Notes under the pieces: generated by a model
Database searches by the model: none
What the model was told of the DNA's origin: nothing
What the model saw: the letters and a program-made list of their open reading frames with translations, nothing else
Shown here: positions 1 to 64,000 of the stretch, one piece after another
How positions within the stretch are numbered: the stretch's first letter is position 1
Layout of the letters: the number at the start of each line of letters is the position of its first letter
Virus record (IMG/VR): IMGVR_UViG_3300010367_000012
Span: 48,477-112,476 of that record
Direction: 5' to 3' (one strand)
DNA from: a virus
DNA length: 64,000 bases
Made by a program: the position numbers and the translations under genes

Positions 1-1365
1 GTTCAGGATCAGGCTTGGATCACCGGTTTCGTCAAGTGGCTTCGTAATGATGCCTTCATGCGCTCTGCGTCCATCGTAGCGGCTGCTGAGGGTGCCAAGG
101 CACTTCTTGACGCAGGAACCATGAACGGCTCTCCTAGGGGCCTTGTAGCGGCTTCTCTAGCCCGTGCTGACGAGCCTGGTGAGTTCCTGGCGTACTGGAC
201 CAACAAGTTTGGCAAGAGTATCCCTGCTTCTGTAAAGAAGGGTGTTGCTGACGGAGCAAAGCGTCTCTACAACGAGTATGGTTTGCTTAAGTACGACACC
301 GATTCCAAGGGATTCCGCTTTGCTGACGTCATTCAGTTGACTCACGCTAAGGCTGGAAATGCTACTCAGAACTCTTTGTTCAAGTATGCTCTTGACCGCC
401 GTTACGGAAATGACGCTGTTCCTGCTGAGTTGAACATGGTGAGCACTCGTGCTAACCTGATGTCTGCTCCTGTAGAGAAGCGTAAGGCTCTCATTGGTAC
501 TGCTGTTGGTCGAGACACGCTCAAGACTGCTGGTATTACCTGGGAAGCTCTTTCCGGATGGCTTCAGGGTCCGATGGATAAGCAGGCTTGGGAAGCTGTT
601 ATTCCTAACATGGGTTACATGGCATTGCTGCGTAATCTCCGCAACTTCGTAGAGGCTGGTGTATCCAATGAGGTTCTTAAGGGCGTACTGGCAACACTGT
701 CTGACGCTGGGCAGGTTTCTCGAAGCAAGCAGTTCCCATTCCGATTCCTTGCGGCCTATCAGGCTAACAAGGGAAATCTGAAGATTGCTGCTGCTCTTGA
801 GGAAGCACTTGAGCACTCCCTTAGCAATGTTCCGTCTCTGACTGGACGTACGCTAATCCTGGTTGACCGCTCAGGTTCTATGTTTCAGACTCACCAGAAT
901 GACCGTGAGTTGACCATGGCTGATAAGGCTGCTATCTTCGGTTCTGCGCTTGCGCTTCGTGCTGAGGATGCTGACTTGGTTCAGTTCGGTTCTGCATGGG
1001 GTGGACGTAAGCCTTACGAGGCTGTAAACTTCCGTCAGGGAGATTCACTGCTTCCTATGCTTGACAAGTTCCGTGACATGGGTGGAACTGACACTCAGGG
1101 TGCCGTTCGCGGTAGCTTCAAGGGTCATGACCGCGTTATCATCATCACTGATGAGCAGTACAACGGTTACGGTGGCGATCCTCTTTCTGCTGTTCCTGTG
1201 AACACTCCGGTGTACACCTGGAACTTGGAAGGGTATCGTGTCGGTCAGAGTCAGTCTGGTTCTAAGAAGCGTCACACCTTCGGTGGACTTACTGACAAGG
1301 GATTCGAGATGATTCCTCTCATCGAGATGGGTCAGTCTCAGAAGTGGCCTTGGGAGAAGAAGTGA
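1..1365 (+). CDS. Ro60/Rsr-like TROVE and vWA domain protein, 5' end outside window
   Basis: The frame is open from the first base, so the true start lies upstream; the first internal ATG is at 58. The visible part begins in the TROVE (HEAT-like ring) domain, with the typical FVKWLRND and MRSASIVAAAE segments. A C-terminal vWA domain follows, with MIDAS residues DRSGSM, a later GGTDT threonine and an IIITDE aspartate. Ro proteins bind misfolded RNAs through the ring and Y RNAs on its outer face; bacterial Rsr works with exoribonucleases in rRNA and tRNA maturation and stress. The gene sits directly upstream of the tRNA cluster and of a structured spacer that could be its RNA partner. The domain assignment is firm; the phage role is inference. 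Confidence 0.93.
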   Translation, partial: VQDQAWITGFVKWLRNDAFMRSASIVAAAEGAKALLDAGTMNGSPRGLVAASLARADEPGEFLAYWTNKFGKSIPASVKKGVADGAKRLYNEYGLLKYDTDSKGFRFADVIQLTHAKAGNATQNSLFKYALDRRYGNDAVPAELNMVSTRANLMSAPVEKRKALIGTAVGRDTLKTAGITWEALSGWLQGPMDKQAWEAVIPNMGYMALLRNLRNFVEAGVSNEVLKGVLATLSDAGQVSRSKQFPFRFLAAYQANKGNLKIAAALEEALEHSLSNVPSLTGRTLILVDRSGSMFQTHQNDRELTMADKAAIFGSALALRAEDADLVQFGSAWGGRKPYEAVNFRQGDSLLPMLDKFRDMGGTDTQGAVRGSFKGHDRVIIITDEQYNGYGGDPLSAVPVNTPVYTWNLEGYRVGQSQSGSKKRHTFGGLTDKGFEMIPLIEMGQSQKWPWEKK

Positions 1366-1368
1366 GTT

Positions 1369-1504
1369 GGTTTTGTATCTGGTGTAGAAACTGGGTTCCT
1401 TTCCCAAGGAACACCTGTCATCTATGCGGTAGACCAAAACCCATCAGTTGATTGGCAGAGTAAAATCTGCTAAGCTAGTAGTTCTACGGGGTAACTCGTA
1501 GAAC
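1369..1504 (+). ncRNA. Candidate structured (Y RNA-like) RNA downstream of TROVE gene
   Basis: This non-coding stretch between the TROVE stop and the first tRNA is rich in stems. GGTTTTG (1369-1375) can pair with CAAAACC (1435-1441), closing an arm. Inside it lies a perfect 7-bp hairpin, GTTCCTT (1395-1401) with AAGGAAC (1406-1412), and a short TCTA/TAGA hairpin at 1421-1433. Two more hairpins follow: GCAGA/TCTGC near 1455-1470 and GTTCTACG/CGTAGAAC (1481-1488 with 1497-1504). Bacterial Y RNAs are commonly encoded next to rsr and close their ends in a stem. The D-loop-like AGTTGATTGGCAGAG recalls the tRNA mimicry of YrlA RNAs. No T-loop was recognised, so this is a candidate only. Confidence 0.35.
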
Positions 1505-1507
1505 AAT

Positions 1508-1578
1508 GGGGCCATCGTTCAATGGTAGGACACCTGTTTTGCAAGCAGGTAATCGGGGTTCGACTCCCCGTGGCTCCA
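1508..1578 (+). tRNA. tRNA-Ala(TGC)
   Basis: Acceptor stem GGGGCCA/TGGCTCC (1508-1514 with 1571-1577) contains the alanine identity pair G3-U70. The anticodon loop TTTGCAA gives anticodon TGC at 1540-1542. The T loop is GTTCGACTC and the discriminator is A1578. CCA is not fully encoded. Confidence 0.95.
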
Positions 1579-1639
1579 CATCGCAAATCCTGAGAGCGGG
1601 CTAAACCGGTTACGCCCTTAAGGGATGATTCCAGAGATG

Positions 1640-1669
1640 GTGACTACACTGGATTAACAAAGTAGTCAC
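1640..1669 (+). other. Inter-tRNA hairpin
   Basis: A perfect 8-bp inverted repeat, GTGACTAC (1640-1647) and GTAGTCAC (1662-1669), has a 14-nt loop. It lies four bases upstream of tRNA-Lys(CTT) in the 95-nt spacer between two tRNAs. It lacks a U-tract, so a processing or stabilising hairpin in the tRNA precursor is more likely than a terminator. Confidence 0.5.
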
Positions 1670-1673
1670 ACCT

Positions 1674-1746
1674 GCTCCGGTAGCTCAGTTGGCAGAGCAG
1701 CGGACTCTTAATCCGCGTGTCCTCGGTTCAAGTCCGAGTCGGAGTA
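1674..1746 (+). tRNA. tRNA-Lys(CTT)
   Basis: Acceptor GCTCCGG/TCGGAGT has G-U pairs at both ends. D arm AGCTCAGTTGGCAGAGC. Anticodon loop CTCTTAA gives CTT at 1707-1709. T loop GGTTCAAGTCC, discriminator A1746. Confidence 0.95.
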
Positions 1747-1882
1747 CAGTGTAGCTAGGAAGGGCTCTACAGCTTTGTACTGCATTCCCCCTACCAGGCA
1801 GCGTGCGCACCTGTCCTGGCCATAGCAGTCCTCTATGCGGTTCTTGGAGAAGGCACAATGGTGCAACCTCATGGACTTTTTT
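1747..1882 (+). other. Structured inter-tRNA spacer
   Basis: These 136 bases hold no tRNA and no convincing coding frame. Hairpins are visible: TGTAG/CTACA near 1750-1772, CCAGGCAG with CTG-T-CCTGG around 1794-1819 (one bulged base), and GCAC-AATG-GTGC near 1853-1864. The words CACCTGTC (1808-1815) and TCTATGCGGT (1832-1841) also occur, in the same order, in the spacer after the TROVE gene (1412-1419 and 1421-1430). This suggests related RNA elements. Function unknown. Confidence 0.4.
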
Positions 1883-1955
1883 GATTCATTAGCTCAGTTG
1901 GCAGAGCAGCAGACTTTTAATCTGAAGCGCCTCGGTTCGAGTCCGAGATGAATCA
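1883..1955 (+). tRNA. tRNA-Lys(TTT)
   Basis: Acceptor GATTCAT/ATGAATC (1883-1889 with 1948-1954). The D arm matches that of the preceding tRNA-Lys. Anticodon loop CTTTTAA gives TTT. Discriminator A1955. It reads AAA, a codon that is less used in GC-rich hosts. Confidence 0.95.
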
Positions 1956-1975
1956 CTTTACAATTAGGAGGAAAG

Positions 1976-2566
1976 ATGGCAGTACAACCAGGAGACTTTG
2001 GTCTAGTATCCATTAAGGGCGGAGTCGGATTATTAATCCGAATCGGTCAGTTTTTGAATGGAGATGGCTTCCGTGATTACGAACACGCCTTTATTTATAT
2101 GGGTGATGGTAAGATCGTTGAAGCTGAGCCTGGTGGTGCCCTTATTTCCGACTTGTCTGAGTATGATGGTCGTCCAATTATCTGGTCTAGTGGACTTGTT
2201 CCCTTGACAGATGAGCAGCGCAACCTTATTGTTCAGTCAGCACTGGCGCAGGAAGGAACGCCTTACAGCTTCCTTGACTACCTAGCCATTGCGTTGTATC
2301 GTCTCGGTATCAAGCATCCGGGTGTGGCACAGCGTGTTGAGAGTTCGAAGCACTTGATTTGCTCTCAGCTAGTTGCGCTAGACTATGAACATGCTGGTAT
2401 ACCGTTGACAGACTTACCACCGTATCTTGTGACTCCTGGCAAACTGACCAACTACTTGCTAAGACTCAAGGGATACGCTAAGCTAGCCAAGCAAGTACAG
2501 CACAGCGGAAGAAACAGTGTAAACATTCAAGCCGCAGGAGATATAAGCATTGGCAGTATTCGCTAA
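1976..2566 (+). CDS. Permuted papain-like (YiiX/NlpC-P60 superfamily) hydrolase
   Basis: This 196-residue protein follows an AGGAGG site seven bases before the ATG. The likely catalytic histidine is in YEHAFIYMG (about residue 38), followed by GKIVEAEPGG. The likely catalytic cysteine is in HLICSQLVALDYEHAG (about residue 127). Histidine before cysteine is the order of circularly permuted papain-fold enzymes such as YiiX, which cut amide or thioester bonds in peptides, lipids or peptidoglycan. The C-terminus (NSVNIQAAGDISIGSIR) is a short polar beta-like tail. No signal peptide is seen, so an intracellular or holin-dependent role is possible. The substrate cannot be deduced. Confidence 0.65.
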   Translation: MAVQPGDFGLVSIKGGVGLLIRIGQFLNGDGFRDYEHAFIYMGDGKIVEAEPGGALISDLSEYDGRPIIWSSGLVPLTDEQRNLIVQSALAQEGTPYSFLDYLAIALYRLGIKHPGVAQRVESSKHLICSQLVALDYEHAGIPLTDLPPYLVTPGKLTNYLLRLKGYAKLAKQVQHSGRNSVNIQAAGDISIGSIR

Positions 2567-2696
2567 CATAGATAACATTCGATGGTTCTTTCTCTGTAAG
2601 AAATGCAAGCCACAACTAACGTCAGATAACTATCCGACAAAAGATAGGGCTGAAGCAGCAGAGCAAAAGCACATTAGAATAAAGCACGCAAAGTAA
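2550..2696 (+). CDS. Small basic protein with CxxC motif, 48 aa
   Basis: A TTG start at 2550 has AGGAG (2536-2540) nine bases upstream, and the frame runs to TAA at 2694-2696. It overlaps the 3' end of the preceding hydrolase gene by 17 bases in another frame and ends just before tRNA-Arg(ACG). The peptide has an aromatic start (NIRWFFL), then CKKC, then a charged helix rich in Ala, Lys and His. A single CxxC with downstream histidines could bind metal. No family recognised. The ribosome binding site and tight packing support it as a gene. Confidence 0.6.
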   Translation: MAVFANIDNIRWFFLCKKCKPQLTSDNYPTKDRAEAAEQKHIRIKHAK

Positions 2697-2699
2697 CAT

Positions 2700-2772
2700 G
2701 CGTCTGTAGCTCAATGGATAGAGCATCTGACTACGGATCAGAAGGTTGGGGGTTCGAATCCCTCCAGGCGCA
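2700..2772 (+). tRNA. tRNA-Arg(ACG)
   Basis: Acceptor GCGTCTG/CAGGCGC (2700-2706 with 2765-2771). Anticodon loop CTACGGA gives ACG; A34 would be edited to inosine by host TadA. T arm GGGGGTTCGAATCCCTC. Discriminator A2772. Confidence 0.95.
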
Positions 2773-2882
2773 CAGGGAAATCTAAACCATGTTGAAACAC
2801 ACCCTATAAAGTCTTAACACATGGGAGATCCGCCAGAGTCTCTGATATCTGGCATTTTCATACCTAAAACACGGAGGCAACC

Positions 2883-3665
2883 ATGTTTGGTCGTAAGAAG
2901 AAGACGAACGATTCGCTTACGGTTCTCAAGAGCATTACTCTTCAGAATCAGGCTAACTTTCAGCAGGTTTCGCTTGATAAGTCTCACGTTTCTCTTGTGA
3001 AGACTCAGGAGGCTGCTAAGGTTTCGCTTACTAAGCGAGGAATGGCAGGAAAGAAGTTTGCAGTCGGCATTATCGTGGATAACTCTGGTTCTATGGGTCC
3101 GTGGGGATTCAATTTCTACAACAAGGGTTATGTGCAGACGCTGACTGAGTTTGCTCTGGGCTATGCCTTTGAGGTGGACACGGATGGTCTGATCCCGGTT
3201 GGTGTCTTTGGAGATGGCTTCCAGTGGGCTTCTGAGGACCTTACACAGGACAACTACAAGGGTTTCGTAGCCTCTCAGGGCTGGAACGGCAACGGTGGCG
3301 GTACGAACACTGGTGGCGCTCTGGAGAAGGTTCAGGAGCTGTTTGACCACTCTGAGGATCTTAACCTCATTATCGTTGTTACTGACGGTATGCCGAATAG
3401 CAAGTCGCACGTTATTCAGCAGCTTGAGCTTATGTCTCGTAAGCCTTATGTTGTCAAGTGGCTTATTGTTGGTGATGACGCTGAGGCACTGAAGTTCGGT
3501 AAGCACATTGACGATAACCTTGCTGGTCTTGTTGACAATGTTGACACCAAGAACTACACTGGTAAGGACCTTGCAAAGCTGACTCCTGAGAAGTTTGCTG
3601 AGGACATGTCCGACGAGCTTGACACGTATGAGGTTGCAGCAAGGGACAAGGGTATTCTTAAGTAA
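2883..3665 (+). CDS. vWA domain protein (TerF/TerY-like)
   Basis: This 260-residue protein has a basic N-terminus (GRKKKT), then a von Willebrand A domain. The MIDAS is DNSGSMG (about residue 67), the conserved threonine lies in GGGTNTGGAL (about 140), and the distal aspartate is in IIVVTDGMPNS (about 163). The arrangement and the GVFGDGFQ segment resemble vWA proteins of tellurium/stress Ter systems, which bind metal and act in protein assemblies. An RBS (GGAGG) precedes the ATG. It lies between tRNA genes and is the second vWA protein within 3 kb of the TROVE-vWA gene. The phage function is unknown. Confidence 0.8.
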   Translation: MFGRKKKTNDSLTVLKSITLQNQANFQQVSLDKSHVSLVKTQEAAKVSLTKRGMAGKKFAVGIIVDNSGSMGPWGFNFYNKGYVQTLTEFALGYAFEVDTDGLIPVGVFGDGFQWASEDLTQDNYKGFVASQGWNGNGGGTNTGGALEKVQELFDHSEDLNLIIVVTDGMPNSKSHVIQQLELMSRKPYVVKWLIVGDDAEALKFGKHIDDNLAGLVDNVDTKNYTGKDLAKLTPEKFAEDMSDELDTYEVAARDKGILK

Positions 3666-3674
3666 GGAGTATTT

Positions 3675-4187
3675 ATGTCACGTACTCGTAAAGATCGTCC
3701 ATACTGGGTTATGAAGAATGATCCTGAGATGGACCGATATGCACGACACGATCATTTGGTTACTCTTCGAGAGCAAGTCGGAGAAGAGCCTGTTTACCGC
3801 AATGTCCTGGATAAGGATGGCTGGCACTGGAAAGAAGAAGTCTTGTACATGAGACCTATCTTCCGTACCTGGACAGAGACTGTCGATTGCACTCTTGACA
3901 TCCCTGAAGAGCCTGTGTCAGTATGGAGACGTAAGACCCTCAAGGGTAAGACCAACGAAGATCGACTTGCTGAGAAGAATTGCTTCCACTGGTTGGAATA
4001 CTATCCAAATACCAGAAGCAGCAAGGACTTCAAGCAGTTGACAAACGGGGCCGTACGCTCTAAGGTTAGACAACAGCTACACAGCGCGGTACGTGATTAC
4101 GGTACTTATTGGGAAGACGACGACTGGTACGATGTTGATGTCTTCGTAGACAGCAAGCACGCTAGTAACGGATGGTGGGATTGGTAA
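3675..4187 (+). CDS. Basic, tryptophan-rich hypothetical protein
   Basis: This 170-residue protein starts nine bases after the vWA gene, behind AAGGAG. The N-terminus SRTRKDRPYWV is strongly basic, the middle holds repeated W-containing charged segments (HWKEEV, FRTWTET, VWRRKTLKGK), and the C-terminus is acidic and aromatic (WEDDDWYDVDVF). The composition suggests nucleic-acid contact, but no family is recognised. Its stop overlaps the next small gene's ATG (TAATG), so the two are translationally coupled. Confidence 0.75.
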   Translation: MSRTRKDRPYWVMKNDPEMDRYARHDHLVTLREQVGEEPVYRNVLDKDGWHWKEEVLYMRPIFRTWTETVDCTLDIPEEPVSVWRRKTLKGKTNEDRLAEKNCFHWLEYYPNTRSSKDFKQLTNGAVRSKVRQQLHSAVRDYGTYWEDDDWYDVDVFVDSKHASNGWWDW

Positions 4188-4336
4188 TGGCAGCAAAGGT
4201 GAACACTAAGGTCACTTTGCCCAGCGGTAAAAAGGGAGTTGTAACTACTCCTCCTACTGGAACACCTGGTAAGGAAACTCAGGAAGTCTGGGTTAAGCCT
4301 GGAGAGTCTTACCGAGTCCCTGCGAAGGACTTGTAG
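4187..4336 (+). CDS. Small hypothetical protein, 49 aa
   Basis: The ATG at 4187 overlaps the stop of the previous gene by one base, and the frame ends with TAG at 4334-4336. The peptide is Thr/Pro/Gly-rich and basic, with beta-turn segments such as LPSGKKG and VKPGESYRVP. It resembles a small beta-barrel or decoration-type fragment, but no family is recognised. Coupling to the upstream gene and codon use like its neighbours support it. Confidence 0.6.
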   Translation: MAAKVNTKVTLPSGKKGVVTTPPTGTPGKETQEVWVKPGESYRVPAKDL

Positions 4337-4402
4337 TAAAATTGGGGGATACGGGTAGACGCAGCCGCCGTATCTTAAATGAAGCAGGGACTCGCCCCAC
4401 TT

Positions 4403-4475
4403 GCTCCAGTAGCTCAGCGGATAGAGCAATCGCCTTCTAAGCGATAGGTCGCAGGTTCGAATCCTGCCTGGAGCA
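4403..4475 (+). tRNA. tRNA-Arg(TCT)
   Basis: Acceptor GCTCCAG/CTGGAGC (4403-4409 with 4468-4474). Anticodon stem ATCGC/GCGAT with loop CTTCTAA gives TCT. It reads AGA, a rare codon in GC-rich actinobacteria. Discriminator A4475. Confidence 0.96.
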
Positions 4476-4499
4476 CGCCGTATCTTACAAGGAGGAATA

Positions 4500-4700
4500 A
4501 TGGCTGATAGTAAGAAGCTCAAGCGTGGAGATCGCGTCAAGACGGCTGTTGGTGAGGGTACTGTCACCTGGACAGAAAGCTCAACTGGTCGGTTTGTCGT
4601 TGATAACTATCCTCACGCATTGTCTTCTGGGGATCTGCGAGAAGTTGTCAAAGAGCCTGAATCTGGAAAGAAGAAGGGTTTGTTCGGCCGTAAGAAGTAA
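4500..4700 (+). CDS. Small KOW/SH3-like basic protein, 66 aa
   Basis: A strong AAGGAGG precedes the ATG. The sequence KRGDRVKTAVGEGTVTWTE followed by GRFVVDNYPHALSSGDLREV has the pattern of a small SH3/KOW-like barrel, in which GDRV and GxGxV strands often contact nucleic acid. The C-terminus ends in a basic cluster (GLFGRKK) nearly identical to the GRKKK start of the vWA protein. It lies between tRNA-Arg and tRNA-Val. Function unknown. Confidence 0.7.
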   Translation: MADSKKLKRGDRVKTAVGEGTVTWTESSTGRFVVDNYPHALSSGDLREVVKEPESGKKKGLFGRKK

Positions 4701-4732
4701 GCTATACTTGTACAACGCCCTTCGGGGCACTT

Positions 4733-4803
4733 GCCCGATTAGGTTAATGGGAGACCAGTAGTTTTACACACTACATGCGGGGGTTCGATTCCCTCATCGG
4801 GTA
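4733..4803 (+). tRNA. tRNA-Val(TAC)
   Basis: Acceptor GCCCGAT/ATCGGGT (4733-4739 with 4796-4802). Anticodon stem GTAGT/ACTAC with loop TTTACAC gives TAC. Discriminator A4803. Confidence 0.95.
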
Positions 4804-4804
4804 C

Positions 4805-4888
4805 GTGAAACCAAAAACACCAAAGCCCTATCCAGGGCCTAATAATCCGAAACCACCGAGTGGTCCTAGACCACCTTATAGAACTTAA
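4805..4888 (+). CDS. Possible proline-rich micro-ORF, 27 aa
   Basis: A GTG at 4805 opens a 27-codon frame ending in TAA at 4886-4888, filling nearly the whole spacer between tRNA-Val and the tmRNA-like RNA. About 40 percent of residues are proline and the rest are mostly Lys, Arg, Gly and Asn, with repeated KP, GP and PP steps. There is no Shine-Dalgarno sequence, because the upstream bases belong to the tRNA 3' end. It may be chance in a C-rich spacer. The composition recalls proline-rich ribosome-targeting peptides. Low confidence. Confidence 0.25.
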   Translation: MKPKTPKPYPGPNNPKPPSGPRPPYRT

Positions 4889-4894
4889 TACAAT

Positions 4895-4972
4895 GGGGCT
4901 GGAAGGTTTCGACGTTGGCGAAAGCCGCACGCGGAGCACCAGCGGACCTGGGTTCGATTCCCAGCAGCTCCA
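4895..4972 (+). ncRNA. Minimal tmRNA-like RNA (tRNA-like domain only)
   Basis: Acceptor GGGGCTG (4895-4901) pairs fully with CAGCTCC (4965-4971) and carries the G3-U70 alanine identity pair. It is followed by GGTTTCGAC (4905-4913), the hallmark D-loop of tmRNA. The 3' side has GGA, T stem CTGGG/CCCAG (4948-4952 with 4960-4964) and loop TTCGATT, close to the 3' end of actinobacterial ssrA. Between them CGTTGG (4913-4918) pairs with CCAGCG (4939-4944) in place of helix H2, capped by about 20 nt. The whole RNA is about 78 nt, where normal tmRNA is 350-400. There is no tag frame and no pseudoknots. It lies two bases before tRNA-Cys, so it is probably processed with it. Confidence 0.75.
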
Positions 4973-4974
4973 CT

Positions 4975-5051
4975 GGTGCCGGACCTAGATCACATGGCGT
5001 GGTAGCGCTCTGCAAAAGCGTTGGTTCGGGGTTCGATTCCCCTCGGTACCT
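4975..5051 (+). tRNA. tRNA-Cys(GCA)
   Basis: Acceptor GGTGCCG/CGGTACC (4975-4981 with 5044-5050). Anticodon stem GCGCT/AGCGT with loop CTGCAAA gives GCA at 5012-5014. The D arm is unusual: only a 3-bp ACC/GGT stem with a long loop is evident. The outermost T-stem pair is mismatched. The tRNA is probably functional, but weaker than its neighbours. Confidence 0.75.
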
Positions 5052-5055
5052 CTTT

Positions 5056-5141
5056 GGAAACTTGGCTGAGATGGCTTAAGGTGCTCGACTGCTAATCGAG
5101 TGAAGGTAACACTTCCACGGGTTCGAATCCCGTAGTTTCCG
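5056..5141 (+). tRNA. tRNA-Ser(GCT)
   Basis: Acceptor GGAAACT/AGTTTCC. Anticodon stem CTCGA/TCGAG with loop CTGCTAA gives GCT. A long class II variable arm (GAAGGTAACACTTC) follows. Discriminator G5141, as expected for serine. Confidence 0.95.
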
Positions 5142-5146
5142 CGCAT

Positions 5147-5230
5147 GGAAGGGAAGCAAATGGTTAGCGGCTACGCTGGAAACGTAGTGAGGGTTTACCG
5201 CCCGAGCGGGTTCGATTCCCGTCCCTTCCG
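5147..5230 (+). tRNA. tRNA-Ser(GGA)
   Basis: Acceptor GGAAGGG/CCCTTCC. Anticodon stem CTACG/CGTAG with loop CTGGAAA gives GGA. Class II variable arm with GGGTTTACCGCCC. Discriminator G5230. Confidence 0.94.
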
Positions 5231-5328
5231 CAGCACTTGGCAGTGCAACCCTATGTGGTCTGCCTTTTATCGCGGTCTGGCCTAACGCCAGGGGCTCCGG
5301 TACTAAAACAAAATCAGTAGGGCACAAT
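5231..5328 (+). other. Structured inter-tRNA spacer
   Basis: No tRNA or coding frame is convincing in these 98 bases. Hairpins GCACT-TGGC-AGTGC near 5233-5246 and CTGGC-CTAAC-GCCAG near 5276-5291 are visible. The stretch GTGCAACC followed by CTATGTGGT (5251-5259) resembles GTGCAACC and TCTATGCGGT in the spacer at 1747-1882. Function unknown. Confidence 0.35.
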
Positions 5329-5412
5329 GGAGGAACTAACATCGGTGGCGTGGCACGGTCTTGAAAACCGTACGGTGTAAAAGCCGTGGGGGTTCGAATC
5401 CCTCTTCCTCCG
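5329..5412 (+). tRNA. tRNA-Ser(TGA)
   Basis: Acceptor GGAGGAA/TTCCTCC. Anticodon stem ACGGT/ACCGT with loop CTTGAAA gives TGA. Long variable arm ACGGTGTAAAAGCCGT. Discriminator G5412. Confidence 0.95.
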
Positions 5413-5416
5413 CTTT

Positions 5417-5491
5417 GCTCCTGTGGCCAAGTTTGGTGAAGGCAGCACTCTTATAAGGTGAAGATCGTCAGTTCAAATCTGACCAGGAGTA
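5417..5491 (+). tRNA. tRNA-Ile(TAT)
   Basis: Acceptor GCTCCTG/CAGGAGT with a terminal G-U pair. Loop CTTATAA gives anticodon TAT, reading the AUA codon that is rare in GC-rich hosts. The anticodon stem is weak (one G-A mismatch at the top and a T-G closing pair). Discriminator A5491. Confidence 0.85.
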
Positions 5492-5504
5492 CGTTAGGGA
5501 GACA

Positions 5505-5813
5505 ATGCGAAACATTACTATGGAGAACTTCAATGAGGTTCTTGAATCTAGCAAGCCTGTTCTTGTTGATTTCTGGGCTGAATGGTGTGGTCCTTGTAAG
5601 ATGATGACACCCGTGCTAGAGTCTGTAGACAAGGAGAACGAGTGGCTAGACGTAGTGAAGATCAATGCAGATGAACAAGCTGATCTGGCTAAGCGTTATG
5701 ACGTATCCTCTATTCCAACTCTTATGCTTTTCAAGAATGGCAAGATCGTTGAGTATCATGTAGGAGCCTTGCCAAAGTTCAAGATCCTTGGTATCATTAA
5801 CGAACACAAGTAA
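5505..5813 (+). CDS. trxA: Thioredoxin
   Basis: This 102-residue single-domain thioredoxin has the active site WCGPC at residues 27-31, preceded by VDFWAE, and the cis-proline in SIPTLMLF near residue 70. The length and beta-alpha order fit the family. It reduces disulphides, for instance in ribonucleotide reductase, or serves as a processivity partner in some phages. An AGGGAGA site precedes the ATG. It is embedded between tRNA-Ile(TAT) and tRNA-Ile(GAT), so it is cotranscribed with the tRNA cluster. No reductase gene is in this window. Confidence 0.95.
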   Translation: MRNITMENFNEVLESSKPVLVDFWAEWCGPCKMMTPVLESVDKENEWLDVVKINADEQADLAKRYDVSSIPTLMLFKNGKIVEYHVGALPKFKILGIINEHK

Positions 5814-5820
5814 GCAACAA

Positions 5821-5892
5821 TCGGGCGTAGTTCAATGGTTAGAACGGCTCTCTGATAAGGAGCAGACGGAGGTTCAATTCCTCTCGCCCGGA
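5821..5892 (+). tRNA. tRNA-Ile(GAT)
   Basis: Acceptor TCGGGCG/CGCCCGG (terminal T-G pair). Anticodon stem GCTCT/GGAGC with loop CTGATAA gives GAT. T loop GGTTCAATTCC. Discriminator A5892. Confidence 0.9.
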
Positions 5893-5894
5893 CT

Positions 5895-5966
5895 GTGACT
5901 GTAGCATAATGGCAATGCGCCACGTTGTGGTCGTGGTTTATGCGGGTTCAATTCCCGTCAGTCACC
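5895..5966 (+). tRNA. tRNA-His(GTG)
   Basis: Acceptor GTGACTG/CAGTCAC. Anticodon stem CCACG/CGTGG with loop TTGTGGT gives GTG. The discriminator is C5966, as in bacterial tRNA-His. The base before the acceptor is T5894, so the usual encoded G-1 is absent. Confidence 0.93.
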
Positions 5967-5968
5967 CC

Positions 5969-6050
5969 GGATGTGTAACCCGTAATTGGTAGCGGTGCGG
6001 CCTGTAAAGCCGTTGTTTCGACTCTGGGGGTTCAAGTCCCTCCGCATCCA
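5969..6050 (+). tRNA. tRNA-Tyr(GTA)
   Basis: Acceptor GGATGTG/CGCATCC. Loop CTGTAAA gives GTA. A long variable arm (TTGTTTCGACTCT) is present, as in bacterial class II tRNA-Tyr. Discriminator A6050. This is the last tRNA before a terminator. Confidence 0.95.
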
Positions 6051-6066
6051 CGTAAGACCAAAAGAA

Positions 6067-6103
6067 GCCCCTAGCAGATGTAATGTCTCTGCTAGGGGTT
6101 TTT
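6067..6103 (+). terminator. Rho-independent terminator after tRNA cluster
   Basis: An 11-bp perfect stem, CCCCTAGCAGA (6068-6078) with TCTGCTAGGGG (6088-6098), has a 9-nt loop and is followed by TTTTT (6099-6103). It ends the tRNA-cluster transcript. Confidence 0.93.
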
Positions 6104-6105
6104 CA

Positions 6106-6182
6106 ATACCACAAAGCTGTGGTATTTCTGTGACTTGTGTTACGAATGCATAACAATGTGGAATATGTGATTCTAGTATACT
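6106..6182 (+). promoter_or_regulatory. Intergenic control region upstream of the helical repeat gene
   Basis: An 8-bp hairpin, ATACCACA (6106-6113) with TGTGGTAT (6118-6125), is followed by an inverted repeat TGTTA (6138-6142) / TAACA (6151-6155) that could be an operator. A good -10 hexamer TATACT lies at 6177-6182; the matching -35 position (CAATGT, 6154-6159) is poor. A regulated promoter for the gene at 6226 is likely but not proven. Confidence 0.45.
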
Positions 6183-6225
6183 TATAAGCGAAATGTTCCA
6201 ACCACATCCCCCCACAGGAGCATAA

Positions 6226-7362
6226 ATGGCAGAGTCATGGCCAGATGACGGATTGATGGACCTTCAACAGGAGCACCTAATCCTAGCTAATCAACTTGCT
6301 GATAACACTCTTCAGCTTGAGCAGGGACAGCGAGTAACTGATACTCGTGTATCTCAGGCTCACGGAGATCTAGCTAATGGACAACGTGCAATTGTTGGTG
6401 ACATCCACAATGCCGCTCACAATGTAATTAGAGAAGTATCCACAGACACACAGTTCCTGGACACAGGACAGAAGCTGCTTGAGATGGGCCAGCGTGGCAT
6501 CGTAGAGGACCTAGGAAGAGGTTTCCTGGGTGTAGAGCGTGGCCAGGCTGCATCCGACCGCAACGTAGACGGGGCCGCAAGACACCTAGATACTGGTCAG
6601 CGCTTTATTGATAACAACCTATATCGTGGATTCCATCAGACTGAGCATGGACAGCGCGAAACCGACAGAAATGTAGATCACAATTTCCGTTGGAACGATC
6701 TAATTCTTAGAGAGCTTCAGCGTGAAGTTGATCGTGATACTCGTGAGCTAGAGCGCGGACAGCGTTGGAGTGACGAGAAGAATAGCGATAACTTCTACCG
6801 CACAGGACGTGCACTTTCTCACAACGCAGAAGAGAATGCAGAAGCTTTTGGTGACACTAACCAGCACCTAAGCGATGTAGAGCGTCGTGTAGAAAACCGT
6901 ATGAGCGACCTAGACCGTAGAGTTGAAGTTGGACAACTGCGTAATCACGATGAGATTCGCTACCAGTCTGAGCTAACTCGTGAGAAGGCTGTAAAGAATG
7001 AGCTAGAGACTCGTCTGTACTTGCGTGACCGTGAGGACAGAACTGAAGATCTAGTACGTACAATGGCTGATCGCAACCTTGATGAGATGCGTGGATTCGA
7101 GCGTCGTTCTCGTGACGATGAGGGACGTACCCGTGACCTTATTCGCCACATTGAGGAAGAGGCTAATGAGCGTGCATTCCTAAAGGCACAGCTAGCAAAC
7201 CAGGAACTACGCACAGAGCTAGCAATTGAGCGTGCTCTACGTCGTCGTCACTGGGATAATGAGCCAGTTAGATTTGACCCAAGAATCAATATCGTAATTG
7301 ATGATGACGATGACGACAGACATCATCGTCGTGAGCGTCGTGAGTCTTCTCAGACAGTCTAA
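6226..7362 (+). CDS. Long helical protein with 18-residue repeats
   Basis: This 378-residue, highly charged protein is predicted by eye to be nearly all helix. A GQ(R/K) motif recurs with exact 18-residue register at Gly 34, 52, 88, 106, 124, 142 and 178, usually preceded by L-E/D-x. Eighteen residues are five full alpha-helical turns, so the motif would stay on one face of a straight rod. Residues 190-330 are a denser Arg/Glu coiled coil, and the C-terminus has an acidic run (DDDDDDR) then HHRRERRE. No signal or membrane segment. It follows the tRNA terminator with AGGAG before the ATG and pairs with the next gene. The family is unknown; a virion or scaffold role is possible. Confidence 0.8.
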   Translation: MAESWPDDGLMDLQQEHLILANQLADNTLQLEQGQRVTDTRVSQAHGDLANGQRAIVGDIHNAAHNVIREVSTDTQFLDTGQKLLEMGQRGIVEDLGRGFLGVERGQAASDRNVDGAARHLDTGQRFIDNNLYRGFHQTEHGQRETDRNVDHNFRWNDLILRELQREVDRDTRELERGQRWSDEKNSDNFYRTGRALSHNAEENAEAFGDTNQHLSDVERRVENRMSDLDRRVEVGQLRNHDEIRYQSELTREKAVKNELETRLYLRDREDRTEDLVRTMADRNLDEMRGFERRSRDDEGRTRDLIRHIEEEANERAFLKAQLANQELRTELAIERALRRRHWDNEPVRFDPRINIVIDDDDDDRHHRRERRESSQTV

Positions 7363-7373
7363 GGAGTAATGTT

Positions 7374-7748
7374 ATGCCTTTAGACATTGGTTTCGCTTAT
7401 CAGAATACTTCCACACAAACAGTAGTAGACGATGCTTGGACCTCCCTTATTGGTGGCCCAACTCAGCTACTGGGCTTGACAGTTGGTCCAATTGCTACAC
7501 TCGTAGAACTAAAGGGATACGTTCTTAATTTGTCTAAGGACGAAGCAAGAATTCGTATCGTTGTAGACGGGGTAGAAGTAGCTCAAGGATCTCCAGAGAA
7601 CCCACTAATGTATGTGGCAGCATTCCCAAGCACAACAATTGGTTTCCATACCATTGATTTCCAGGCCATCGCACTTGAGTGCGCGGAACTAGCTTTCGCT
7701 GGACCTGTAGGCTTTACCGCAATTGACTTCGTGACAATTACGGCGTAG
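7374..7748 (+). CDS. Beta-rich hypothetical protein, 124 aa
   Basis: This gene lies 11 bases after the helical repeat gene, behind AAGGAG. The sequence is rich in Val, Ile, Thr and Gly with alternating hydrophobic strands (VELKGYVLNLS, ARIRIVVDGVEVAQG), and has the appearance of a small beta-sandwich. It has a strong terminator right after it, so the two genes form one unit. A structural or virion-decoration role is a guess from composition only. Confidence 0.75.
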   Translation: MPLDIGFAYQNTSTQTVVDDAWTSLIGGPTQLLGLTVGPIATLVELKGYVLNLSKDEARIRIVVDGVEVAQGSPENPLMYVAAFPSTTIGFHTIDFQAIALECAELAFAGPVGFTAIDFVTITA

Positions 7749-7753
7749 TGAGC

Positions 7754-7789
7754 AAACCCCCCCTGTGACTGGGCTTGACAGGGGGGTTT
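7754..7789 (+). terminator. Rho-independent terminator
   Basis: Stem CCCCCCTGT (7758-7766) with ACAGGGGGG (7778-7786), flanked by AAA and TTT. Its 3' arm is shared with a second hairpin that continues into the next leader, and its loop contains the -35 box of the next promoter. Confidence 0.88.
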
Positions 7790-7820
7790 GTCATGTCGTA
7801 GGCTGTACCACATGACAAAC
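7775..7820 (+). promoter_or_regulatory. Promoter with dyad, overlapping terminator
   Basis: TTGACA (7775-7780), an 18-base spacer and TAGGCT (7799-7804) form a sigma70-like promoter that begins inside the upstream terminator loop. An 11-bp perfect inverted repeat, GTTTGTCATGT (7786-7796) and ACATGACAAAC (7810-7820), brackets the -10 box. This could be an operator or, if transcribed, a competing hairpin. Confidence 0.5.
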
Positions 7821-8177
7821 TTCACTACGAAAGATTCTGGATACAGAGAACAATATTCTACGGGTATGCAGCGGGATACACAGGATGGGAAAGCACGGTT
7901 TGACTTGCTGTTCCCTTTGGATGTACCCTACTCAGACCAGTTCTTCACACGGATTGCTGAATTGATGACCCGTGGTGCTGAGAAGTACTATGAGCGTAAC
8001 TGGGAGAAGGCTATAACTAAGGAAGAAATATCGCGCTTTCGTTCATCGGCTGCACGACATTTCTTTCAATGGATGTCTGGTGATACTGAAGAAGACCATG
8101 CTTCCGCTGTGGTATTTAATCTGCTAGCTTATGAGACCACAGTTTACAAGATAAGCCAACAGGAGGAAGAACAATGA
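7812..8177 (+). CDS. MazZ-like dATP/dGTP diphosphohydrolase (DUF5664)
   Basis: The conserved block runs from TGMQRDTQDGKARFDLL through LMTRGAEKYYERNWEK to SSAARHFFQWMSGDTEEDHASAVVFNLLAYE. This is the pattern of the all-alpha NTP pyrophosphatase family first labelled DUF5664, which includes MazZ. Its acidic residues (E/D in RGAEKY and EEDH) would bind metal. MazZ converts dATP/dGTP to monophosphates and in some phages supports 2-aminoadenine DNA. The start is uncertain: ATG 7812 is chosen, though ATG 7866 would keep the whole domain and a TTG lies upstream at 7788. The stop overlaps the next ATG (ATGA), so it is coupled to RNA ligase. Confidence 0.8.
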   Translation: MTNFTTKDSGYREQYSTGMQRDTQDGKARFDLLFPLDVPYSDQFFTRIAELMTRGAEKYYERNWEKAITKEEISRFRSSAARHFFQWMSGDTEEDHASAVVFNLLAYETTVYKISQQEEEQ

Positions 8178-9211
8178 AGCTGTACGATTTGTTCGGTTAT
8201 CGAGACTATATGCAGATGCTTGACGAAGGGTATGTGCGAGAGAACTTCCACCCTGAGCTTGATCTGCGTATCATCAACTACACGGAGAAGGCACAGTACG
8301 ACAACGAGTGGAACAAGGTAACTGCTAGGTGCCGTGGCCTTATTATCAGTTCTGATGGCACGATCATTGCACGGCCTTTCGATAAGTTCCTGAACTACGG
8401 GCAGAACCAGGCTGACGTACTTCTTATGGATGAGCCTGTAGTAGTAACCGATAAGATGGATGGTTCACTTGGTATCCTGTGGAGTTACAAGGGTCAGCAG
8501 GGTATTGCGACGCGCGGTTCCTTTACGTCGGAGCAGGCTATTCACGCTACTGCGCTCTGGAAGGAGAAGTACAACTTCCAGGTAGCTCCGATGTGGACTT
8601 ATATGTTTGAGATCGTCTATCCTCAGAATCGTATTGTGCTCAACTATGGTGACATGGATGAGCTGGTATTGCTCGGTGTACGAGACATTGAGGAAGGCGA
8701 TGTGTTGCTTCCTAACGAGGTTGTAACGTGGCGTGGTCCTAGGACTCAGACCTTCTCCTACGGGACGCTCAGAGAGGCCCTAGCGGCTCCTCAGCGGCCT
8801 AATGCAGAGGGCTTCGTCGTCTACTTCCCGAACCTTGACTACCGAATCAAGGTGAAGCAGGAGGATTACGTAGCGCTACACAAGATCGTTACAGGCTTGA
8901 CAAAGCGTCGTGTCTGGGAGAACCTTGTTGAAGGTCAGACTCTAGTAGATCTTATAGAGCTTGTTCCTGATGAGTGGCACGCGTGGCTGAAGCGGACATA
9001 CAATGAGCTGATGTTTGAGTTTGCAGGTATCAAGCAGAAGGTGGCCGTTTCCTACCTTGCCGTGGAACAGGATCTCCCTATTGGATTTACTCGTAAAGAG
9101 TTCGCAGAAAGAGTAAAGGATATGCCTTATCGGAGTATGCTGTTCGGTATCCTGGACGGTAAGGACATCAATCCTGCGGTCTGGAAGCTGATTAAACCTA
9201 GCGCAGAGTAA
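8174..9211 (+). CDS. T4 Rnl1-type RNA ligase
   Basis: This is a 345-residue nucleotidyltransferase-fold ligase. Motif I is KMDGS with the adenylated lysine at residue 94. Upstream CRGLIISSDG and ARPFDKFLNYGQ match the segment before motif I in T4 RNA ligase 1. Downstream are ATRGSF (motif Ia/III region), EGFVVYF (motif IV, about 216) and KVKQEDY (motif V, about 228). It seals 5'-phosphate and 3'-OH RNA ends, as when T4 repairs cleaved tRNA anticodon loops. AGGAGG precedes the ATG, which overlaps the stop of the upstream gene. A kinase/phosphatase partner lies at 50640. Confidence 0.9.
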   Translation: MKLYDLFGYRDYMQMLDEGYVRENFHPELDLRIINYTEKAQYDNEWNKVTARCRGLIISSDGTIIARPFDKFLNYGQNQADVLLMDEPVVVTDKMDGSLGILWSYKGQQGIATRGSFTSEQAIHATALWKEKYNFQVAPMWTYMFEIVYPQNRIVLNYGDMDELVLLGVRDIEEGDVLLPNEVVTWRGPRTQTFSYGTLREALAAPQRPNAEGFVVYFPNLDYRIKVKQEDYVALHKIVTGLTKRRVWENLVEGQTLVDLIELVPDEWHAWLKRTYNELMFEFAGIKQKVAVSYLAVEQDLPIGFTRKEFAERVKDMPYRSMLFGILDGKDINPAVWKLIKPSAE

Positions 9212-9235
9212 TTACGTTCCGTATACATAAAAGGT

Positions 9236-9280
9236 ACTGGTCTAATGCTATCCTTATGGGGAAAACAGCATTAGACCAGT
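9236..9280 (+). repeat. 14-bp perfect inverted repeat between genes
   Basis: ACTGGTCTAATGCT (9236-9249) and AGCATTAGACCAGT (9267-9280) are exact reverse complements separated by 17 bases. No U-tract follows, so it is not a typical terminator. It could be an operator, an RNase III substrate or an mRNA end-stabilising hairpin after the RNA ligase gene. Confidence 0.7.
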
Positions 9281-9384
9281 CCATATACAACCAACTTGGG
9301 GCAGGAAATCTGGAGAAATGAATCGGGTGACATGGATCTCATTGCTGTTGTCCCCTTTTCAATCTAGCCCCAAGCGAGTTGCTA

Positions 9385-9816
9385 ATGACACAAGAACAGA
9401 CTCCCACATGGTCAGGGGCGGTACAGAGAGAATTAGACGGTTTGCAGAGAAACGTTGAAACTCGATTTACGGATTTTTCCAGCCGCCTGGACAAACTATT
9501 AACACTAACTGAATATTACGCAGATAAGCATTCAACTGATATCCGTTTCGAAAATCTAAGTGAGAAAGTAGAAGATACAGAGCAGGACGTTACAGATCTA
9601 AAGAGAGAACTTAGAGATTCTTTCGAGTCGTTAAGACGTGATATCTTAGCTGAACGCCAGAGATACGAAGCAGCTATTAGCAATGAATCAACAACACGAC
9701 AGACACAGCACACGGGGTACATAAAGGCAAGACAAGAGCAATTTAGATGGTTGATGTCCGTGGTTATGATCCCTCTAGCAATAGCGATCGTAGATCTGCT
9801 GGCAACAAAGAAGTAG
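9385..9816 (+). CDS. Coiled-coil protein with C-terminal membrane segment
   Basis: This protein of about 143 residues has ATG at 9385 (a TTG two codons upstream is in frame). Residues 20-110 are a charged coiled coil with repeated hydrophobic heptads (FENLSEKVEDTEQDVTDLKREL). A single transmembrane helix near the end (WLMSVVMIPLAIAIVDLL) is followed by KK. This layout is seen in phage haemolysin XhlA/holin-like and tail-associated membrane proteins. The 60-odd bases upstream contain no strong RBS. A lysis accessory or membrane anchor role is inferred from topology only. Confidence 0.7.
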   Translation: MTQEQTPTWSGAVQRELDGLQRNVETRFTDFSSRLDKLLTLTEYYADKHSTDIRFENLSEKVEDTEQDVTDLKRELRDSFESLRRDILAERQRYEAAISNESTTRQTQHTGYIKARQEQFRWLMSVVMIPLAIAIVDLLATKK

Positions 9817-9868
9817 TAGACACGTTGATCTGCATAGTGTAGGATGTACTGCACTATGCAGATCTTTT
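9817..9868 (+). terminator. Terminator overlapping a possible promoter
   Basis: A 13-bp perfect stem, GATCTGCATAGTG (9827-9839) with CACTATGCAGATC (9852-9864), is followed by TTTTCT. Its 12-nt loop begins with TAGGAT (9840-9845), which with TAGACA (9817-9822) and a 17-base spacer could be a promoter for the next gene. The core GTAGGATGTACT is close to GTAGGCTGTACC in the element at 7797-7809. Confidence 0.85.
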
Positions 9869-9884
9869 CTATGAAGGAGGCAAG

Positions 9885-10859
9885 TTGCATTCCGTAACGA
9901 ACATTGCAGAGCTGGAAATTCTGGCTAAGGTTGATCAGGGTATCTATGACGTTCTGGCTAACCGATCTATTGGAAGAGCAGCAGCGGCTACCACCCTAGG
10001 TGAACAGAAGAATATCTCAGTATCTGAAAAGCTCGTTCGTACATGGCGAGAGAAGCACATTCCCATTGTTAAGCCTGTCACCAACCTTGGTGGCTATTCA
10101 GCAAAGACTATTGTGGTTATGCCTGACGTTCAGGTTCCTTTCCATGATGTCGATCTAGTCAACAAGTTCATTCGATTCCTTGGAGACTTCCAGCCGGACG
10201 AGCTTGCTCAGGTAGGAGACTTCACGGACTCTCAGGAAGTTGGCCGATGGGTTCGTGGACAGAAGCAGGAATTCGCGGGAGACCTTCAGGCAGGATTCGA
10301 TTCTGCTAGAGAGATCCTTGGCGATATCCGAGATGTCTTTGATGGTCCAGCTTATGTTGTTCGATCCAATCACGATGACAGGCTTGAGAAGTATCTTGAG
10401 ATGTGCGGTCCTGGTCTTGCTACCTTGCGCGACTTGACTATTGAGAAGCAAGTCTTTGACGATTACGATGTGAAGTTCATTCGTGATGCTGTCGTAGAGA
10501 TTGCTCCTGGTTGGGTTATGTGTCATGGTGATGAAGGCTCGCTGAGTCCCGCTGCTGGTAAGACAGCTTTCGGTCTGGCTAAGAACAAGTTCGGTGTTTC
10601 TACCGTTTGTGGTCATACTCACCGTGCCGGTAAGACAACTGAATCCACTGGTTACAACGGAAAGATCCGTAACACTCTTACTGGTCTTGAGGTTGGACAC
10701 TTCATGGATATCACTAAGGCAGACTACCTTAAGAAGAAGGGTGTAGCCGCTAACTGGCAGCAGGCATTCGGTATCCTTGAGGTTTATGGAGAGACAGTGT
10801 TCTCTCATCTTGTAGAGATTCAGAACGGTCAGTTCTCGGTGAATGGAGTGCTTTACTGA
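9885..10859 (+). CDS. Calcineurin-like metallophosphoesterase
   Basis: This 324-residue protein starts at TTG 9885, seven bases after AAGGAGG (an in-frame upstream start is absent). The N-terminal 60 residues look like a helix-turn-helix or adaptor (SIGRAAAATTLG, VRTWREKHIP). The phosphoesterase core follows: PDVQVPFHD, VGDFTD, SNHDDR, CHGDEG and GHTHRAG, giving the two-metal ligand set of Mre11/SbcD-like and phage DNA-processing enzymes. The stop overlaps the next ATG. A nuclease or phosphatase role in phage DNA or RNA metabolism is likely; the substrate is unknown. Confidence 0.87.
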   Translation: MHSVTNIAELEILAKVDQGIYDVLANRSIGRAAAATTLGEQKNISVSEKLVRTWREKHIPIVKPVTNLGGYSAKTIVVMPDVQVPFHDVDLVNKFIRFLGDFQPDELAQVGDFTDSQEVGRWVRGQKQEFAGDLQAGFDSAREILGDIRDVFDGPAYVVRSNHDDRLEKYLEMCGPGLATLRDLTIEKQVFDDYDVKFIRDAVVEIAPGWVMCHGDEGSLSPAAGKTAFGLAKNKFGVSTVCGHTHRAGKTTESTGYNGKIRNTLTGLEVGHFMDITKADYLKKKGVAANWQQAFGILEVYGETVFSHLVEIQNGQFSVNGVLY

Positions 10860-11278
10860 TGTACACCCCTATGAAGGATCTCAAGGAGTTCCATGACACC
10901 TTTGCTCCACAGCAGAGGGAAGAGGAGTTCCTGAGTAAGACAGAGCGTCGTATCAATCTTATCTATGAGGAGTATGAGGAAGTCTCTCAGGCTATCATTC
11001 ACCTGGAAGATACTCGACTGAATCTTACTTCTAGTTCTATGCACGAGGCTAAGGAAGAAGTCGCCAAGGAATTGGCTGATCTTCTCTATGTAGTCTATGG
11101 AACTGCTGAAGAGCTTGGTATCCCTCTTGAGGATGTCTTTGATGTAGTGCACGAATCGAACATGTCTAAGGTCTGGCCAGATGGAGAAGTCCACTACAAT
11201 GAGTTTGGTAAGGTGTTGAAGCCAAACACGTACGTCAAGCCAGATTTGAGTTTCATCCATGACAATCGAGTTCTATAG
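10859..11278 (+). CDS. MazG-like NTP pyrophosphohydrolase
   Basis: This 139-residue all-alpha protein carries the metal-binding pattern of the MazG/HisE superfamily: RRINLIYEEYEEVSQ (ExxE) then EEVAKELADLLYVVYGTAEELGI (ExxD). The C-terminus DVFDVVHESNMSKVWPDGEVHYNEFGKVLKP is typical of PRA-PH-like phage members. The enzyme hydrolyses nucleoside triphosphates (or alarmones) to monophosphates. It is translationally coupled to the metallophosphoesterase (TGATG) and is the second nucleotide pyrophosphohydrolase in the window, after the gene at 7812. Confidence 0.88.
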   Translation: MYTPMKDLKEFHDTFAPQQREEEFLSKTERRINLIYEEYEEVSQAIIHLEDTRLNLTSSSMHEAKEEVAKELADLLYVVYGTAEELGIPLEDVFDVVHESNMSKVWPDGEVHYNEFGKVLKPNTYVKPDLSFIHDNRVL

Positions 11279-11438
11279 ACCAGTACATGATGAAGGTGAT
11301 ATCTGGAGAGAAGAGAGCTGGACTTTCCATTCTGCTCCAGAGGTTCCGTATGATGTGACTGCACTTGTACATGTTTCCTGTACGTATGTGGATCTCATTC
11401 ATTACGCTGGACCTAATTGCCCTCACGTAAAGCAATAA
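11259..11438 (+). CDS. Small hypothetical protein, 59 aa
   Basis: The ATG at 11259 lies inside the end of the MazG-like gene (20-base overlap, different frame), and the frame ends with TAA at 11436-11438. The peptide is aromatic and acidic at the N-terminus (EFYRPVHDEGDIWREESWTFH), then hydrophobic with two cysteines (VSCTYVDLIHYAGPNC). A strong terminator follows immediately, which supports it as the last gene of the unit. No family recognised. Confidence 0.6.
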   Translation: MTIEFYRPVHDEGDIWREESWTFHSAPEVPYDVTALVHVSCTYVDLIHYAGPNCPHVKQ

Positions 11439-11443
11439 GCATC

Positions 11444-11476
11444 TAGCCTACCCTGTAAGATAGGGGTAGGCTATTT
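11444..11476 (+). terminator. Rho-independent terminator
   Basis: Stem TAGCCTACCC (11444-11453) with GGGTAGGCTA (11464-11473), a 10-nt loop, then TTTG. It closes the 9885-11438 gene group. Confidence 0.85.
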
Positions 11477-11497
11477 GTCATTTATAAAGGAGATCCT

Positions 11498-11956
11498 ATG
11501 CCACGAAGAAAGGCGGCCAGTCGAGTTCCGCCATTACATCCTAATCGTCCTCGCGCTGGTTCCGCATGGGATAGAACATTCCTGGGAACTGTGCCTGAAT
11601 CCAATGAGGTCATTCCTCCGAGACAGAATAGCGATCTGAATGCTATTAGAGCCAGAGCAGCCAAGCTGACAGATCCGTATCTGGCTACTGAGATCACTCT
11701 AGCTATCAACGGTAATGACGCTGCTCTTCTTCCATACCAGCCAACCCCCACTATCAATCCTGGTAGACCGCGTACACTTGCTGCTGGTTATGATGAAAGA
11801 AGTCAGTCACTTCGTATAAAATTCAGAAACGGGGAATACTATACTTACTACAATGTTCCACAGTCAGTATGGTGGAAATTCCAACGAGCACAATCCCCAG
11901 GACGCTTTATCAATACCACCCTTAACTCATATCCATATTCGAGAGGTTTGACTTGA
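11498..11956 (+). CDS. KTSC domain protein
   Basis: This 152-residue protein sits behind AAGGAG. The N-terminus is basic and proline-rich (PRRKAASRVPPLHPNRPRAG). The C-terminal 55 residues (LAAGYDERSQSLRIKFRNG followed by YYTYYNVPQSVWWKFQRA and GRFIN) match the KTSC domain, named for its association with RNases, lysyl-tRNA synthetases and phage proteins; it probably binds nucleic acid or protein. The stop overlaps the TTG start of the next gene by four bases. Confidence 0.82.
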   Translation: MPRRKAASRVPPLHPNRPRAGSAWDRTFLGTVPESNEVIPPRQNSDLNAIRARAAKLTDPYLATEITLAINGNDAALLPYQPTPTINPGRPRTLAAGYDERSQSLRIKFRNGEYYTYYNVPQSVWWKFQRAQSPGRFINTTLNSYPYSRGLT

Positions 11957-12303
11957 TCCACAATAAGAAGCATGATTTAGGACCACTATTCGTACACGGC
12001 ATCAAACTACAGAAGAAGTCTCCACTCTTCCATCGGTATCCTTCCCATGAGGTAGAGGAACCATACCGATGGTCCAACTCACTCATCATCCGTATCCCGT
12101 GGTGCCGTCAGGGCATTGTGTTGGGCCTGTGGCGCTCTACCAAGAGGTCAGAGGAGCAGATGCTTCTAGATGCTCTGGAAGGCCGTCAGATCAGCGATGA
12201 GGAGTTTTCGGATAGTGAGAAGGCGCATATTCGTCGCACTATGATTAAGAAGCAATTTACGGCAGAACAACAAGAACTACTAGTAGAGGCACTGGATATC
12301 TAA
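11953..12303 (+). CDS. Hypothetical protein, 116 aa
   Basis: A TTG start at 11953 overlaps the KTSC gene stop (TTGA). The N-terminal half is basic and aromatic (LQKKSPLFHRYPSHEVEEPYRW, RIPWCRQGIVLGLWR), and the C-terminal half is helical and acidic with TAEQQELLVEALDI. The ATG of the following gene overlaps the stop (TAATG). Coupling on both sides supports it as real. No family recognised. Confidence 0.7.
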   Translation: MIHNKKHDLGPLFVHGIKLQKKSPLFHRYPSHEVEEPYRWSNSLIIRIPWCRQGIVLGLWRSTKRSEEQMLLDALEGRQISDEEFSDSEKAHIRRTMIKKQFTAEQQELLVEALDI

Positions 12304-12569
12304 TGAGATTTCTGAAGAGAAGAACTGGTGTTAACGACACCATCAAGAACAAACTATTAAAGAGACTCCGTTCCACAACAGATGGAGAACTGATCCGTTG
12401 GGTAGACAACATCCATACTGGTATCGGTAGAAACATTTCTGAAATGCGAAAGAGCCTCACCCGAGAAGATCCAAGTGAGGCTCTAGCATATATAGACGAC
12501 ACGCGTACTGGCGCAGTATCTTTGTTGGCGGCAATGCAGGTATTGGAAGAAAGAATTACCAGACCTTAA
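12303..12569 (+). CDS. Hypothetical helical protein, 88 aa
   Basis: Coupled to the previous gene by a TAATG overlap. The sequence is helical and basic (RFLKRRTGVNDTIKNKLLKRLRS), then amphipathic, with a C-terminal helix AVSLLAAMQVLEERI. No family recognised. Its last 14 bases overlap the end of a convergent minus-strand gene. Confidence 0.7.
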   Translation: MRFLKRRTGVNDTIKNKLLKRLRSTTDGELIRWVDNIHTGIGRNISEMRKSLTREDPSEALAYIDDTRTGAVSLLAAMQVLEERITRP

Positions 12570-12801
12570 TGACAAAGTAAACATACAAACCAATCGCTGA
12601 CAGAACAGCAACCTTGAGCATCTTGCCAAGGAAGCCGATGAACTTACTGGTGTTAAACCAACGACCGAATCTTGTGTGGTCCAGCATGGAACCGAGTATG
12701 GCTCCTCCAAAGGCAAAAGCAAAGCCCTTAACGAATTCCATACCATGCGAAGGCTGCGGCTGAAAATCAAAGATTCCATCGTCTCCCAAGTGTGGGTTCA
12801 T
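12556..12801 (-). CDS. Small membrane protein on the minus strand
   Basis: This 81-residue protein is the only convincing minus-strand gene. On that strand AGGAG lies seven bases before the ATG, and a strong promoter (TTGACA, 17, TACAGT) lies upstream. Hydrophobic stretches include MEFVKGFAFAFGGAILGSML (residues 21-40, glycine-zipper-like) and FLGKMLKVAVLSAIGLYVYFVI near the C-terminus, so two transmembrane helices are likely. It converges on the gene ending at 12569. Separate transcription and orientation suggest an independently acquired module, such as superinfection exclusion; this is inference. Confidence 0.8.
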   Translation of the reverse strand: MNPHLGDDGIFDFQPQPSHGMEFVKGFAFAFGGAILGSMLDHTRFGRWFNTSKFIGFLGKMLKVAVLSAIGLYVYFVIKVW

Positions 12802-12834
12802 GGTGTACTCCTGAGTAGTAGTGATGTTAGTACC

Positions 12835-12863
12835 ACTGTAAAGGTAGTACCCTGTTATGTCAA
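12835..12863 (-). promoter_or_regulatory. Sigma70-like promoter for the minus-strand gene
   Basis: On the minus strand TTGACA (complement of 12858-12863), an exact 17-base spacer and TACAGT (complement of 12835-12840) point toward the membrane protein start at 12801. This is the best promoter match seen in the window. Confidence 0.78.
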
Positions 12864-12907
12864 CTCAGGTACAATATATTTGTTGAGAAATTAATCTGGA
12901 GAATTAG

Positions 12908-14482
12908 ATGGCCACTGATATTGATTTAGATGAGCTAACAGCGGAAGAGCTGGAAGCCTATAAAAGTACGACTATTGATCTAGACCCTCGTTCTCAAGCA
13001 TGGGTTGACTCTCTTGTAGAGAAGCTATTGCTATTCGCGGATGAATTATCTGGGCACCCTCTCTATGGATATCAGCGTCCATTTGCTGCTCGATTCATGG
13101 AGTCAGTCATCATTAACGATGGCGCTACAGTTACTGCTCTCTTCTCTCGTCAGTCAGGAAAGACTGAGACGGTAGCTGCTTCCGTAGCCACCATGATGAT
13201 TATGCTTCCTCGCCTTGCCAAGGTTGAGCCGTTCAATGAGTGGCTAGAAGACTTCAAGGAAGGCGTATGGGTTGGAGCGTTCGCACCAGTAGATGACATG
13301 GCTAAGACTCTTTACTCTCGAATCATCTCTATGTTCGAATCTGAAAGAGCAAAGGAGATCCTAGCTGATCCTTCTATTGATGAGAAGGTACGTGGTCGTG
13401 GAGCCGAGATGAAGCTAGAGAAGTGTGGCTCTCTCGTACGCAGACAGACTGCTCACCCTCGCGCGAACATTGAAGGTAAGACCTATCACATTGCTCTCCT
13501 GGACGAGTCTCAGGTAGCTGACCAGAAGGTAGTAGACAAGTCTATCCGCCCTATGTTGGCGTCCACTAATGGAACCTTCGTTATGACAGGAACTCCTACA
13601 TACGAAAAGGGAGTCTTCTACCGAGAGATTCAGCACAACAAGCGCAACGCTACTAAGCGCGGAGCGCGTACCAACCACTTCCAGGCTGACTATCGAGAAG
13701 TATCCAAGTGGAACAAGAGATACGAAAAGGCTGTCAATGGTGACATGCTTCGTATGGGATATGACTCTGACGAATTCAAGCTTTCCTACCGTCTGCTCTG
13801 GCTTCTGGAACAGGGAATGTTCACCACCTCTGAGCGTCTTGAAGAGCTTGGAGATAAGACAATGCAGATCGTAAAGAACTACAACACTTCTCCTATCATC
13901 ATTGGTATCGATCCTGCCAGAAAGATTGACAGCACGATTGTCACTGCTCTATTCGTAGACTGGGATCATCAGGATGAGTACGGATACTATAACGTACGTA
14001 TTCTAAATTGGCTTGACCTACAAGGACAAGACTGGGAAAGCCAGTATCATAGAATCGTAGAGTTCGTGTCCAAGTATAATGTCTGGGCTATTGGAGTAGA
14101 CGTAGGCGGAATGGGAGATATCTTTATCTCTCGCTTGCGTGTACTACTACCGCATATTGAAATCGTAGATGTATCCTCACAACGTCCCCAGCAGTCTGAG
14201 CGCTGGAAGTATCTAAGAGAGATGCTGGACAGAGGAAAGCTAGGATGGCCTGCACATGCCAAGACAAGAAACTTGCGCACATACAGAAACTTCGTTCAGC
14301 AGATGTCGGATCTTCAGGTTAAGTTTGAAGGGCCGTACATGCTGGCAGAAGCGCCAAAGGAAGTCAATGCGCACGATGACTACTGTGACTCCTTGGCTAT
14401 CGCACTAAGTATCATTCCCGAGAATATTCACGAGGAAGTAGAGATCTCTAATAATCCCTTTTATGACAGACGTAGATCTTAA
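12908..14482 (+). CDS. terL: Terminase large subunit
   Basis: This 524-residue protein has the two-domain terminase layout. The ATPase has a Walker A-like FSRQSGKTE (residues 79-87), Walker B IALLDE with D199/E200, and the coupling motif MTGTP (about 226-230). The C-terminal RNase H-like nuclease has acidic residues D335 (IGIDPA), D398 (IGVDVGG) and the AHDDYCD cluster (490-494). It cleaves concatemeric DNA and drives packaging into the prohead. GGAG lies seven bases before the ATG. No small subunit is recognised nearby. It opens the virion gene block. Confidence 0.95.
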   Translation: MATDIDLDELTAEELEAYKSTTIDLDPRSQAWVDSLVEKLLLFADELSGHPLYGYQRPFAARFMESVIINDGATVTALFSRQSGKTETVAASVATMMIMLPRLAKVEPFNEWLEDFKEGVWVGAFAPVDDMAKTLYSRIISMFESERAKEILADPSIDEKVRGRGAEMKLEKCGSLVRRQTAHPRANIEGKTYHIALLDESQVADQKVVDKSIRPMLASTNGTFVMTGTPTYEKGVFYREIQHNKRNATKRGARTNHFQADYREVSKWNKRYEKAVNGDMLRMGYDSDEFKLSYRLLWLLEQGMFTTSERLEELGDKTMQIVKNYNTSPIIIGIDPARKIDSTIVTALFVDWDHQDEYGYYNVRILNWLDLQGQDWESQYHRIVEFVSKYNVWAIGVDVGGMGDIFISRLRVLLPHIEIVDVSSQRPQQSERWKYLREMLDRGKLGWPAHAKTRNLRTYRNFVQQMSDLQVKFEGPYMLAEAPKEVNAHDDYCDSLAIALSIIPENIHEEVEISNNPFYDRRRS

Positions 14483-14540
14483 AGGGTATTTAATGCGCTA
14501 TCATATAAACAACACTAGTGTTTTAACTTAAGGAACTAAT

Positions 14541-14978
14541 ATGGCAGAAATGTATCAGGAGGCAGGACGTGCTAGTCAGCTAGCCCCTGCGCCTAGATTC
14601 CCTGAAAGAGATCGCGGTGCGGTTAACTACGAAGCCAAGGGTGCCGCAAATCCTGAGCGTCGTGGACCACTTCGCTTTGAAGAAGGAATTGCAACAGACA
14701 CTGACGTACCTAATGACTTTCAGCTAGGTGCAATGCAGGGCTACAGAACCGCTCCTGGAAGTCCTAACCACAACATGAACGTATTTATCAAGCCAGCCGC
14801 TGAGACTATGCGTGAGCGTGCTCACGTAGGTTCCGCAGCATGGATTGACTCCGCTGGTATGACTGGTGAGTTCATGCACGGTGTAAATGTAGATGCCAAC
14901 GCAGCTCGTAGATTTGAAGAGGTTAACCGTAGTGGTGGCCGTTACGAGCGCCTACACGGAGCAGTTATCACCGACTAA
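14541..14978 (+). CDS. Hypothetical protein in virion block, 145 aa
   Basis: AAGGA precedes the ATG. The protein is Ala/Arg/Gly-rich and probably partly unstructured at the N-terminus (ASQLAPAPRFPERDRGAVNY), with a later helix (DANAARRFEEVNR). No family recognised. Its position directly after terminase and its stop/start overlap (TAATG) with the Acb2-like gene show co-expression. It may be a minor capsid or packaging accessory. Confidence 0.75.
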   Translation: MAEMYQEAGRASQLAPAPRFPERDRGAVNYEAKGAANPERRGPLRFEEGIATDTDVPNDFQLGAMQGYRTAPGSPNHNMNVFIKPAAETMRERAHVGSAAWIDSAGMTGEFMHGVNVDANAARRFEEVNRSGGRYERLHGAVITD

Positions 14979-15181
14979 TGAATAGCGACATTAAGAACAG
15001 ATTCACATTCCATCCATCCACACCCAATACAGCAGCCCTTTATGAATCCATGAGAACAAAGGCTCTTGAATTGGCAGCGTGGATGGATGAGAGTGCTCCA
15101 GAAAGCCGAGAGCTTTCTCTTGCCCTGACCAATCTAGACCAAGCGGTTATGTGGTTCAATGCCGCAGTCGCTAGAAATTAA
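14978..15181 (+). CDS. Acb2/Tad1-like cyclic nucleotide sponge (anti-CBASS/Thoeris)
   Basis: This 67-residue helical protein carries the family hallmarks: FTFHPSTPNTAALYESMR near the start, then AKELA-like LELAAWMDESAPESRE, and the C-terminal block SLALTNLDQAVMWFNAAVARN. I recognise this as the Acb2/Tad1 hairpin family, whose members form hexamers that bind cyclic di- and trinucleotides and related signals and so block CBASS and Thoeris effectors. Length (about 65-95 aa in the family) and the SRE-SLALT-L-AVMW-NAA-ARN pattern fit. It is coupled by TAATG to the preceding gene. The assignment is by motif only. Confidence 0.85.
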   Translation: MNSDIKNRFTFHPSTPNTAALYESMRTKALELAAWMDESAPESRELSLALTNLDQAVMWFNAAVARN

Positions 15182-15190
15182 AGGATCGAT

Positions 15191-15517
15191 ATGACTTTTG
15201 TACAAGATCTAGAGGCTAAGTTCTCTCATTTAAAGAACGTAGCAGAAGACGATGTTCACGCTCTTATCCTAAAGCTTGAGGCTATCTTTAACCGCGTACA
15301 CGTTGCGCAGGTATCTGACGTTCTTAAGCAAGCTGTGTCTTCTGACATTCACGCTGCCCTAGGACACATTGAGGCGGTTGCTGATGGTGTTCGTGCTAAG
15401 GCAGATTTAGCTGACGAAGTTATCGACGTTGTTACTACCAAGGTTGACGAAGAAGTCGAAGCTGCTGAGGCAGACATTGAGGAGCCAACTCGTTCTAGAA
15501 GCTCCCGTCGTAGATAA
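15191..15517 (+). CDS. Helical hypothetical protein with basic tail
   Basis: This 108-residue, almost wholly helical protein (AKFSHLKNVAEDDVHALILKLEAIF, ADGVRAKADLADEVIDVV) has an acidic linker (EEVEAAEADIEEP) and an Arg/Ser tail. AAAGGA lies upstream of the ATG. The pattern of helix plus basic tail resembles small capsid-associated or scaffolding-accessory proteins, but no family is recognised. Confidence 0.75.
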   Translation: MTFVQDLEAKFSHLKNVAEDDVHALILKLEAIFNRVHVAQVSDVLKQAVSSDIHAALGHIEAVADGVRAKADLADEVIDVVTTKVDEEVEAAEADIEEPTRSRSSRRR

Positions 15518-15546
15518 TTAACCCCTTACACGAATAGGACATAACT

Positions 15547-15936
15547 ATGGCCGTACACGGATCTGGTGGAACTCTTGTTGCTTCCACAGCCACTACCACT
15601 ACTTATACAGGATGGGAGAAGTACGTAATCATTACTGCCTCCGCTCCTAGCACCGTTGCTGGAACTCTATCTGTAACTACTGATGGAACAACAGCTACTG
15701 TAAATGGTGCAGACAATGCTTCCGTTAGAATTCCAGCTTCTGGTTCTGTGACTGTTGCCGTGAAGAATAACTTCCCACGTCCAATGATTTCTACCACAAC
15801 TCCACTAGCTACTGACCCATCTGCTGTTCCCGCATACACAGCTTACGGTTCAAAGGTTTCTATCATCTCTGATCTAGCTGCTCCTTACAGCATTGACCTA
15901 GCTGAGGACCCTGGAACTCTGCCAGTTTATAGCTAA
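15547..15936 (+). CDS. Beta-sandwich virion protein (possible decoration), first of three
   Basis: This 129-residue protein is rich in Thr, Ala, Val and Ser with alternating strands (LVASTATTTTYTGWEKYVIITAS, GTLSVTTDGTTATV, SVTVAVKN). The plan of an early W followed by a V-I-I strand, then a TDG turn, then a late SIIS..APYSI strand is shared with the proteins at 16149 and 16497. This indicates a small family of beta-sandwich domains. Located between terminase and portal. A capsid decoration role is likely but not shown. Confidence 0.7.
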   Translation: MAVHGSGGTLVASTATTTTYTGWEKYVIITASAPSTVAGTLSVTTDGTTATVNGADNASVRIPASGSVTVAVKNNFPRPMISTTTPLATDPSAVPAYTAYGSKVSIISDLAAPYSIDLAEDPGTLPVYS

Positions 15937-15946
15937 GGAGTAAGCA

Positions 15947-16141
15947 GTGACAGTCTTTCATGATAGACGGAACGCTGCTTATACTGAATTGTCCGGAGAG
16001 CCAGTCGAATACATAACTGGTATCTCCGGACAAAACAATGCAGAGACCTTTGGCTACAGTGGTGGAGAGATGCCACCTTTAAGTGCCACTAAATCAAAGT
16101 ATCCAGTAGACCAAACCACCTCTGTGGTAGATATGAGATAG
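15947..16141 (+). CDS. Small hypothetical virion-block protein, 64 aa
   Basis: A GTG start has AAGGAG seven bases upstream. The peptide is polar, with ITGISGQNNAETFGYSGGEMPPL and a C-terminal VDQTTSVVDMR; it looks unstructured. It sits between two beta-sandwich genes with very short gaps. No family recognised. Confidence 0.65.
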   Translation: MTVFHDRRNAAYTELSGEPVEYITGISGQNNAETFGYSGGEMPPLSATKSKYPVDQTTSVVDMR

Positions 16142-16148
16142 GAATACT

Positions 16149-16451
16149 ATGGCAGCAGTCAGAGCAAAGTCTGGTACGTTAACGATTAATACCGTAGCTG
16201 CCGTTAATTTCCCTCAGTACTTTGCAAATATAACGATCGTTCATCGCGGAACAACAGGAACTATCTGGCTTCGTACAGATGGTGTAGAGCCTGTCATCCT
16301 AGCCGATGATAATTTCCCTGTCCTACCTGGGCAGGCTGTAACATTCCCGAATGGGATATTGACTCAAGAACCAATTACTCGTGTGATCAGTGGAACTAGT
16401 GTTCAGTTGCTTTCTGACACAGCGGTTCCTTACACAGTTTATTGTTCTTAA
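16149..16451 (+). CDS. Beta-sandwich virion protein (possible decoration), second of three
   Basis: This 100-residue protein has the strand pattern FANITIVHRGTTGTIWLRTDG, then LPGQAVTFPNG, then SVQLLSDTAVPYTVYC. It shares the WxRxDGxxP turn and terminal Tyr-Thr strand with the protein at 16497. AGGAATACT precedes the ATG. The fold looks like an immunoglobulin-like or jelly-roll module used in head decoration or head-fibre attachment. Inference. Confidence 0.7.
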   Translation: MAAVRAKSGTLTINTVAAVNFPQYFANITIVHRGTTGTIWLRTDGVEPVILADDNFPVLPGQAVTFPNGILTQEPITRVISGTSVQLLSDTAVPYTVYCS

Positions 16452-16496
16452 CGGGGAACTACTCGGGCACTTCCAACTATTAACTATGGTGCTCTT

Positions 16497-16796
16497 ATGG
16501 CAACACACATCACTAGTGGAACTACTGTGGCAGCCACAGTAACCACTGTCACTTTTGCTTCCTGGTATCACAATGTCGAAGTAATCAATAGAAGTTCCGG
16601 CGACATGTGGGCGCGTATCGATGGTATTGACCCCACCATCGGTGGAGACGAATGCTTTTTCGTTGCTCCACTAGGATTTATTGATGTAATCAATCCTAAA
16701 CTTCCACCCGAGCCAGCACTAGGAACAACATCTAATACTGTAGTAAAGATCATTTCAGCAGCCAACGCGACTTACACTATTCAAGCAGGTGTGTAA
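16497..16796 (+). CDS. Beta-sandwich virion protein (possible decoration), third of three
   Basis: This 99-residue protein has SWYHNVEVINRSSGDMWARIDGIDPTIGGDECFFVAPLG and a C-terminal NTVVKIISAANATYTI strand; these parallel the previous protein and the one at 15547. The stop codon overlaps the ATG of the large fibre-like gene (TAATGG), so the two are coupled. It probably serves as a capsid decoration or as the attachment module for that fibre. Confidence 0.72.
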   Translation: MATHITSGTTVAATVTTVTFASWYHNVEVINRSSGDMWARIDGIDPTIGGDECFFVAPLGFIDVINPKLPPEPALGTTSNTVVKIISAANATYTIQAGV

Positions 16797-18328
16797 TGGC
16801 GACTAGAGGCAGCTTCGGAGTAGGGCCACAAGGCGTTCCAGGGCTGTCTACAGGCCCTGCTGGTGGTGACTTGGGCGGCGTATACCCCAACCCTACTTTG
16901 CTGCCCACAGCGAACGTTCTGACGGTTGTAGGAGCCCTTACGCTAGACGCCCTAGCAGCTCCTCTTACCAACGTTAATTTGAATAGCCATAAGATTGTCG
17001 GGCTATCAAACGGCACAGCAACTAATGACGCTGCTGCCTTCGGACAAATTCCTACTACTCTTCCACCTTCAGGCAGTGCTGGTGGAGATCTAACAGGTAC
17101 GTATCCTAATCCCACATTGTCTGGGACTGCCAATGTCAATACAGTTGTACGAGCTAACCGTCTAGATCAAATGGCTGTCACTCAAGCTAACATCTCTATG
17201 AACAGCAAGAAGATTATTGATCTTCAGAACGGTACGGTTTCTACCGATGCAGCAAACTTCGGACAGATCCCAACCACTCTGCCACCTAATGGTGCGGCTA
17301 CAGGTGATCTGTCTGGTACGTATCCAGCTCCTACCGTGGCTAAGGTAAACGGTGTAACGATTTCTGGTACACCTTCTGCTGGAACACAACTAACTGCTAC
17401 GTCTGCTACTACAGCCTCTTGGCAACCAGGTGTAGCGAGATCAACCGGAATTCTAAATGGTGTTCTACTTACTATCAACAGTTCAACGTCTATTCATATC
17501 ACCGCAGGTAAAGCACAAGTCGTTGACTATACAACAACACCTGGCTCTCCAACAGTAACGCTAGTTACTATTGCCGATCAGGTTATTACTCTGAATGGTA
17601 CTGAACTAGCTAGACCTATCAACTGGTGGGTAGCAGATATCAATGGAACAATAACAAGTCTTGCTACTCAGCCTACTGCTGATCAACGCCGCTCATTGAT
17701 TCAAATTGGTATCACTGCGGAAAACGCAGGAAGTATTGTCGTATTCGATACAGCTCCTATCTACGTCGCAGATGTTACGTCACAGCTATATGATCTGATC
17801 TTCGCACTAGGAACCTTTGTATCCTCTGGAGCAAATATTACGTCTAACGGTGCAAACCTTCAGATGAATCTAAGCGCCGGAACTATCTTTGTTGGTGGTA
17901 GAAACTACAAGAACGACATCTCTAATCCACACAACATTACGGTGCCTGCTGAGACACCTCTTACATTTAGACATATCCTTAGAGCTGGTTCAGGCTTGGC
18001 TCTTACATCGACACTAGATGTTACACACTTTGACAGCAGTGGAACATTGACACTAGTCGGTGGTGGAGCTAACTCCTCAACAGTTATGCGCGTCTATCTG
18101 TTTGGTACAGGGGCAGCCACTAACCAGGTAATTGTTCAATACGGAGATACTGTCTTTTCAACTCTTGATAATGCTGCTGCATCAATTAACACTATTGCAT
18201 TCGCAGAAAATCCAAGTCTAGCCAGCGGTGCTCTATTGGGTTGGATGTGTGTATCTAAGTCTTGTACTAGTTTGCTAGATGCTTCTACTGCACGATTTAT
18301 TCCGGCACATAGATTCGATCGTGATTAA
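16796..18328 (+). CDS. Head fibre-like protein with 73-residue repeats
   Basis: This 510-residue protein begins with a collagen-like Gly-rich stretch (GVGPQGVPGLSTGPAGG). GGDLxGxYPNPT begins a repeat at residues 23 and 96, and a third, shortened copy begins at residue 169; each copy is exactly 73 residues from the last and carries FGQIPTTLPP. The remaining 300 residues are Ser/Thr/Gly-rich beta structure. This design is common in phage fibre and adhesin shafts. Its position between decoration genes and portal, away from the tail module, suggests a fibre on the head. Overlaps the preceding stop. Confidence 0.75.
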   Translation: MATRGSFGVGPQGVPGLSTGPAGGDLGGVYPNPTLLPTANVLTVVGALTLDALAAPLTNVNLNSHKIVGLSNGTATNDAAAFGQIPTTLPPSGSAGGDLTGTYPNPTLSGTANVNTVVRANRLDQMAVTQANISMNSKKIIDLQNGTVSTDAANFGQIPTTLPPNGAATGDLSGTYPAPTVAKVNGVTISGTPSAGTQLTATSATTASWQPGVARSTGILNGVLLTINSSTSIHITAGKAQVVDYTTTPGSPTVTLVTIADQVITLNGTELARPINWWVADINGTITSLATQPTADQRRSLIQIGITAENAGSIVVFDTAPIYVADVTSQLYDLIFALGTFVSSGANITSNGANLQMNLSAGTIFVGGRNYKNDISNPHNITVPAETPLTFRHILRAGSGLALTSTLDVTHFDSSGTLTLVGGGANSSTVMRVYLFGTGAATNQVIVQYGDTVFSTLDNAAASINTIAFAENPSLASGALLGWMCVSKSCTSLLDASTARFIPAHRFDRD

Positions 18329-18381
18329 TTTATGGTAAGCTATACCCCAAGAGACACTAATTCGAAGAACAAGGTATTTAA

Positions 18382-20094
18382 ATGTCAATGACTTTCTACT
18401 CTCCATCAATGAGAGCCGCAGCATCAGACCTAGCAATTGCAGTTTCGCCGCTAGGTCTAGTTGAGTTGTCCGATGAAGAGTTTGAAATGCATGGTCCACG
18501 TCTTAATAGATATGCAGAATATTGGGCTTGGTACCTTGGACACCACTGGGGAACTCGTCGTGAGTTTGGTGACCCACAACTTACCTTCAATTATGTACAG
18601 GCATTTGCCGACTATATCAATAGCTTCTGTTTCTCCAGAGGTATTTCCTTTGACACCGTTAAGCAGTATGACCACATCGTGCCTGCATTGCTAAAGCGTA
18701 TTTGGCAGCAGGATAACAACATGAAGGCAGTCACCTGGGAAATGGGTCAGCAAGGAGGTATCTCTGGAGATGCTTTCGTTAAGGTGGCTTATGAGTCTCC
18801 TTGGACTGACGAAGCTGATAACTACCATGCGGGAAGAGTACGTATCCTTCCCCTTAACTCCGCCTATTGTTTTCCTACCTGGCACCCACACGATAGAGAT
18901 AGACTCCTAGAGTTCAAGCTTAAGTATCGTTTTTGGGGAACTAACACAGAGGGTACAAGAAGCGTATATACTTACACTGAGTTAATTCGCTCAGATGTTA
19001 TTCGTGAATACGTAAATGATGAACTGATTGATGAGCGTCCCAATGCTCTAGGTGTTATCCCAATCGTTCACATCGCTAACCACCCTGCTTCCGGATCTCC
19101 TTGGGGACTATCCGATGTGCAGAATCTGATCAGCCTTAACCGTCAGTACAACGAAACAGCTACTGACATCGCTGATATTGTGAATTATCATGCAGCTCCC
19201 ATTACCGTAGTTATCGGTGCCAAGCCTTCTCAGCTTGAAAAGGGAACTAACCGTGTCTGGTCTATTGGTAACAAGGACGTAGACATTCACAACCTTGAGA
19301 ACGGTGTAGAACTAGAGGGACCTCTAGACGCACTGAACATGCTTAAGGTCGCAATGCATGAGATGACTGGTGTTCCAGAGACTGCTCTAGGACAGAGTCA
19401 GGCTATTTCAAATACTTCTGGAGTTGCATTGGCTATGCAATTCCTGCCCCTTATGCAAAAGTTTGAACTAAAGAAGATACAATATGGTAAGGGACTACAA
19501 AAGATAAATGAGTTAGCACTAAAGACACTCTTTATTTTTGAACCAGAAGCTACTCTGTATAATCCGGATACAGAGGGAATTATCCAAGATGGTCAGCCAC
19601 TGGCTATCGACCCGAGAGATCCACTAGTATACTTTAGTGATATAGACTGGCCTTCACCACTTCCTGTTGATCGCCTAGTTAAGTTGAATGAAATCGGCGC
19701 AATGATGAATATGGATCTCGAATCTCGTAGAGGTGCACTTAAGGATCTCGGTGAGCAGTTCCCAGATGAGAAGCTACAAGAAATCTTTGATGAGCTTCAT
19801 GAGGACGCTATCCGTGATGGTGCTCTACGTATGCTAAGAACCCAGATCGATTCTGTAATTCAAGAATTGACCGGAATGGTTCCAATGCCTGACGGTACTT
19901 CAGAGCCAGTACAGCCAGGAGAAGACGCCCTAGGCAACCCTGTACCGCCTTCTGGTGGACCAGGAACTATCAACAAGATAGATCTACAGGACCTTGATGG
20001 GGCAGGCTCTATGGATGCTCTACGCGAGACAGTTGTCAAGGCATACGGAACCAAGCTAGGTTCACGTCAACTTCCTACCGATGACAACAACTAA
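18382..20094 (+). CDS. Portal protein
   Basis: This 570-residue protein has the length and composition of the SPP1/HK97-type portal. The N-terminal helices (RLNRYAEYWAWYLGHHWG), FNYVQAFADYINSFCF, the IPIVHIANHPASGSPWGLSDVQNLISLNRQYNE segment and the ETALGQSQAISNTSGVALAMQFLPL stem helix are typical. The portal forms a dodecamer at the capsid vertex for DNA entry and neck attachment. It is followed by the scaffold and capsid genes, the usual order. Confidence 0.9.
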   Translation: MSMTFYSPSMRAAASDLAIAVSPLGLVELSDEEFEMHGPRLNRYAEYWAWYLGHHWGTRREFGDPQLTFNYVQAFADYINSFCFSRGISFDTVKQYDHIVPALLKRIWQQDNNMKAVTWEMGQQGGISGDAFVKVAYESPWTDEADNYHAGRVRILPLNSAYCFPTWHPHDRDRLLEFKLKYRFWGTNTEGTRSVYTYTELIRSDVIREYVNDELIDERPNALGVIPIVHIANHPASGSPWGLSDVQNLISLNRQYNETATDIADIVNYHAAPITVVIGAKPSQLEKGTNRVWSIGNKDVDIHNLENGVELEGPLDALNMLKVAMHEMTGVPETALGQSQAISNTSGVALAMQFLPLMQKFELKKIQYGKGLQKINELALKTLFIFEPEATLYNPDTEGIIQDGQPLAIDPRDPLVYFSDIDWPSPLPVDRLVKLNEIGAMMNMDLESRRGALKDLGEQFPDEKLQEIFDELHEDAIRDGALRMLRTQIDSVIQELTGMVPMPDGTSEPVQPGEDALGNPVPPSGGPGTINKIDLQDLDGAGSMDALRETVVKAYGTKLGSRQLPTDDNN

Positions 20095-20168
20095 CACGTA
20101 AGATTGTAAGTAAATTCATTCGGGACATATTCGGAAAACACACAGTTAAATTCTAGGAGATATTAGAA

Positions 20169-20987
20169 ATGACAGTTCCAGCACAGCCAGGTTTGGCGGC
20201 AGCAATTGAGTCTCCAAATCCACAGGATAATGGTGCTCAGAGCCCAGCTCCTTCCCCAGCAGCTTTCCAGCATGGCGCTACAGGTGAACGTACATTCACT
20301 GAGGCGGACATTGCGGCGGCACGTAAGCAGGAGAAGGACAAGCTATATGGAGAGATCACTTCTCTGAAGGATCAATTCACAGCGGCTCAGAAGACCCTGC
20401 AAGAAATTCAGGATCAGAAGGCACAGGAACTAGCAGAAGCTCAGCGTAAGCAGCAGGAAAAGGAAGCAGCAGCACAGGCTAAGCGCGAAGAGGAGATGTC
20501 CGCTAAGACTCTCCTTGAGACTAAGCTAAAGGAGACAAACGATACTTGGGAGTCTCGCTTTACTCAGCTTCAGCAGGAGCGTGAGCAAGAGCGTGCACTA
20601 CTTGCCAAGGAAAGAGAATATAATGATCTTGTAGATTATCGTACTTCTCAGCTACAGGCTAATGCTAATGACATCGCTCCACAGTTCCACGAGTTTGTTG
20701 TGGGCAATGACAAGGAGCAAATTGATAACGCTATAGCAAGAGCTAAGGCTGCCACGCAATCTATCGCAGAAGAAATTGCACAGGCAGCACGTCAGCAGCA
20801 GCCACAGCAAAGAGGTGTATCCCCTACAGGCTACACAGCCCTAGGTCCCCTAGAAGGTTCCGTGGGTCAGAAGACATACTCACCAGATGACATCAATAAC
20901 ATGTCTATGGCTGAATACGCAAAGTTCCGTCAGGATTCGGGACTTGCCGGAAATGACGCTGCGAGATCTCGCGGCCTATTCGGCTAA
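20169..20987 (+). CDS. Capsid scaffolding protein
   Basis: This 272-residue protein has a Pro/Ala-rich N-terminus, then a long Gln/Glu/Lys coiled coil (residues about 55-160, with AEAQRKQQEKEAAAQAKREEEM). The C-terminal region is PDDINNMSMAEYAKFRQDSG, the element by which scaffolds contact the capsid protein. It lies between portal and major capsid, where scaffold genes lie. No protease motif is seen. Confidence 0.87.
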   Translation: MTVPAQPGLAAAIESPNPQDNGAQSPAPSPAAFQHGATGERTFTEADIAAARKQEKDKLYGEITSLKDQFTAAQKTLQEIQDQKAQELAEAQRKQQEKEAAAQAKREEEMSAKTLLETKLKETNDTWESRFTQLQQEREQERALLAKEREYNDLVDYRTSQLQANANDIAPQFHEFVVGNDKEQIDNAIARAKAATQSIAEEIAQAARQQQPQQRGVSPTGYTALGPLEGSVGQKTYSPDDINNMSMAEYAKFRQDSGLAGNDAARSRGLFG

Positions 20988-21049
20988 CGTTTTTAAACAC
21001 CATGGGTACGGCTTTGTACCCGAACCCAGATAATAGATAAGGATCGAAT

Positions 21050-22087
21050 ATGGCCGGTAGTGCTATTACGGGTACACCGAATATCTCTGGTGCCCCAACC
21101 GCTTATCCAGGTGGTTCCTCAGCTCTTTCTCCTGCAATTCAAACTATTTGGAGCAAAGAAATTTTGTTCCAGGCAATGCCGATTTTGAGATTTGAACAAT
21201 TCGCAGTAAAGAAGACAGAGCTTGGTGTAACACCTGGTCTTACAATTAACTTTATGCGTTACAACAACCTAGGCAATGCTTCACAGCTTGTTGAAGGTAT
21301 CCGCATGCAGACTGCTCCACTTACAGCTAGCCAGTTCAGCATTACCGTTGCTGAGCAGGGATTCGCTGTAGCCGTGTCTGAGCTTCTATTGAACGCATCC
21401 TTCGATGACGTAATGGCATCTGCCTCTCGTCTTCTAGGTCGTAACATGGCTACTTACCTTGACGTAAGTGCCCGTAACACATTGCTCCAGGCTTCTTCAC
21501 AGCTATTCGGTTACCAGAAGGACACCGGAGCTATCAACAACCAGGTCTTCTACAACGTGGGAACTGTTGGAACATCCAACGCTTCTATGACTGGAGACTT
21601 CAACCTAACATCTCAGACTGTATATGACGCAGTCGAGACTCTAGCAACAAAGAACGTGCCACGTCTAGGTGAGACATATGTCTGTTTTGTCCACCCTCAC
21701 CAGTCACGTTGGCTACGTAACGACCCTCAGTTCATCGAGATGACTAAGTATGCGGCCCCTGGTAACTTTATGCTAGGAGAAATCGGACGTTTGAACGATG
21801 TCGTATTTATCGAGACAACTCAGGTTCGTAACGTTGTAGGTGGAGCTGGAGCCGGTTGGACAACTGACACCACTACTGGTGGAGTTACAACAGGTAACGG
21901 TGCCGCAAATAGATATGACTCTATCTTCATTGGAGACAATGCATTCGGTCACGCTATTTCTCTTCCTGTAGAATTGCGCGATGGTGGTATTCTCGACTTT
22001 GGACGTGAGCATGCCCTAGCTTGGTATGCTATTTGGGGACTTGGTCTGATTACTGACATTTCTGTAGTTATCGCCTCTACCAACTAA
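21050..22087 (+). CDS. Major capsid protein, N4-gp56 type
   Basis: This 345-residue HK97-fold protein shows the N4-gp56 family pattern: AIQTIWSKEILFQAMPILRFEQF, GLTINFMRYNNL, then VAEQGFAVAVSELLLNASF and later QSRWLRNDPQFIEM. It forms the icosahedral shell. AAGGAT precedes the ATG. A short hairpin (GGGTAC/GTACCC near 21004-21020) lies in the leader and a terminator-like hairpin follows the gene, which may raise capsid mRNA relative to downstream genes. Confidence 0.9.
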   Translation: MAGSAITGTPNISGAPTAYPGGSSALSPAIQTIWSKEILFQAMPILRFEQFAVKKTELGVTPGLTINFMRYNNLGNASQLVEGIRMQTAPLTASQFSITVAEQGFAVAVSELLLNASFDDVMASASRLLGRNMATYLDVSARNTLLQASSQLFGYQKDTGAINNQVFYNVGTVGTSNASMTGDFNLTSQTVYDAVETLATKNVPRLGETYVCFVHPHQSRWLRNDPQFIEMTKYAAPGNFMLGEIGRLNDVVFIETTQVRNVVGGAGAGWTTDTTTGGVTTGNGAANRYDSIFIGDNAFGHAISLPVELRDGGILDFGREHALAWYAIWGLGLITDISVVIASTN

Positions 22088-22114
22088 TTTGTACCTTCTG
22101 TCCGATTCGGACGT

Positions 22115-22153
22115 ACCCCTCCTCAGTGATCCCCATACTGGGGAGGGGTTTCT
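22115..22153 (+). terminator. Terminator-like hairpin after capsid gene
   Basis: ACCCCTCC (22115-22122) pairs with GGAGGGGT (22142-22149), followed by TTCTTT. The loop is 19 nt and contains CCCC that could pair internally. Within a virion operon it is probably a partial terminator. Confidence 0.7.
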
Positions 22154-22189
22154 TTAATAACATACGAGACATTTAATCTGGAGAATAGA

Positions 22190-22561
22190 ATGCCACCACG
22201 TAAGCGCCCCGGTGATATGACCGGTATTGAAACTGAGCGTCTTCAGAAGGAAAACCAGGAAGCACTCAAGGAACGTGCCAAGGAAATCTCTATGATGGCT
22301 GAGGTTCAGGCAGAAGCCGACTCAAAGCCAGTTGACTACTCTAATGGTCCTATTACTTCTGTAGTAGAGCTAGACGTAGATGCAGAGATTCAGCTTGAGG
22401 AACCTACAAAGACAATTATTCCGCTGACCACTCTTGAACAAGTAACCTTCGGTGCCGGGAAGCATTATGACTTTGAAGAGGGACGTAAGTACGTCGTTCC
22501 TGTAGAATTAGCTCGACACCTATCAAGTAAGGGCCTTCTTTGGGAAGGCGGCTACCGCTAA
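22190..22561 (+). CDS. Hypothetical virion-block protein, 123 aa
   Basis: GGAG lies before the ATG. The N-terminus is a basic start plus charged helix (ERLQKENQEALKERAKEISMM), and the C-terminal half reads TLEQVTFGAGKHYDFEEGRKYVVPVELARHLSSKGLLW. The late segment resembles a small beta domain of the kind found in head-tail joining accessory proteins. The family is not certain. It lies between capsid and neck genes. Confidence 0.72.
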   Translation: MPPRKRPGDMTGIETERLQKENQEALKERAKEISMMAEVQAEADSKPVDYSNGPITSVVELDVDAEIQLEEPTKTIIPLTTLEQVTFGAGKHYDFEEGRKYVVPVELARHLSSKGLLWEGGYR

Positions 22562-22574
22562 GGGAGAATAACAA

Positions 22575-23027
22575 ATGTCAGGTAATCTAACTGATACGAC
22601 AGATCGTGCCATTCTGAATTGGGTTACAGGTACGACACTGGGTGGATGGGCTCCACCAACCACAGCGTATATCGCATTGCTTACTGTGGACCCTGCTACA
22701 ACAGCTATTACTCCAACTGACCCACAGTTATCAGAGCTGACTGAATTGGCAGCTACAGGTTATACACGACAAGTTGTTACCTTTACAGCAGCCACTTCCC
22801 CTAGTCAGGGAACAAGTCAGATTCAAAACAGCAATCTTGTTACCTTCGGACCGTTTACGGATGCCTCTGGTTCTGGAACTCCTACTACTTATGGGGCGCT
22901 AGTCAACGTGGCATCAGGTACAGCCGGTGAAGTAATCTGTGTATGGCAATGGGATACACCTATTACAGCTCCACAGAATCAATCTATTACTATTCCGATT
23001 GCTAACCTTACCTTCACACAACAGTAG
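22575..23027 (+). CDS. Minor virion protein with tail-fibre-like beta fold
   Basis: This 150-residue protein follows the pattern RAILNWVTGTTLGG, then TAYIALLTVDP, ELTELAATGYTRQVVTFTAA, SNLVTFGPFT, YGALVN and a terminal SITIPIANLTFTQQ. This is a common phage module near neck and tail genes, often annotated as tail fibre or minor tail protein. AGGGAG precedes the ATG. A role in virion surface decoration or host contact is likely. Confidence 0.7.
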   Translation: MSGNLTDTTDRAILNWVTGTTLGGWAPPTTAYIALLTVDPATTAITPTDPQLSELTELAATGYTRQVVTFTAATSPSQGTSQIQNSNLVTFGPFTDASGSGTPTTYGALVNVASGTAGEVICVWQWDTPITAPQNQSITIPIANLTFTQQ

Positions 23028-23033
23028 GTCTCC

Positions 23034-23858
23034 ATGCCATTTACAACACAGGACATGATTAGTCGCGTTCGTGTGGAGTTGGGCGATACAGGAGCACCTT
23101 TTTCTGATACGTTTCTGGGGACTGGGATGGTATCCACTTACGATCTCACAGACTTCAACATCTGGAATGAGACCGTAACGTGGATTCGTAACCAGTCCCC
23201 AGTAGTATTGGTAAAGGGAACGGACTATGCAATGAATTACCAGGAAGGAAGAATCTTCCTGACCGGAGCACCCGCGCCACTTCCACAAGGTGATACCCTA
23301 GTAGTATCAGGATATTCAGGCGGAATGTTCTCAGATGATGAGCTATCCTCCTTTATCCAAGATGCAGTTCTTCAGCATACAAATGGAAGAACAGCCAAGA
23401 CAAGATTCAAGGATGCCAACGGTTTCGTCAAGTACGTAACTATCCCTATGGATCTGTCCAACCTCCCAGAGGTGGAAGGTACCTTGGTAGCCCTCAGAGC
23501 CACCATAGACGCCCTCTGGGCACTCGCTACCGATGCGAGTACCGACATTGATATTTCGTCCGCAGACGGGACCACAGTGCCTCGTAGCCAGCGATACCAG
23601 CAGCTACGTGAACAGATCGATGGAATGACTGCGCGATATAATCAACTATGTGCAATGCTTAATGTCGGTCTTAACCGCATTGAGATGTCTAAGATCCGTA
23701 GAGTATCCAGAACTACTAACCGTCTGGTACCTATCTTTGAAGACAGAGAGTACGACGATTACGACTTGCCACGTCGTCAGTTGCCACCAATTGATGCACG
23801 CGACGAAGATTCAAGCAACCTGCAATCACCTATCTTCGGTGGTATGTGGGGGCTATAA
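23034..23858 (+). CDS. Head-tail connector (adaptor) protein
   Basis: This 274-residue protein has an opening TTQDMISRVRVELGDTGAPF, a beta insert (VLVKGTDYAMNYQEGRIFL) and a helical core DELSSFIQDAVLQH and SQRYQQLREQIDGMTARYNQLCAML. The helical core and the location right after portal and capsid genes fit a gp15/gp6-like adaptor ring that docks under the portal. The assignment is from context plus the helical RVRxxLGD start. Confidence 0.72.
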   Translation: MPFTTQDMISRVRVELGDTGAPFSDTFLGTGMVSTYDLTDFNIWNETVTWIRNQSPVVLVKGTDYAMNYQEGRIFLTGAPAPLPQGDTLVVSGYSGGMFSDDELSSFIQDAVLQHTNGRTAKTRFKDANGFVKYVTIPMDLSNLPEVEGTLVALRATIDALWALATDASTDIDISSADGTTVPRSQRYQQLREQIDGMTARYNQLCAMLNVGLNRIEMSKIRRVSRTTNRLVPIFEDREYDDYDLPRRQLPPIDARDEDSSNLQSPIFGGMWGL

Positions 23859-23893
23859 ACTAATGAAGGCCCTTATAGATAAGGATGTATTCA

Positions 23894-24637
23894 ATGGGAA
23901 GAATAGGGTGGAAAGGCGGCCGATTCTCCGTTGATTTCGAAACATCTGAAATCTATAGGGGCCTTCGTGATTGGCAGCGTTGGACCGGTGACCAGATCTA
24001 CTATTACCGTTTCGCATATGATCAGTCCACAGTAGATCCTGTATACGGAGAAGCAGCAGGACCATTAGGCCGTGTTTACTTCGGTCCTAACAATGTTCCT
24101 GCTCTGCACGTTATCCACGTTGAAGGCGATAACGATAACACTGAGAATGGTTTCTACTACAACGACAGAGCCCACGTAACGCTGTCCTTTGATCAGCTAA
24201 AGCGTATGGGTATGGACAAGATGGATCTGAATACTCAGAACTATCTCAAGGATCGCTTTGTATATGACACCAAGGTATTCCGAGTAACCAGTGTTCAGGT
24301 TCTAGGACAGATTCAGCAGAAGGACATCATCCTTTCTATTGACGCTACTCAGGTAAAGCCTGATGAGATGGTCAACGATGTTCAATTCGCTCAGTACGCC
24401 TCACCAAATGACAGACAGTTCTCTCAGAGACTAAGTCTGAATGATTCTAACTATGATCCATATGTCAGTGGTCAGGGTGTATACCCACTTAACTACAAGG
24501 TAGACAATGGAACAAGCAATCTAACCAAGCTAGTAAATCAGGTAACACCTACACTGCGTTCCCCTGCCTACAACCCACCTCCTTCCCCTGGAGGATACGG
24601 AGAAGGTCAGTACGGATCAGGACCATACGGAGGATAA
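23894..24637 (+). CDS. Neck/head-closure protein
   Basis: The ATG at 23894 (MGRIGWKGG) is preferred over an in-frame ATG nine bases upstream. The protein of about 247 residues has aromatic N-terminal segments (RGLRDWQRWTGDQIYYYRF), a beta domain (HVTLSFDQLKRMGMDKMDLN, TKVFRVTSVQVLGQ) and a Gly/Pro/Tyr-rich C-terminal tail. Its position after the connector and before the spike genes fits a neck or head-closure protein. The family is not certain. Confidence 0.65.
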   Translation: MGRIGWKGGRFSVDFETSEIYRGLRDWQRWTGDQIYYYRFAYDQSTVDPVYGEAAGPLGRVYFGPNNVPALHVIHVEGDNDNTENGFYYNDRAHVTLSFDQLKRMGMDKMDLNTQNYLKDRFVYDTKVFRVTSVQVLGQIQQKDIILSIDATQVKPDEMVNDVQFAQYASPNDRQFSQRLSLNDSNYDPYVSGQGVYPLNYKVDNGTSNLTKLVNQVTPTLRSPAYNPPPSPGGYGEGQYGSGPYGG

Positions 24638-24639
24638 GA

Positions 24640-25299
24640 ATGACTATTACCGTTCCTGTCAAGGGACAGACAGACTGGGATCTTACGCTAAACAATGCTC
24701 TCAATGAATTAGAAGAAGAGATAAGCAACAAGACTACTGGACCAGTTTCATCTACAGACAAAGCTATAGTAAGATTTAGTGGAACATCCGGATCAGTAAT
24801 CCAGAATTCTAATGTCGTAGTAGACAACGCAGGAAATCTGAGTACTCCTGGAACTGTTACATCTACTGGCGTAGCAACTGTAGGCGGACTAGCTTCTCTA
24901 GCCAATGCGTCTGTTACTGGTGACCTATCAGTCATGGGTACAGCCAAGGGATACAGATTCCGTACTGGTGGAAGCAACCTAGATCTAGAAGCAACTGGAA
25001 CAGACCTCATTGTCTCTAACTGGTCTGGTACTGCTTTTGACGGTAATCAGAGATCTTATCTGCGTCTGTCTGCTGATGCACAGAACATTCAGGCTGCGGG
25101 TAAGATTGAATTTGTTGATGCCCTCTATGGTGCTACTAAGCACACCCTTGACGGAGCAGCTAATCAAGTAGGTTTCTACGGAGCATCCCCAGCAAGCAAG
25201 CCATCTGTAACAGGTTCTCGTGGAGGCAATGCGGCACTAGCAAGTTTGATTACAGCACTGGCTACATTGGGTCTGGTTACTGATAACACAACAGCTTAA
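24640..25299 (+). CDS. Short tail-fibre protein with shared anchor domain
   Basis: This 219-residue protein opens with ITVPVKGQTDWDLTLNNALNELEEEI, matching the N-termini of the next two genes (PIAKGTTNWDVPLNSALASL). That region is probably the virion anchor. The rest is a Ser/Thr/Gly/Val fibre (SGSVIQNSNVVVDNAG repeats). The ATG follows the previous stop by two bases. Probably one of three alternative or co-assembled receptor-binding proteins. Confidence 0.75.
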   Translation: MTITVPVKGQTDWDLTLNNALNELEEEISNKTTGPVSSTDKAIVRFSGTSGSVIQNSNVVVDNAGNLSTPGTVTSTGVATVGGLASLANASVTGDLSVMGTAKGYRFRTGGSNLDLEATGTDLIVSNWSGTAFDGNQRSYLRLSADAQNIQAAGKIEFVDALYGATKHTLDGAANQVGFYGASPASKPSVTGSRGGNAALASLITALATLGLVTDNTTA

Positions 25300-25312
25300 G
25301 ACGGAGCACTAA

Positions 25313-26995
25313 ATGACTTATTCGCCTATTGCTAAGGGCACAACTAATTGGGATGTGCCCCTTAACTCTGCACTAGCTAGCTTGGATGCAAACATTACAT
25401 CCTCTGCTAGTGGCGCACTTCAAAAGGCAAACAACCTTTCAGATCTAACTAATGCTGCACAGGCCCGTGTCAATATCGGTATGGCTGCCAGTGCAGCCGC
25501 AGACGTGTCCGTATATAACGTAAAAGATCATGGGGCAGTCGGTAATGGCGTAGCAGACGATACCTCTGCTCTCCAGTACACTCTAAGCCTTGCATCAGGA
25601 AATGGCGGAGGAGTCGTTTACCTTCCGCCTGGCAACTATAAGATCTCTACAGCCTTGACTACCTACAGCAAGGTAACCATGTTAGGTGCTGGACCAAACG
25701 CTACGACTATTACTCAAGCCAGCACAACCGCTCATGGAATTGTGGGAACGGATCTAACCTTCCCTGCCATCAAGGAACTTACTCTTACTGGTCCTGGTTC
25801 AGGATCAGGTGCGGGAATCAGATTCATTCTGTCTTCCAGTGCAGCTACAGTCTTTCCTACTATTGAGAATGCAATGGTTCAATCCTTTGGATCTCATGGA
25901 CTTTCTATTCAGAACTCCATCGTAGGTACCTACTCAAAGGTAATCTCTCAGAACAATGGTGGAGATGGTTTCCATATTGTCGGACAGACATTCCCTTCCG
26001 CTGCTGGAACATCTAGCAACTTCAATGCTTGCTACGCAAACAACAATACGTCTAGTGGTTTTTACCTGTACAACATGGTTTACTGTGCACTAAGTGCCTG
26101 TGCTGCTGATGCTAATGGAACCAACGCTTATCTGTTTGATACCTGTCAGAGTATTTCAGCCCATGGTTGTGGTGCTGAGTCTCAGGACACTAACTCATTC
26201 AAGATCACTGGTGGCTTCGGCATCGGACTTTACAACAACTGGATTTACCAGAACAACGGTATTGGTATTTACGTAACTGGTAATGCTGGAAGCGTTGTGC
26301 TTTCTGGTAACACCGACAACACTCCTGCTGGTGGAGCTACAAACTTCATCAAGGTAGATGCGGGATGTCACGTTGCTCAAACAATGAATCACAACACCAC
26401 AGCAAATAGCTTTGCGTCTGGCACAACTAATACTCTTGATGACACTGCTGGTGGAACATCTATTCAGGGATATGCCTTCTTCAATAATCAGATTGAAGCT
26501 GTAGGAAATATCACTTCTGATACTGGAAATCTACAGGCAGCTAATTTCCCTTCTGGTGCATGGACATCGTGGACTCCTACATGGACTACAAGCAGCGGTA
26601 GCAATACTCCATCATTTGGTAATGCTGTAGTAAGCTGTGCATATACAAAGATTGGTCGCACAGTCTTTTATCGCATGAGCATTACATTTGGAACTACCAC
26701 TAACTTTGGTGCTGCTCCTACAACTGGAGATAACTGGTGGTTCTCACTACCATTCACAGCCGCTGTAAACGGTGCTCCTATTGGTACATGGTCGGGTCGT
26801 CCTGCAAGCTCCACATCTGTCAGAGGTAGCTTAACAGCCGCTTCCAGCGGTACAGTAATGCAGCTAAACATTGATACTGGTGCGCCTAACGCTGTAGCCA
26901 TTACTAACGTTGGTGTTGCTGACTCCTTGTCTCCATTCACTTGGGCGAACACTAACGTATTTTCAGCCACTGGTTTCTACGAAGCTACTTCTTAA
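25313..26995 (+). CDS. Tailspike with pectate-lyase-like beta-helix
   Basis: This 560-residue protein has the shared anchor (residues 1-60), then the classic start of a right-handed beta-helix, VKDHGAVGNGVADDTSALQ and GGGVVYLPPGNYKIS (about 70-110). Short Asn/Gly-rich coils follow to about residue 400, with a C-terminal beta domain (residues 420-560). Such spikes bind and often cleave host surface polysaccharides. Catalytic residues cannot be assigned by eye. AGACGGAG precedes the ATG. Confidence 0.86.
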   Translation: MTYSPIAKGTTNWDVPLNSALASLDANITSSASGALQKANNLSDLTNAAQARVNIGMAASAAADVSVYNVKDHGAVGNGVADDTSALQYTLSLASGNGGGVVYLPPGNYKISTALTTYSKVTMLGAGPNATTITQASTTAHGIVGTDLTFPAIKELTLTGPGSGSGAGIRFILSSSAATVFPTIENAMVQSFGSHGLSIQNSIVGTYSKVISQNNGGDGFHIVGQTFPSAAGTSSNFNACYANNNTSSGFYLYNMVYCALSACAADANGTNAYLFDTCQSISAHGCGAESQDTNSFKITGGFGIGLYNNWIYQNNGIGIYVTGNAGSVVLSGNTDNTPAGGATNFIKVDAGCHVAQTMNHNTTANSFASGTTNTLDDTAGGTSIQGYAFFNNQIEAVGNITSDTGNLQAANFPSGAWTSWTPTWTTSSGSNTPSFGNAVVSCAYTKIGRTVFYRMSITFGTTTNFGAAPTTGDNWWFSLPFTAAVNGAPIGTWSGRPASSTSVRGSLTAASSGTVMQLNIDTGAPNAVAITNVGVADSLSPFTWANTNVFSATGFYEATS

Positions 26996-27005
26996 GGAAC
27001 ACTAA

Positions 27006-29180
27006 ATGACTTATTCTCCAATCGCTAAAGGTACTACCAACTGGGACGTACCGCTTAACGCTGCTCTAGCACAAATCGATTCCACCGTTACTGGTAATAA
27101 CAGCAATGCTCTTCAGAGAGCCAATAACCTAAATGATCTAACTAACTTAATTCAGGCCAGAAACAATCTAGGCATCAGCGCTGGTGTTGTTCAGGGAGTT
27201 AACCAGTTCAACGTAAAGGATTATGGAGCTGTAGGAAATAACGTAGCTGATGACACTGCTGCTATAGCTAGCGCAGTTTCCGCAGCTAATGCCACAGGTG
27301 GAATCGTATACTTCCCACCAGGTAAATATCTAATCAATAGTGGAACCGGTTTTTCTGCTGGTACTTCTGGCGTAGTTATTATGGGATCAGGACCAGAGAT
27401 CAGTTCAATCGTTATCGGTTCTGGCTTTACTGGAACCAGCCTATTCAGCTTTACCAAGGACAACTCTGGTGTCCGAGACATCAGCATTGACGGAGCCAAC
27501 CAATCCAGCACTACGTCTAACCCTGTCGCTCATGCGGTAACTGTTACAGGTGCTGGAGCATTCAAGGTAGCCAACACAACCTTCACTCGTATCAACGGTT
27601 ACTGTATTCGCGCTATTGGTACAGCAGCTAACACCTTGCACGGTGGAATGATCTACAACGTGAAGATGCAGAGTTCTGCTGGTGGAGTTTATATCATCTC
27701 CGATAACACAGCCACAGCAGCTAACTTCCTAATCTCGAATCTATTCACTCGATTCATGGGTGTTGCTTCTGGTGGTAGTGCAAACCTTGACTGTATTCAC
27801 ATTGAAGACTCCTGGGATGTTCTACTTCAGAACTGCTTTACTTGGATGCAGGCTACCCTAGGTGGAACTGGTGCTTCTCTTCGTGTTAAGGGAAACTGTG
27901 CCGCTACCTTTATCCAGAACCTTGACGCTCTAGGTCCACAGACTGGAAATAACGTAGTTATTGAAGATGGTCCTAACGGATCTCCTCAGAACGTACAGAT
28001 CACTGGTGGAGTTATCCAGCAGGGTAACGTAGGTCTTCTGATCACTGGTGGAGCTACACAGATTCGTGTTAGCACAATGCGTATTATCAGCAACCAGACA
28101 CATGGTGTTTCTATAACTGGAACTGGTGTTGCGATTAACATTGAGCGTAGCTTCTTCTCGCTTAATGGTAATGGTGCAACTGGAACTAACTATGATGTGA
28201 ACTGGTCAGGTACAGCTACTGGTTGGATTACTTCTACTCGTTTCGCTTCACCTATCGTGTCCACAGGTACCGCAGGAGTTCAGTTCTCTGTCAACGTAGC
28301 CGCTGGACAGGCCGTGAAGATCCGTGATGCTGAATTCGCTGGCTCTGGTGCTGCTCAGGCTAACTGGGTTACAGCCTTCCCCTCAGTCTTTTCACATGCT
28401 GAGAGCGGTAACTATGAATCCTTTGGAAACGTAAACTTCAGCTTCTCTGGTGCAGGACGTGTACAGCTTGCTCCATCAGTTACAACAAACTCTGTTCTAT
28501 CTACTAACACAAATGGAACAGATGCATTCGACCGCTTCCGTCTAACTGGAGATGGCGCGATTGCAATTGGTCCTGGTACAGCTACCAGAGATACCAACTT
28601 GTATAGAGAATCTGCGGGAGTACTGAAGACAGATAACAATCTATCCGTTGCAGGTAATGCCCTCGGTATTATCAAGCCGTCTAATCATGGCTTAGTAGCC
28701 TGGACCTTTGATCCTGCAAACGTATCAACAGGTAAAGCTGGAACTGCTGGAACTGTTTATCTAGCTGCTGTACAAGTCAACCAGGCAATGACCGCTACTA
28801 AGATTCTCTGGGGAATCAATACTCAGGGTGCAACTATCACATCCGGACAGAACTTTGTCGGGCTATACAACTCCGCAGGATCACGTCTGGCAACTGTAGG
28901 AGTAGACGCACGAGTAACAACCACTGGTATGTTCACTGAAACTATCAGCGTTGCGGTAACACCAGGACTCTACTGGGTAGCCTTTGTATTCAATGCAACA
29001 ACAATGCCGCAGGTTTATAGAGGGCAGGATTTGAATGCTACTCTTATGAATGCTGGTATTTCTAGCAATGCTCTATTGCGCTATGCCACAAATGGTACGA
29101 GCCAGACGTCTCTACCATCGTCCATTACCCCCTCTAGCAATGCTTCAGCTCAGTTCGCATACTGGGCAGCGATTGGATAA
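27006..29180 (+). CDS. Second, longer tailspike with beta-helix
   Basis: This 724-residue protein has an anchor nearly matching the previous gene, then VKDYGAVGNNVADDTAAIA and GGIVYFPPGKYLINSG, the beta-helix entry, and coils to about residue 460. A different C-terminal part follows: a VLSTNTNGTDAFDRFRLTGDG linker and a carbohydrate-binding-like beta-sandwich (residues 580-724, with TATKILWGINTQG and TPGLYWVAFVFNAT). Tandem location with a shared N-terminus shows duplication followed by exchange of receptor domains. Confidence 0.86.
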   Translation: MTYSPIAKGTTNWDVPLNAALAQIDSTVTGNNSNALQRANNLNDLTNLIQARNNLGISAGVVQGVNQFNVKDYGAVGNNVADDTAAIASAVSAANATGGIVYFPPGKYLINSGTGFSAGTSGVVIMGSGPEISSIVIGSGFTGTSLFSFTKDNSGVRDISIDGANQSSTTSNPVAHAVTVTGAGAFKVANTTFTRINGYCIRAIGTAANTLHGGMIYNVKMQSSAGGVYIISDNTATAANFLISNLFTRFMGVASGGSANLDCIHIEDSWDVLLQNCFTWMQATLGGTGASLRVKGNCAATFIQNLDALGPQTGNNVVIEDGPNGSPQNVQITGGVIQQGNVGLLITGGATQIRVSTMRIISNQTHGVSITGTGVAINIERSFFSLNGNGATGTNYDVNWSGTATGWITSTRFASPIVSTGTAGVQFSVNVAAGQAVKIRDAEFAGSGAAQANWVTAFPSVFSHAESGNYESFGNVNFSFSGAGRVQLAPSVTTNSVLSTNTNGTDAFDRFRLTGDGAIAIGPGTATRDTNLYRESAGVLKTDNNLSVAGNALGIIKPSNHGLVAWTFDPANVSTGKAGTAGTVYLAAVQVNQAMTATKILWGINTQGATITSGQNFVGLYNSAGSRLATVGVDARVTTTGMFTETISVAVTPGLYWVAFVFNATTMPQVYRGQDLNATLMNAGISSNALLRYATNGTSQTSLPSSITPSSNASAQFAYWAAIG

Positions 29181-29182
29181 AT

Positions 29183-29803
29183 ATGTGGTTATTCAATGAG
29201 GACAAAGCCATGAAGGAGAAGTTCTCTAACCTGGTGGTCACTGATGTAAATGCTCCCGACCAAGGTAGACCTGTACAGGTTATCTGGCTTGACGCTGATG
29301 TTGAATTGACCAACCTTACTTATCCTTCAGTAATTATTGCGAATACTGGAATTTCTTTTGATGCGGAGCGTGCTCATGCGGGATGGGCACAGCTTCCATA
29401 TACACCAGAGAATTTCCCTGACTGGATCTCAGATGACAATGAGGATGTAACAACTTCTCCTTACTGGGCTTTCACTCCTATCCCGTATAATATTGATTAT
29501 CAAATAGAAGTGTTATCTAGAAATAATCAGCATTCAACATTTCTCACAGCAGTTCTCGCAGGACCAGACTACTTAAGTACTCGTCATGGATATCTAACAA
29601 TTCCAGAAGACGGTACTATTAGAAGGCTGGACCTTATGGGTGGTCCTGAAAGACAGAACACTCATGACACAGATGGCAAAAGAATTTTCCATACTGTCTA
29701 TACCGCGAGAGTTTCAACCGAACTACTTCCTGTCGAAATCAGTACCTACTCTAAGGTTACAAAGGTAGTGGACACTATCACTGTTCTACCGCCACAGGTC
29801 TAA
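29183..29803 (+). CDS. Tail terminator/neck-type protein
   Basis: This 206-residue protein lies immediately before the sheath gene. The segments NLTYPSVIIANTGISFD, PYNIDYQIEVLSRNNQHSTFL and TVYTARVSTELLPVEI form a mixed alpha/beta pattern seen in tail terminator and completion proteins of contractile phages. The RBS is weak; an alternative ATG lies at 29210. Assigned from context and pattern; no diagnostic motif. Confidence 0.65.
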   Translation: MWLFNEDKAMKEKFSNLVVTDVNAPDQGRPVQVIWLDADVELTNLTYPSVIIANTGISFDAERAHAGWAQLPYTPENFPDWISDDNEDVTTSPYWAFTPIPYNIDYQIEVLSRNNQHSTFLTAVLAGPDYLSTRHGYLTIPEDGTIRRLDLMGGPERQNTHDTDGKRIFHTVYTARVSTELLPVEISTYSKVTKVVDTITVLPPQV

Positions 29804-29850
29804 TCTATATACTGATAGTAGCCACTACTTTCAATTAGCTAGGAGATCAA

Positions 29851-31752
29851 ATGACTTATCAGCGTCCTGGGGTATACGTTAATACCTCACTAACTCCATT
29901 GTCTACGGGAACAACTTCCCCTGGGCAATCTACGGCTGCCTTTGTAGGAGTTCATACACAGGGACCTACACAGCCCACCCTTATTACAAACTGGAATGAC
30001 TTCCTAAACATCTTCGGTGGCTTTGGTAACGGTACTTCTTACTTGCCTTTCGCTGTATGGCAGTACTTCGCTAACAACGGAAACCAGTGCTACGTAACTC
30101 GTGCGGCTGCCTCTGACGCTGTAACAGCCGTTGAGACACTGAATGACCGTGAGGATGGTGTAGGAGCTGTACAGCCTCCTGCCAACGTAATCGCTACTCC
30201 AGCGGGAACTACTACTCCTTCTTACACTTACGAGTACACCGTTACCACAACCACTTCTAGTGGAGAGACTGATGGTGGAACTCCGGTAACTGCTGTAGCT
30301 AATCAGGTATTGACTTCCACAAATAAGGTAACTCTTTCTTGGACTGCCGCAACTGGAACCATTACTGGATACAAGGTTTACCGTAGAAACTTGACTCTTG
30401 ATGGTCCTACTTCTACACCGCTATTCCTTTCTGCTGTAGCATCACCAACCGTTACCTTTACTGACGATGGTTCTTATACTCCTGCTGGAGCTATCCCAAC
30501 CTTCAACAGCACTGGAACTGCTGTACCTATCCTTAAGCTTTCCTGTGTTGCCGTTGGTGCATGGGGAAACAACATCTATGTAGATATCACTAACAGCTCA
30601 ACTGGAGCTGGACGATTCAACCTACTTGTTCGTTACGGTGGAACTGCTGATTCAAATATCGTTGAGAGATTCCTTGACGTAACTATGAATCGCACAGACG
30701 CTCGTTACGCTGTAGCTATGATCAACTCCACTCTACTGGGATCTAAGTACATTCAGGCTTCTGATCTAGGTACTTACACCACATGGAATACAGACATCAC
30801 TCCACGTCTACAGAGCGCAACCGCTTTGTCTGGTGGATCTGATGGTGTAGCAACTCCTAGCCTTCTAACAGCAACACAGAGACTAGCAACAATTCAGGGA
30901 AACATTGACCTGAATCTTCCAGGTGTAACAGATACCTTGACTCTGAATCCTGTTCTTGCATGGACAGACGCTCAGCCAAATATCTTTACCGTTGTAGACG
31001 CTCCACAGGCAATCATCGGTTCTGATGGTGTTACTCCTTCTGAGGCAGCAACAGTAAACAATTACCTAGCAATGGTAGTAGGAAATGCTGAGATCGTTCC
31101 TTCTCCACAGGTAGCTGTATACGCTCCTTGGCTACAGGTTCCAGACCCTATCTCTTCTACTCCTGGTGCAACCAGAAAGCTTCCCCCTGGTGGAGCTGTC
31201 CTAGGTCTTTACTCTCAGACTGACGCTCAGTACGGAGTACAGAAGTCTCCTGCTGGAGTAACCATTCCAGTTCAGAGAGTTGCTGGAGTAGAGCTGCCAT
31301 TCCAGAATTCAAATCTAGATACACTAAATACAAATGGTGTTAACATTATTCGTAACGTATCTAGCTATGGTTTCTGTGTAATGGGTGCAAGAACACTTCT
31401 ACCTAATCAGCCTAACCGCTATGTCGCTATCCAGCGTACCTTGATGAGCATTACCGAAACGCTGCAAGACATTACTCAGGTAGCTATTTTCGAGAACAAC
31501 AATTCAGCCCTTTGGTCAAAGCTAGGAGCTATTGTTACTCAGTACCTACAGGGAATTTGGCAGCAAGGTGTTCTTCAGGGTGACACTGCTGACGCAGCCT
31601 ACTTCGTACAGTGTGACGCTGGAAACAATACGCCTACATCAATTGCTTCTGGTGAAGTTCACGTTCAGGTTGGATTGGCTTTGAATAGTCCTGCTGAGTT
31701 CATCGTTATCGATATCAACCAGATGGCCTCTTCATCAACCACTTCATCATAA
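29851..31752 (+). CDS. Tail sheath protein with inserted FnIII-like domain
   Basis: This 633-residue protein has the typical sheath N-terminus YQRPGVYVNTSLTPLS and AFVGVHTQGPTQPTLI. The core (residues 230-420) contains KLSCVAVGAWGNNIYVDI, and the conserved C-terminal domain has GVNIIRNVSSYGFCVMGARTL and RYVAIQRTLMSITETLQ. Residues about 108-217 are a fibronectin III-like insert (PPANVIATPAGTTTPSYTYE, KVTLSWTAATG, ITGYKVYRRN) exposed on the outer sheath surface by analogy. It contracts to drive the tube through the envelope. AGGAGA precedes the ATG. Confidence 0.94.
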   Translation: MTYQRPGVYVNTSLTPLSTGTTSPGQSTAAFVGVHTQGPTQPTLITNWNDFLNIFGGFGNGTSYLPFAVWQYFANNGNQCYVTRAAASDAVTAVETLNDREDGVGAVQPPANVIATPAGTTTPSYTYEYTVTTTTSSGETDGGTPVTAVANQVLTSTNKVTLSWTAATGTITGYKVYRRNLTLDGPTSTPLFLSAVASPTVTFTDDGSYTPAGAIPTFNSTGTAVPILKLSCVAVGAWGNNIYVDITNSSTGAGRFNLLVRYGGTADSNIVERFLDVTMNRTDARYAVAMINSTLLGSKYIQASDLGTYTTWNTDITPRLQSATALSGGSDGVATPSLLTATQRLATIQGNIDLNLPGVTDTLTLNPVLAWTDAQPNIFTVVDAPQAIIGSDGVTPSEAATVNNYLAMVVGNAEIVPSPQVAVYAPWLQVPDPISSTPGATRKLPPGGAVLGLYSQTDAQYGVQKSPAGVTIPVQRVAGVELPFQNSNLDTLNTNGVNIIRNVSSYGFCVMGARTLLPNQPNRYVAIQRTLMSITETLQDITQVAIFENNNSALWSKLGAIVTQYLQGIWQQGVLQGDTADAAYFVQCDAGNNTPTSIASGEVHVQVGLALNSPAEFIVIDINQMASSSTTSS

Positions 31753-31763
31753 GGAGTAACTAA

Positions 31764-32342
31764 ATGGCTACGTCTCACGCGTCTCCGCTAGCCAAGGCAA
31801 CGCCCTCTATTGCCCACTTGGCTACAGACCCACTAAGAAATTTCAAGTTTAATGTAAATATCATGCACCCCCGCCTTACTGGATTTGCTACTCTGGGATT
31901 CATGACCGTTTCCGGTTTGAATATCACCACTGAAGTAATTCCATATCGTGAGGGTGGAATGAATACCACTACACAGAAGATGCCCGGACAGTCCGATTTC
32001 GCACCTATCACCCTATCTCAGGGGGTTGCTGTCGGTTCGGGTCCTATGTGGAAGTGGATGAAGGAACTCTTTACAGTTCAACAGGGAACTGGTACAGGTG
32101 ATCCTGGTAAGGACTTCCGCGCAACTGTAGACATCATGGTGCTTGACCACCCTGTAACTACTTCTACTGTTCCTGTTAAGGCTATCTATCGCGTCTATAA
32201 CGCATGGCCAACAAGCATTGCATTCTCTGACCTAGACGCTGGAGCCAATGCGGTTCTTATGCAGCAGCTTTCCCTAGCTCATGAGGGCTTTGACTTTAAG
32301 CTTGCTACAAGCACAGGTCTAAACGGAGTTACCTTTAACTAG
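31764..32342 (+). CDS. Tail tube protein (T4 gp19-like)
   Basis: This 192-residue protein matches the gp19/tube family: DPLRNFKFNVNI, then GFMTVSGLNITTEVIPYREGG, a KMPGQSDFAPITLSQGV segment, MWKWMKEL, YRVYNAWPTSIAFSDLDAG, and the late LSLAHEGFDF. Hexamers stack to form the tube inside the sheath. It follows the sheath gene by 11 bases with AAGGAG. Confidence 0.94.
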   Translation: MATSHASPLAKATPSIAHLATDPLRNFKFNVNIMHPRLTGFATLGFMTVSGLNITTEVIPYREGGMNTTTQKMPGQSDFAPITLSQGVAVGSGPMWKWMKELFTVQQGTGTGDPGKDFRATVDIMVLDHPVTTSTVPVKAIYRVYNAWPTSIAFSDLDAGANAVLMQQLSLAHEGFDFKLATSTGLNGVTFN

Positions 32343-32386
32343 GATAGAATGAGTACTAATCTTTCGTGACAATATTTGGAGAACGT

Positions 32387-33247
32387 ATGGAACACCAGAT
32401 GCCTCAGTATTCAATGTCCTTCGATGACGATCAGGGGCAGGTAGTAAATGACAGCACAGATATCAATTCGTTAACGAAGAAGGTATTGCAGTCAATGAAC
32501 TCTGCTCCTGTCATTGACGAACTTCCTGATACCTACGTAACACTTCCTGCTGGAATTGTCGTAGATGGAAGAGTGGATAACAGTGCTGAAGTTCGTGAAT
32601 TAACTGGTGAGCACGAGGAGAAGTTGGCTAAGGCTCGTCTGTCTAATAACGCAGCCAAGTATGTCAATACTCTTCTACAGTGTGGAACAGTTTCTATTGG
32701 TGGACAAGAAGCCACCCCAGCACTTCTAGACTCTCTGCTTCAGGGAGATCTGGATATGCTTATGCTCGCTATTCGCAGAGCAACCTTCGGTGAGGAATTT
32801 GAAGTCTATGAAGTAGAGTGTCCTCACTGCCAGGAACTAAATGATCTAGAGCTTAACCTTAAGGACATTCCCGTACAAAAGTTAGAGGACCCCGAGACTC
32901 GGGAGTTTCTTATAGATCTTCGTAAGGGTAGACAAGCTAAGATCAAGTTCCCGACAGGTGCAGTTCAGAATGAGATCTTCAAGAACAACCTAACCATTCC
33001 AGAGATGAACTCTCTTACTCTTGCCGAGTGTGTTATTTCCTTTATCGAAAAGGATGGCACTGAGCTGAAGTCAACTGGTCTGGCAGATGTAAAGAAGCTA
33101 GGTCTAGCTGACAGAAAGACTCTTCAGGAATACATCTATGATAATCAGCCCGGACCACGATACGATCAGGTTACTGCCCTGTGTGCATCGTGCGAAGGAG
33201 AGGTTCCTGTCCCGCTAAATGTGGGTATCCTATTTCGTGAACTCTGA
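32387..33247 (+). CDS. Tail assembly chaperone/gp26-like protein with zinc-ribbon motifs
   Basis: ATG 32387, five bases after GGAG, is preferred over GTG 32366. Residues about 40-120 include LPAGIVVDG and LLDSLLQGDLDMLMLAIRRATFG. A CPHC pair (about 144) and a late CASC pair (about 270) could form a zinc ribbon. The pattern resembles the T4 gp26-like baseplate assembly family and occupies the tail-chaperone position between tube and tape measure. The next gene overlaps its 3' end by 29 bases in the +1 frame. Confidence 0.7.
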   Translation: MEHQMPQYSMSFDDDQGQVVNDSTDINSLTKKVLQSMNSAPVIDELPDTYVTLPAGIVVDGRVDNSAEVRELTGEHEEKLAKARLSNNAAKYVNTLLQCGTVSIGGQEATPALLDSLLQGDLDMLMLAIRRATFGEEFEVYEVECPHCQELNDLELNLKDIPVQKLEDPETREFLIDLRKGRQAKIKFPTGAVQNEIFKNNLTIPEMNSLTLAECVISFIEKDGTELKSTGLADVKKLGLADRKTLQEYIYDNQPGPRYDQVTALCASCEGEVPVPLNVGILFREL

Positions 33248-33473
33248 TTACAAAATACTGTATAAAGAATATGAGCAGTTAACAGACGCATTCCATTGGC
33301 CTGTTTCAGAATCTCGTCAATTGACTTATAGGGAAAGAAAGCATTGGATTAAGAGATACTTGTATAAGCTGGAGCAGGAATACGAGCGAATGCACCAAGC
33401 TAATAACTCAACACAAGTCACCATGAGATCCGTAGGACAAGGTGTTACTTTCGGTGGAATGCCTTATAGGTAA
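33219..33473 (+). CDS. Second tail assembly chaperone candidate, 84 aa
   Basis: The ATG at 33219 lies inside the end of the upstream gene. The protein is aromatic and charged (ILYKEYEQLTDAFHWPVSESRQL, ERKHWIKRYLYKLEQEYERM) with a C-terminal VTFGGMPYR. Position directly before the tape measure and overlap with the previous frame match the usual pair of tail assembly chaperones. No obvious slippery heptamer is seen, so separate initiation is assumed. Confidence 0.65.
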   Translation: MWVSYFVNSDYKILYKEYEQLTDAFHWPVSESRQLTYRERKHWIKRYLYKLEQEYERMHQANNSTQVTMRSVGQGVTFGGMPYR

Positions 33474-33511
33474 TATAATGAAAGTAACAACTTGACATTA
33501 GGAGACCTCAA

Positions 33512-36500
33512 GTGGCTACACCTACTCCGCCCAATACAGGGCCAAATATCGGAGCCAGCCGCTTGTTGGGGACCAATGGTCTTCAGCAGGCGGTTGATTC
33601 GTTAACGCAACAAGTTAATAGACTTTCACAGAGCGTCGGGAATTTGCAATCAGGATTCCAAGGCGCTGGTAATGCTGCACGAAATTCTGGTTCCGGAAGT
33701 AACGGAAGCATCTGGAATAGTGGTTCCAACCGTACCTCTTATGGTTCAAATGGTGGAGGCGGTAGATTCACTGTAGGTTCTCTTGGTGGTAATTCCTCCA
33801 ATGGTGGAGGCGGAAACTTCGGTAACCTTATGGGCATGTCTCGCATGTCTGCAACCGTAGGAGCCATTGCAGGTATTGGTTCTTCCCTAGTCAACTATGC
33901 AAACAAGAACATGGCTACCAATTTCCAGTTGGATTACTTTGGTACAGCCTCTTCTGTTGCTGGTGGTGGAGGAAGAGCGGGAAACAATCTTGCTCGTGCT
34001 CTAGCAGTAAACAACAACATGGTTGGACTGAATGCTACTGACGTTACTAAAGCTGGATATGTAAATCAGTACACCTTCGGTAACGCTCAGTTCAATGGAC
34101 AGGCCAATCCAGCATTCCAGTCAGGGATGCGTCAGGCTAATGCCTTCGCTTATGCCAACCCAACTCAGGGTGCATATGGTGGAGCGCTTGCAGCTCAGCA
34201 GACTTACTCAGCGCGTGCGGCTTTCGTAGCCCCAGCTCTAGGTCTTGCTAGTCCTTATCTACAAGGTGGAGTCAAGAACTCCATGCAGAATATCGCTGGT
34301 TCTATTTATCAGAGAACCTTCGGTAATCAGAATGTTACTAATAAGCAATTAAACGCCGCTCTGAGACAGGGTGGCTCTCTTGACGTTAACCTTCAGTACT
34401 TCGGTGCACAGATGGGTTGGAGTCAGGGAACTGTTCAGGAATACCGCAATGTTATTCAGGGACAGGTTGCAGCACAGAACAAGGGAATGTCTGAGACTAA
34501 GTACTACAACCTACTTGGTCAGGCTGCTGGTGGAAATCGTTCTGCGATTAATCAGCTAGCCAAGACAACGAACATGGGAACTTCTATGTTCGAGAACCAG
34601 AGAAATCTGAATGCCACTCGTCTTACTCGACAGAATGACATCCTGGATTCACTGGCTCCTGCATTCGATGCAGCAACAAAGGCAGTAGACAAGTTCAGTC
34701 AGGCTTTGACTCACTTCCTACAGGCTACACATCTTGATACTGCAATCGGTGCTTCCTCTGGATTCCTAGCACCCTTCTCTAACGCCCTGGGTGGCCTTGG
34801 TGGAGGCTTGGGAGCCGGTCTAGGACTCATGGGTGCCCGTGGTCTTATGAGGGGCGGAGGAGGGCTTCTAGGGCGTTTGGGAGGACTCTTCGGAAGAGGT
34901 GGTGCAGGAGCAGCCGCAGCGGGTGAAGGTGGTCTGATTGACGCTGGAGTAGCTGGAGCTGGTGCCGGATCAGGTGGAGCAAGTGTTATCACTTCCCTTG
35001 GTGCTGGTGGTGCTGCTACAGGAATCGGTGAAGGATTACTAGCCGGATCTGGATTTGGTGCTGCTGCTCTTGGTGTAGGAATTGGTGGGCATATGCTTAC
35101 CAAGCATTTCATCAAGGATAAGAAAAAGCGTAAGTGGGCTAACGTCGGTGTTGACGCTGGAGCTGGTGCCCTTACTGGTGCTGCTATTGGTTCCGTTGTT
35201 CCTGTTCTTGGAACAGGTGTTGGTGCTGCCGTTGGTGGTGTTATCGGTGCTGGTATCGGTCTATTCGGTGGAGCAAGTGGTGAAGGTGGAGTAACTGGAA
35301 CTACTGGTAACTCTGCTAGAAACTCTTCTGTACAGGGAGCTACTACAGCTTCTGCTGCACAGATCATTAAGAATGCTGAGACACAGCTTGGTGTTAAGTA
35401 CCAGTGGGGTGCCGAATCTCCTGGAAAGGCATTCGACTGTTCTGGACTTACACAGTGGGCATACGGAAAGGCTGGAGTAAAGATTCCGCGTGTCGCTGCT
35501 GACCAGCAGAAGATTGGAACTAAGGTTCCAACAAACAAGACACAGCCTGGTGACCTTCTATTCGTAGGTTCTCCTGCTCACCACGTAGTAATGTCTATCG
35601 GTAATGGAAAGATCATTGAGGCTCCTCACCCTGGAGCTAACGTAACCATCCGTGCACTGAACCCAAGTGAATTCACTAGCGCTACTCGTATTGTTGGTTC
35701 TATCGGAAACATGAACTCATTGCTGAATGGTAATGAGGATAACTCTGGTGGAACTCTGAACAATCAGCAGAACACTTTGGGTGGAGACCTAGGAAACCTA
35801 TCAGGTACCAGCGAGGCTCAGGCTATTGCTTCTGCTCTCGCAGGATCAGCAGCCGGAATTCCTATGGTGGCTGAAGCTAAGAACACAAGCAGCACAACAT
35901 CAGCCGGAACAGGATCTAATCCAAAGGCAACAGGAAGTAATGCACAAGGACATTTGAAGTCTTACGCCAAGGCTCTATTGAATAAGTACGGCTGGGGAAA
36001 TCAGTGGGATGACTTCAATGCTCTTGAAATGTCTGAGGCTGGTTGGAACGTACACGCTACTAACCCAAGCTCAGGTGCTTATGGTCTAGCTCAGGCTCTT
36101 CCTGCTTCTAAGTACAGCAGCGCTGGTAAGGACTGGAAGACTTCTGGTGAGACTCAGCTTAATTGGATGATGAGTTATATCAAGGGTCGCTATGGATCTC
36201 CTAGTGCAGCCTGGTCATTCCACCAGAAGAATAATTGGTATGATAAGGGCGCTTGGAGTATTGATAAGGATCAGCCAGCGACAGTTCACAAGGGTGAAAT
36301 GATTATCCCTGCACAGCAGGCTGAGACTATTCGTCAGACACTTCTGAACAATACCTTCAATCCAAATCTTCAGAGAGCTGCTGGTGTTGGTTCACACGCT
36401 GGTATTACCTTCGGAGATATCCACGTCAACCTTCCGTCTACATATTCTGGTACCGCACAAGATGCCAAGAATGTGGGTAAGATGATTACCGATGCAATTG

Positions 36501-36541
36501 ATGAGCAGCTTCGTATTAAGAATCTACAGATTGGACAGTAA
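33512..36541 (+). CDS. Tape measure protein with two peptidoglycan hydrolase domains
   Basis: This 1009-residue protein starts with GTG behind AGGAGA. An N-terminal Asn/Gly/Ser-rich region and helical part are followed by a very Gly/Ala-rich hydrophobic section (about residues 425-600). An NlpC/P60 domain spans about 610-725, with catalytic Cys in AFDCSGLTQWAYG (about 643) and His in SPAHHVVMSIGNG (about 690). A lysozyme/transglycosylase-like domain spans about 815-905, with ALEMSEAGW, TNPSSGAYGLAQALP and GSPSAAWSFHQ. The protein sets tail length and probably opens the cell wall at injection. Confidence 0.92.
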   Translation: MATPTPPNTGPNIGASRLLGTNGLQQAVDSLTQQVNRLSQSVGNLQSGFQGAGNAARNSGSGSNGSIWNSGSNRTSYGSNGGGGRFTVGSLGGNSSNGGGGNFGNLMGMSRMSATVGAIAGIGSSLVNYANKNMATNFQLDYFGTASSVAGGGGRAGNNLARALAVNNNMVGLNATDVTKAGYVNQYTFGNAQFNGQANPAFQSGMRQANAFAYANPTQGAYGGALAAQQTYSARAAFVAPALGLASPYLQGGVKNSMQNIAGSIYQRTFGNQNVTNKQLNAALRQGGSLDVNLQYFGAQMGWSQGTVQEYRNVIQGQVAAQNKGMSETKYYNLLGQAAGGNRSAINQLAKTTNMGTSMFENQRNLNATRLTRQNDILDSLAPAFDAATKAVDKFSQALTHFLQATHLDTAIGASSGFLAPFSNALGGLGGGLGAGLGLMGARGLMRGGGGLLGRLGGLFGRGGAGAAAAGEGGLIDAGVAGAGAGSGGASVITSLGAGGAATGIGEGLLAGSGFGAAALGVGIGGHMLTKHFIKDKKKRKWANVGVDAGAGALTGAAIGSVVPVLGTGVGAAVGGVIGAGIGLFGGASGEGGVTGTTGNSARNSSVQGATTASAAQIIKNAETQLGVKYQWGAESPGKAFDCSGLTQWAYGKAGVKIPRVAADQQKIGTKVPTNKTQPGDLLFVGSPAHHVVMSIGNGKIIEAPHPGANVTIRALNPSEFTSATRIVGSIGNMNSLLNGNEDNSGGTLNNQQNTLGGDLGNLSGTSEAQAIASALAGSAAGIPMVAEAKNTSSTTSAGTGSNPKATGSNAQGHLKSYAKALLNKYGWGNQWDDFNALEMSEAGWNVHATNPSSGAYGLAQALPASKYSSAGKDWKTSGETQLNWMMSYIKGRYGSPSAAWSFHQKNNWYDKGAWSIDKDQPATVHKGEMIIPAQQAETIRQTLLNNTFNPNLQRAAGVGSHAGITFGDIHVNLPSTYSGTAQDAKNVGKMITDAIDEQLRIKNLQIGQ

Positions 36542-37338
36542 TGGCTAAGAAACTACCATCAGAGCCAATCTCTGGAAGCCTATTCCCCGTAATCAAGGGG
36601 AAGCCAGGAAACGTAGTCTTCCAGAATCCACCATTCCACCCAAACATCCTTGCGGTTGGTGGAGCGAACAAAGCGATTAACCCGCCTGGTAGAGATGACT
36701 ACAACCCTGGTGCAGGTACTAAGAACTTCCACCGTGGAATTATGATGGCTGGTCACGGAGCTGTAGACGCTTCTAAAGATCCGTATCAGTACAGAGTTAA
36801 TTTCCTGTACAACCCTTCCACCATTCAGGAGACTCGTTCCATTGATCTCAATGCTGGACAGCTTCCTTCATATGCGAGAAGCACAGACGATCCTGGTTCA
36901 TACGCAACTGCGCTGAATACAGCAGTCAACTTCTCTCTTCTATTCGATAGAACATATGAGATGTGGGATAAGAGTTATGGAGAAACACTTGCTGGAACAT
37001 TCGGAGTAAGAGTAGACGTAGAAGCTTTCTATAACCTTATGGGAATCAACTACTTCGTAGATCAGTCTGAGGTAACCGGATCAGCTCCATCTTCTATCAA
37101 CTTCACTGGACCTGCTAAGACTACAGTTCAGGGTCCTATGCAGATGGTACCTACTCAGTTGATCTTCGGTAACAACTCTGTTGGAGCCCTTCAGTACTTT
37201 GGTTATGTGTCTACATTCGACGTTACATATACTCACTTTACTCAGCAGATGGTTCCTGTTCGTTGTGCAATTAACGTGAACTTCACAGCACTTCCATATC
37301 AGACATCGAATACATCTACTACTAAGAACAATGGCTAA
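36541..37338 (+). CDS. Baseplate/tail protein, 265 aa
   Basis: The ATG overlaps the tape-measure stop (TAATGG). Features are DPYQYRVNFLYNPSTIQETRSIDL, TAVNFSLLFDRTYEMWD and QLIFGNNSVGALQYFGYVSTFDVTYTHFTQQMVPVRCAINVNF. This order (NPxTI near the start, a late paired beta region on a hub) matches proteins that precede LysM/gpX genes in contractile phages, linking tube initiator to hub. A specific family name is not certain. Confidence 0.75.
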   Translation: MAKKLPSEPISGSLFPVIKGKPGNVVFQNPPFHPNILAVGGANKAINPPGRDDYNPGAGTKNFHRGIMMAGHGAVDASKDPYQYRVNFLYNPSTIQETRSIDLNAGQLPSYARSTDDPGSYATALNTAVNFSLLFDRTYEMWDKSYGETLAGTFGVRVDVEAFYNLMGINYFVDQSEVTGSAPSSINFTGPAKTTVQGPMQMVPTQLIFGNNSVGALQYFGYVSTFDVTYTHFTQQMVPVRCAINVNFTALPYQTSNTSTTKNNG

Positions 37339-37347
37339 GGAGAGATT

Positions 37348-37629
37348 ATGACTATCAGCATCTACAGCAGATACGCAGATAATATTCTTATTCCTGTCAA
37401 GGATTCAAAGGCTATTACTCGATCTACTATCGTTATCAATCCTCCTAGTAATCCAGCTACCTATAGCATTAGCACCTACACTTGGCAGGTTGGTGATCAG
37501 ATTGATTACCTAGCCTACTCAGCTTATGGTGATGAGACTCAGTGGTGGCGTATAGCCAATGCGAATCCAGAGATCCTGTTCTGGAATGACGTGGCCCCAG
37601 GGGCTCAGATAAGAGTGCCTAGTGCTTAA
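37348..37629 (+). CDS. LysM/gpX-like baseplate protein
   Basis: This 93-residue protein has QVGDQIDYLAYSAYGDETQWWRIANANPEI followed by PGAQIRVPSA, the LysM-like pattern of phage tail protein X and T4 gp53-type proteins. It would bind peptidoglycan or bridge baseplate parts. AAGGAGAG precedes the ATG. The next gene's GTG lies inside its last codons. Confidence 0.85.
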   Translation: MTISIYSRYADNILIPVKDSKAITRSTIVINPPSNPATYSISTYTWQVGDQIDYLAYSAYGDETQWWRIANANPEILFWNDVAPGAQIRVPSA

Positions 37630-38857
37630 TCCAGCTCCGTCATATCCATATTTCGATGTGTATATAGGAGGGTCTGATCAGCTCTCCTATTACACACCTT
37701 GTGTAAAGATTCTTCAGAAGACAAATACACATACGATTGCCCTACTAGATGTTGTATATGTAGGTAGTAATTTGAATTCCACAAGCAGTGCTTCTCTAAG
37801 AAAGTGGAGCTACCTAAAGGAATCAACACCTATTCAGATCAACTATGGTCAGCGTCCTAACTATGTCTATTCATTTCTGGGCTACGTGTCTTCTTATAAG
37901 CTGATCCGTACAGGCTCAGACGCTGGTTACAACGGCCTGACAACCTCTACCGTGCAGTACACCATCACTGGTGTCTCTCAGGTTATGCAGTCCACTAAGA
38001 ACACAGCATGGAAGCACACGAGCCCATCTACTATCGCGGGAAACATCGCGGTACAGAATGGGCTCCGTGGAATTATTCACACCTATCAGTCAGCCATTGA
38101 CTATCGTCTACAGAACACCAGTGACTTCAAGTTCCTGGCTCAGCTTGCAGATGAAATTGGCTACAGATTCTATGTGGATAATACTGATATGTATTTCATT
38201 AATCCTAAGCAAATTCTGGATAGAGGGAATACTAGAAATGTCCCAACGTTCTGGTCTCAGAATCAGCCAGGACTTTGGGACACTGTCAGATCATTCAAGC
38301 CTGTCGTAGGTACGATTACACCTGATGGTGGAATTGTGGCCAACAGAAATGTTGTTGGACTGAATCCAACTACCAGTCAGATCACTCAGGCATCCATGCA
38401 AGCTAGCGCTACTGACATAGCGGGTAGACCACTAGCTGACTACATCGATAAGTACTACACAGCAGCACCAGCCGAGTCTTACTACGAGGCTTCACAAAAG
38501 GTACTGGCCGATTCTCTTAGAAATGTCTACTGGAATACAGCGGACACAACGCTAAGAGGAGATGCAAGAATTCGTCCTAATACTCTGGTGAATCTTACTG
38601 GTCAGGCTCTGCCTTCAGATGATGGTGGTCTATGGCTAGTGGAAAGTGCTTGTCACTACATCACTAAGCCACCTCCATCAGGAAACAAGTATGCAGCAGA
38701 ATACCTTACAGACGCTGTTCTAGTAAGGGATCATATCTATACTGCAAAGGTAGATCCGATTTCAGAAACACAGAATATTACAGCAAAGGTTCCTGCTAAG
38801 CTTGTAGGAAAGAAATGGGTCTCAACGAATCTAGGAGCGACGGTATATGCAACCTAA
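37622..38857 (+). CDS. Baseplate hub protein (gpD/gp27-like)
   Basis: This 411-residue protein uses a GTG start overlapping the preceding stop by eight bases. YPYFDVYIGG, a domain with YVYSFLGYVSSYKLIRTG, VSQVMQSTKNTAWK, SDFKFLAQLADEIGYRFYVDNTDMYF and a later ADTTLRGDARIRPNTLVNLTG fit the late-control gpD/gp27 hub family, which forms a trimer at the tube tip. The stop overlaps the start of the OB-fold spike gene. Confidence 0.87.
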   Translation: MLNPAPSYPYFDVYIGGSDQLSYYTPCVKILQKTNTHTIALLDVVYVGSNLNSTSSASLRKWSYLKESTPIQINYGQRPNYVYSFLGYVSSYKLIRTGSDAGYNGLTTSTVQYTITGVSQVMQSTKNTAWKHTSPSTIAGNIAVQNGLRGIIHTYQSAIDYRLQNTSDFKFLAQLADEIGYRFYVDNTDMYFINPKQILDRGNTRNVPTFWSQNQPGLWDTVRSFKPVVGTITPDGGIVANRNVVGLNPTTSQITQASMQASATDIAGRPLADYIDKYYTAAPAESYYEASQKVLADSLRNVYWNTADTTLRGDARIRPNTLVNLTGQALPSDDGGLWLVESACHYITKPPPSGNKYAAEYLTDAVLVRDHIYTAKVDPISETQNITAKVPAKLVGKKWVSTNLGATVYAT

Positions 38858-39458
38858 GTATGATGCTATCTACCGTGCTCTTGTCACCTCTACTGCGGAC
38901 GCTACCAACTCAGGAAAGATCAGAGTTCAGTGTCCGCAGATAGCGGGACTAGCAGAGATCAGAGCAGCCGAACCAGTTAATCCGACTCAGCCTGTTCCTA
39001 AAGTAGGAACTACTATCTGGATTATGTTCAGCGGTGGAGATATTACTAAGCCTGCTTACTTTGGTAATTCCATTTGGAATTCTAACTTCCTTATTCAGGA
39101 CTGGACTAACTTCACGCTAGTCAGCGGTTTCACTGGTAATGGAAATAACAATGGAACTCCGCAGTTCCAGGTGGTAAATGAATATGGTTCTCTGAAGGTA
39201 AACCTACAGGGTGGTATTAATATTACTTATCCGGGTGGAAGTATTGCAAACAGCGGAACTTGGTGTACTACCAATACCGGTGCGGGAATGCCTAACACTC
39301 TGCGCACTCTTCCTGGTGCCTGTTCTGCTGCATCTAGCACGGTCAACTCAGTAAAGATTGACTTCAGAACAGATGGAACCTGTGCCATCGTAGGTACAAA
39401 CTCCACAACTAATCAACCGCCCTGGGCTTCTATCAACGGAATAAGCTACTACATTTAA
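38847..39458 (+). CDS. Baseplate spike/hub OB-fold protein
   Basis: This 203-residue protein overlaps the hub gene by 11 bases. The N-terminus YDAIYRALVTSTADATNSGKIRVQCPQI followed by VPKVGTTIWIMFSGGDITKPAYFG is the gp5/gpV OB-fold signature. The remainder is a Gly/Asn/Thr-rich beta tail. It would cap the tube and pierce the cell surface. Confidence 0.83.
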   Translation: MQPKYDAIYRALVTSTADATNSGKIRVQCPQIAGLAEIRAAEPVNPTQPVPKVGTTIWIMFSGGDITKPAYFGNSIWNSNFLIQDWTNFTLVSGFTGNGNNNGTPQFQVVNEYGSLKVNLQGGINITYPGGSIANSGTWCTTNTGAGMPNTLRTLPGACSAASSTVNSVKIDFRTDGTCAIVGTNSTTNQPPWASINGISYYI

Positions 39459-39471
39459 TGGGATAATAAAT

Positions 39472-39891
39472 ATGGGTTCACAAATAAGCATCCCGTTTAC
39501 CGTTCTAGAAAATGGTTCGGTAGCGGTAGAAACTGATAATGACATTCAAGTCTCTCAGCGCATTGACGCTATTGTTTCCACTGAAATAGGACAGCGTGCT
39601 ATGAGAGCAAAGATGGGACTTCCTCTGTCCAGACTTCTCTTCGATACTAGTAGTACCTTCGTAGCTGTTGAAATGAAAGAACTAGTTACTCAGCAGTTAA
39701 ACGCATACGAGCCTGATATTGAGGTAGTATCTGTAGAGCCAAATACCGATCAGGCAAATAACGGAGTGGCCTCTGTGAACGTAAACTATCGACCAATCAT
39801 TAGCGCAGCCACTACAAGCGCTGTTGCTAATACAGTTACAGTACTTGTTGGTGGAACAGTAAAGGAAGGAGCCGTAAGTGGCAACAGTTAA
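39472..39891 (+). CDS. Baseplate wedge gp25-like protein
   Basis: This 139-residue protein has QVSQRIDAIVSTEIGQRAMRAKMGLPLSRLLFD and VVSVEPN..VNVNYRPI, the conserved core of the gp25/GPW family that starts sheath polymerisation from the baseplate. The stop region overlaps the GTG start of the gp6/J gene, as is usual for this pair. Confidence 0.9.
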   Translation: MGSQISIPFTVLENGSVAVETDNDIQVSQRIDAIVSTEIGQRAMRAKMGLPLSRLLFDTSSTFVAVEMKELVTQQLNAYEPDIEVVSVEPNTDQANNGVASVNVNYRPIISAATTSAVANTVTVLVGGTVKEGAVSGNS

Positions 39892-41404
39892 TGGCGTACC
39901 TGCTATCGACTACACGAGCAAGGACTACACCGGATTCATTACTTCCATGCTGGACTTTGCTAAGACAGCATTTCCAGAATGGACTAATCAGAATCCTGGC
40001 TCACTTGAAGTAATGCTTCTAGAATCTCTTGCTCGTGAGCTAGACGTTCTTTCTTACTACGGTGACCGTATTGTTTCTGAAGCATACATCGGTACCGCTA
40101 CTCAGCTATCTTCTGTTATCCAGTTGGCTGAGCTTCTGGGATACACCCCAGGACAGGCTCTAGCAGCCACAGGAACGGTTACTTTCCAGACTGCCACATC
40201 CTCTGGCTCTGTGTCTATTCCGCTCGCTACACAGGTAACTACGAATTACATCTCAAGCCTGAATGGTCCAATCGTATTTGAAACTACTCAGGCTGCAACA
40301 GTTCCAGGGAATGCGGGAACAGTAGTTGTTCCAGTTATTCAGGGCGTAACACAAGGGTCTGCTGTCTTTACCATCGGTAACTCAACAGCTACACCTTTCT
40401 CTATTACTACAGAGTTGATCGGAACCTCTGATGGTTCTGATCTACAGACATTTAGTCTGGCTAACAATCCTGTGGTGAGTGGTTCTATCACTGTCTACGT
40501 ACAGAACCCTGCCTTCGGAACTACAAGCGGACAAGATCCAATCCTTCCATGGAATCAGGTGCAGTCTCTTCAGCAGTCTGGTTCATCTGATCTAGCCTGG
40601 TCTCAGACAGTAGACGCTAATGGCGTTGTCACTGTCCACTTCGGTGATGGACTTAACGGAGCCGTTCCGCCTGCTGGTCTGAACATCTATGCGAACTATC
40701 GTGTTGGTGGAGGAACTGTAGGTAATCTTGCAGCGAACTCTATTACTGATATTGCCTCTGCAATTACAGGCGTTACTATCACAGCTTCCTCTTCTACTTC
40801 AGGTGGAACAGCGGCTGAGACTATTGATCAGATCAGAACTAATGCGCCTCGTGCATTCACTACTCAGCAAAGAGCAGTTACATTAGCTGACTATGGTAAT
40901 CTGGCTATGTCTTTGCCAGTTGTTTCACAAGCAAATGCTGTAGCGAATACCTACACCAACATCACGGTATACGTTACTGGTCAAGGAAATACTGTTCCAA
41001 CACAGGCAACGCTGGACACTGTGACAGCTTACCTACAGCCACTGTCTCTAGCTGGAACAGTCGTGACCTGTACAGCAGCAACGCTTGTACCGATCAACGT
41101 AGGCTCTGGTGGAAGCCCTGTGCTTATTGGTTGTAGCTCTCGCTACAGTCCAACATCAATTCAGATTCAGGCTGTACAGGCTATTCAGAATCTGTTCGCT
41201 CCAGCTAATACACAGCTTGGTGGACGAGTAACACTCAGTTCCGTCTACTCTGCTCTCTACGCCATCCCTGGTGTTCAGTACATTAATATTCCGCTGTTCG
41301 TCAGAAGCGATGCCACACAGTCTGGTGCGGCTGATATTCTTATGCGAAACTTTGAATTGCCTACCGCAGGAAATATCATCGTTACTGTAACGGCAACTAC
41401 ATAA
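39878..41404 (+). CDS. Baseplate wedge J/gp6-like protein
   Basis: This 508-residue protein starts with GTG inside the gp25-like gene. DYTSKDYTGFITSMLDFAKTAFPEW, LLESLARELDVLSYYGDRIVSEAY, FGDGLNGAVPPAGLNIYANYRVGGG and APRAFTTQQRAVTLADY are the hallmark segments of the baseplate J family. It forms the wedge core ring. Confidence 0.93.
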   Translation: MATVNGVPAIDYTSKDYTGFITSMLDFAKTAFPEWTNQNPGSLEVMLLESLARELDVLSYYGDRIVSEAYIGTATQLSSVIQLAELLGYTPGQALAATGTVTFQTATSSGSVSIPLATQVTTNYISSLNGPIVFETTQAATVPGNAGTVVVPVIQGVTQGSAVFTIGNSTATPFSITTELIGTSDGSDLQTFSLANNPVVSGSITVYVQNPAFGTTSGQDPILPWNQVQSLQQSGSSDLAWSQTVDANGVVTVHFGDGLNGAVPPAGLNIYANYRVGGGTVGNLAANSITDIASAITGVTITASSSTSGGTAAETIDQIRTNAPRAFTTQQRAVTLADYGNLAMSLPVVSQANAVANTYTNITVYVTGQGNTVPTQATLDTVTAYLQPLSLAGTVVTCTAATLVPINVGSGGSPVLIGCSSRYSPTSIQIQAVQAIQNLFAPANTQLGGRVTLSSVYSALYAIPGVQYINIPLFVRSDATQSGAADILMRNFELPTAGNIIVTVTATT

Positions 41405-41410
41405 GGAGAA

Positions 41411-42082
41411 ATGATGGTAGCGGTTTATCCAGCAGCTATTAAGAATTTTGCATACAGACAGGACTACACAGAGCTGGTAGAGGCTGCGGATGTTAACGTT
41501 TCATACGATGAGATCCGTGCGCTACAGACTACTCTGGGAACTAATCCCCAGCAAGAAACAATTGACGGAACACTGAAGAAGTATTCAAGTGTGAGTTCTC
41601 GTATATCTACAGTACGAAGAGGACTAGAGAATCCTTATGTAGGTGTAGCCGCACATGACATTCATGTTCCATTTAACAATGACTACATCCCTGCCTGGAC
41701 ATCCAAGGTAATGGACACACATGGAATGTGGAATGGTAGCTCTAATCTCACATGTAAGCGAGATGGAATCTATCACTTCGACTTCTATATCAGATGGCAC
41801 AAGGACAGCGTAGTTACTGCGAACCTTCTACCAGAGTTTGACCGTAGTGGAAAGCTACAGCTAGAGGCGCAGTTCACTGGTTCCTCAGCCTTCCTGACAT
41901 GTCAGACAGACTTCTTCCCACAGGGATTCAAGGACTTCGCACGTCAGTCATGTTCCATCACATTCCCATGGTATAAAAACAATACTCTTTACCTTCGTGC
42001 ATACCAGAGTTGTTATAAGGCAGGAACACTTATTGCGACGGTATATGCTACTATCGCATATCTAAGAGACCTACCATCATAA
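41411..42082 (+). CDS. Baseplate-associated protein with jelly-roll domain
   Basis: This 223-residue protein follows AAGGAG; ATG codons at 41411 and 41414 are both possible. The N-terminal part has VNVSYDEIRALQTTLGTNPQQ, common in minor tail proteins. Residues 90-223 are a beta-rich domain with KRDGIYHFDFYIRW, LQLEAQF and NTLYLRAYQSCYKAGT, resembling a C1q/TNF-like jelly roll. It probably trimerises and contacts the host. Family level only. Confidence 0.7.
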   Translation: MMVAVYPAAIKNFAYRQDYTELVEAADVNVSYDEIRALQTTLGTNPQQETIDGTLKKYSSVSSRISTVRRGLENPYVGVAAHDIHVPFNNDYIPAWTSKVMDTHGMWNGSSNLTCKRDGIYHFDFYIRWHKDSVVTANLLPEFDRSGKLQLEAQFTGSSAFLTCQTDFFPQGFKDFARQSCSITFPWYKNNTLYLRAYQSCYKAGTLIATVYATIAYLRDLPS

Positions 42083-42094
42083 TCAGGAGTTTAA

Positions 42095-44485
42095 ATGAGC
42101 CAAGGATATGGCGTTGATATTTATGGTTTGGCGTACTATGGATACTCTCAGCCACAAGATTACAGCGTAGCTCCTTTCGTTGCTAAGCAGTCAAACTATG
42201 GAGACATCGTTCTATCCTGGGCTTCTCCTAATACAACTTCCTGGAAGCAGCTACGACTAGTTAGAAGTACATACGGTTATCCTAATCATCCTGAAGACGG
42301 AACTACCCTTACTACTATCTATCCAGCAACAATCGTCAGAACGTACGATGACCCTCAGCTTGATGCTGGGGTCATCTATTACTACGCTATGTTCCTCTCT
42401 GTTGAGGCTCCTGCGTGGAGTTCTGGAAGTACCTACGCGCTGAATGCTCAGGTACTGTACAACGGTCTTTACTGGAGCAGTCTCCAGAATGGAAACACAA
42501 ACCACACACCCGCTGCTGGTTCAGCTTACTGGACGTCTTCCAGTTACATCCCAACATGGTATCCCGCTGGATATGCAGCCACACTAGCCTTGGGTAACCA
42601 GGGTTATACAAGCTTGCTGTACAACAGAACGCCACAGCCATACAAGTCCAACACTTCAGATACGTTTTCTAACAGTGAAGTAGAGAATCAGTCTCTTTAC
42701 AATTACGAATCTCTATTCGGATTCGGATTGGATATGATCAAGGCTGAGTATGATTCATACCTGAATCTCAGTGATGTGGATCTAGTTTCTGCTACACATC
42801 TGGATATCCTAGGTCAGCAGCTTGGAATCAATACAGATTATCTGTCTACTCCACAGCAAAGAAGACAGCGTATTAAGAATGCTGCGGTTAACTATCGCAT
42901 CAAGGGTGAGACACAGAGTATTCATAACCTTATCGCTGAGCTAGCAGGCTGGGACTCGTCAATTACCTATGCTCCTAACCTGTACAACAGCGCTGATCAG
43001 ACAGCCTTCGTGCACCCACAGAACGATGCATGGAATGCGAATACTACTTACTTCGTAGGTCAGAAAGTTCTGTACAACGGATATCAGTACAACAACACCA
43101 CACAGTCAAAGGGACAGGCTCAGGCTCCTACTGGAACCACTGCCTCTAACACATGGTGGTCTGCTGCTCAAATCTATATCCTTGACAACACAGTCAACAA
43201 GAATCCGCAGACAGGTTCATACTCTACTTGGGGATTCACTGGAGTCAGCGGAACTACTGGAAGCATGGAAGGTGTACGTACAGGTCTACCACACCCAACA
43301 GATACGACTATCAATAACTGGAATGCCCTGTCCTCTAGAGCTACCAATAACCCTGGTAACAGCTTCTACAATCTGGATTCCACATTCAAGTTGAATACTC
43401 CTGCGTATTCTTCTGGTACTAACTACGTAATCAATAACTACGTTCTGTACACAGACGGATATTACTACCAGGCATTGAAGCCTTCTGGCCCTGGTACACC
43501 TTATGGAGCTAAGACACCTGGAACAGACCAGAACTTCTGGAAGCCGTTCTACTACACCACTTCTGATACTCCTAACATTGTTCGTGATGGTATTCCTATT
43601 CAACAGCTACCTGTATGGAATACATCTACCACTTACAACATTGGTGACTACGTTCAGTACCAGGGAATTAAGTATCTGTGTACCAATAACAATGTGAACT
43701 CTGCTCCAACAGGTTATTACTACTCAAATGCTAACTGGGTATTCATTTCACCTTCTCAGAGAACAGTGGTTACCTCTTCTTACTGGGCTCGTAAGGTAAA
43801 CGATGCTGGAGCAAATACAACAGTTACCCCTTACTTGTACTTCTACGACAAAAAGGGCAACCTGATCAACAACACGTCATCTAACTACTCAGGCTACAAC
43901 GTAGGCTCAGAGGGCGTACTAGCTCGTCTAGTGGACGACTATCCAAACATGGCAGGATCTACCGAGACGTCTCTAGCGAACGCTCAGACGGACGGTACGC
44001 TTGCTTCAAGCACATGGGTGACTGTACCTTCAACGTCAGGAATCTGGCGTACCAGTTATGGAATGGCTTCTGTTGATCAGACAATCGCTGGAACAACAAC
44101 ATATGTCTATTCCACAGTTGACTGCGGTACTCCTTCTGGTCGTTTTGGAATGACATTCGTTACTGATTACGTAGACACAGCGCATAAGACTCATGGTCTT
44201 ATCTTTGCTAGGATTGATTCAAACAATTTCTACTACGTAACACGTACAAGTTTGCGTCAGGTAGTCGCTGGAGTTGACAGCCTTCTAGCTTCATGGACAC
44301 GTCTGCAAAATGGAGACCGTATCCTTGTTGATGCGGATACAGATATTGATGTGTTTAAGTACAAGCGCACTGGTGATGGTGCTCTAACTCGTATCGCTCA
44401 CTCTGTTGGTACAGGACCAGGCGATACAGGAATTGTTGGTCGAGCCGGTTTCATTCAGAAGTATTCAGCATCAGGAGCACTATAA
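42095..44485 (+). CDS. Tail protein I-like with four carbohydrate-binding repeats
   Basis: This 796-residue protein has a gpI-like helical core (about residues 200-285, with VDLVSATHLDILGQQLGINT and QRRQRIKNAAVNYRIKGE). Four copies of a short CBM5/12-like module, W/Y-x5-Y-x3-x-VLYxGxxY, occur near residues 105, 310, 434 and 506 (for example WSSGSTYALNAQVLYNG). The C-terminal 150 residues are a beta-sandwich. It would link wedge to fibres and bind cell-surface glycan. AGGAG precedes the ATG. Confidence 0.82.
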   Translation: MSQGYGVDIYGLAYYGYSQPQDYSVAPFVAKQSNYGDIVLSWASPNTTSWKQLRLVRSTYGYPNHPEDGTTLTTIYPATIVRTYDDPQLDAGVIYYYAMFLSVEAPAWSSGSTYALNAQVLYNGLYWSSLQNGNTNHTPAAGSAYWTSSSYIPTWYPAGYAATLALGNQGYTSLLYNRTPQPYKSNTSDTFSNSEVENQSLYNYESLFGFGLDMIKAEYDSYLNLSDVDLVSATHLDILGQQLGINTDYLSTPQQRRQRIKNAAVNYRIKGETQSIHNLIAELAGWDSSITYAPNLYNSADQTAFVHPQNDAWNANTTYFVGQKVLYNGYQYNNTTQSKGQAQAPTGTTASNTWWSAAQIYILDNTVNKNPQTGSYSTWGFTGVSGTTGSMEGVRTGLPHPTDTTINNWNALSSRATNNPGNSFYNLDSTFKLNTPAYSSGTNYVINNYVLYTDGYYYQALKPSGPGTPYGAKTPGTDQNFWKPFYYTTSDTPNIVRDGIPIQQLPVWNTSTTYNIGDYVQYQGIKYLCTNNNVNSAPTGYYYSNANWVFISPSQRTVVTSSYWARKVNDAGANTTVTPYLYFYDKKGNLINNTSSNYSGYNVGSEGVLARLVDDYPNMAGSTETSLANAQTDGTLASSTWVTVPSTSGIWRTSYGMASVDQTIAGTTTYVYSTVDCGTPSGRFGMTFVTDYVDTAHKTHGLIFARIDSNNFYYVTRTSLRQVVAGVDSLLASWTRLQNGDRILVDADTDIDVFKYKRTGDGALTRIAHSVGTGPGDTGIVGRAGFIQKYSASGAL

Positions 44486-46888
44486 ATGGCAAATCCAAAA
44501 ATTAGTACCCTAACCGATATCTTTCAGGTAGATGGTTTTGGTTTCTTTGGCTTTGGTGACGGGGGATTCGGTGGTTCATACGAGCTGCCGAATCCTCAGT
44601 GGAACACCAACAGCGGAAGCTACGGCTTTGATCCCATAGTAGGTCGTCCTTACATTGAGGCTACTAATACACCAAGCTATGTCGGTGCTTCTCTATATGA
44701 TCTAGAAGAAAGCAGCTTCTTTGCCAAGGTAACTCCAGCTCCTTCAGGTACTGGTGGTATTCAGACTGGTCTTCTGATTCGTTTCGACAGACACAATTAT
44801 GTCGAGATGTCTTATGGACCTAATGGCCAGTTCAATGCTTATGTGTCTATTGATTCCGATATCACTGTTGCCACTATGCCTGAGTATGACGCTACGGCTC
44901 ATGCCTTCTGGAGAATTCGCAACGAAGATCCTGTAAACCTATTCTTTGATACATCTCCCGATGGTCAGACATGGACAGAACAGGGCTTCGTTCCTTTCCA
45001 GTGGGACATCACCAGCGTAACGGTATCCTTCTTTGCTGGTTTCTCTGGGCTAGAGAATCCGTATAACCTAGCGTACGTATCCAATATCAATACTCCTGCT
45101 TCTACCTTGCAGCTTTCAGGTAGCGTTAACGGACGTACATCTATTGGCGGAGCCTACAGAATCACAGATCCAAATGCTTTGTCTGGTTCTGCAAATGCTC
45201 AGGCTGGTTTCCGTGGAAAGTTCACAGCTACTCTGGGTATTCCAGAGGGCGGACTTACCGACTTCGCTTTCAATTTTAATCTACAAAGTGTTGATCCGGC
45301 TATCCTTAACCAGTGGACTCCTTCTAACTTCCTGAACTTCACAGGTACTAGCACTACTCTTAACTCTGCAAGTTGGCAGAGAGAATTCAATGCTTTCCAG
45401 ATCCCTATGCCTTATAGAGATGGAAGCTATTTCCCTCCTGCTGCTTATGTAGATACTCAGTACAACGTCAGCTTCTCACCTGACACTACCAATCAGAACC
45501 TGATGACCAGTGTTCAGATGGAACAGACATCAGGTCTGGATAACAGACTGCCTATCGACGCTTCTCTTTATCAGAATGGCTGTGCCTATTCTGGAAGCAG
45601 TTGTAGCATTACCCGCAGTTCCGAGCATGCTTTGAATGGTCAGTACGCTGGAAGAATCTCTAGCTCTACTGCTCCTATCGCTATTGGTGACGGTAACTTG
45701 GCTTACTGGTTGATTCCTCAGCGTAAGGCAATGGTTTCTGTTAGAAATGACGGACTAGGTACACAGGAATCCTTCTTCGGAAGTGTTTATTTCTCTACTA
45801 CCAGAGCGAATACTATTTGGTTCGCTAGCATGGTCTATTACGATGTGAACTGGAATATCATTTCAGGTTCTACATCAGGTAGCACGTATACACATACCTC
45901 TATCACTAATAAGAACACCCATCCTGGTGGAGGAGTGTGGAGACAGGGAACTGTCTATGACAACAACGTACCAGCCAACGCAGTATACGCTGCGGTTGTA
46001 CCAGTCATTCAGAATCCTTCCAGCCTAGCTGAAATCACCTATGTAAGCAATCACTCTGTGACTACAGCTTCTATTGGATTCACTGAGACACCTTCTGCTT
46101 ATCAGCACCCAAGAACAGCACAGATTAGCGTAAAGGCTGACCGTGTGAACTACGTTCTGAATTCTGGATTCAATGCAGGATCTAACTATTGGTTCAATGG
46201 AGTTGTTGGTGTATCAGGTTCTCCTATTCCAGGAACAATGGTCTGGGACAGCACAGTAGGTTACGGCTCAGCAGGTTCTTTGAGATATGACGTTGTACCA
46301 ATCAGCGGTACCTTCACTGGTAACTCTGGTTCAAAGATCGGTCTAGCCACACAGGCTAACTTCAATGGTGGATCTAGACAACCTGTTGTCCAAGGACTGA
46401 AGATTGGTCATACATATACCGTCACAGCTTGGGTTAATCAAGGCGATAACTGTCCCGATATTTACATGGATTTCCGAGACAGTAACTCACTAGGTTTGAC
46501 AGGGGTAAGTACAAACTCCACCAAGATTACTAATCCAGAAAGAATAGATGGAAATTGGACCAGAATCCAAGCCACTTATACGGTTCCTCCATCAGGATTA
46601 AGTGAGTATTATTTCTACTTCTATGTGAAGTTCCCAGATCTAGCTCATGCTCCTTTCTCATACTGGATTGATTCAATCATGGTTGAAGAGGCTGTTGATT
46701 ACCAGGGATACTTTGATGGTGGATATGCTTCTGCTGATTACAAGTGGGAATCTGGAGGAGCAGTTAACCTTTCTCGTTCTTACTACTACAAGGACTATGG
46801 AAATAAGTTCCTAAGACTTAATGCTGCACTACCTAATGTTCTTCCAGTAGGAGAGTATTACAATCTCCTATTTGCTCAACCAGTTTAA
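44486..46888 (+). CDS. Large tail-tip protein with lectin-like domains
   Basis: This 800-residue protein starts directly after the stop of the previous gene. The N-terminus is Gly/Phe-rich (DGFGFFGFGDGGFGG), followed by a concanavalin-like domain (about residues 60-190: GLLIRFDRHNYVEMSYG, AFWRIRN, FDTSPDGQTW). Later parts are beta-sandwich modules; residues 545-700 resemble a carbohydrate-binding module (NYVLNSGFNAGSNYWFNG). Last gene of the tail block. Role: receptor contact, inferred. Confidence 0.75.
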   Translation: MANPKISTLTDIFQVDGFGFFGFGDGGFGGSYELPNPQWNTNSGSYGFDPIVGRPYIEATNTPSYVGASLYDLEESSFFAKVTPAPSGTGGIQTGLLIRFDRHNYVEMSYGPNGQFNAYVSIDSDITVATMPEYDATAHAFWRIRNEDPVNLFFDTSPDGQTWTEQGFVPFQWDITSVTVSFFAGFSGLENPYNLAYVSNINTPASTLQLSGSVNGRTSIGGAYRITDPNALSGSANAQAGFRGKFTATLGIPEGGLTDFAFNFNLQSVDPAILNQWTPSNFLNFTGTSTTLNSASWQREFNAFQIPMPYRDGSYFPPAAYVDTQYNVSFSPDTTNQNLMTSVQMEQTSGLDNRLPIDASLYQNGCAYSGSSCSITRSSEHALNGQYAGRISSSTAPIAIGDGNLAYWLIPQRKAMVSVRNDGLGTQESFFGSVYFSTTRANTIWFASMVYYDVNWNIISGSTSGSTYTHTSITNKNTHPGGGVWRQGTVYDNNVPANAVYAAVVPVIQNPSSLAEITYVSNHSVTTASIGFTETPSAYQHPRTAQISVKADRVNYVLNSGFNAGSNYWFNGVVGVSGSPIPGTMVWDSTVGYGSAGSLRYDVVPISGTFTGNSGSKIGLATQANFNGGSRQPVVQGLKIGHTYTVTAWVNQGDNCPDIYMDFRDSNSLGLTGVSTNSTKITNPERIDGNWTRIQATYTVPPSGLSEYYFYFYVKFPDLAHAPFSYWIDSIMVEEAVDYQGYFDGGYASADYKWESGGAVNLSRSYYYKDYGNKFLRLNAALPNVLPVGEYYNLLFAQPV

Positions 46889-46900
46889 AGATAACTAATT

Positions 46901-46943
46901 AAAAGAGAGAGATATAGATAACCTATATCTCTCTCTTTTTATT
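46901..46943 (+). terminator. Strong rho-independent terminator at end of virion block
   Basis: AAAGAGAGAGATATAG (46902-46917) pairs over 16 bp with CTATATCTCTCTCTTT (46923-46938), has a 5-nt loop and runs into TTTTT. The block from terminase onward ends here. Confidence 0.95.
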
Positions 46944-47026
46944 TATATACATATATGTTTAAGAGGGTACTACGCTACCGTCCGTCCGTCAAGTCTGCTA
47001 TGCTGTCCTCTCAACTAAGGAGAAAC

Positions 47027-47302
47027 ATGGAATTTATCATAACCTGCCTAGCTGTGCTCTGGGCTTGGGTGTTAATTAAGAGCTTTTTATATTCATATCT
47101 TTACCAGATACCTGACTGGTTGATCCACTTGACAGTCATCCCTGGACTGGCGTACCTTGCTCTACATGCACCAGCGCAGTACGTACTGATCGCTGCTGTT
47201 GCTGGTGGAGTACTGCTACTTCATGGACTAGTGACTCAGGGTATACCCGCAGTTCGCAACACAGTCACGAGACGGAGATCAAACATTCCGCCTCCGCCTT
47301 GA
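47027..47302 (+). CDS. Small membrane protein, holin candidate
   Basis: ATG 47027 with AAGGAG upstream is preferred over ATG 46955. The 91-residue product has three hydrophobic stretches: residues 2-25 (FIITCLAVLWAWVLIKSFLY), about 30-47 (LIHLTVIPGLAYLALHA) and 50-68 (YVLIAAVAGGVLLLHGLV). A basic, proline tail (VTRRRSNIPPPP) follows. Multi-helix topology plus basic C-terminus fits a class I holin, but no endolysin is adjacent, so the role is uncertain. A TATGCT at 46999 may be its -10 box. Confidence 0.7.
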   Translation: MEFIITCLAVLWAWVLIKSFLYSYLYQIPDWLIHLTVIPGLAYLALHAPAQYVLIAAVAGGVLLLHGLVTQGIPAVRNTVTRRRSNIPPPP

Positions 47303-47358
47303 CAGATGCAGACGAACCACCTACATTCGTAGCAACACAAACGCCAAGGAGGCACTGA

Positions 47359-48351
47359 ATGACCCGCGAGTTCGATAAGGACCTGACCATCATGGTTGTA
47401 GGTTCCGGCAACGTTACCATGCAGCACCTGGAAGAGTCCATGGCTGAGTGGATCTTCGGTCCTGTGGAGGAGCGAGAGGTTCACGTTATCCTGCCTCTGC
47501 TCTCCAACATGGGTGGTGCTCTGCGCAACCTGATTAAGCTGGGTAAGGAGTGGGAGTTTAAGTTCACGGCTATTCATCCCACTGGCGTTTCAATGACGAA
47601 GGAGATCTCTGCTCTCCCCGAGGATTCTTTTATTCACGTTGATCACGAGCGTGAAGCCCTTGAGGCTGGTCTGTCTCTTCTGACTGCTGCTCACAGGGGT
47701 GGCCATGAGACTGCATTCATTCATGCCTATAACCCTGAGAACACTTATGAGAAGGACAATCCTGCCCTCTCTGACTTTGAGATCATTGGGGATGCCAAGA
47801 ACTATCAGTGGCTTTCTACCCTGAATCTCTGTGAGGGTCTGGTGGATTCCTTTGAGGGATACAAGTCTACGGATGAGATCCTGAAGGAGGAGAGGCTTCA
47901 GCGAGAGTTTGAGGAGAAGCAAAAGGCTGAGGAAGCTGCTAATCCCGCTCCTGAGAAGAAGGCTCCTGCGCCCCGTAAGCGGGCTGCAAAGAAGGTTGAG
48001 CCCCAGGAGTCCAAGCCGCTGGTTACAGAGCCTGAGAAGCCCCTTCAGGAGCCGTCTGAGCCTATCTGTGCCTGTGATGAGCAGACTCTTCTTCAGGTTC
48101 ACACCAAGGAGCGTTGCTATGATCTTGAGACTGATCCTCGTAACGAGTTGTCTGCTGACGTTCCTATCGTCATCGGTCCTGCTCCTGACATTCAGGAGGA
48201 CATCCGTGAGGCTCATGCTCAGGTTGAGAAGCGCAATATGGTTGCAGTCTCTCGTGATGATCTCGCTGAGCTGAGTCAGAACATCAAGGAGCTTACTGGT
48301 TCCTTCGGTAAGATCATGGACACGTTCACTCGCATTCTTAAGGATGGCTAA
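47359..48351 (+). CDS. Unknown protein with alpha/beta N-domain and basic linker
   Basis: This 330-residue protein starts behind AGGAGG. The N-terminal 165 residues alternate strands and helices (LTIMVVGSGNVTMQHLEESM, EVHVILPLLSN, FTAIHPTGVSM, HETAFIHAYNP), suggesting a Rossmann-like nucleotide-binding fold such as the SLOG group; this is tentative. A charged coiled coil and a KKAPAPRKRAAKKV linker (about 195-215) follow, and then a C-terminal part with CACDEQ and a helical end. It heads the replication block. Function unknown. Confidence 0.7.
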   Translation: MTREFDKDLTIMVVGSGNVTMQHLEESMAEWIFGPVEEREVHVILPLLSNMGGALRNLIKLGKEWEFKFTAIHPTGVSMTKEISALPEDSFIHVDHEREALEAGLSLLTAAHRGGHETAFIHAYNPENTYEKDNPALSDFEIIGDAKNYQWLSTLNLCEGLVDSFEGYKSTDEILKEERLQREFEEKQKAEEAANPAPEKKAPAPRKRAAKKVEPQESKPLVTEPEKPLQEPSEPICACDEQTLLQVHTKERCYDLETDPRNELSADVPIVIGPAPDIQEDIREAHAQVEKRNMVAVSRDDLAELSQNIKELTGSFGKIMDTFTRILKDG

Positions 48352-48665
48352 TGGTATTTAAAGGCCGCTGCCAGAGAGATATGACTTGTATTCTCGATAA
48401 CGGCCACCTAGATGAATGTAAATTCACTAAGTGGCCAACGGCAGAAGAACTAAAAAAGCTGAAGCAAGTTGGTGGAGATCACTATGAGAAGATGGCTATC
48501 CAGCCATGGGAAGTGATCGAACGTGGAGACCTTGACTTCTGGGAAGGCAACGTGGTTAAGTACGTCATGCGTTACCGAGCCAAGAATGGTCTAGAGGATC
48601 TTAAGAAGGCTCGACAGCACCTTGACTACTTGATCGAAAGGGAGCAGAAGCATGGCACTAGCTGA
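48351..48665 (+). CDS. DUF3310 (SaV-like) protein
   Basis: This 104-residue protein contains VGGDHYEKMAIQPWEVIERG followed by DFWEGNVVKYVMRYRAKNG and LEDLKKARQHLDYLIE, the diagnostic core of the DUF3310 family found near phage replication and nucleotide metabolism genes; members are helical and their activity is not settled. The N-terminus has an extra CxxD/CxF segment. ATG overlaps the previous stop (TAATGG). Confidence 0.87.
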   Translation: MVFKGRCQRDMTCILDNGHLDECKFTKWPTAEELKKLKQVGGDHYEKMAIQPWEVIERGDLDFWEGNVVKYVMRYRAKNGLEDLKKARQHLDYLIEREQKHGTS

Positions 48666-48933
48666 TTTCGTCTTTGAGATTAAGATGGACGAATGGCCTG
48701 AGTGGATCGGCAATGAGTTGTATTCCACTAAGGATCTCGCTGAGTACTTTGGCATTCAGGATTTTGAGAATACCTTCTACGATAGGTATTTCGCTGACTA
48801 TCCTGACGCTGAGTCGCCTGGTGAATTCAAGTGGGAGTTCGTCAGCAAGGGTCTCTACCACCTGTATGAGGATGGATCTCCTACGGGTGTCTCTATGAAG
48901 TTCCGCCATGTATATTCAGGAGGTAAGACGTGA
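48652..48933 (+). CDS. Hypothetical protein, 93 aa
   Basis: It overlaps the DUF3310 gene by 14 bases. It is acidic and aromatic (FVFEIKMDEWPEWIGNELY, FENTFYDRYFADYPDAES) with a beta end (LYHLYEDGS, VSMKFRHVYS). No family recognised. AGGGAG upstream of the ATG and coupling to both neighbours support it. Confidence 0.7.
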   Translation: MALADFVFEIKMDEWPEWIGNELYSTKDLAEYFGIQDFENTFYDRYFADYPDAESPGEFKWEFVSKGLYHLYEDGSPTGVSMKFRHVYSGGKT

Positions 48934-49025
48934 TTGTTCTTGCTGTAATCGGTGGAATCGTAGTCGGAAAGTACGTCATTCAGGGATTCACAGCTCTATG
49001 GATTCTGCTTAGGTGGGGTAAGTGA
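48930..49025 (+). CDS. Single-helix membrane microprotein, 31 aa
   Basis: A GTG start at 48930 lies six bases after AGGAGG and overlaps the upstream stop; TGA is at 49023-49025 and overlaps the next GTG. The peptide is one hydrophobic helix (VLAVIGGIVVGKYVIQGFTALW) with a basic end (LRWGK). The strong RBS and double overlap argue that it is real. Possibly a small membrane regulator; no homology known. Confidence 0.65.
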   Translation: MIVLAVIGGIVVGKYVIQGFTALWILLRWGK

Positions 49026-49405
49026 CATCTCAGGATATCTGGGATGACTTGTGGGGATCTCCAAAGAAAGAGGAGGTCCCCGTTAAGTCTTCCTATAACT
49101 CTGTAGCACTAGCCAGATACTTTCAGGATCAATTCATAGGTGCCCCCTGGCATTCTGGATTTGGTATGGTAAATCTTCAGGCTCTAGCTGCTCAGTTTGC
49201 CAAGTGGAAGTCTCGCACGGACTCTGATACAGTCAAGGCAATGATCGATCTCTACATGACAGACGAGTCTCTGCGCGGGAAGAATCCCGGTTGGACAGAC
49301 TTCCTTGGACATGCTGAGGCGATCAATGCTAAGCTGACAGCGAAGCCTGTCAAGGACAAGTGGGACCTGATTGAAGAGGAGTGGGAACGACAGAATGGCA
49401 ATTAA
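49022..49405 (+). CDS. Hypothetical protein upstream of helicase loader
   Basis: This 127-residue protein starts with GTG (GTGA overlap). It is helical and rich in Trp and Lys (SQDIWDDLWGSPKKEEVP, LQALAAQFAKWKSRTDSDTVKAMIDLYM, KDKWDLIEEEWERQ). The stop overlaps the loader start region. Conserved pairing with a DnaC-like loader would suggest a replication initiator or helicase-loading accessory. Not recognised by family. Confidence 0.7.
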   Translation: MTSQDIWDDLWGSPKKEEVPVKSSYNSVALARYFQDQFIGAPWHSGFGMVNLQALAAQFAKWKSRTDSDTVKAMIDLYMTDESLRGKNPGWTDFLGHAEAINAKLTAKPVKDKWDLIEEEWERQNGN

Positions 49406-50069
49406 GCTTTCAGATGAATTCTATGCCCAGCGATGGGAGCAGGCCAATATTCCTATCAAGTTCCGTGGAATCCGACTCGACAAGTATGAGTCTCCCCATG
49501 CCTCTGGACGTGCAGCTAAGGAAGCTGCTCTAAGTTTTGTAGACAATTTTGAGGAGCACTATGTTTCAGCGAAGCGTGCTGCGGCGGGTATTTTTCCGGA
49601 TAATCGAAGCAACGTTGGTCGCGGTCTGCTTCTTGCTGGCCGTAATGGTACTAGGAAATCCACTCTGGCGAATGCTATTTTGACAGAGATTCAGTATCGC
49701 AGTCCTTCCTATCGAGTCTTCTACATTCGATTCTCTGACTGGAAGAAGGCACTTACTGATACCTTTAGCAAGGAAGACACAGAGGAGAAGACAAAGGGTC
49801 GCAAGATTCTGAAGCTTGCAGAGCTGTCACACCTGGTGGTACTGGACGATATCGGACAGGAACACCGTACTACCTCTGGCTTCACTGAGTCTTCCCTTCA
49901 TGAGCTTCTTCGTGTACGCTACGAAGCAGCTCGACCAACTATTGTTACAACGAACATTAGTATGTCGGAGATTCCAGCAGTGTACGGAACTTCCTTCGAC
50001 AGTTTTCGCCATGACGCTTTTGACCCCTATGTAATTGTGGGTCCTGATACTCGAAAGACCGATAATTAA
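49395..50069 (+). CDS. DnaC/IstB-like AAA+ helicase loader
   Basis: ATG 49395 (MAIKLSDEFYAQ) is preferred because it overlaps the upstream stop; an ATG at 49371 is also in frame. The 224-residue protein has Walker A LLLAGRNGTRKST (about residues 76-88), Walker B LVVLDDIGQE (about 148-157), and a sensor I-like TIVTTNIS (about 185). It loads the replicative helicase onto DNA. The asparagine-threonine-arginine before the Walker lysine is unusual. Confidence 0.88.
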   Translation: MAIKLSDEFYAQRWEQANIPIKFRGIRLDKYESPHASGRAAKEAALSFVDNFEEHYVSAKRAAAGIFPDNRSNVGRGLLLAGRNGTRKSTLANAILTEIQYRSPSYRVFYIRFSDWKKALTDTFSKEDTEEKTKGRKILKLAELSHLVVLDDIGQEHRTTSGFTESSLHELLRVRYEAARPTIVTTNISMSEIPAVYGTSFDSFRHDAFDPYVIVGPDTRKTDN

Positions 50070-50302
50070 TGACTGAATCCAATAACATTTTTGACCTCCT
50101 TGGAAAGATTGATTGGGAGGGCGGTATTACCGGAGTCCTGGACTACGGTATGCGGGACATTGAGGATTACGATGTCCCTGATACACTCAAGGACGCTTGG
50201 GCAGACATGGTAGCTGTCTACCAGGAGTTTGAGGGTTGTATGGAAGATGTGTATGCTGAGTTGCACCGTGCCGAAAATGGAGAGGAAGAGGAGCAAGAGT
50301 AA
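50069..50302 (+). CDS. Acidic hypothetical protein, 77 aa
   Basis: It overlaps the loader stop (TAATGA). The protein is very acidic with FDLLGKIDWEGGITGVLDYGMRDIEDYDVPDTLKDAWADM and a Glu-rich tail (GEEEEQE). The high negative charge could mimic DNA, but no family is recognised. Coupled to the next gene by TAATG. Confidence 0.7.
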   Translation: MTESNNIFDLLGKIDWEGGITGVLDYGMRDIEDYDVPDTLKDAWADMVAVYQEFEGCMEDVYAELHRAENGEEEEQE

Positions 50303-50580
50303 TGGATGCTTACAAGGGAGTAGTTGAGGTCATCGGTATCCTGACGGATAACGGTATTACCATTCCTGACAATCCGTATGATGAGCGAAGCCTTGAGGAG
50401 TCTCTGACTGATTTCCTTGAGCGATTCTTCGAAGAGGCGTACAGTGAGGGTCAGGAAGACGAGAGTGAAGTCACCTATGACCGTGGTTATGACTCAGGTT
50501 ATGACAGTGGTCGAGAGGCTGGCTATGAGGAAGGCTACGACGATGCTGTAAGCTCTGTTCGTAGCGCGCTTGATCTGTAG
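50302..50580 (+). CDS. Acidic protein with YDSG repeats
   Basis: This 92-residue protein has an N-terminal helix (YKGVVEVIGILTDNGI), an acidic middle, and a C-terminal tandem run with period about 4 (YDRGYDSGYDSGREAGYEEGYDD). Such GYxxG runs occur in phage helical or fibrous proteins. No function known. It ends 60 bases before the Pnkp gene. Confidence 0.7.
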   Translation: MDAYKGVVEVIGILTDNGITIPDNPYDERSLEESLTDFLERFFEEAYSEGQEDESEVTYDRGYDSGYDSGREAGYEEGYDDAVSSVRSALDL

Positions 50581-50639
50581 TTCCAACAGGGTTTCCAGGA
50601 GACTGGAGGCCCGATTGGAATTATCGATAAGGAGGAGAA

Positions 50640-51539
50640 ATGCGAAACATTATCCTGACGACTGGACTTCCCGGCTCAGGTAAGAGCACCTATGCACACA
50701 AGCTCATAGCTCAATCAAACGGTGAAGTCATTGGTGTTTCTCGTGATGAGATTCGCAAGATGATTGGGTGCTTTCCGATTGGTGACAAGAACCAGGAGGA
50801 TTTGGTATCCAAGATTCAGGATGACATCATTGTCCGTGCTATTAAAGAAGGTAAGGGAGTTATCGTTCACGATACCAATCTGAATAAGAAGTCTCCTACT
50901 CGAATTAAGAAGCTTTTCGATGGTGATGTTGAGTTCCTTATTGCTGACTTCACCAATGTTCCTATTGATATCTGCATTGAGCAGGACATGCGACGTGAGA
51001 ATCCTGTGGGTGAGACGATCATCAGGAACATGGCCAAGCAGCTTCAGAAGCCCTGGAGACTGACCCCAGAGTTCATGAACGATGTCGTTCTGTCAGCGCC
51101 TCTAGAGTACGATCCTGCCCTTCCTTGGGCTGTTGTATTCGATACTGACGGTACGACTGCACATCACAACCGTTCACCCTACGACTACGCTCGTTGCTAC
51201 ACCGATTCGGTTGATCCCAACATGCGTATGCTTCTTCGTATCATCAATGAGCAGGGAGCATTCGACAGGATCGCGCTCATTGGTATGTCTGGTCGTCCTG
51301 ACACGTGGCGAGACATGACAGAGCAGTGGTACAGGACCAATCAGATTTGGTACGATGAGTTCTACATGCGTGAGGCTGGAGACAGTCGTAACGATGCAGA
51401 TGTCAAGCAAGAGATGGTCGACAAGTACATCCGTGGTAAGTACAATGTCCTGATGTGGTTCGATGATCGTGATCGTGTTGTCCGTCGTCTGCGCAAGCTA
51501 GAGATTAAGACAGCACAGGTAGCTTACGGAGATTTCTAA
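50640..51539 (+). CDS. T4 Pnkp-like polynucleotide kinase/phosphatase
   Basis: This 299-residue, two-domain protein sits behind AAGGAGGAG. The kinase domain has the P-loop TTGLPGSGKSTYA (residues 7-19), SRDEIRKM and the HDTNLNKK lid region (about 78-84). The phosphatase domain is HAD-type with FDTDGTTA (nucleophile D168, acid D170), SGRPDTWRD (about 220) and WFDDRD (about 277). T4 Pnkp removes 3' phosphates and adds 5' phosphates, making cleaved tRNAs ready for RNA ligase 1. It therefore completes a repair pair with the ligase at 8174. Confidence 0.93.
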   Translation: MRNIILTTGLPGSGKSTYAHKLIAQSNGEVIGVSRDEIRKMIGCFPIGDKNQEDLVSKIQDDIIVRAIKEGKGVIVHDTNLNKKSPTRIKKLFDGDVEFLIADFTNVPIDICIEQDMRRENPVGETIIRNMAKQLQKPWRLTPEFMNDVVLSAPLEYDPALPWAVVFDTDGTTAHHNRSPYDYARCYTDSVDPNMRMLLRIINEQGAFDRIALIGMSGRPDTWRDMTEQWYRTNQIWYDEFYMREAGDSRNDADVKQEMVDKYIRGKYNVLMWFDDRDRVVRRLRKLEIKTAQVAYGDF

Positions 51540-51625
51540 TGCCACTAAGTCCAAAGGAAGAGCCTAAGTGCCCTGACTGCAACTGCGACGCTACTTCATG
51601 TCAGTGTGGTAGAAAGAAGAGTTAA
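51539..51625 (+). CDS. Cysteine-rich microprotein, 28 aa
   Basis: The ATG overlaps the Pnkp stop (TAATG), and the stop overlaps the next ATG (TAATG). CPDCNCDATSCQC gives five cysteines in 13 residues, then a GRKKS end. This suggests a tiny zinc-binding finger. No family recognised. The perfect chain of stop/start overlaps supports translation. Confidence 0.6.
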   Translation: MPLSPKEEPKCPDCNCDATSCQCGRKKS

Positions 51626-51819
51626 TGGCTAAATGGGGAAAGAACAATCCGAAAGATGAACTTATCCTCCAGCGCTATGAAAATGGCTCTTGGATATTCG
51701 TTGAAGTGGTAGGTGTGAACGGTGCAGCTAGAAAATGTAGAGGCATAGCCAACAGGACAGGGAAGAAACACCGTGTCTGGGATACCGGGAAGAGTGAAAT
51801 TTACTGTGAGTGCGAATGA
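51625..51819 (+). CDS. Small basic protein, 64 aa
   Basis: It begins at the overlap with the Cys-rich microprotein. WGKNNPKDELILQRYENGSWIFVEVVGVNG then CRGIANRTGKKHRVW and a terminal CEC; it looks like a small beta-barrel with basic patches. The ATGA overlap links it to the next gene. No family recognised. Confidence 0.68.
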   Translation: MAKWGKNNPKDELILQRYENGSWIFVEVVGVNGAARKCRGIANRTGKKHRVWDTGKSEIYCECE

Positions 51820-52154
51820 AGTTACAGCAGAATAAGAATTGGTCCTACGATCGCTTTACTGATGATGCTGATGTAGTGTGGAAGGTGCATAAGGCTCACG
51901 TTTGTGACGGAGAAAACTGCGCCATCCATAATCCATCAGATCATCCATTAAAGAACGCTAAGACAATCCTTCGGGTATGGAGTCCCTTTAGTTCTAAGCC
52001 TCATGGATTCGTTGAGCGTTTCTGCGAGCACGGTATTGGACACAGTGATCCGGATAGTGTAGCCTTTTATGCGAAGCAAGGGAGTAACGGTCATGGTATC
52101 CATGGCTGCGACGGTTGCTGTACTGGAACCTACGAGGAGATACAGCGTGTCTGA
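51816..52154 (+). CDS. Cys/His-rich hypothetical protein, 112 aa
   Basis: ATG 51816 (ATGA overlap) is preferred over the in-frame GTG 51810. Cys and His residues are spread in patterns CDGENCAIHNPSDH, RFCEHGIGH and HGCDGCCTG, so one or two metal sites are likely. YDRFTDDADVVWKVHKAHVC opens it. No family recognised. Confidence 0.7.
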   Translation: MKLQQNKNWSYDRFTDDADVVWKVHKAHVCDGENCAIHNPSDHPLKNAKTILRVWSPFSSKPHGFVERFCEHGIGHSDPDSVAFYAKQGSNGHGIHGCDGCCTGTYEEIQRV

Positions 52155-52314
52155 TGTAATATACGGTGCGGAAGATCCGGACGACTGGAAGCCTGAAGAG
52201 GAGTCCATTGCTTCTGATCCCCTCACCATTGAAGAAATAGATGACAAGTGGATTCAGTTCTACACCGATCGAATTCACACACAGATAGAACAGTTCCTTA
52301 CACAGGATGGCTAA
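52147..52314 (+). CDS. Acidic small protein, 55 aa
   Basis: GTG 52147 (GTGTCTGATG, overlapping the prior stop at 52152-52154) is preferred to the longer in-frame opening at 52069, because GAGGAG lies upstream. The peptide is acidic (YGAEDPDDWKPEEESIASDPLTIEEI) with an amphipathic C-terminal helix. The stop overlaps the next ATG. No family recognised. Confidence 0.6.
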   Translation: MSDVIYGAEDPDDWKPEEESIASDPLTIEEIDDKWIQFYTDRIHTQIEQFLTQDG

Positions 52315-52766
52315 TGCGACGTGGAGAGCTTTCGACTGAAACTCTTCCTCGCGTGTATATTGTGTTCGAAAACTTAATAGGTCTCCTGCCTAATACCAAG
52401 GACCGACTCGCAGAGCAGTTGGCGCGAAAAAGGAAAAAGTGGGAACAGGCAGCAGACTATTATCAGTTGAATATAAAGACATCGCAAGGAATCCGGGATC
52501 TCTATTGGCGACAGCGTTTCAGAGTAGACGTGATCACCTTTACAGATCCCGGTTTTGTTTCAGCACTAAGAGATAAGTTGGATGGCAGAAATCTGCTATT
52601 CGGAGATGTACATTACTACGACACAGACATGCTGTTAGCTGATCTGACCTATGACCCTGCCATCATTGGTGTACTAGATCCTGATCCTAGACGCGTGTTG
52701 ACGTGGGGAAGCAAGGGGAGGTACTGTTCAGCCGAACAGTTCAACCTCATAAATCTTTTGGCCTAG
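52314..52766 (+). CDS. Hypothetical protein upstream of helicase, 150 aa
   Basis: ATG 52314 (TAATG overlap) is preferred to the in-frame ATG at 52248. The protein has a helix ERLAEQLARKRKKWEQAADYYQ-like segment (about 30-52), then an alpha/beta part with VDVITFTDPGFVSALRDKL and LADLTYDPAIIGVLDPDPRRVLTWGSKG. The D-P-D-P and SKG motifs suggest a phosphoryl-handling fold, but this is speculation. It overlaps nothing downstream; the helicase RBS follows. Confidence 0.68.
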   Translation: MRRGELSTETLPRVYIVFENLIGLLPNTKDRLAEQLARKRKKWEQAADYYQLNIKTSQGIRDLYWRQRFRVDVITFTDPGFVSALRDKLDGRNLLFGDVHYYDTDMLLADLTYDPAIIGVLDPDPRRVLTWGSKGRYCSAEQFNLINLLA

Positions 52767-52780
52767 GAGGAATTTTGGCA

Positions 52781-54064
52781 GTGACATTCAATGTCGAGAA
52801 GTTGTTCGTTTCTAAGATCATGCAAGATCAGGACATGACGGAAGTCGCTGACGTTCCCCCGTACTTCCTGAATGATCCTGATTACCGAGCAGCTTTTGAA
52901 TACATTAGAAACTATTACTCTGAGATTGGTTCAGTACCTACTCAGCGTATCTTCAATATGGATTTCAAGACTGAGGATAAGAAGCCTCTCAAGCTGGTTG
53001 AGGTTGACGAACCTTGGGAAGATATTAAGAAGCGAGTTGAGCGTCAGTATATTGCTGGTGTTCTCGCTGACAATCTTGACGCATTCAATGATGCTTATGA
53101 AGCGGGCAAGATTGAAGAAGCTGTCAACATCCTGGGTGTCACAGTCTCTAAGGCTCACACTGCCATCCCCAACCCACGGGATGAGGATGTCACTACGACA
53201 GGCACTGCAAGGCTTGAGCGGTACCTAGAACGGAAGAACAACCCTGGGACGCTAGTGGGTGCCCCTACAGGTTTCCCAACCATCGACAGAGCCACACAGG
53301 GCCTTCAGCCTGGTCAGCTTGTAACAGTGACTGGTCTGGCTAAGGCATCTAAGTCTTCCTTGGCAATGAAGATTGCTATGAATATCCAGGAAGACGGATA
53401 TCGTGTAATGTATCTGACATATGAGCAGACAGTTGATGAGCAGACACGTAGGCTTGACGCTTATCGTGCTGGCTTTAACGACAACTTGCTGAACAGCGGT
53501 CAGATGGATCATGATCAGTGGGCTGCACTTCAGGAAGGTATCAAGCGGACTGAAGAACTTCCGCCTATGCTAATCTCTGAGGACTGTATGACGGTTACTT
53601 CCATCGGTGCGAAGATCGATGTCTTCAAGCCTGATGTGGTGATCGTTGATGGTGTGTATATGATGGAAGACGAGCGGGGCGAGAACAAGGGAACTCCTCT
53701 TGCGCTTGCCAACATCGTCTCGGGCTTGAAGTTCCTGGCCATGAGACGTAGTATCTGCATCGTTGCAGTCACTCAGTCAACGCCTGCCCGTACCAAGGGT
53801 GAGACGCTGAACAATGACTCCATCATGGGTTCACGTGCCTTCGTCCAGTACAGCAACACTGTCATTGGTATCGAGCGCACAGAAGACACGAAGATGCGTA
53901 AGATGAAGGTTCTGCTTTCCCGATCTTGTGCACCTACAGAGATCGTGCTACTGTTTGACTACGACACAGGGGAATTCACAGAGCTGGAAGGCTTTGACCT
54001 GGACGACGACATTGACCGGGAGCTTTTGGATGAAAACGACTCAGCATTCTCAGGGGGTTTCTAA
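52781..54064 (+). CDS. DnaB-like replicative helicase
   Basis: This protein of about 427 residues starts with GTG 52781 (TTG 52775 is an alternative), after AGGAGG at 52765-52770. The N-terminal helical domain has YFLNDPDYRAAFEYIRNYYSE. The RecA-like C-domain has Walker A VTGLAKASKSS (residues about 183-193, GxxxxSKS rather than GKS/T), FPTIDRATQGLQPGQL, Walker B VVIVDGVYMM (about 285-293) and VAVTQSTPA with a glutamine sensor. It unwinds DNA at the fork; the loader is upstream and the primase downstream. Confidence 0.85.
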   Translation: MTFNVEKLFVSKIMQDQDMTEVADVPPYFLNDPDYRAAFEYIRNYYSEIGSVPTQRIFNMDFKTEDKKPLKLVEVDEPWEDIKKRVERQYIAGVLADNLDAFNDAYEAGKIEEAVNILGVTVSKAHTAIPNPRDEDVTTTGTARLERYLERKNNPGTLVGAPTGFPTIDRATQGLQPGQLVTVTGLAKASKSSLAMKIAMNIQEDGYRVMYLTYEQTVDEQTRRLDAYRAGFNDNLLNSGQMDHDQWAALQEGIKRTEELPPMLISEDCMTVTSIGAKIDVFKPDVVIVDGVYMMEDERGENKGTPLALANIVSGLKFLAMRRSICIVAVTQSTPARTKGETLNNDSIMGSRAFVQYSNTVIGIERTEDTKMRKMKVLLSRSCAPTEIVLLFDYDTGEFTELEGFDLDDDIDRELLDENDSAFSGGF

Positions 54065-55037
54065 CGGGTGGGTCAAGAGAACAACTCCTATTCCAGGAGA
54101 CGTTCTAGCCTGTCTCGAAGAACTTGGGATTGAAGTAGTACGAATCATCCATGGAGAGGCTTGGGCTATATGCCCAGGTCACTTCAATAGGCTTGAGAAA
54201 TACAATAACCGTCCCAACAAATGGTCGGTTAACCTTGAGACAGGACAGCATTCCTGCTTCTCATGTGGATTCAGTGGTTCATTCGTTTACCTAGTACAGG
54301 AGGTCAAGGAATATGATCGATCTGACGCAGAGCAATGGGTCCGTAATCGTGGTGGAGTCCAGCGACTACGACGAATTTTGGCTGATCCCGAAGGGCGGTC
54401 TTCTGATCTCGAACGAGACGCGAGGATACAACCGTGGAACGAAGCACGACTGGCGCTCTTCAATGCTCCACCGTACGCGGCACTGGACGGACGACGAATC
54501 TCTCAGGGAGCTGTAACCCACTACGGAGTTCTGTGGGATTCTGAAAAGGAAAACTGGATTCTCCCCATACGCTCTCCTGAAACGGGGGAGCTATGGGGGT
54601 ACCAGGAAAAGGGTGAAGGATGGTTCTGTAATAAACCAGCGCGAGTCAACAAAGCAGAAACTCTATTCGGTATCGAAACTCTCACCGGAAGCACAGCGAT
54701 CGTACTGGAGAGTCCGCTGGACTGTCTACGCCTTCATACTGCTGGTATATCTGGTGGTGTTTCTAGTTACGGCGTACAAATTTCTGAACAGCAACTAGAC
54801 CTTCTCTTTGACAGAGCCGAGATCATTATCTTTGCCCTGGATAATGATGATGTAGGGCTTAAGAAGATGTGGGATCTCCGACAGAAGTACCGGACAAGTG
54901 GTAGACGAATTAAATTCGTAGACTATTCCCACATTCCATGGGCAAAGGATCTGGGTACTGAAGGAGTAACAGATAAAGATATCCAACGGGCTATCATAAA
55001 TGCGAAAAGTCTGCTAAAGTATCGGCATGACTTTTAA
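54030..55037 (+). CDS. DnaG-type DNA primase
   Basis: ATG 54030, after GGGAG, is the best start; it overlaps the helicase gene by 35 bases. The 335-residue protein has a zinc finger with C48, H51, C76 and C79 (CPGHFN, CFSCGFSG). The Toprim domain follows: VLESPLDCLRL with E227, GGVSSYGVQIS, and FALDNDDVG with D271/D273. It makes primers for lagging-strand synthesis. It overlaps the following SNF2-like gene by 11 bases. Confidence 0.88.
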   Translation: MKTTQHSQGVSNGWVKRTTPIPGDVLACLEELGIEVVRIIHGEAWAICPGHFNRLEKYNNRPNKWSVNLETGQHSCFSCGFSGSFVYLVQEVKEYDRSDAEQWVRNRGGVQRLRRILADPEGRSSDLERDARIQPWNEARLALFNAPPYAALDGRRISQGAVTHYGVLWDSEKENWILPIRSPETGELWGYQEKGEGWFCNKPARVNKAETLFGIETLTGSTAIVLESPLDCLRLHTAGISGGVSSYGVQISEQQLDLLFDRAEIIIFALDNDDVGLKKMWDLRQKYRTSGRRIKFVDYSHIPWAKDLGTEGVTDKDIQRAIINAKSLLKYRHDF

Positions 55038-56595
55038 GGGAGAATTACGAGAGTACCAAGAGCAAGCCAAGGGCCTGATCCTCACAAGGGAGAAGGCCCT
55101 ATTGGCGTTGGACTTGGGCACTGGAAAGACGGTTGTATCTATTGCAGCTATTGAAGAACTAAGAGACAGAGGTGACATCGAATGCGCCCTTTTGATAATG
55201 AGCAGCAGTTTGACGGTTCAGTGGAAGGAGAGAATAGAGCAGTTCACGAATGGAGCGAAGGTTCTAGTAGTGGATGGTTCTCTCAGCCCTGCCAAGAGGA
55301 TGGCTGCGTACACTGCATGCCTCCAGGAGAGGCCAGATTATCTGATCATGGGTATACGGCAAGTAGTGAAGGAACTGGAGTTCGTAAAGAAACTAAGCCC
55401 AGAGCTGGTACTAGTAGACGAAGTAACGTCGATAAAGAACTTCGGAACACAACAAACAAAAGCAATAAAAAAGCTAAAGCCTAGATATCGAATTGGATTA
55501 ACTGCTGAACCAGTAGAGAATGGAAAGGCAGAAGAACTATTCTCTATCATGCAGTGGATTGATGAGACTGTACTAGGTAATTGGCAGGAGTTTGAGGATA
55601 CATTTATCACTCGTAATTCCTTCAATATGATTACAGGCTATAAGAATATGCCTGAATTGAATAGAAGATTAATGGAAGCGTGCATCTCAAAGAGGAGAGA
55701 CGATCCTGACGTAGCCTCATTCATGCCAACGGTTGAGGAATACAACGTTTATATAGAGATGGATGATGAAACTAAGAAACTATACGACACAATTGCCAAA
55801 GAACTCCTCTACTACCTCTACGATGCTGGTCCCTCAGTCAGTAAAGACCTTGCGCGATACTATGCAGGGGAAAAGTCCGACGACAATTCCAGCATGGGAG
55901 CTATCACCGGAAGGCTTCTCGCGTTACATCTCCTCTTGGATGACCCGACACTCCTAGAAGCCTCTGCAAGGGCGTATGAGGACCCTTCAGACCCTAGTGG
56001 GTCCAAGTACGCGTACGAGCTGTGGAAGGCTGGGAGACTGCCGTCTACGGACGTTCTAGGTGCCAAGGTGGAGGCATGCTTAGAGGTAGTCACTGAGTAC
56101 CTGGAAGAAGATCCTAGACACAAGGTCATTGTCTTTGCTAGGTTCAAGGGTGTTCAGCCTATCCTCACCAATGCACTGAAGAAGTATAAGCCTGTCATAT
56201 TTAATGGAGATCTGAATGGAAAACAAAGAGGAGAAGCTATCTCCGTATTTACGCATGACCCTGAGTGTAGACTCTTCATCTCCTCTGATGCTGGAGGATA
56301 CGGAGTCGATTTATACGCAGCTAGTCACCTTGTCAACTATGATTTGCCAATGTCATCCGGAACTTTTAAGCAAAGAAATGGACGCCACGTTAGAGCTAGT
56401 TCCATCTTCCGACACGTCTACATTGACAATCTCATTGTCCGTGGAAGCATCGAAGAGTACCAGTTGACACGCCTGAACTATAAGGCTAGAGTCAGTAGAG
56501 CTGTCCTGACCGGAGTGTCAGAGGCAGATGGTAGAGTAACTAATGAAGCTAAAAACTTGACGCAATTTCTGAAATCCTACTTTGGAGAATCTTAA
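55027..56595 (+). CDS. SNF2-like superfamily 2 helicase/ATPase
   Basis: This 522-residue protein has ELREYQEQAKGLILTREKALLALDLGTGKT (Q-like motif and motif I at about 29-36), LLIMSSSLTVQWKERIEQF (Ia), VLVDEVTSIKNFGTQQTKAI (motif II, DEVT), YRIGLTAEPVENG (III), and C-lobe motifs VIVFARFKGVQPIL and NYDLPMSSGTFKQRNGRHVRAS (V/VI). Phage members probably remodel protein-DNA complexes at forks or recombination sites. The stop overlaps the next ATG. Confidence 0.9.
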   Translation: MTFKGELREYQEQAKGLILTREKALLALDLGTGKTVVSIAAIEELRDRGDIECALLIMSSSLTVQWKERIEQFTNGAKVLVVDGSLSPAKRMAAYTACLQERPDYLIMGIRQVVKELEFVKKLSPELVLVDEVTSIKNFGTQQTKAIKKLKPRYRIGLTAEPVENGKAEELFSIMQWIDETVLGNWQEFEDTFITRNSFNMITGYKNMPELNRRLMEACISKRRDDPDVASFMPTVEEYNVYIEMDDETKKLYDTIAKELLYYLYDAGPSVSKDLARYYAGEKSDDNSSMGAITGRLLALHLLLDDPTLLEASARAYEDPSDPSGSKYAYELWKAGRLPSTDVLGAKVEACLEVVTEYLEEDPRHKVIVFARFKGVQPILTNALKKYKPVIFNGDLNGKQRGEAISVFTHDPECRLFISSDAGGYGVDLYAASHLVNYDLPMSSGTFKQRNGRHVRASSIFRHVYIDNLIVRGSIEEYQLTRLNYKARVSRAVLTGVSEADGRVTNEAKNLTQFLKSYFGES

Positions 56596-57185
56596 TGGCA
56601 CATGTTCTTGACGGTATTGAATTCCGTACACTCAAGGCTCAGCTCCCTTCGTGGAGAAATGATGAGAACTATAACGAGTGGACTGACTGTGGAAGTAGCA
56701 CTGACTTCCCTAGCGGTACTGAATTCCGCATAAAGCCAATAGTCTGGTATATCCTTACGGATTCCTTCGATAAGAAGATTCTTTCTTCTAAGGACAAGAC
56801 TGAGGCTATGGCTAAGGTTTCATCTCTGCTTGCAGAGGATAAATTTGTAGCTATCCGTAAGGAAGTTGCTGCTTCCCCTAATATTGCTACCTATCTTGCG
56901 GACAAGTCTGTTCAGTTCAAGCTAGTTGGTTCTGATAAGTGGCTCAACCCTCCGCACTTTGGCGGTAAGGCTATTGGTTCTCCTATTCGATTCCGTAAGC
57001 GTCCTGATACTTACTTCCAGGTAGATGTTAAGACTGGAATTGCTATGTCTACTCTCACTTTTGATGATGTAGATGAGCTGGACAAGTACATTTCTAAGCA
57101 GCTTCGTACCTCCGAGAACAACATCACTATTACAAGGAGAGCATATGGAACAACTGTCAACGCCAACACCATTACCTTCAGATAA
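56595..57185 (+). CDS. Hypothetical protein, 196 aa
   Basis: It begins at the TAATGG overlap with the helicase gene. It shows two similar units: EWTDCGSSTDFPSGTEFRIKPIVWYI (about 28-55) and KLVGSDKWLNPPHFGGKAIGSPIRFRKRP (about 110-140). A charged helix DKTEAMAKVSSLLAEDK separates them. The repeat of W, G and RxKP elements suggests two small beta domains. No family recognised. The following gene starts inside its 3' end. Confidence 0.72.
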   Translation: MAHVLDGIEFRTLKAQLPSWRNDENYNEWTDCGSSTDFPSGTEFRIKPIVWYILTDSFDKKILSSKDKTEAMAKVSSLLAEDKFVAIRKEVAASPNIATYLADKSVQFKLVGSDKWLNPPHFGGKAIGSPIRFRKRPDTYFQVDVKTGIAMSTLTFDDVDELDKYISKQLRTSENNITITRRAYGTTVNANTITFR

Positions 57186-57618
57186 CCCTGCTGTTAAGGC
57201 CAAGGTTGCAGCGTACCTCTTGCTCAACAAGGAGATTGCTGATAGAAAGACTGCACAGGAGAACATCAAGCAGGAGCTAGAACCGTATCTCCGCGATGCA
57301 GAGACTAACGCTCGTGGCTCCCATGTGATAGCGTTCTCTCAGCCTTTGGAGATCGCAGGCAAGCAGTACGGTAGCTTGCAGAAAACGAAGAAGGTCAGTA
57401 AGGTACTCAACGAGGAACGCGTCATCGACTTTCTGATGGAGCGTGCCAATGATCCTCGCAATCATCCTGACATGTGGAAGCGTCCAATCGTGACTGTACA
57501 ACACGTGGATCAGGATGTACTGTGGGACTTGTTCGTGCGAGACCTGATCTCACAAGAGGAGCTTGACAGCTTCTTCGATGAGACAGTATCGTGGAGCTTC
57601 AATCCAACCAAGGTATAA
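57145..57618 (+). CDS. Hypothetical protein, 157 aa
   Basis: ATG 57145 after AAGGAGA is preferred to the in-frame ATG at 57073. Helical middle (KVAAYLLLNKEIADRKTAQENIKQELEPYL) then a beta turn and acidic C-terminus (LISQEELDSFFDE). The layout resembles small phage replication accessory proteins such as those around a polymerase, but no family is recognised. Confidence 0.7.
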   Translation: MEQLSTPTPLPSDNPAVKAKVAAYLLLNKEIADRKTAQENIKQELEPYLRDAETNARGSHVIAFSQPLEIAGKQYGSLQKTKKVSKVLNEERVIDFLMERANDPRNHPDMWKRPIVTVQHVDQDVLWDLFVRDLISQEELDSFFDETVSWSFNPTKV

Positions 57619-57631
57619 GGGAGATAGAAAC

Positions 57632-57976
57632 GTGAAGAAGGTTCTTGCAGCACTCGGTACGGCTGCTGTTCTGTTCACTGGTGCTACGGCTTGTGGCAAT
57701 CAGGGTGGCTATGCAGACCAGGGTTATGAGCAGGTTTGGGATGGCGGACACTACGTCTACGTTCCTTACAGCTACTACACCAGCCACCGTAGCCTGTACA
57801 GCAACAGTCTCCACCCTGCGCATCACGCTAGCTCTAGCTACGTGAAGACGCATCACGTTACCGTTATTCACCGTACTACCACTACTGTTCACAAGAACGG
57901 TAGCCGTACTACTACGCGACACACGACTACTCGCCACACTACGACTCGTCGTAGCACCACCACGCGTCGTCGCTAG
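57632..57976 (+). CDS. Predicted lipoprotein with Thr/Arg/His tail
   Basis: GTG 57632 with AAGGGAGA upstream is chosen because it gives a signal sequence: VKKVLAALGTAAVLFTGATAC, with Cys21 as a possible lipobox cysteine (ATAC is a loose match). An aromatic part follows (GGHYVYVPYSYYTSHRSLY), then a 35-residue tail of repeated TTTRHTTTR units. Export to the outer membrane face is expected. Phage lipoproteins often act in superinfection exclusion. The function is inferred. Confidence 0.72.
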   Translation: MKKVLAALGTAAVLFTGATACGNQGGYADQGYEQVWDGGHYVYVPYSYYTSHRSLYSNSLHPAHHASSSYVKTHHVTVIHRTTTTVHKNGSRTTTRHTTTRHTTTRRSTTTRRR

Positions 57977-57988
57977 TATGCTTTAGTT

Positions 57989-58010
57989 TCTCTCTTCTTT
58001 AGAAGAGAGA
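57989..58010 (+). other. Intergenic hairpin
   Basis: Perfect 9-bp stem TCTCTCTTC (57989-57997) with GAAGAGAGA (58002-58010), loop TTTA, followed by TTCT. It could be a weak terminator after the lipoprotein gene. Confidence 0.6.
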
Positions 58011-58037
58011 TTCTATGGACTACTAGAGAGGCAAATT

Positions 58038-58325
58038 ATGGCAACAGTTACCAGGAATTTCACTGTAGAAGAGCTGGAAGAGGACTATGATCTTCCTTAT
58101 GGCGCTGTCTATGAGGAGACTATTGATAAGCGTCGTTGGTATTCCGTCCTTGAACTAGTATTCAAGGCAGACGATGACAAGTATTACATGGTCGATTACA
58201 TGGACCCTGCTACTGAAATGCAGGAAGGACAGGATCGTTGGGATGACTACAGCGGTCATGTAGAAGCCACTCTTGTTGAGCCTATTGAGGTAGTTACTGT
58301 GAAGTGGCAGGCTGTCAATGTATGA
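58038..58325 (+). CDS. Hypothetical protein, 95 aa
   Basis: ATG after AGAGAGGC (weak RBS). It is acidic and aromatic: VTRNFTVEELEEDYDLPYGAVYEETIDKRRWYSVLEL, then DDKYYMVDYMDPATEMQEGQDRWDDY. The pattern is one of several small acidic proteins in this region. No family recognised. The following ATG at 58318 overlaps its stop. Confidence 0.7.
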   Translation: MATVTRNFTVEELEEDYDLPYGAVYEETIDKRRWYSVLELVFKADDDKYYMVDYMDPATEMQEGQDRWDDYSGHVEATLVEPIEVVTVKWQAVNV

Positions 58326-58554
58326 GAATGTTCAGAAGGGTGACAAGTTCACCAATGATTTTGAACTCGGAATGCATGAGGAAGACATCGTAGAAGTTCT
58401 CGGAGGATTCAACGATCCCGAGGATGGAATTGCCTACTACATTCTCAAGTGCCGTGGCACTCGTAGAGAAAAGCAGGGCTGGTATTACGAGGATCAAGTA
58501 GTTATGCTTGACGAAGGTTTCCTATATAAGTACTTCGAAAGGGTAGAAGAGTAA
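58318..58554 (+). CDS. Hypothetical protein, 78 aa
   Basis: It overlaps the previous stop by eight bases. MYENVQKGDKFTNDFELGMHEEDIVEVLGGFNDPEDGIAYY then WYYEDQVVMLDEGFLYKYFERV. Acidic beta-type sequence with no recognised family. TAATGG links it to the next gene. Confidence 0.68.
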   Translation: MYENVQKGDKFTNDFELGMHEEDIVEVLGGFNDPEDGIAYYILKCRGTRREKQGWYYEDQVVMLDEGFLYKYFERVEE

Positions 58555-58757
58555 TGGGTTTTAGTGTTGTCACTGAACTTGATTCCGAGGACATTGCATG
58601 GGAGATGGCAAAGCAGCTCACCTATGATGAAATGCTGGAGTTTATTGCTGCTCTTGATGGTCTTGTTGCTGACTGATCCTTCACTGAGATGGTATACGAC
58701 TGGGCACGAGAGCAGCACAAGGAATACCTTGCGGAGAAGGAAGAGTTCGATTACTGA
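58554..58757 (+). pseudogene. Small ORF interrupted by an in-frame TGA
   Basis: ATG 58554 opens a 40-codon frame ending in TGA at 58674-58676. The same frame then continues for 26 codons (SFTEMVYDWAREQHKEYLAEKEEFDY) to TGA at 58755-58757, which overlaps the next ATG. The context AD-TGA-SFTEMVYDW looks like a tryptophan codon (TGG) changed to TGA. Either this is a nonsense mutation leaving a 40-residue product, or TGA is read through. The first part (ELDSEDIAWEMAKQLTYDEMLEFIAAL) is a helical acidic protein. Confidence 0.5.
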
Positions 58758-58930
58758 TGCGAGTACGAATCACCTTTGATATCCCTACCCTCTATATGGA
58801 TCTGACTCCTGCTCAGGTTCGGGCTCTTGAGGATGAATACGATTGGCAGCCCTTTATTGATGCTGCTTATTTCGATATCGAAAATCATCTGATGAGCGAG
58901 TTTGTCATTGAGGATGTGATTGAGTATTAA
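58757..58930 (+). CDS. Small hypothetical protein, 57 aa
   Basis: ATG at 58757 overlaps the stop of the split ORF (TGATG), and the frame ends at TAA 58928-58930. RVRITFDIPTLYMDLTPAQVRALEDEYDW then acidic helix. Too short for family assignment. The next gene starts within its 3' end. Confidence 0.62.
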   Translation: MRVRITFDIPTLYMDLTPAQVRALEDEYDWQPFIDAAYFDIENHLMSEFVIEDVIEY

Positions 58931-59312
58931 CAGTTGGTACCATGCGGTTTCCGCCTCACACAAGTGGGGCGGTAAGCCAGAAGACTATCTACCCATTGAA
59001 GAGTTCATTGATTCTTCTAAGAAGACGTTTGGCGATTACCGTCATCGTGCCATGTATCATCACACTCTTGGTGTCTACCTGTGTGAGGATCTATTCGGCA
59101 AGACTATTTCTATCCAGAAGAATACAAAGACAATTCAAGTGCCTGTTCGTCTCATTGCAGAACGGCACATCGTAGAGGATCTAGGATTCCTTCCTAGTCC
59201 TGAGCATTACCTTAAGCACATCCCCACAGACAATGACAACACGCGTTGGATGTCTGGTGCTGTCCGTAAGGAAGTTGGTAATTTCAATGATGTATTTAAT
59301 AAGGGAGAGTAA
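58920..59312 (+). CDS. DUF6915-like protein, 130 aa
   Basis: A TTG start at 58920 overlaps the preceding stop. SWYHAVSASHKWGGKPEDYLPIEEFIDSS, then FGDYRHRAMYHHTLGVYLCEDLFG, then PVRLIAERHIVEDLGFLPSPEHYL: this His-rich helical pattern is one I associate with the DUF6915 family of small phage proteins of unknown role. Coupled by TAATGG to the next gene. Confidence 0.75.
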   Translation: MSINSWYHAVSASHKWGGKPEDYLPIEEFIDSSKKTFGDYRHRAMYHHTLGVYLCEDLFGKTISIQKNTKTIQVPVRLIAERHIVEDLGFLPSPEHYLKHIPTDNDNTRWMSGAVRKEVGNFNDVFNKGE

Positions 59313-59785
59313 TGGGTAACAGTACTGTATTCATGGGTATGGCAGTAAAGGGTAGCTACGGCGGTTGGTCTCGTGCCATTCAGAAGCCTATTGAGGAGCT
59401 GTACCCATACTTCAAGCTTGCTTTTGAGCAGGGTGTCAAGGCAGTCATGTGGGAGCAGTACACTCCTGGTTGGAACGACGGAGAGCCTTGTGAGTTCTCT
59501 ATCCGTGAGGTTAAGCTGACTGCCAATGATGAGGTTGCACAGGCATGGCTGAACGACTCAGAGCCTGACATGGAAGTTGCGTATCCTGATGAGGATGTCT
59601 ACTATGATGATTATGAGTACGAGGCTTACGGTAGTCACCCTGATGGCGATTGGGTAAGCAAGGTAAACGTTCCTGTTCAGGATGGAGCATTTGAGGATGC
59701 TCTGCGTTCTGTATTCGGTAATGACACCAAGATCGTAGTAACTCCCGAGGCTGTTGTTCAGTTTGATTATGATTGTGGGTATTAA
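59312..59785 (+). CDS. Acidic hypothetical protein, 157 aa
   Basis: ATG overlaps the upstream stop. GYGGWSRAIQKPIEELYPYFKLAFEQGVKAVMWEQYTPGWNDGEPCEFSI-like region (residues about 14-65, given here in parts) is followed by a very acidic Tyr-rich segment (EDVYYDDYEYEAYGSHPDGD). It may be a DNA-mimic or structural acidic protein. No family recognised. Confidence 0.68.
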   Translation: MGNSTVFMGMAVKGSYGGWSRAIQKPIEELYPYFKLAFEQGVKAVMWEQYTPGWNDGEPCEFSIREVKLTANDEVAQAWLNDSEPDMEVAYPDEDVYYDDYEYEAYGSHPDGDWVSKVNVPVQDGAFEDALRSVFGNDTKIVVTPEAVVQFDYDCGY

Positions 59786-60217
59786 TTGTCATCCCAATAC
59801 ACAGATAGATTTCTAAAGACCTTTCCAGGTTCCCAAGTTCCTCTGCTTTTCGAGCAGATGAATAAGGTTCAGGAAAAGGAGACTGAGAAGTGGGATGACA
59901 AGCCGTTCGTCTTTCTGGTCGGTGGAAAGGAAACAGAATTCTTTTCCATCGGCCAGTTGGGCAAGGCACTTGGCAACAGATCAGCAGTGACCTTGCGCAA
60001 GTGGGAACGAGAGGGTATCCTACCTAAGTCGCCGTACACGAAGCCTTCAGATGATCCACGGGGTAGACGAAGAATGTACACCCGTGGTATGGTTGAGGGA
60101 CTAGTCAAGATCGCAAAGGAAGAAGGAATATGGCTGCCAGACAAAGGCAAACGTCTGTCGGAGACGATGTTCCAGCAGAAAGCAGTGAGACTGTTTCAGA
60201 TGCTGTTGCAACAGTGA
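59786..60217 (+). CDS. MerR/excisionase-like DNA-binding protein
   Basis: This 143-residue protein with TTG start at 59786 directly abuts the previous stop. The middle has FFSIGQLGKALGNRSAVTLRKWEREGILP and RRRMYTRGMVEGLVKIAKEEG, a winged-helix MerR/HTH_17-type pattern with the recognition helix in AVTLRKWERE. It may regulate this gene block or assist replication. It overlaps the next gene by 88 bases. Confidence 0.78.
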   Translation: MSSQYTDRFLKTFPGSQVPLLFEQMNKVQEKETEKWDDKPFVFLVGGKETEFFSIGQLGKALGNRSAVTLRKWEREGILPKSPYTKPSDDPRGRRRMYTRGMVEGLVKIAKEEGIWLPDKGKRLSETMFQQKAVRLFQMLLQQ

Positions 60218-60480
60218 TCCCGCTGGACAAGGTGACAATGTCACCACAGGGTGATATGATCGAGATCACCTACTCAAGGAGCTGGGAACTTGCCGTAGTA
60301 CAGTACGAGAAGATGGCACTGTTCACCAGCATTAAGAAGGTAGTACCCGCTGATTCGGATCTCAGTGCAGTCGGAGAGGAAATCTCTGATATGCTCAACG
60401 AGATTCAGGGCGCAGACCTTACATGGGCTCGCTCAATGACGAGTAACAAGGGTTCGCTCATTACTCGTGTACTTCCGTAA
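60130..60480 (+). CDS. Hypothetical protein, 116 aa
   Basis: The ATG at 60130 lies within the 3' end of the HTH gene (88-base overlap, different frame), with AGGAAGAAGG upstream. The N-terminal 30 residues are polar. Then VIPLDKVTMSPQGDMIEITYSRSWELAVVQYEKMALFTSI is a beta/helix domain. The large overlap is unusual here, but codon use in the non-overlapping part is normal. No family recognised. Confidence 0.65.
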   Translation: MAARQRQTSVGDDVPAESSETVSDAVATVIPLDKVTMSPQGDMIEITYSRSWELAVVQYEKMALFTSIKKVVPADSDLSAVGEEISDMLNEIQGADLTWARSMTSNKGSLITRVLP

Positions 60481-60528
60481 TAAACCTTTCTAATATGCCT
60501 GAGCGCATTCTAATAAGGAGACCATTTA

Positions 60529-61251
60529 ATGGCTAAGATTTCCCGTACTCGCGTTACTGATGCTGACACTTCCAACATGGACATGCCGCACGATGTTGAG
60601 GCTGCTTCCTACGCTAAGGAAGAGCAGGAAGAGGCTCCCGCTCCGCGCGTGACCCGTACTGCTGTCAGCTCTGGTTGGGGTGCTAAGCAGGAAGAGCGCA
60701 CTGAGACTGTCAAGGCTCCTGTCCTTAAGCTGAAGGACAATGGCACTCGTGTGATCAAGGTTCTTGACGCTGCTCCGCCTGTCAAGTACAAGCGTCACTA
60801 TGTCAACTCCAAGAACCGTTACTACACTTGCACTCAGAACCAGTGCCCGCTTTGCCAGGCTGGTGTTCGTGCATCCTGGACGTTCGTTATGAACGTGGTT
60901 GACCTTATCGATGATCCTTCTGAGGTCAAGACTTGGACGTTCGGCACCGAGGTTTCTTCTCAGCTTCAGGACATCGCTGAGAACAAGGCTGAGCTTGACG
61001 CAACGAACACTTACTTTGAGGTTCGTCACGTGAAGGTTGCTGGTCGTTCCGCTCCTTCTACCAGCGTGAGCTACCTTCGTGCTCGTGACCTGATGGACGA
61101 TCACTCTCTTGAGCCTCTTAACGAGGATGAGATCCTTGAGCTTAACGAGGATCGATACGGCGCAGAGGTTGTCTACATCAACACTGCTGACTACCTTGAG
61201 GACGTTGCATCTGAGGTTCTTCCTGGGGACCTTCCGCAGAAGCGCAAGTAA
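60529..61251 (+). CDS. Single-stranded DNA binding protein (zinc-containing)
   Basis: This 240-residue protein lies behind AAGGAG. The N-terminal 60 residues are charged linker. LKLKDNGTRVIKVLDAAPPVKYKRHYV starts an OB-like fold, CTQNQCPLCQAG is a zinc motif (about 98-109), and the acidic C-terminus (LEPLNEDEILELNEDRYGAE..DLPQ) fits an SSB protein-interaction tail. Context next to polymerase, helicase and primase agrees with a gp32-like SSB. Homology not verified. Confidence 0.78.
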   Translation: MAKISRTRVTDADTSNMDMPHDVEAASYAKEEQEEAPAPRVTRTAVSSGWGAKQEERTETVKAPVLKLKDNGTRVIKVLDAAPPVKYKRHYVNSKNRYYTCTQNQCPLCQAGVRASWTFVMNVVDLIDDPSEVKTWTFGTEVSSQLQDIAENKAELDATNTYFEVRHVKVAGRSAPSTSVSYLRARDLMDDHSLEPLNEDEILELNEDRYGAEVVYINTADYLEDVASEVLPGDLPQKRK

Positions 61252-61254
61252 GTA

Positions 61255-61309
61255 TTGACCTTGAAGCCCTGTCCTGATAGATTAACTTCTGTCGGGGCAG
61301 GGCTTCTTT
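61255..61309 (+). promoter_or_regulatory. Promoter overlapping a terminator hairpin
   Basis: TTGACC (61255-61260), 17 bases and TAGATT (61278-61283) form a plausible promoter for the next gene. AAGCCCTG (61264-61271) pairs with CAGGGCTT (61298-61305), followed by CTTTA, a terminator-like stem for the upstream SSB gene. The -10 box lies in the hairpin loop, as in the element at 9817-9868. Confidence 0.55.
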
Positions 61310-61323
61310 ACTTAGGAGGAATG

Positions 61324-61593
61324 ATGGAAGACATGCCAGACGGAATCTGGATGATCAGGCACTACACGTACGATGGATGTAGCCGACATGATCAGTATGA
61401 TGTACAGTTTGCCTGGACTCACGAGATCGCAATGGGCAAGCTGAAGGCGTGGGAAAAGAAGGGTCACTTTGACGACTACGAATGGGAGCACTGGGATTCC
61501 CTTGACGATATGGTTCTTCTGAAAAGGGAGGGTCAATACGGTTACGACTATTACTACATTCAGTTCATGGCTCCTGGAGAGGATATCGATTAA
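61324..61593 (+). CDS. Hypothetical protein, 89 aa
   Basis: ATG 61324 follows AGGAGG by four bases (ATG 61321 is also possible). IWMIRHYTYDGCSRHDQYDVQFAWTHEIAMGKLKAWEKKG then acidic aromatic C-terminus (WDSLDDMVLL, YGYDYYYIQFM). One of many small acidic/aromatic proteins of this block. No family recognised. TAATGG joins it to the polymerase. Confidence 0.7.
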   Translation: MEDMPDGIWMIRHYTYDGCSRHDQYDVQFAWTHEIAMGKLKAWEKKGHFDDYEWEHWDSLDDMVLLKREGQYGYDYYYIQFMAPGEDID

Positions 61594-63632
61594 TGGAAGG
61601 TGTAATCCTTACTGAGGAACAACTCAGAAAGGAAGTAGCTTACTTCCTGAAGCAAGATGCCTTTGCTTGGGACACTGAGACTATGGATGGTGCTCTTCCT
61701 GACACAAGAGGAGTACCAACACAGAACACAGTAGTCTGGATTTCCATGGCTACTCATGGTCGGACCATTGTTATCCCTATTGGTCATCCGAATGGGGATG
61801 TCCTTCTTCGAAAGGCATTCAAGAAGAAGAATCCAGAGACAAAGAAGTTCGAGAACTTCCCGCCTCTCTACAATGAAGCACCACAGCAGCTAAAGCCTAG
61901 CATTGTATTCGAAATCCTTCGTCCTCTGTTCTTCAACAAGAGGATTAAGAAGATCGCGCACAATGCTACGTTCGACTTCATCTCAGTGGAAAAGTATTTC
62001 GGTGCTATCCCTTCCGCTCCTATGGAAGACAGCATTGTATTCCAGTGGCTGTTGGATGAGAACATTGGTCAGATGGCTGCTGGACCTAAGCGGCCTATGG
62101 GTAAGGGTCTCAAGCTGCTGACTAAGTGGTACTACGCGGTTGACTACGACAAGGAGGAAGTTGGAAAGCGCATTGAACTCCATCCTTTCTCCAAGGTAGC
62201 CCGATACGCCCTGCTTGACGCTCGGTACACGTGGCTGCTGTGGAAGCGGTTCTCTAAGGGGCTCCTAGAAGAGGAGCTATGGCCCATTGCAGCGCTTGAG
62301 AACAGCGTGACGGAAGTCTGCTCACACATGGGTCTGATAGGCGCTCCTGTGGACGTACAGGCGATTGAGGAACTGAAGGTAGACCTCACTCGCAGACTGG
62401 AAGTGATCGAAGCAAAGATCTACCGTGCTGCTGGTAGAGTATTCAACATTAACTCTAATCCACAGAAACGTGAGATCCTTTTCGGTTATAAAAAGGATGG
62501 TGGACAAGCACTAAAGCCTCTCAGGTTCTCCAAAAAGACTGGAGATCCGTCTACAGATGGTGAAACTCTTGCGAAGTACGCTGGCAATCCAGTAGTAGAT
62601 GCTCTCCTGGAATATCAGGAAGTCTCTAAGATCCTCAATACATATGTCATCGGTTATATTGGCGATGAGGAGAATGGAAAGCCCTGTCGTATCTTCAATG
62701 GACGAATTCATACAGATCTTGTTCAGTATGGTACGGTTACAGGTCGATTCTCTTCACGAGAGCCGAACCTTCAGAACATTCCCAGACCTGATACAGATTT
62801 GGGTAAGAAGATCCGTGGTCTATTCATGGCTCCGCCTGGATATCGACTCCTTGTAGCTGACTATGGTCAGATGGAGCTGCGTATTCTGGCATCTATGATT
62901 GGCTATGGTGGTCTGTACGACGGTTTCCAGGCAGGAATTGACGCGCACACTCAGACAGCCGCTCTGGTTTACGGTGTGCCTGTTGAAGAAGTTCAGAAAT
63001 GGCAGCGTAGTGCGGCCAAGACTCTGAACTTCGCTATTGTTTATGGAGCACAAAAGGATAAGGTTGCAAAGACTCTTAACATTACAGTTGAGGAAGCTGA
63101 GCAACTGCTTGCAGATCACCGTAAGGCATTCCCTGAGATCTACCAGTTCAAGGATTACATTCTCAAGCTAGCCAAGAGCCGTAAGGAAGATCCTTATATC
63201 CGTACGCTCATGGGGCGTAAGCGTCGCGTGTGGGAAGTCCTTCCGCACATTGCTAAGCGTGAAGCTCCTAAGCTGGAGTGGTACAATCCTGAGCAGCCGT
63301 GGAGAGCCGAGCGTTCTATTCTCGCAAGAGGAGAACGTCAGGTTGTCAACAGCCTGGTACAGGGATCTCTTGGTGACATCATCAAGTTTGCAATGGTACG
63401 GATGCATGAGCTAACATCAAAGGACGCACTAAATAATCCTGGAAGAGAAATCCAGATGATTCTTTCTGTGCATGATGAGCTTGTCATTCTCTGCCCTGAA
63501 GACAGAGTTGAGGAAGGGAAGGTAATGCTGAAAATAGCCATGCTCGGTAAGGAAGTACAGGATCTACTCAAGGTCCCTCTGGACGTCGGTGATGTTACTG
63601 TCTGCCAGAGATGGTCAGAAGCGAAGGAATGA
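61593..63632 (+). CDS. polA: Family A DNA polymerase with 3'-5' exonuclease
   Basis: This is a 679-residue polymerase. Exonuclease motifs: Exo I AWDTETMDG (about 25-33, D27/E29), Exo II HNATFDFISVEKYFG (about 120) and Exo III RYALLDARYTW (about 205). Polymerase motifs: SREPNLQNIPR, motif A LLVADYGQMELRILA (about 420), motif B RSAAKTLNFAIVYGA (about 475) and motif C ILSVHDELVI (about 630). No 5'-3' exonuclease domain, as in T7-type enzymes. It replicates the phage genome. Confidence 0.94.
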   Translation: MEGVILTEEQLRKEVAYFLKQDAFAWDTETMDGALPDTRGVPTQNTVVWISMATHGRTIVIPIGHPNGDVLLRKAFKKKNPETKKFENFPPLYNEAPQQLKPSIVFEILRPLFFNKRIKKIAHNATFDFISVEKYFGAIPSAPMEDSIVFQWLLDENIGQMAAGPKRPMGKGLKLLTKWYYAVDYDKEEVGKRIELHPFSKVARYALLDARYTWLLWKRFSKGLLEEELWPIAALENSVTEVCSHMGLIGAPVDVQAIEELKVDLTRRLEVIEAKIYRAAGRVFNINSNPQKREILFGYKKDGGQALKPLRFSKKTGDPSTDGETLAKYAGNPVVDALLEYQEVSKILNTYVIGYIGDEENGKPCRIFNGRIHTDLVQYGTVTGRFSSREPNLQNIPRPDTDLGKKIRGLFMAPPGYRLLVADYGQMELRILASMIGYGGLYDGFQAGIDAHTQTAALVYGVPVEEVQKWQRSAAKTLNFAIVYGAQKDKVAKTLNITVEEAEQLLADHRKAFPEIYQFKDYILKLAKSRKEDPYIRTLMGRKRRVWEVLPHIAKREAPKLEWYNPEQPWRAERSILARGERQVVNSLVQGSLGDIIKFAMVRMHELTSKDALNNPGREIQMILSVHDELVILCPEDRVEEGKVMLKIAMLGKEVQDLLKVPLDVGDVTVCQRWSEAKE

Positions 63633-64000
63633 ATGATCGATCCATTTGAAGACGTGTCGCCTGTCGCACCTATTGACCCGTGGCAGGCGCTCACTACAGA
63701 GCTATCCCGTTCGATGATGTGGGACATGATTGGCCCCAATCGAATGAAGAACGAGCCTGAGAAGTATGGGCAACATCCTGCGAGCCTTGATGTCCTTGAA
63801 GCTGAGGGCAAAGAGATGTTTGCACGCAAGCATTCCATGTTGCCCTTTGGTATGGACTTCTCATTGCTTTGTTATATGGCAGCCGAGTCAGCATCAGTGG
63901 CACTCATTAGAAATGATGAGATGCTAGTTGATTTACCTGATGAAGAAAAGCTCAAATTTAGAATTCACAATGTGAAATTGGGAACAGCTATTGCAGAAAC
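63633..64000 (+). CDS. Hypothetical protein, runs off the window
   Basis: ATG 63633 follows the polymerase stop directly, with AAGGAATG upstream, and the frame stays open to the window end (at least 122 residues). DPFEDVSPVAPIDPWQALTTELSRSMMWDMIGPNRM, then KHSMLPFGMDFSLLCYMAAESASVALI. Helical and slightly acidic. No family recognised from this part. Confidence 0.7.
   Translation, partial: MIDPFEDVSPVAPIDPWQALTTELSRSMMWDMIGPNRMKNEPEKYGQHPASLDVLEAEGKEMFARKHSMLPFGMDFSLLCYMAAESASVALIRNDEMLVDLPDEEKLKFRIHNVKLGTAIAE

Follow-up and report, generated by a model that had tools for sequence, protein, structure and literature searches.

A tmRNA-like RNA reduced to its tRNA-like domain in a phage tRNA array, and its many viral relatives

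Within a phage tRNA array, a 78-nt RNA gene resembles tmRNA from which the message has been removed, which raises the question of whether such an RNA is a viral gene in its own right, and what it might do, or a remnant of a longer one. The gene lies in a window of 64,000 nucleotides, the whole stretch of DNA that was analysed (positions 48,477 to 112,476 of IMG/VR record IMGVR_UViG_3300010367_000012). A preliminary description had recognized a tmRNA-like RNA with the tRNA-like domain (TLD) alone, and an Rfam covariance search bore this out: the tmRNA model RF00023 matched 4895-4975 with 65.5 bits (E 2.7e-23; gathering cut-off, 47 bits), reaching both model ends and skipping about 300 model positions, which hold the pseudoknots and the tag frame. 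Every element that it had listed (acceptor stem, G3-U70, loop, 6-bp helix and T arm) was present where it had been placed, and the helix pairing 4913-4918 with 4939-4944 was exact (Table 1). The acceptor stem comprises 7 bp (4895-4901 with 4965-4971), including G3-U70 (4897 with 4969), and is followed by A73 at 4972, the features by which a tRNA-like domain is recognized. The D-loop analogue GGNTTCGAC (4905-4913) stands in for the D arm, and the P2 helix replaces the anticodon arm. In bacterial tmRNA, the D-loop analogue is the region that binds SmpB. Only 20 nt lie between the two P2 strands, and the features of a full tmRNA, namely pseudoknots and an mRNA-like domain with resume codon, tag frame and stop, are absent.

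Table 1. Positions of the RNA, its structural elements and the neighbouring tRNA genes in the window
Feature	Position	Strand	Evidence or remark
TLD-only tmRNA (mini-tmRNA), 78 nt, 3' CCA not encoded	4895..4972	+	RF00023, 65.5 bits; own covariance model R1, 89.2 bits
Acceptor stem, 5' strand GGGGCTG, including G3	4895..4901	+	7/7 pairs; pairs 4-7 covary among relatives
Acceptor stem, 3' strand CAGCTCC, and discriminator A73	4965..4972	+	U70 = 4969
D-loop analogue GGTTTCGAC	4905..4913	+	agrees with RF00023 consensus GGaUUCGAC
P2 helix, 5' strand	4913..4918	+	double-sided changes in 7/8 P2 pairs of alignment A2
P2 helix, 3' strand	4939..4944	+	double-sided changes in 7/8 P2 pairs of alignment A2
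Cap: AAAG internal loop and hairpin CCG-CACG-CGG, closing P2 where the mRNA-like domain would be	4921..4935	+	
T arm CTGGG-TTCGATT-CCCAG	4948..4964	+	T-stem pairs covary in relatives
tRNA-Val(TAC), upstream neighbour in the tRNA operon	4733..4804	+	ARAGORN, Rfam
Probable tRNA-Cys(GCA), 3 nt downstream of the mini-tmRNA	4976..5051	+	by eye; sub-threshold tRNA-like match 4975-5050
tRNA-Ser(GCT)	5056..5142	+	ARAGORN, Rfam

Several other identities were considered for this RNA. A tRNA-Ala was rejected because D arm and anticodon arm are missing and the best Rfam model is that of tmRNA; ARAGORN, run on the window, called neither a tRNA nor a tmRNA at 4895-4972. A permuted, two-piece tmRNA does not agree with a gene in which the 5' half precedes the 3' half and a hairpin closes P2. 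A two-piece tmRNA with its message elsewhere was also dismissed, as was a complete tmRNA of which this would be a degraded copy, since the whole 112,476-bp virus record contains no RF00023 match above the cut-off except that at 4895-4972. A hidden short tag frame was rejected on the grounds that stop codons in the cap are inconsistent among family sequences. No SmpB gene was found in the record or in nine relatives. Folding, which the preliminary description had also proposed, gave a mixed outcome: the fold supported by covariation is available to the RNA at -28.9 kcal/mol, but the minimum-energy fold of the window RNA alone (-34.3 kcal/mol) differs from it and pairs the D-loop analogue. The gap is 5.4 kcal/mol, or 3.7 kcal/mol with the D-loop analogue kept free, and among the matches listed the minimum-energy fold has P2 with a free loop in just 55 of 174 cluster representatives.

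The virus record is related to the ~113-115-kb Streptomyces phages Alone3, LuckySocke, GiJojo, pSt2308 and BRock. Its mini-tmRNA is situated in a tRNA array with tRNA-Val(TAC) on one side and tRNA-Ser(GCT) on the other, and the same RNA occupies the equivalent place between tRNA-Val and tRNA-Ser in GiJojo, LuckySocke, Alone3 and pSt2308, as well as in BRock, where an extra tRNA-Cys is annotated. At the probable tRNA-Cys(GCA) of the window (4976-5051), neither ARAGORN nor the Rfam tRNA model made a call; further along, a serine-type tRNA with the anticodon GGA, read by eye, lies at 5147-5230 (Rfam tRNA, 37.8 bits; no ARAGORN call). A promoter and terminator scan gave counts close to those in shuffled sequences. 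When the loci were aligned with 100 nt on each side, the RNA was conserved with sharp ends and the flanks were not; between the window and GiJojo, acceptor pair 4-69 has undergone a compensatory swap from G-C to U-A. In LuckySocke (L008), whose mini-tmRNA is nearly identical to that of the window, the flanks are near-identical to those in Alone3 (L007) and the RNA is strongly different, as if the RNA gene alone had been exchanged or the Alone3 copy had decayed rapidly.

Conservation of the stems had been put forward as a check, and all four helices were found to covary. In alignment A2 (34 sequences, <85% identity, four-helix structure), 96.2% of cells were paired, compared with 71.0% in shuffles, and 194 double-sided changes were counted, compared with 54.7; none of 500 shuffles reached the observed pairing or the observed changes, and pairing fell to 35-51% when the partners were slid by 1-3 columns. 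The acceptor and T stems had served as selection filters, whereas P2 had not, and seven of the eight P2 pairs showed double-sided changes. Because the sharp ends are conserved in relatives while the flanks are not, and because the helices covary, the window RNA lies far beyond chance, and we regard it as confirmed, as far as sequence comparison goes, as a TLD-only tmRNA homologue.

The alanine identity of the RNA was kept almost throughout. G3-U70 is the known identity element for alanyl-tRNA synthetase; it was present in 189, and A73 in all, of 190 unique GGNTTCGAC-selected sequences, although the scans required neither. In the enlarged unique set, G3-U70 occurred in 240 of 242 sequences among the matches listed, U70 being in part required by the pattern. 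Acceptor pairs 4, 5 and 6, in contrast, vary freely and take many forms. The alanine identity is thus under selection, and a near-invariant G3-U70 beside pairs that swap suggests that alanine charging itself appears to be selected.

How widespread are such RNAs? Pattern scans of IMG/VR combined with stem checks yielded at least 334 stretches with TLD-only RNAs, representing at least 242 unique sequences and at least 174 clusters at 85% identity. One scan sought GGTTTCGAC followed by a T loop at 28-48 nt (110, 78, 44 and 49 stretches, listed in full), and another, with GGATTCGAC, gave 51 stretches, many of them false. After filtering for acceptor pairing of at least 6/7 and T-stem pairing of at least 4/5, 285 places passed and 58 failed, and the two groups separate well because the failures mostly have 2-5 acceptor pairs. 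A cap-motif scan (CCGCAYGCGG, T loop and TCCA), which ignored the D-loop analogue, gave at least 97 unique matches, and a matching acceptor 5' strand stood at the right distance in 96 of the 97 listed. Isolates with a TLD-only RNA include the Streptomyces phages GiJojo, LuckySocke, pSt2308, BRock and Shaeky, Stenotrophomonas phage Jojan60 and Pontimonas phage phiPsal1; the RNAs of the temperate Shaeky and of Jojan60 and phiPsal1 were blastn matches to which RF00023 aligned full-length within ~80 nt each. None of the isolate loci examined was annotated as tmRNA, and a predicted protein overlaps the mini-tmRNA in GiJojo (gene 44) and in Jojan60; annotation pipelines thus miss these genes.

A narrower pattern, run against 84,980 bacterial and archaeal genomes, produced 20 matches, about half of them real, and seven of nine cellular assemblies examined that carry a mini-tmRNA also carry a full tmRNA and SmpB. 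The small number of cellular matches, one of which is in a prophage-like region, means that the gene is mainly viral. That region, in Cellulosimicrobium cellulans MP1 (G005:C17:105521-157506; L400, L401), is bounded by a tyrosine integrase on one side and the host ssrA on the other, with the mini-tmRNA in its interior. The gene likewise turns up on a 27-kb replicon of Pseudonocardia broussonetiae that is filed as a plasmid (NZ_CP053567.1), where a match at 15549-15628 is 78% identical over the entire mini-tmRNA.

The setting seen in the window is not general. A tRNA lies within 1 kb of only 21 of 98 IMG/VR mini-tmRNAs, so we rejected the idea that the gene is, as a rule, a passenger of tRNA clusters. 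In one broad phage lineage it is located between the genes for the head maturation protease and the major capsid protein, in the same sense (L022, L030, L046, L087, L127, L221 and other IMG/VR loci; phiPsal1, L004 2001-2079), with flanking proteins down to 24% identical between loci. Near the tRNA array of the window, a TROVE (Ro-like) RNA-binding protein is encoded at 58-1365, and such a protein was found in all large Streptomyces phages tested (six to seven). A T4-type RNA ligase (Pfam RNA_lig_T4_1), possibly for tRNA repair, is encoded at 8174-9211 and also in the large Streptomyces relatives. Neither protein was found in Shaeky, Jojan60 or phiPsal1, all of which have intact mini-tmRNAs; the two co-occur with the RNA in the large Streptomyces phages only, and were rejected as required partners.

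Two parts of the RNA vary among members. Where a full tmRNA has its mRNA-like domain, a small second hairpin closes P2, of which a common form is AAAGCCGCAYGCGGA; CCGCAYGCGG was present in 48 of 190 unique GGNTTCGAC-selected sequences and marks the commonest subgroup. Other members, such as the 68-nt L152 and L064, have different caps, and this difference suggests that tmRNAs may have been reduced to the TLD on more than one occasion. The D-loop analogue was a required part of the GGTTTCGAC and GGATTCGAC scans, which are therefore uninformative on its conservation. Among the matches listed from the cap-motif scan, it was intact (GGNTTCGAC) in 52 of 96 unique relatives and altered in 43, for example to GGTATCGAC, GGTGTCGAC or GGTTAGCCC (the script's count of 44 included L113, which differs only by a long linker). 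The loops of Alone3 (GGCACGAC) and of Streptomyces phage Riptide (GGTTAGAT) are both altered, yet G3-U70 and the cap are kept. Riptide has a full-length tmRNA whose tag frame is intact (L213 1507-1766) as well as a mini-tmRNA (L209 2977-3053) ~11.5 kb from it, in which P2 is also intact. On comparison of these sequences, altered loops with a kept cap and G3-U70 are the best argument that SmpB binding is probably not the whole story.

What might such an RNA do in an infected cell? We somewhat favour a role as an alanine-charged RNA that would use host SmpB and compete with host tmRNA without adding a tag. Transcribed with its neighbours, it would be cut from the phage tRNA transcript like a tRNA, receive its 3' CCA from the host and be charged through G3-U70 by the host alanyl-tRNA synthetase. 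Host SmpB and EF-Tu would then bind it; since these phages lack SmpB, the protein would have to be the host's. SmpB and stalled ribosomes would thus be taken away from host tmRNA, no degradation tag would be added because the RNA has neither resume codon nor tag frame, and host trans-translation, including the tagging of phage proteins, would be blunted during infection. According to the passages on it in PMC4131195 and PMC11915505, a TLD-only molecule like that of Mycobacterium phage DS6A strongly inhibits E. coli tmRNA, charged or not, perhaps by SmpB titration. Because inhibition as reported there needed no alanine acceptance, titration alone would leave the strict G3-U70 unexplained, and this strictness argues that the natural RNAs are probably charged and reach the ribosome, which is why a charged competitor is favoured. 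Some findings speak against competition: Riptide, with both a full tmRNA and a mini-tmRNA, fits simple SmpB titration poorly, the SmpB loop is altered in the cap-selected relatives at the frequency given above for the listed matches, and in the unaided minimum-energy fold of the window RNA, the D-loop analogue is base-paired.

The main rival is that the charged RNA, with SmpB, enters the stalled ribosome, takes over the nascent chain and releases the ribosome without adding a tag, which would aid translation when mRNAs are broken in infection, much as mitochondrial tmRNAs without an mRNA domain may do. We think this rather unlikely. The strictly kept G3-U70 and A73 accord with it, in that alanine acceptance matters, and the mitochondrial tmRNAs that lack a tag frame are found together with SmpB and are presumed to assist where mRNAs are incomplete (PMC11915505). 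The many tRNAs and the RNA ligase of the window phage and its large Streptomyces relatives would be expected under RNA cleavage, but Shaeky, Jojan60 and phiPsal1 manage with intact mini-tmRNAs and no ligase. Moreover, with no resume or stop codon, the ribosome could be released only by drop-off and hydrolysis or with the help of another rescue factor, and the inhibition in E. coli described in the relevant passages of PMC4131195 points the other way. We give still less credence to a role outside trans-translation, as an alanyl donor, a sponge for alanyl-tRNA synthetase or a partner of, for example, the phage Ro protein. The persistence of cap and alanine identity where the SmpB loop has changed, as in Riptide, Alone3 and the cap-selected relatives with altered loops, and the TROVE genes of the large Streptomyces phages would suit it, but the majority of the listed cap-selected sequences retain the intact loop, and the three phages just named do without a TROVE protein.

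That the RNA is a full tmRNA in decay, or a copy of the 3' end of host ssrA at an attachment site, is highly improbable; the preliminary description had named both alternatives and set against them that both halves of the domain are kept. Integration often takes place at ssrA, and in some phages, for example Shandong1 and Validus, the match is confined to the 3' part of the query; in Shandong1 it lies next to a tyrosine integrase. The window RNA, in contrast, keeps both ends and lies in a tRNA array, and across hundreds of contigs P2 and the two ends have been retained through compensatory change, with sharp boundaries; in the Cellulosimicrobium region, the mini-tmRNA is at neither site, the integrase being ~23 kb and the intact host ssrA 28 kb away. 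Covariation, sharp ends and breadth led us to reject this origin for the family.

As a kind, TLD-only phage tmRNA is already known: that of DS6A was reported by Mao et al. 2009 (pmid 19617710), as cited in PMC4131195 and PMC11915505, and the window locus is a new member. Like DS6A's, in the wording of PMC4131195, the window RNA is a phage-encoded tmRNA with little beyond the TLD. DS6A, judged by the citing papers' description, is one documented case, whereas the mini-tmRNA family spans many phage lineages with hosts in at least Actinobacteria and Gammaproteobacteria. The preliminary description, correct in seeing a TLD-only homologue and not a relic, had missed this precedent, the hairpin that caps P2 and the size of the family. 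The full-length tmRNAs of Gordonia phage GMA2 and of Streptomyces phages Forrest and Riptide share the acceptor, D-loop analogue, T arm and RF00023 membership, but they have pseudoknots and a length of ~270-410 nt, and those of Forrest and Riptide also have a tag frame, where the mini-tmRNA has a capped P2. The tmRNAs without a tag frame in jakobid and oomycete mitochondria and in Mallomonadaceae plastids differ in being organellar, with an organelle-targeted SmpB, and the mitochondrial genes, unlike the mini-tmRNA, are usually permuted. The 2025 tmRNA database holds nine 'Standard, no CDS' entries among 97,179 sequences (PMC11915505).

In the literature searched, we found no mention of how broad the family is, of the shared cap or of a near-invariant G3-U70. 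A form previously on record for essentially one phage is now seen in more than 300 viral contigs, and this breadth, with the alanine identity kept almost throughout, suggests that manipulation of trans-translation is a common phage strategy. More tentatively, and with slightly more doubt than confidence, we propose that mini-tmRNAs may be a widespread, purpose-built class of viral RNA, with capped P2 and invariant alanine identity, that disables or bypasses host trans-translation as a counter-defence and has been selected for alanine transfer on stalled ribosomes instead of being a reduced relic. Cultured phages with laboratory hosts, such as LuckySocke on Streptomyces lividans, allow direct testing. 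Two further RNAs were noted beside phage tRNAs. In Microbacterium phage Quenya (L012 1939-2027), a longer TLD-only-like RNA with the loop GGTTCGCCGAC (37.4 bits with model R1) lies directly upstream of tRNA-Gln, and in Gordonia phage GMA2 (L011 2342-2398), a Pistol ribozyme (56.8 bits) directly follows tRNA-Trp, downstream of the full tmRNA.
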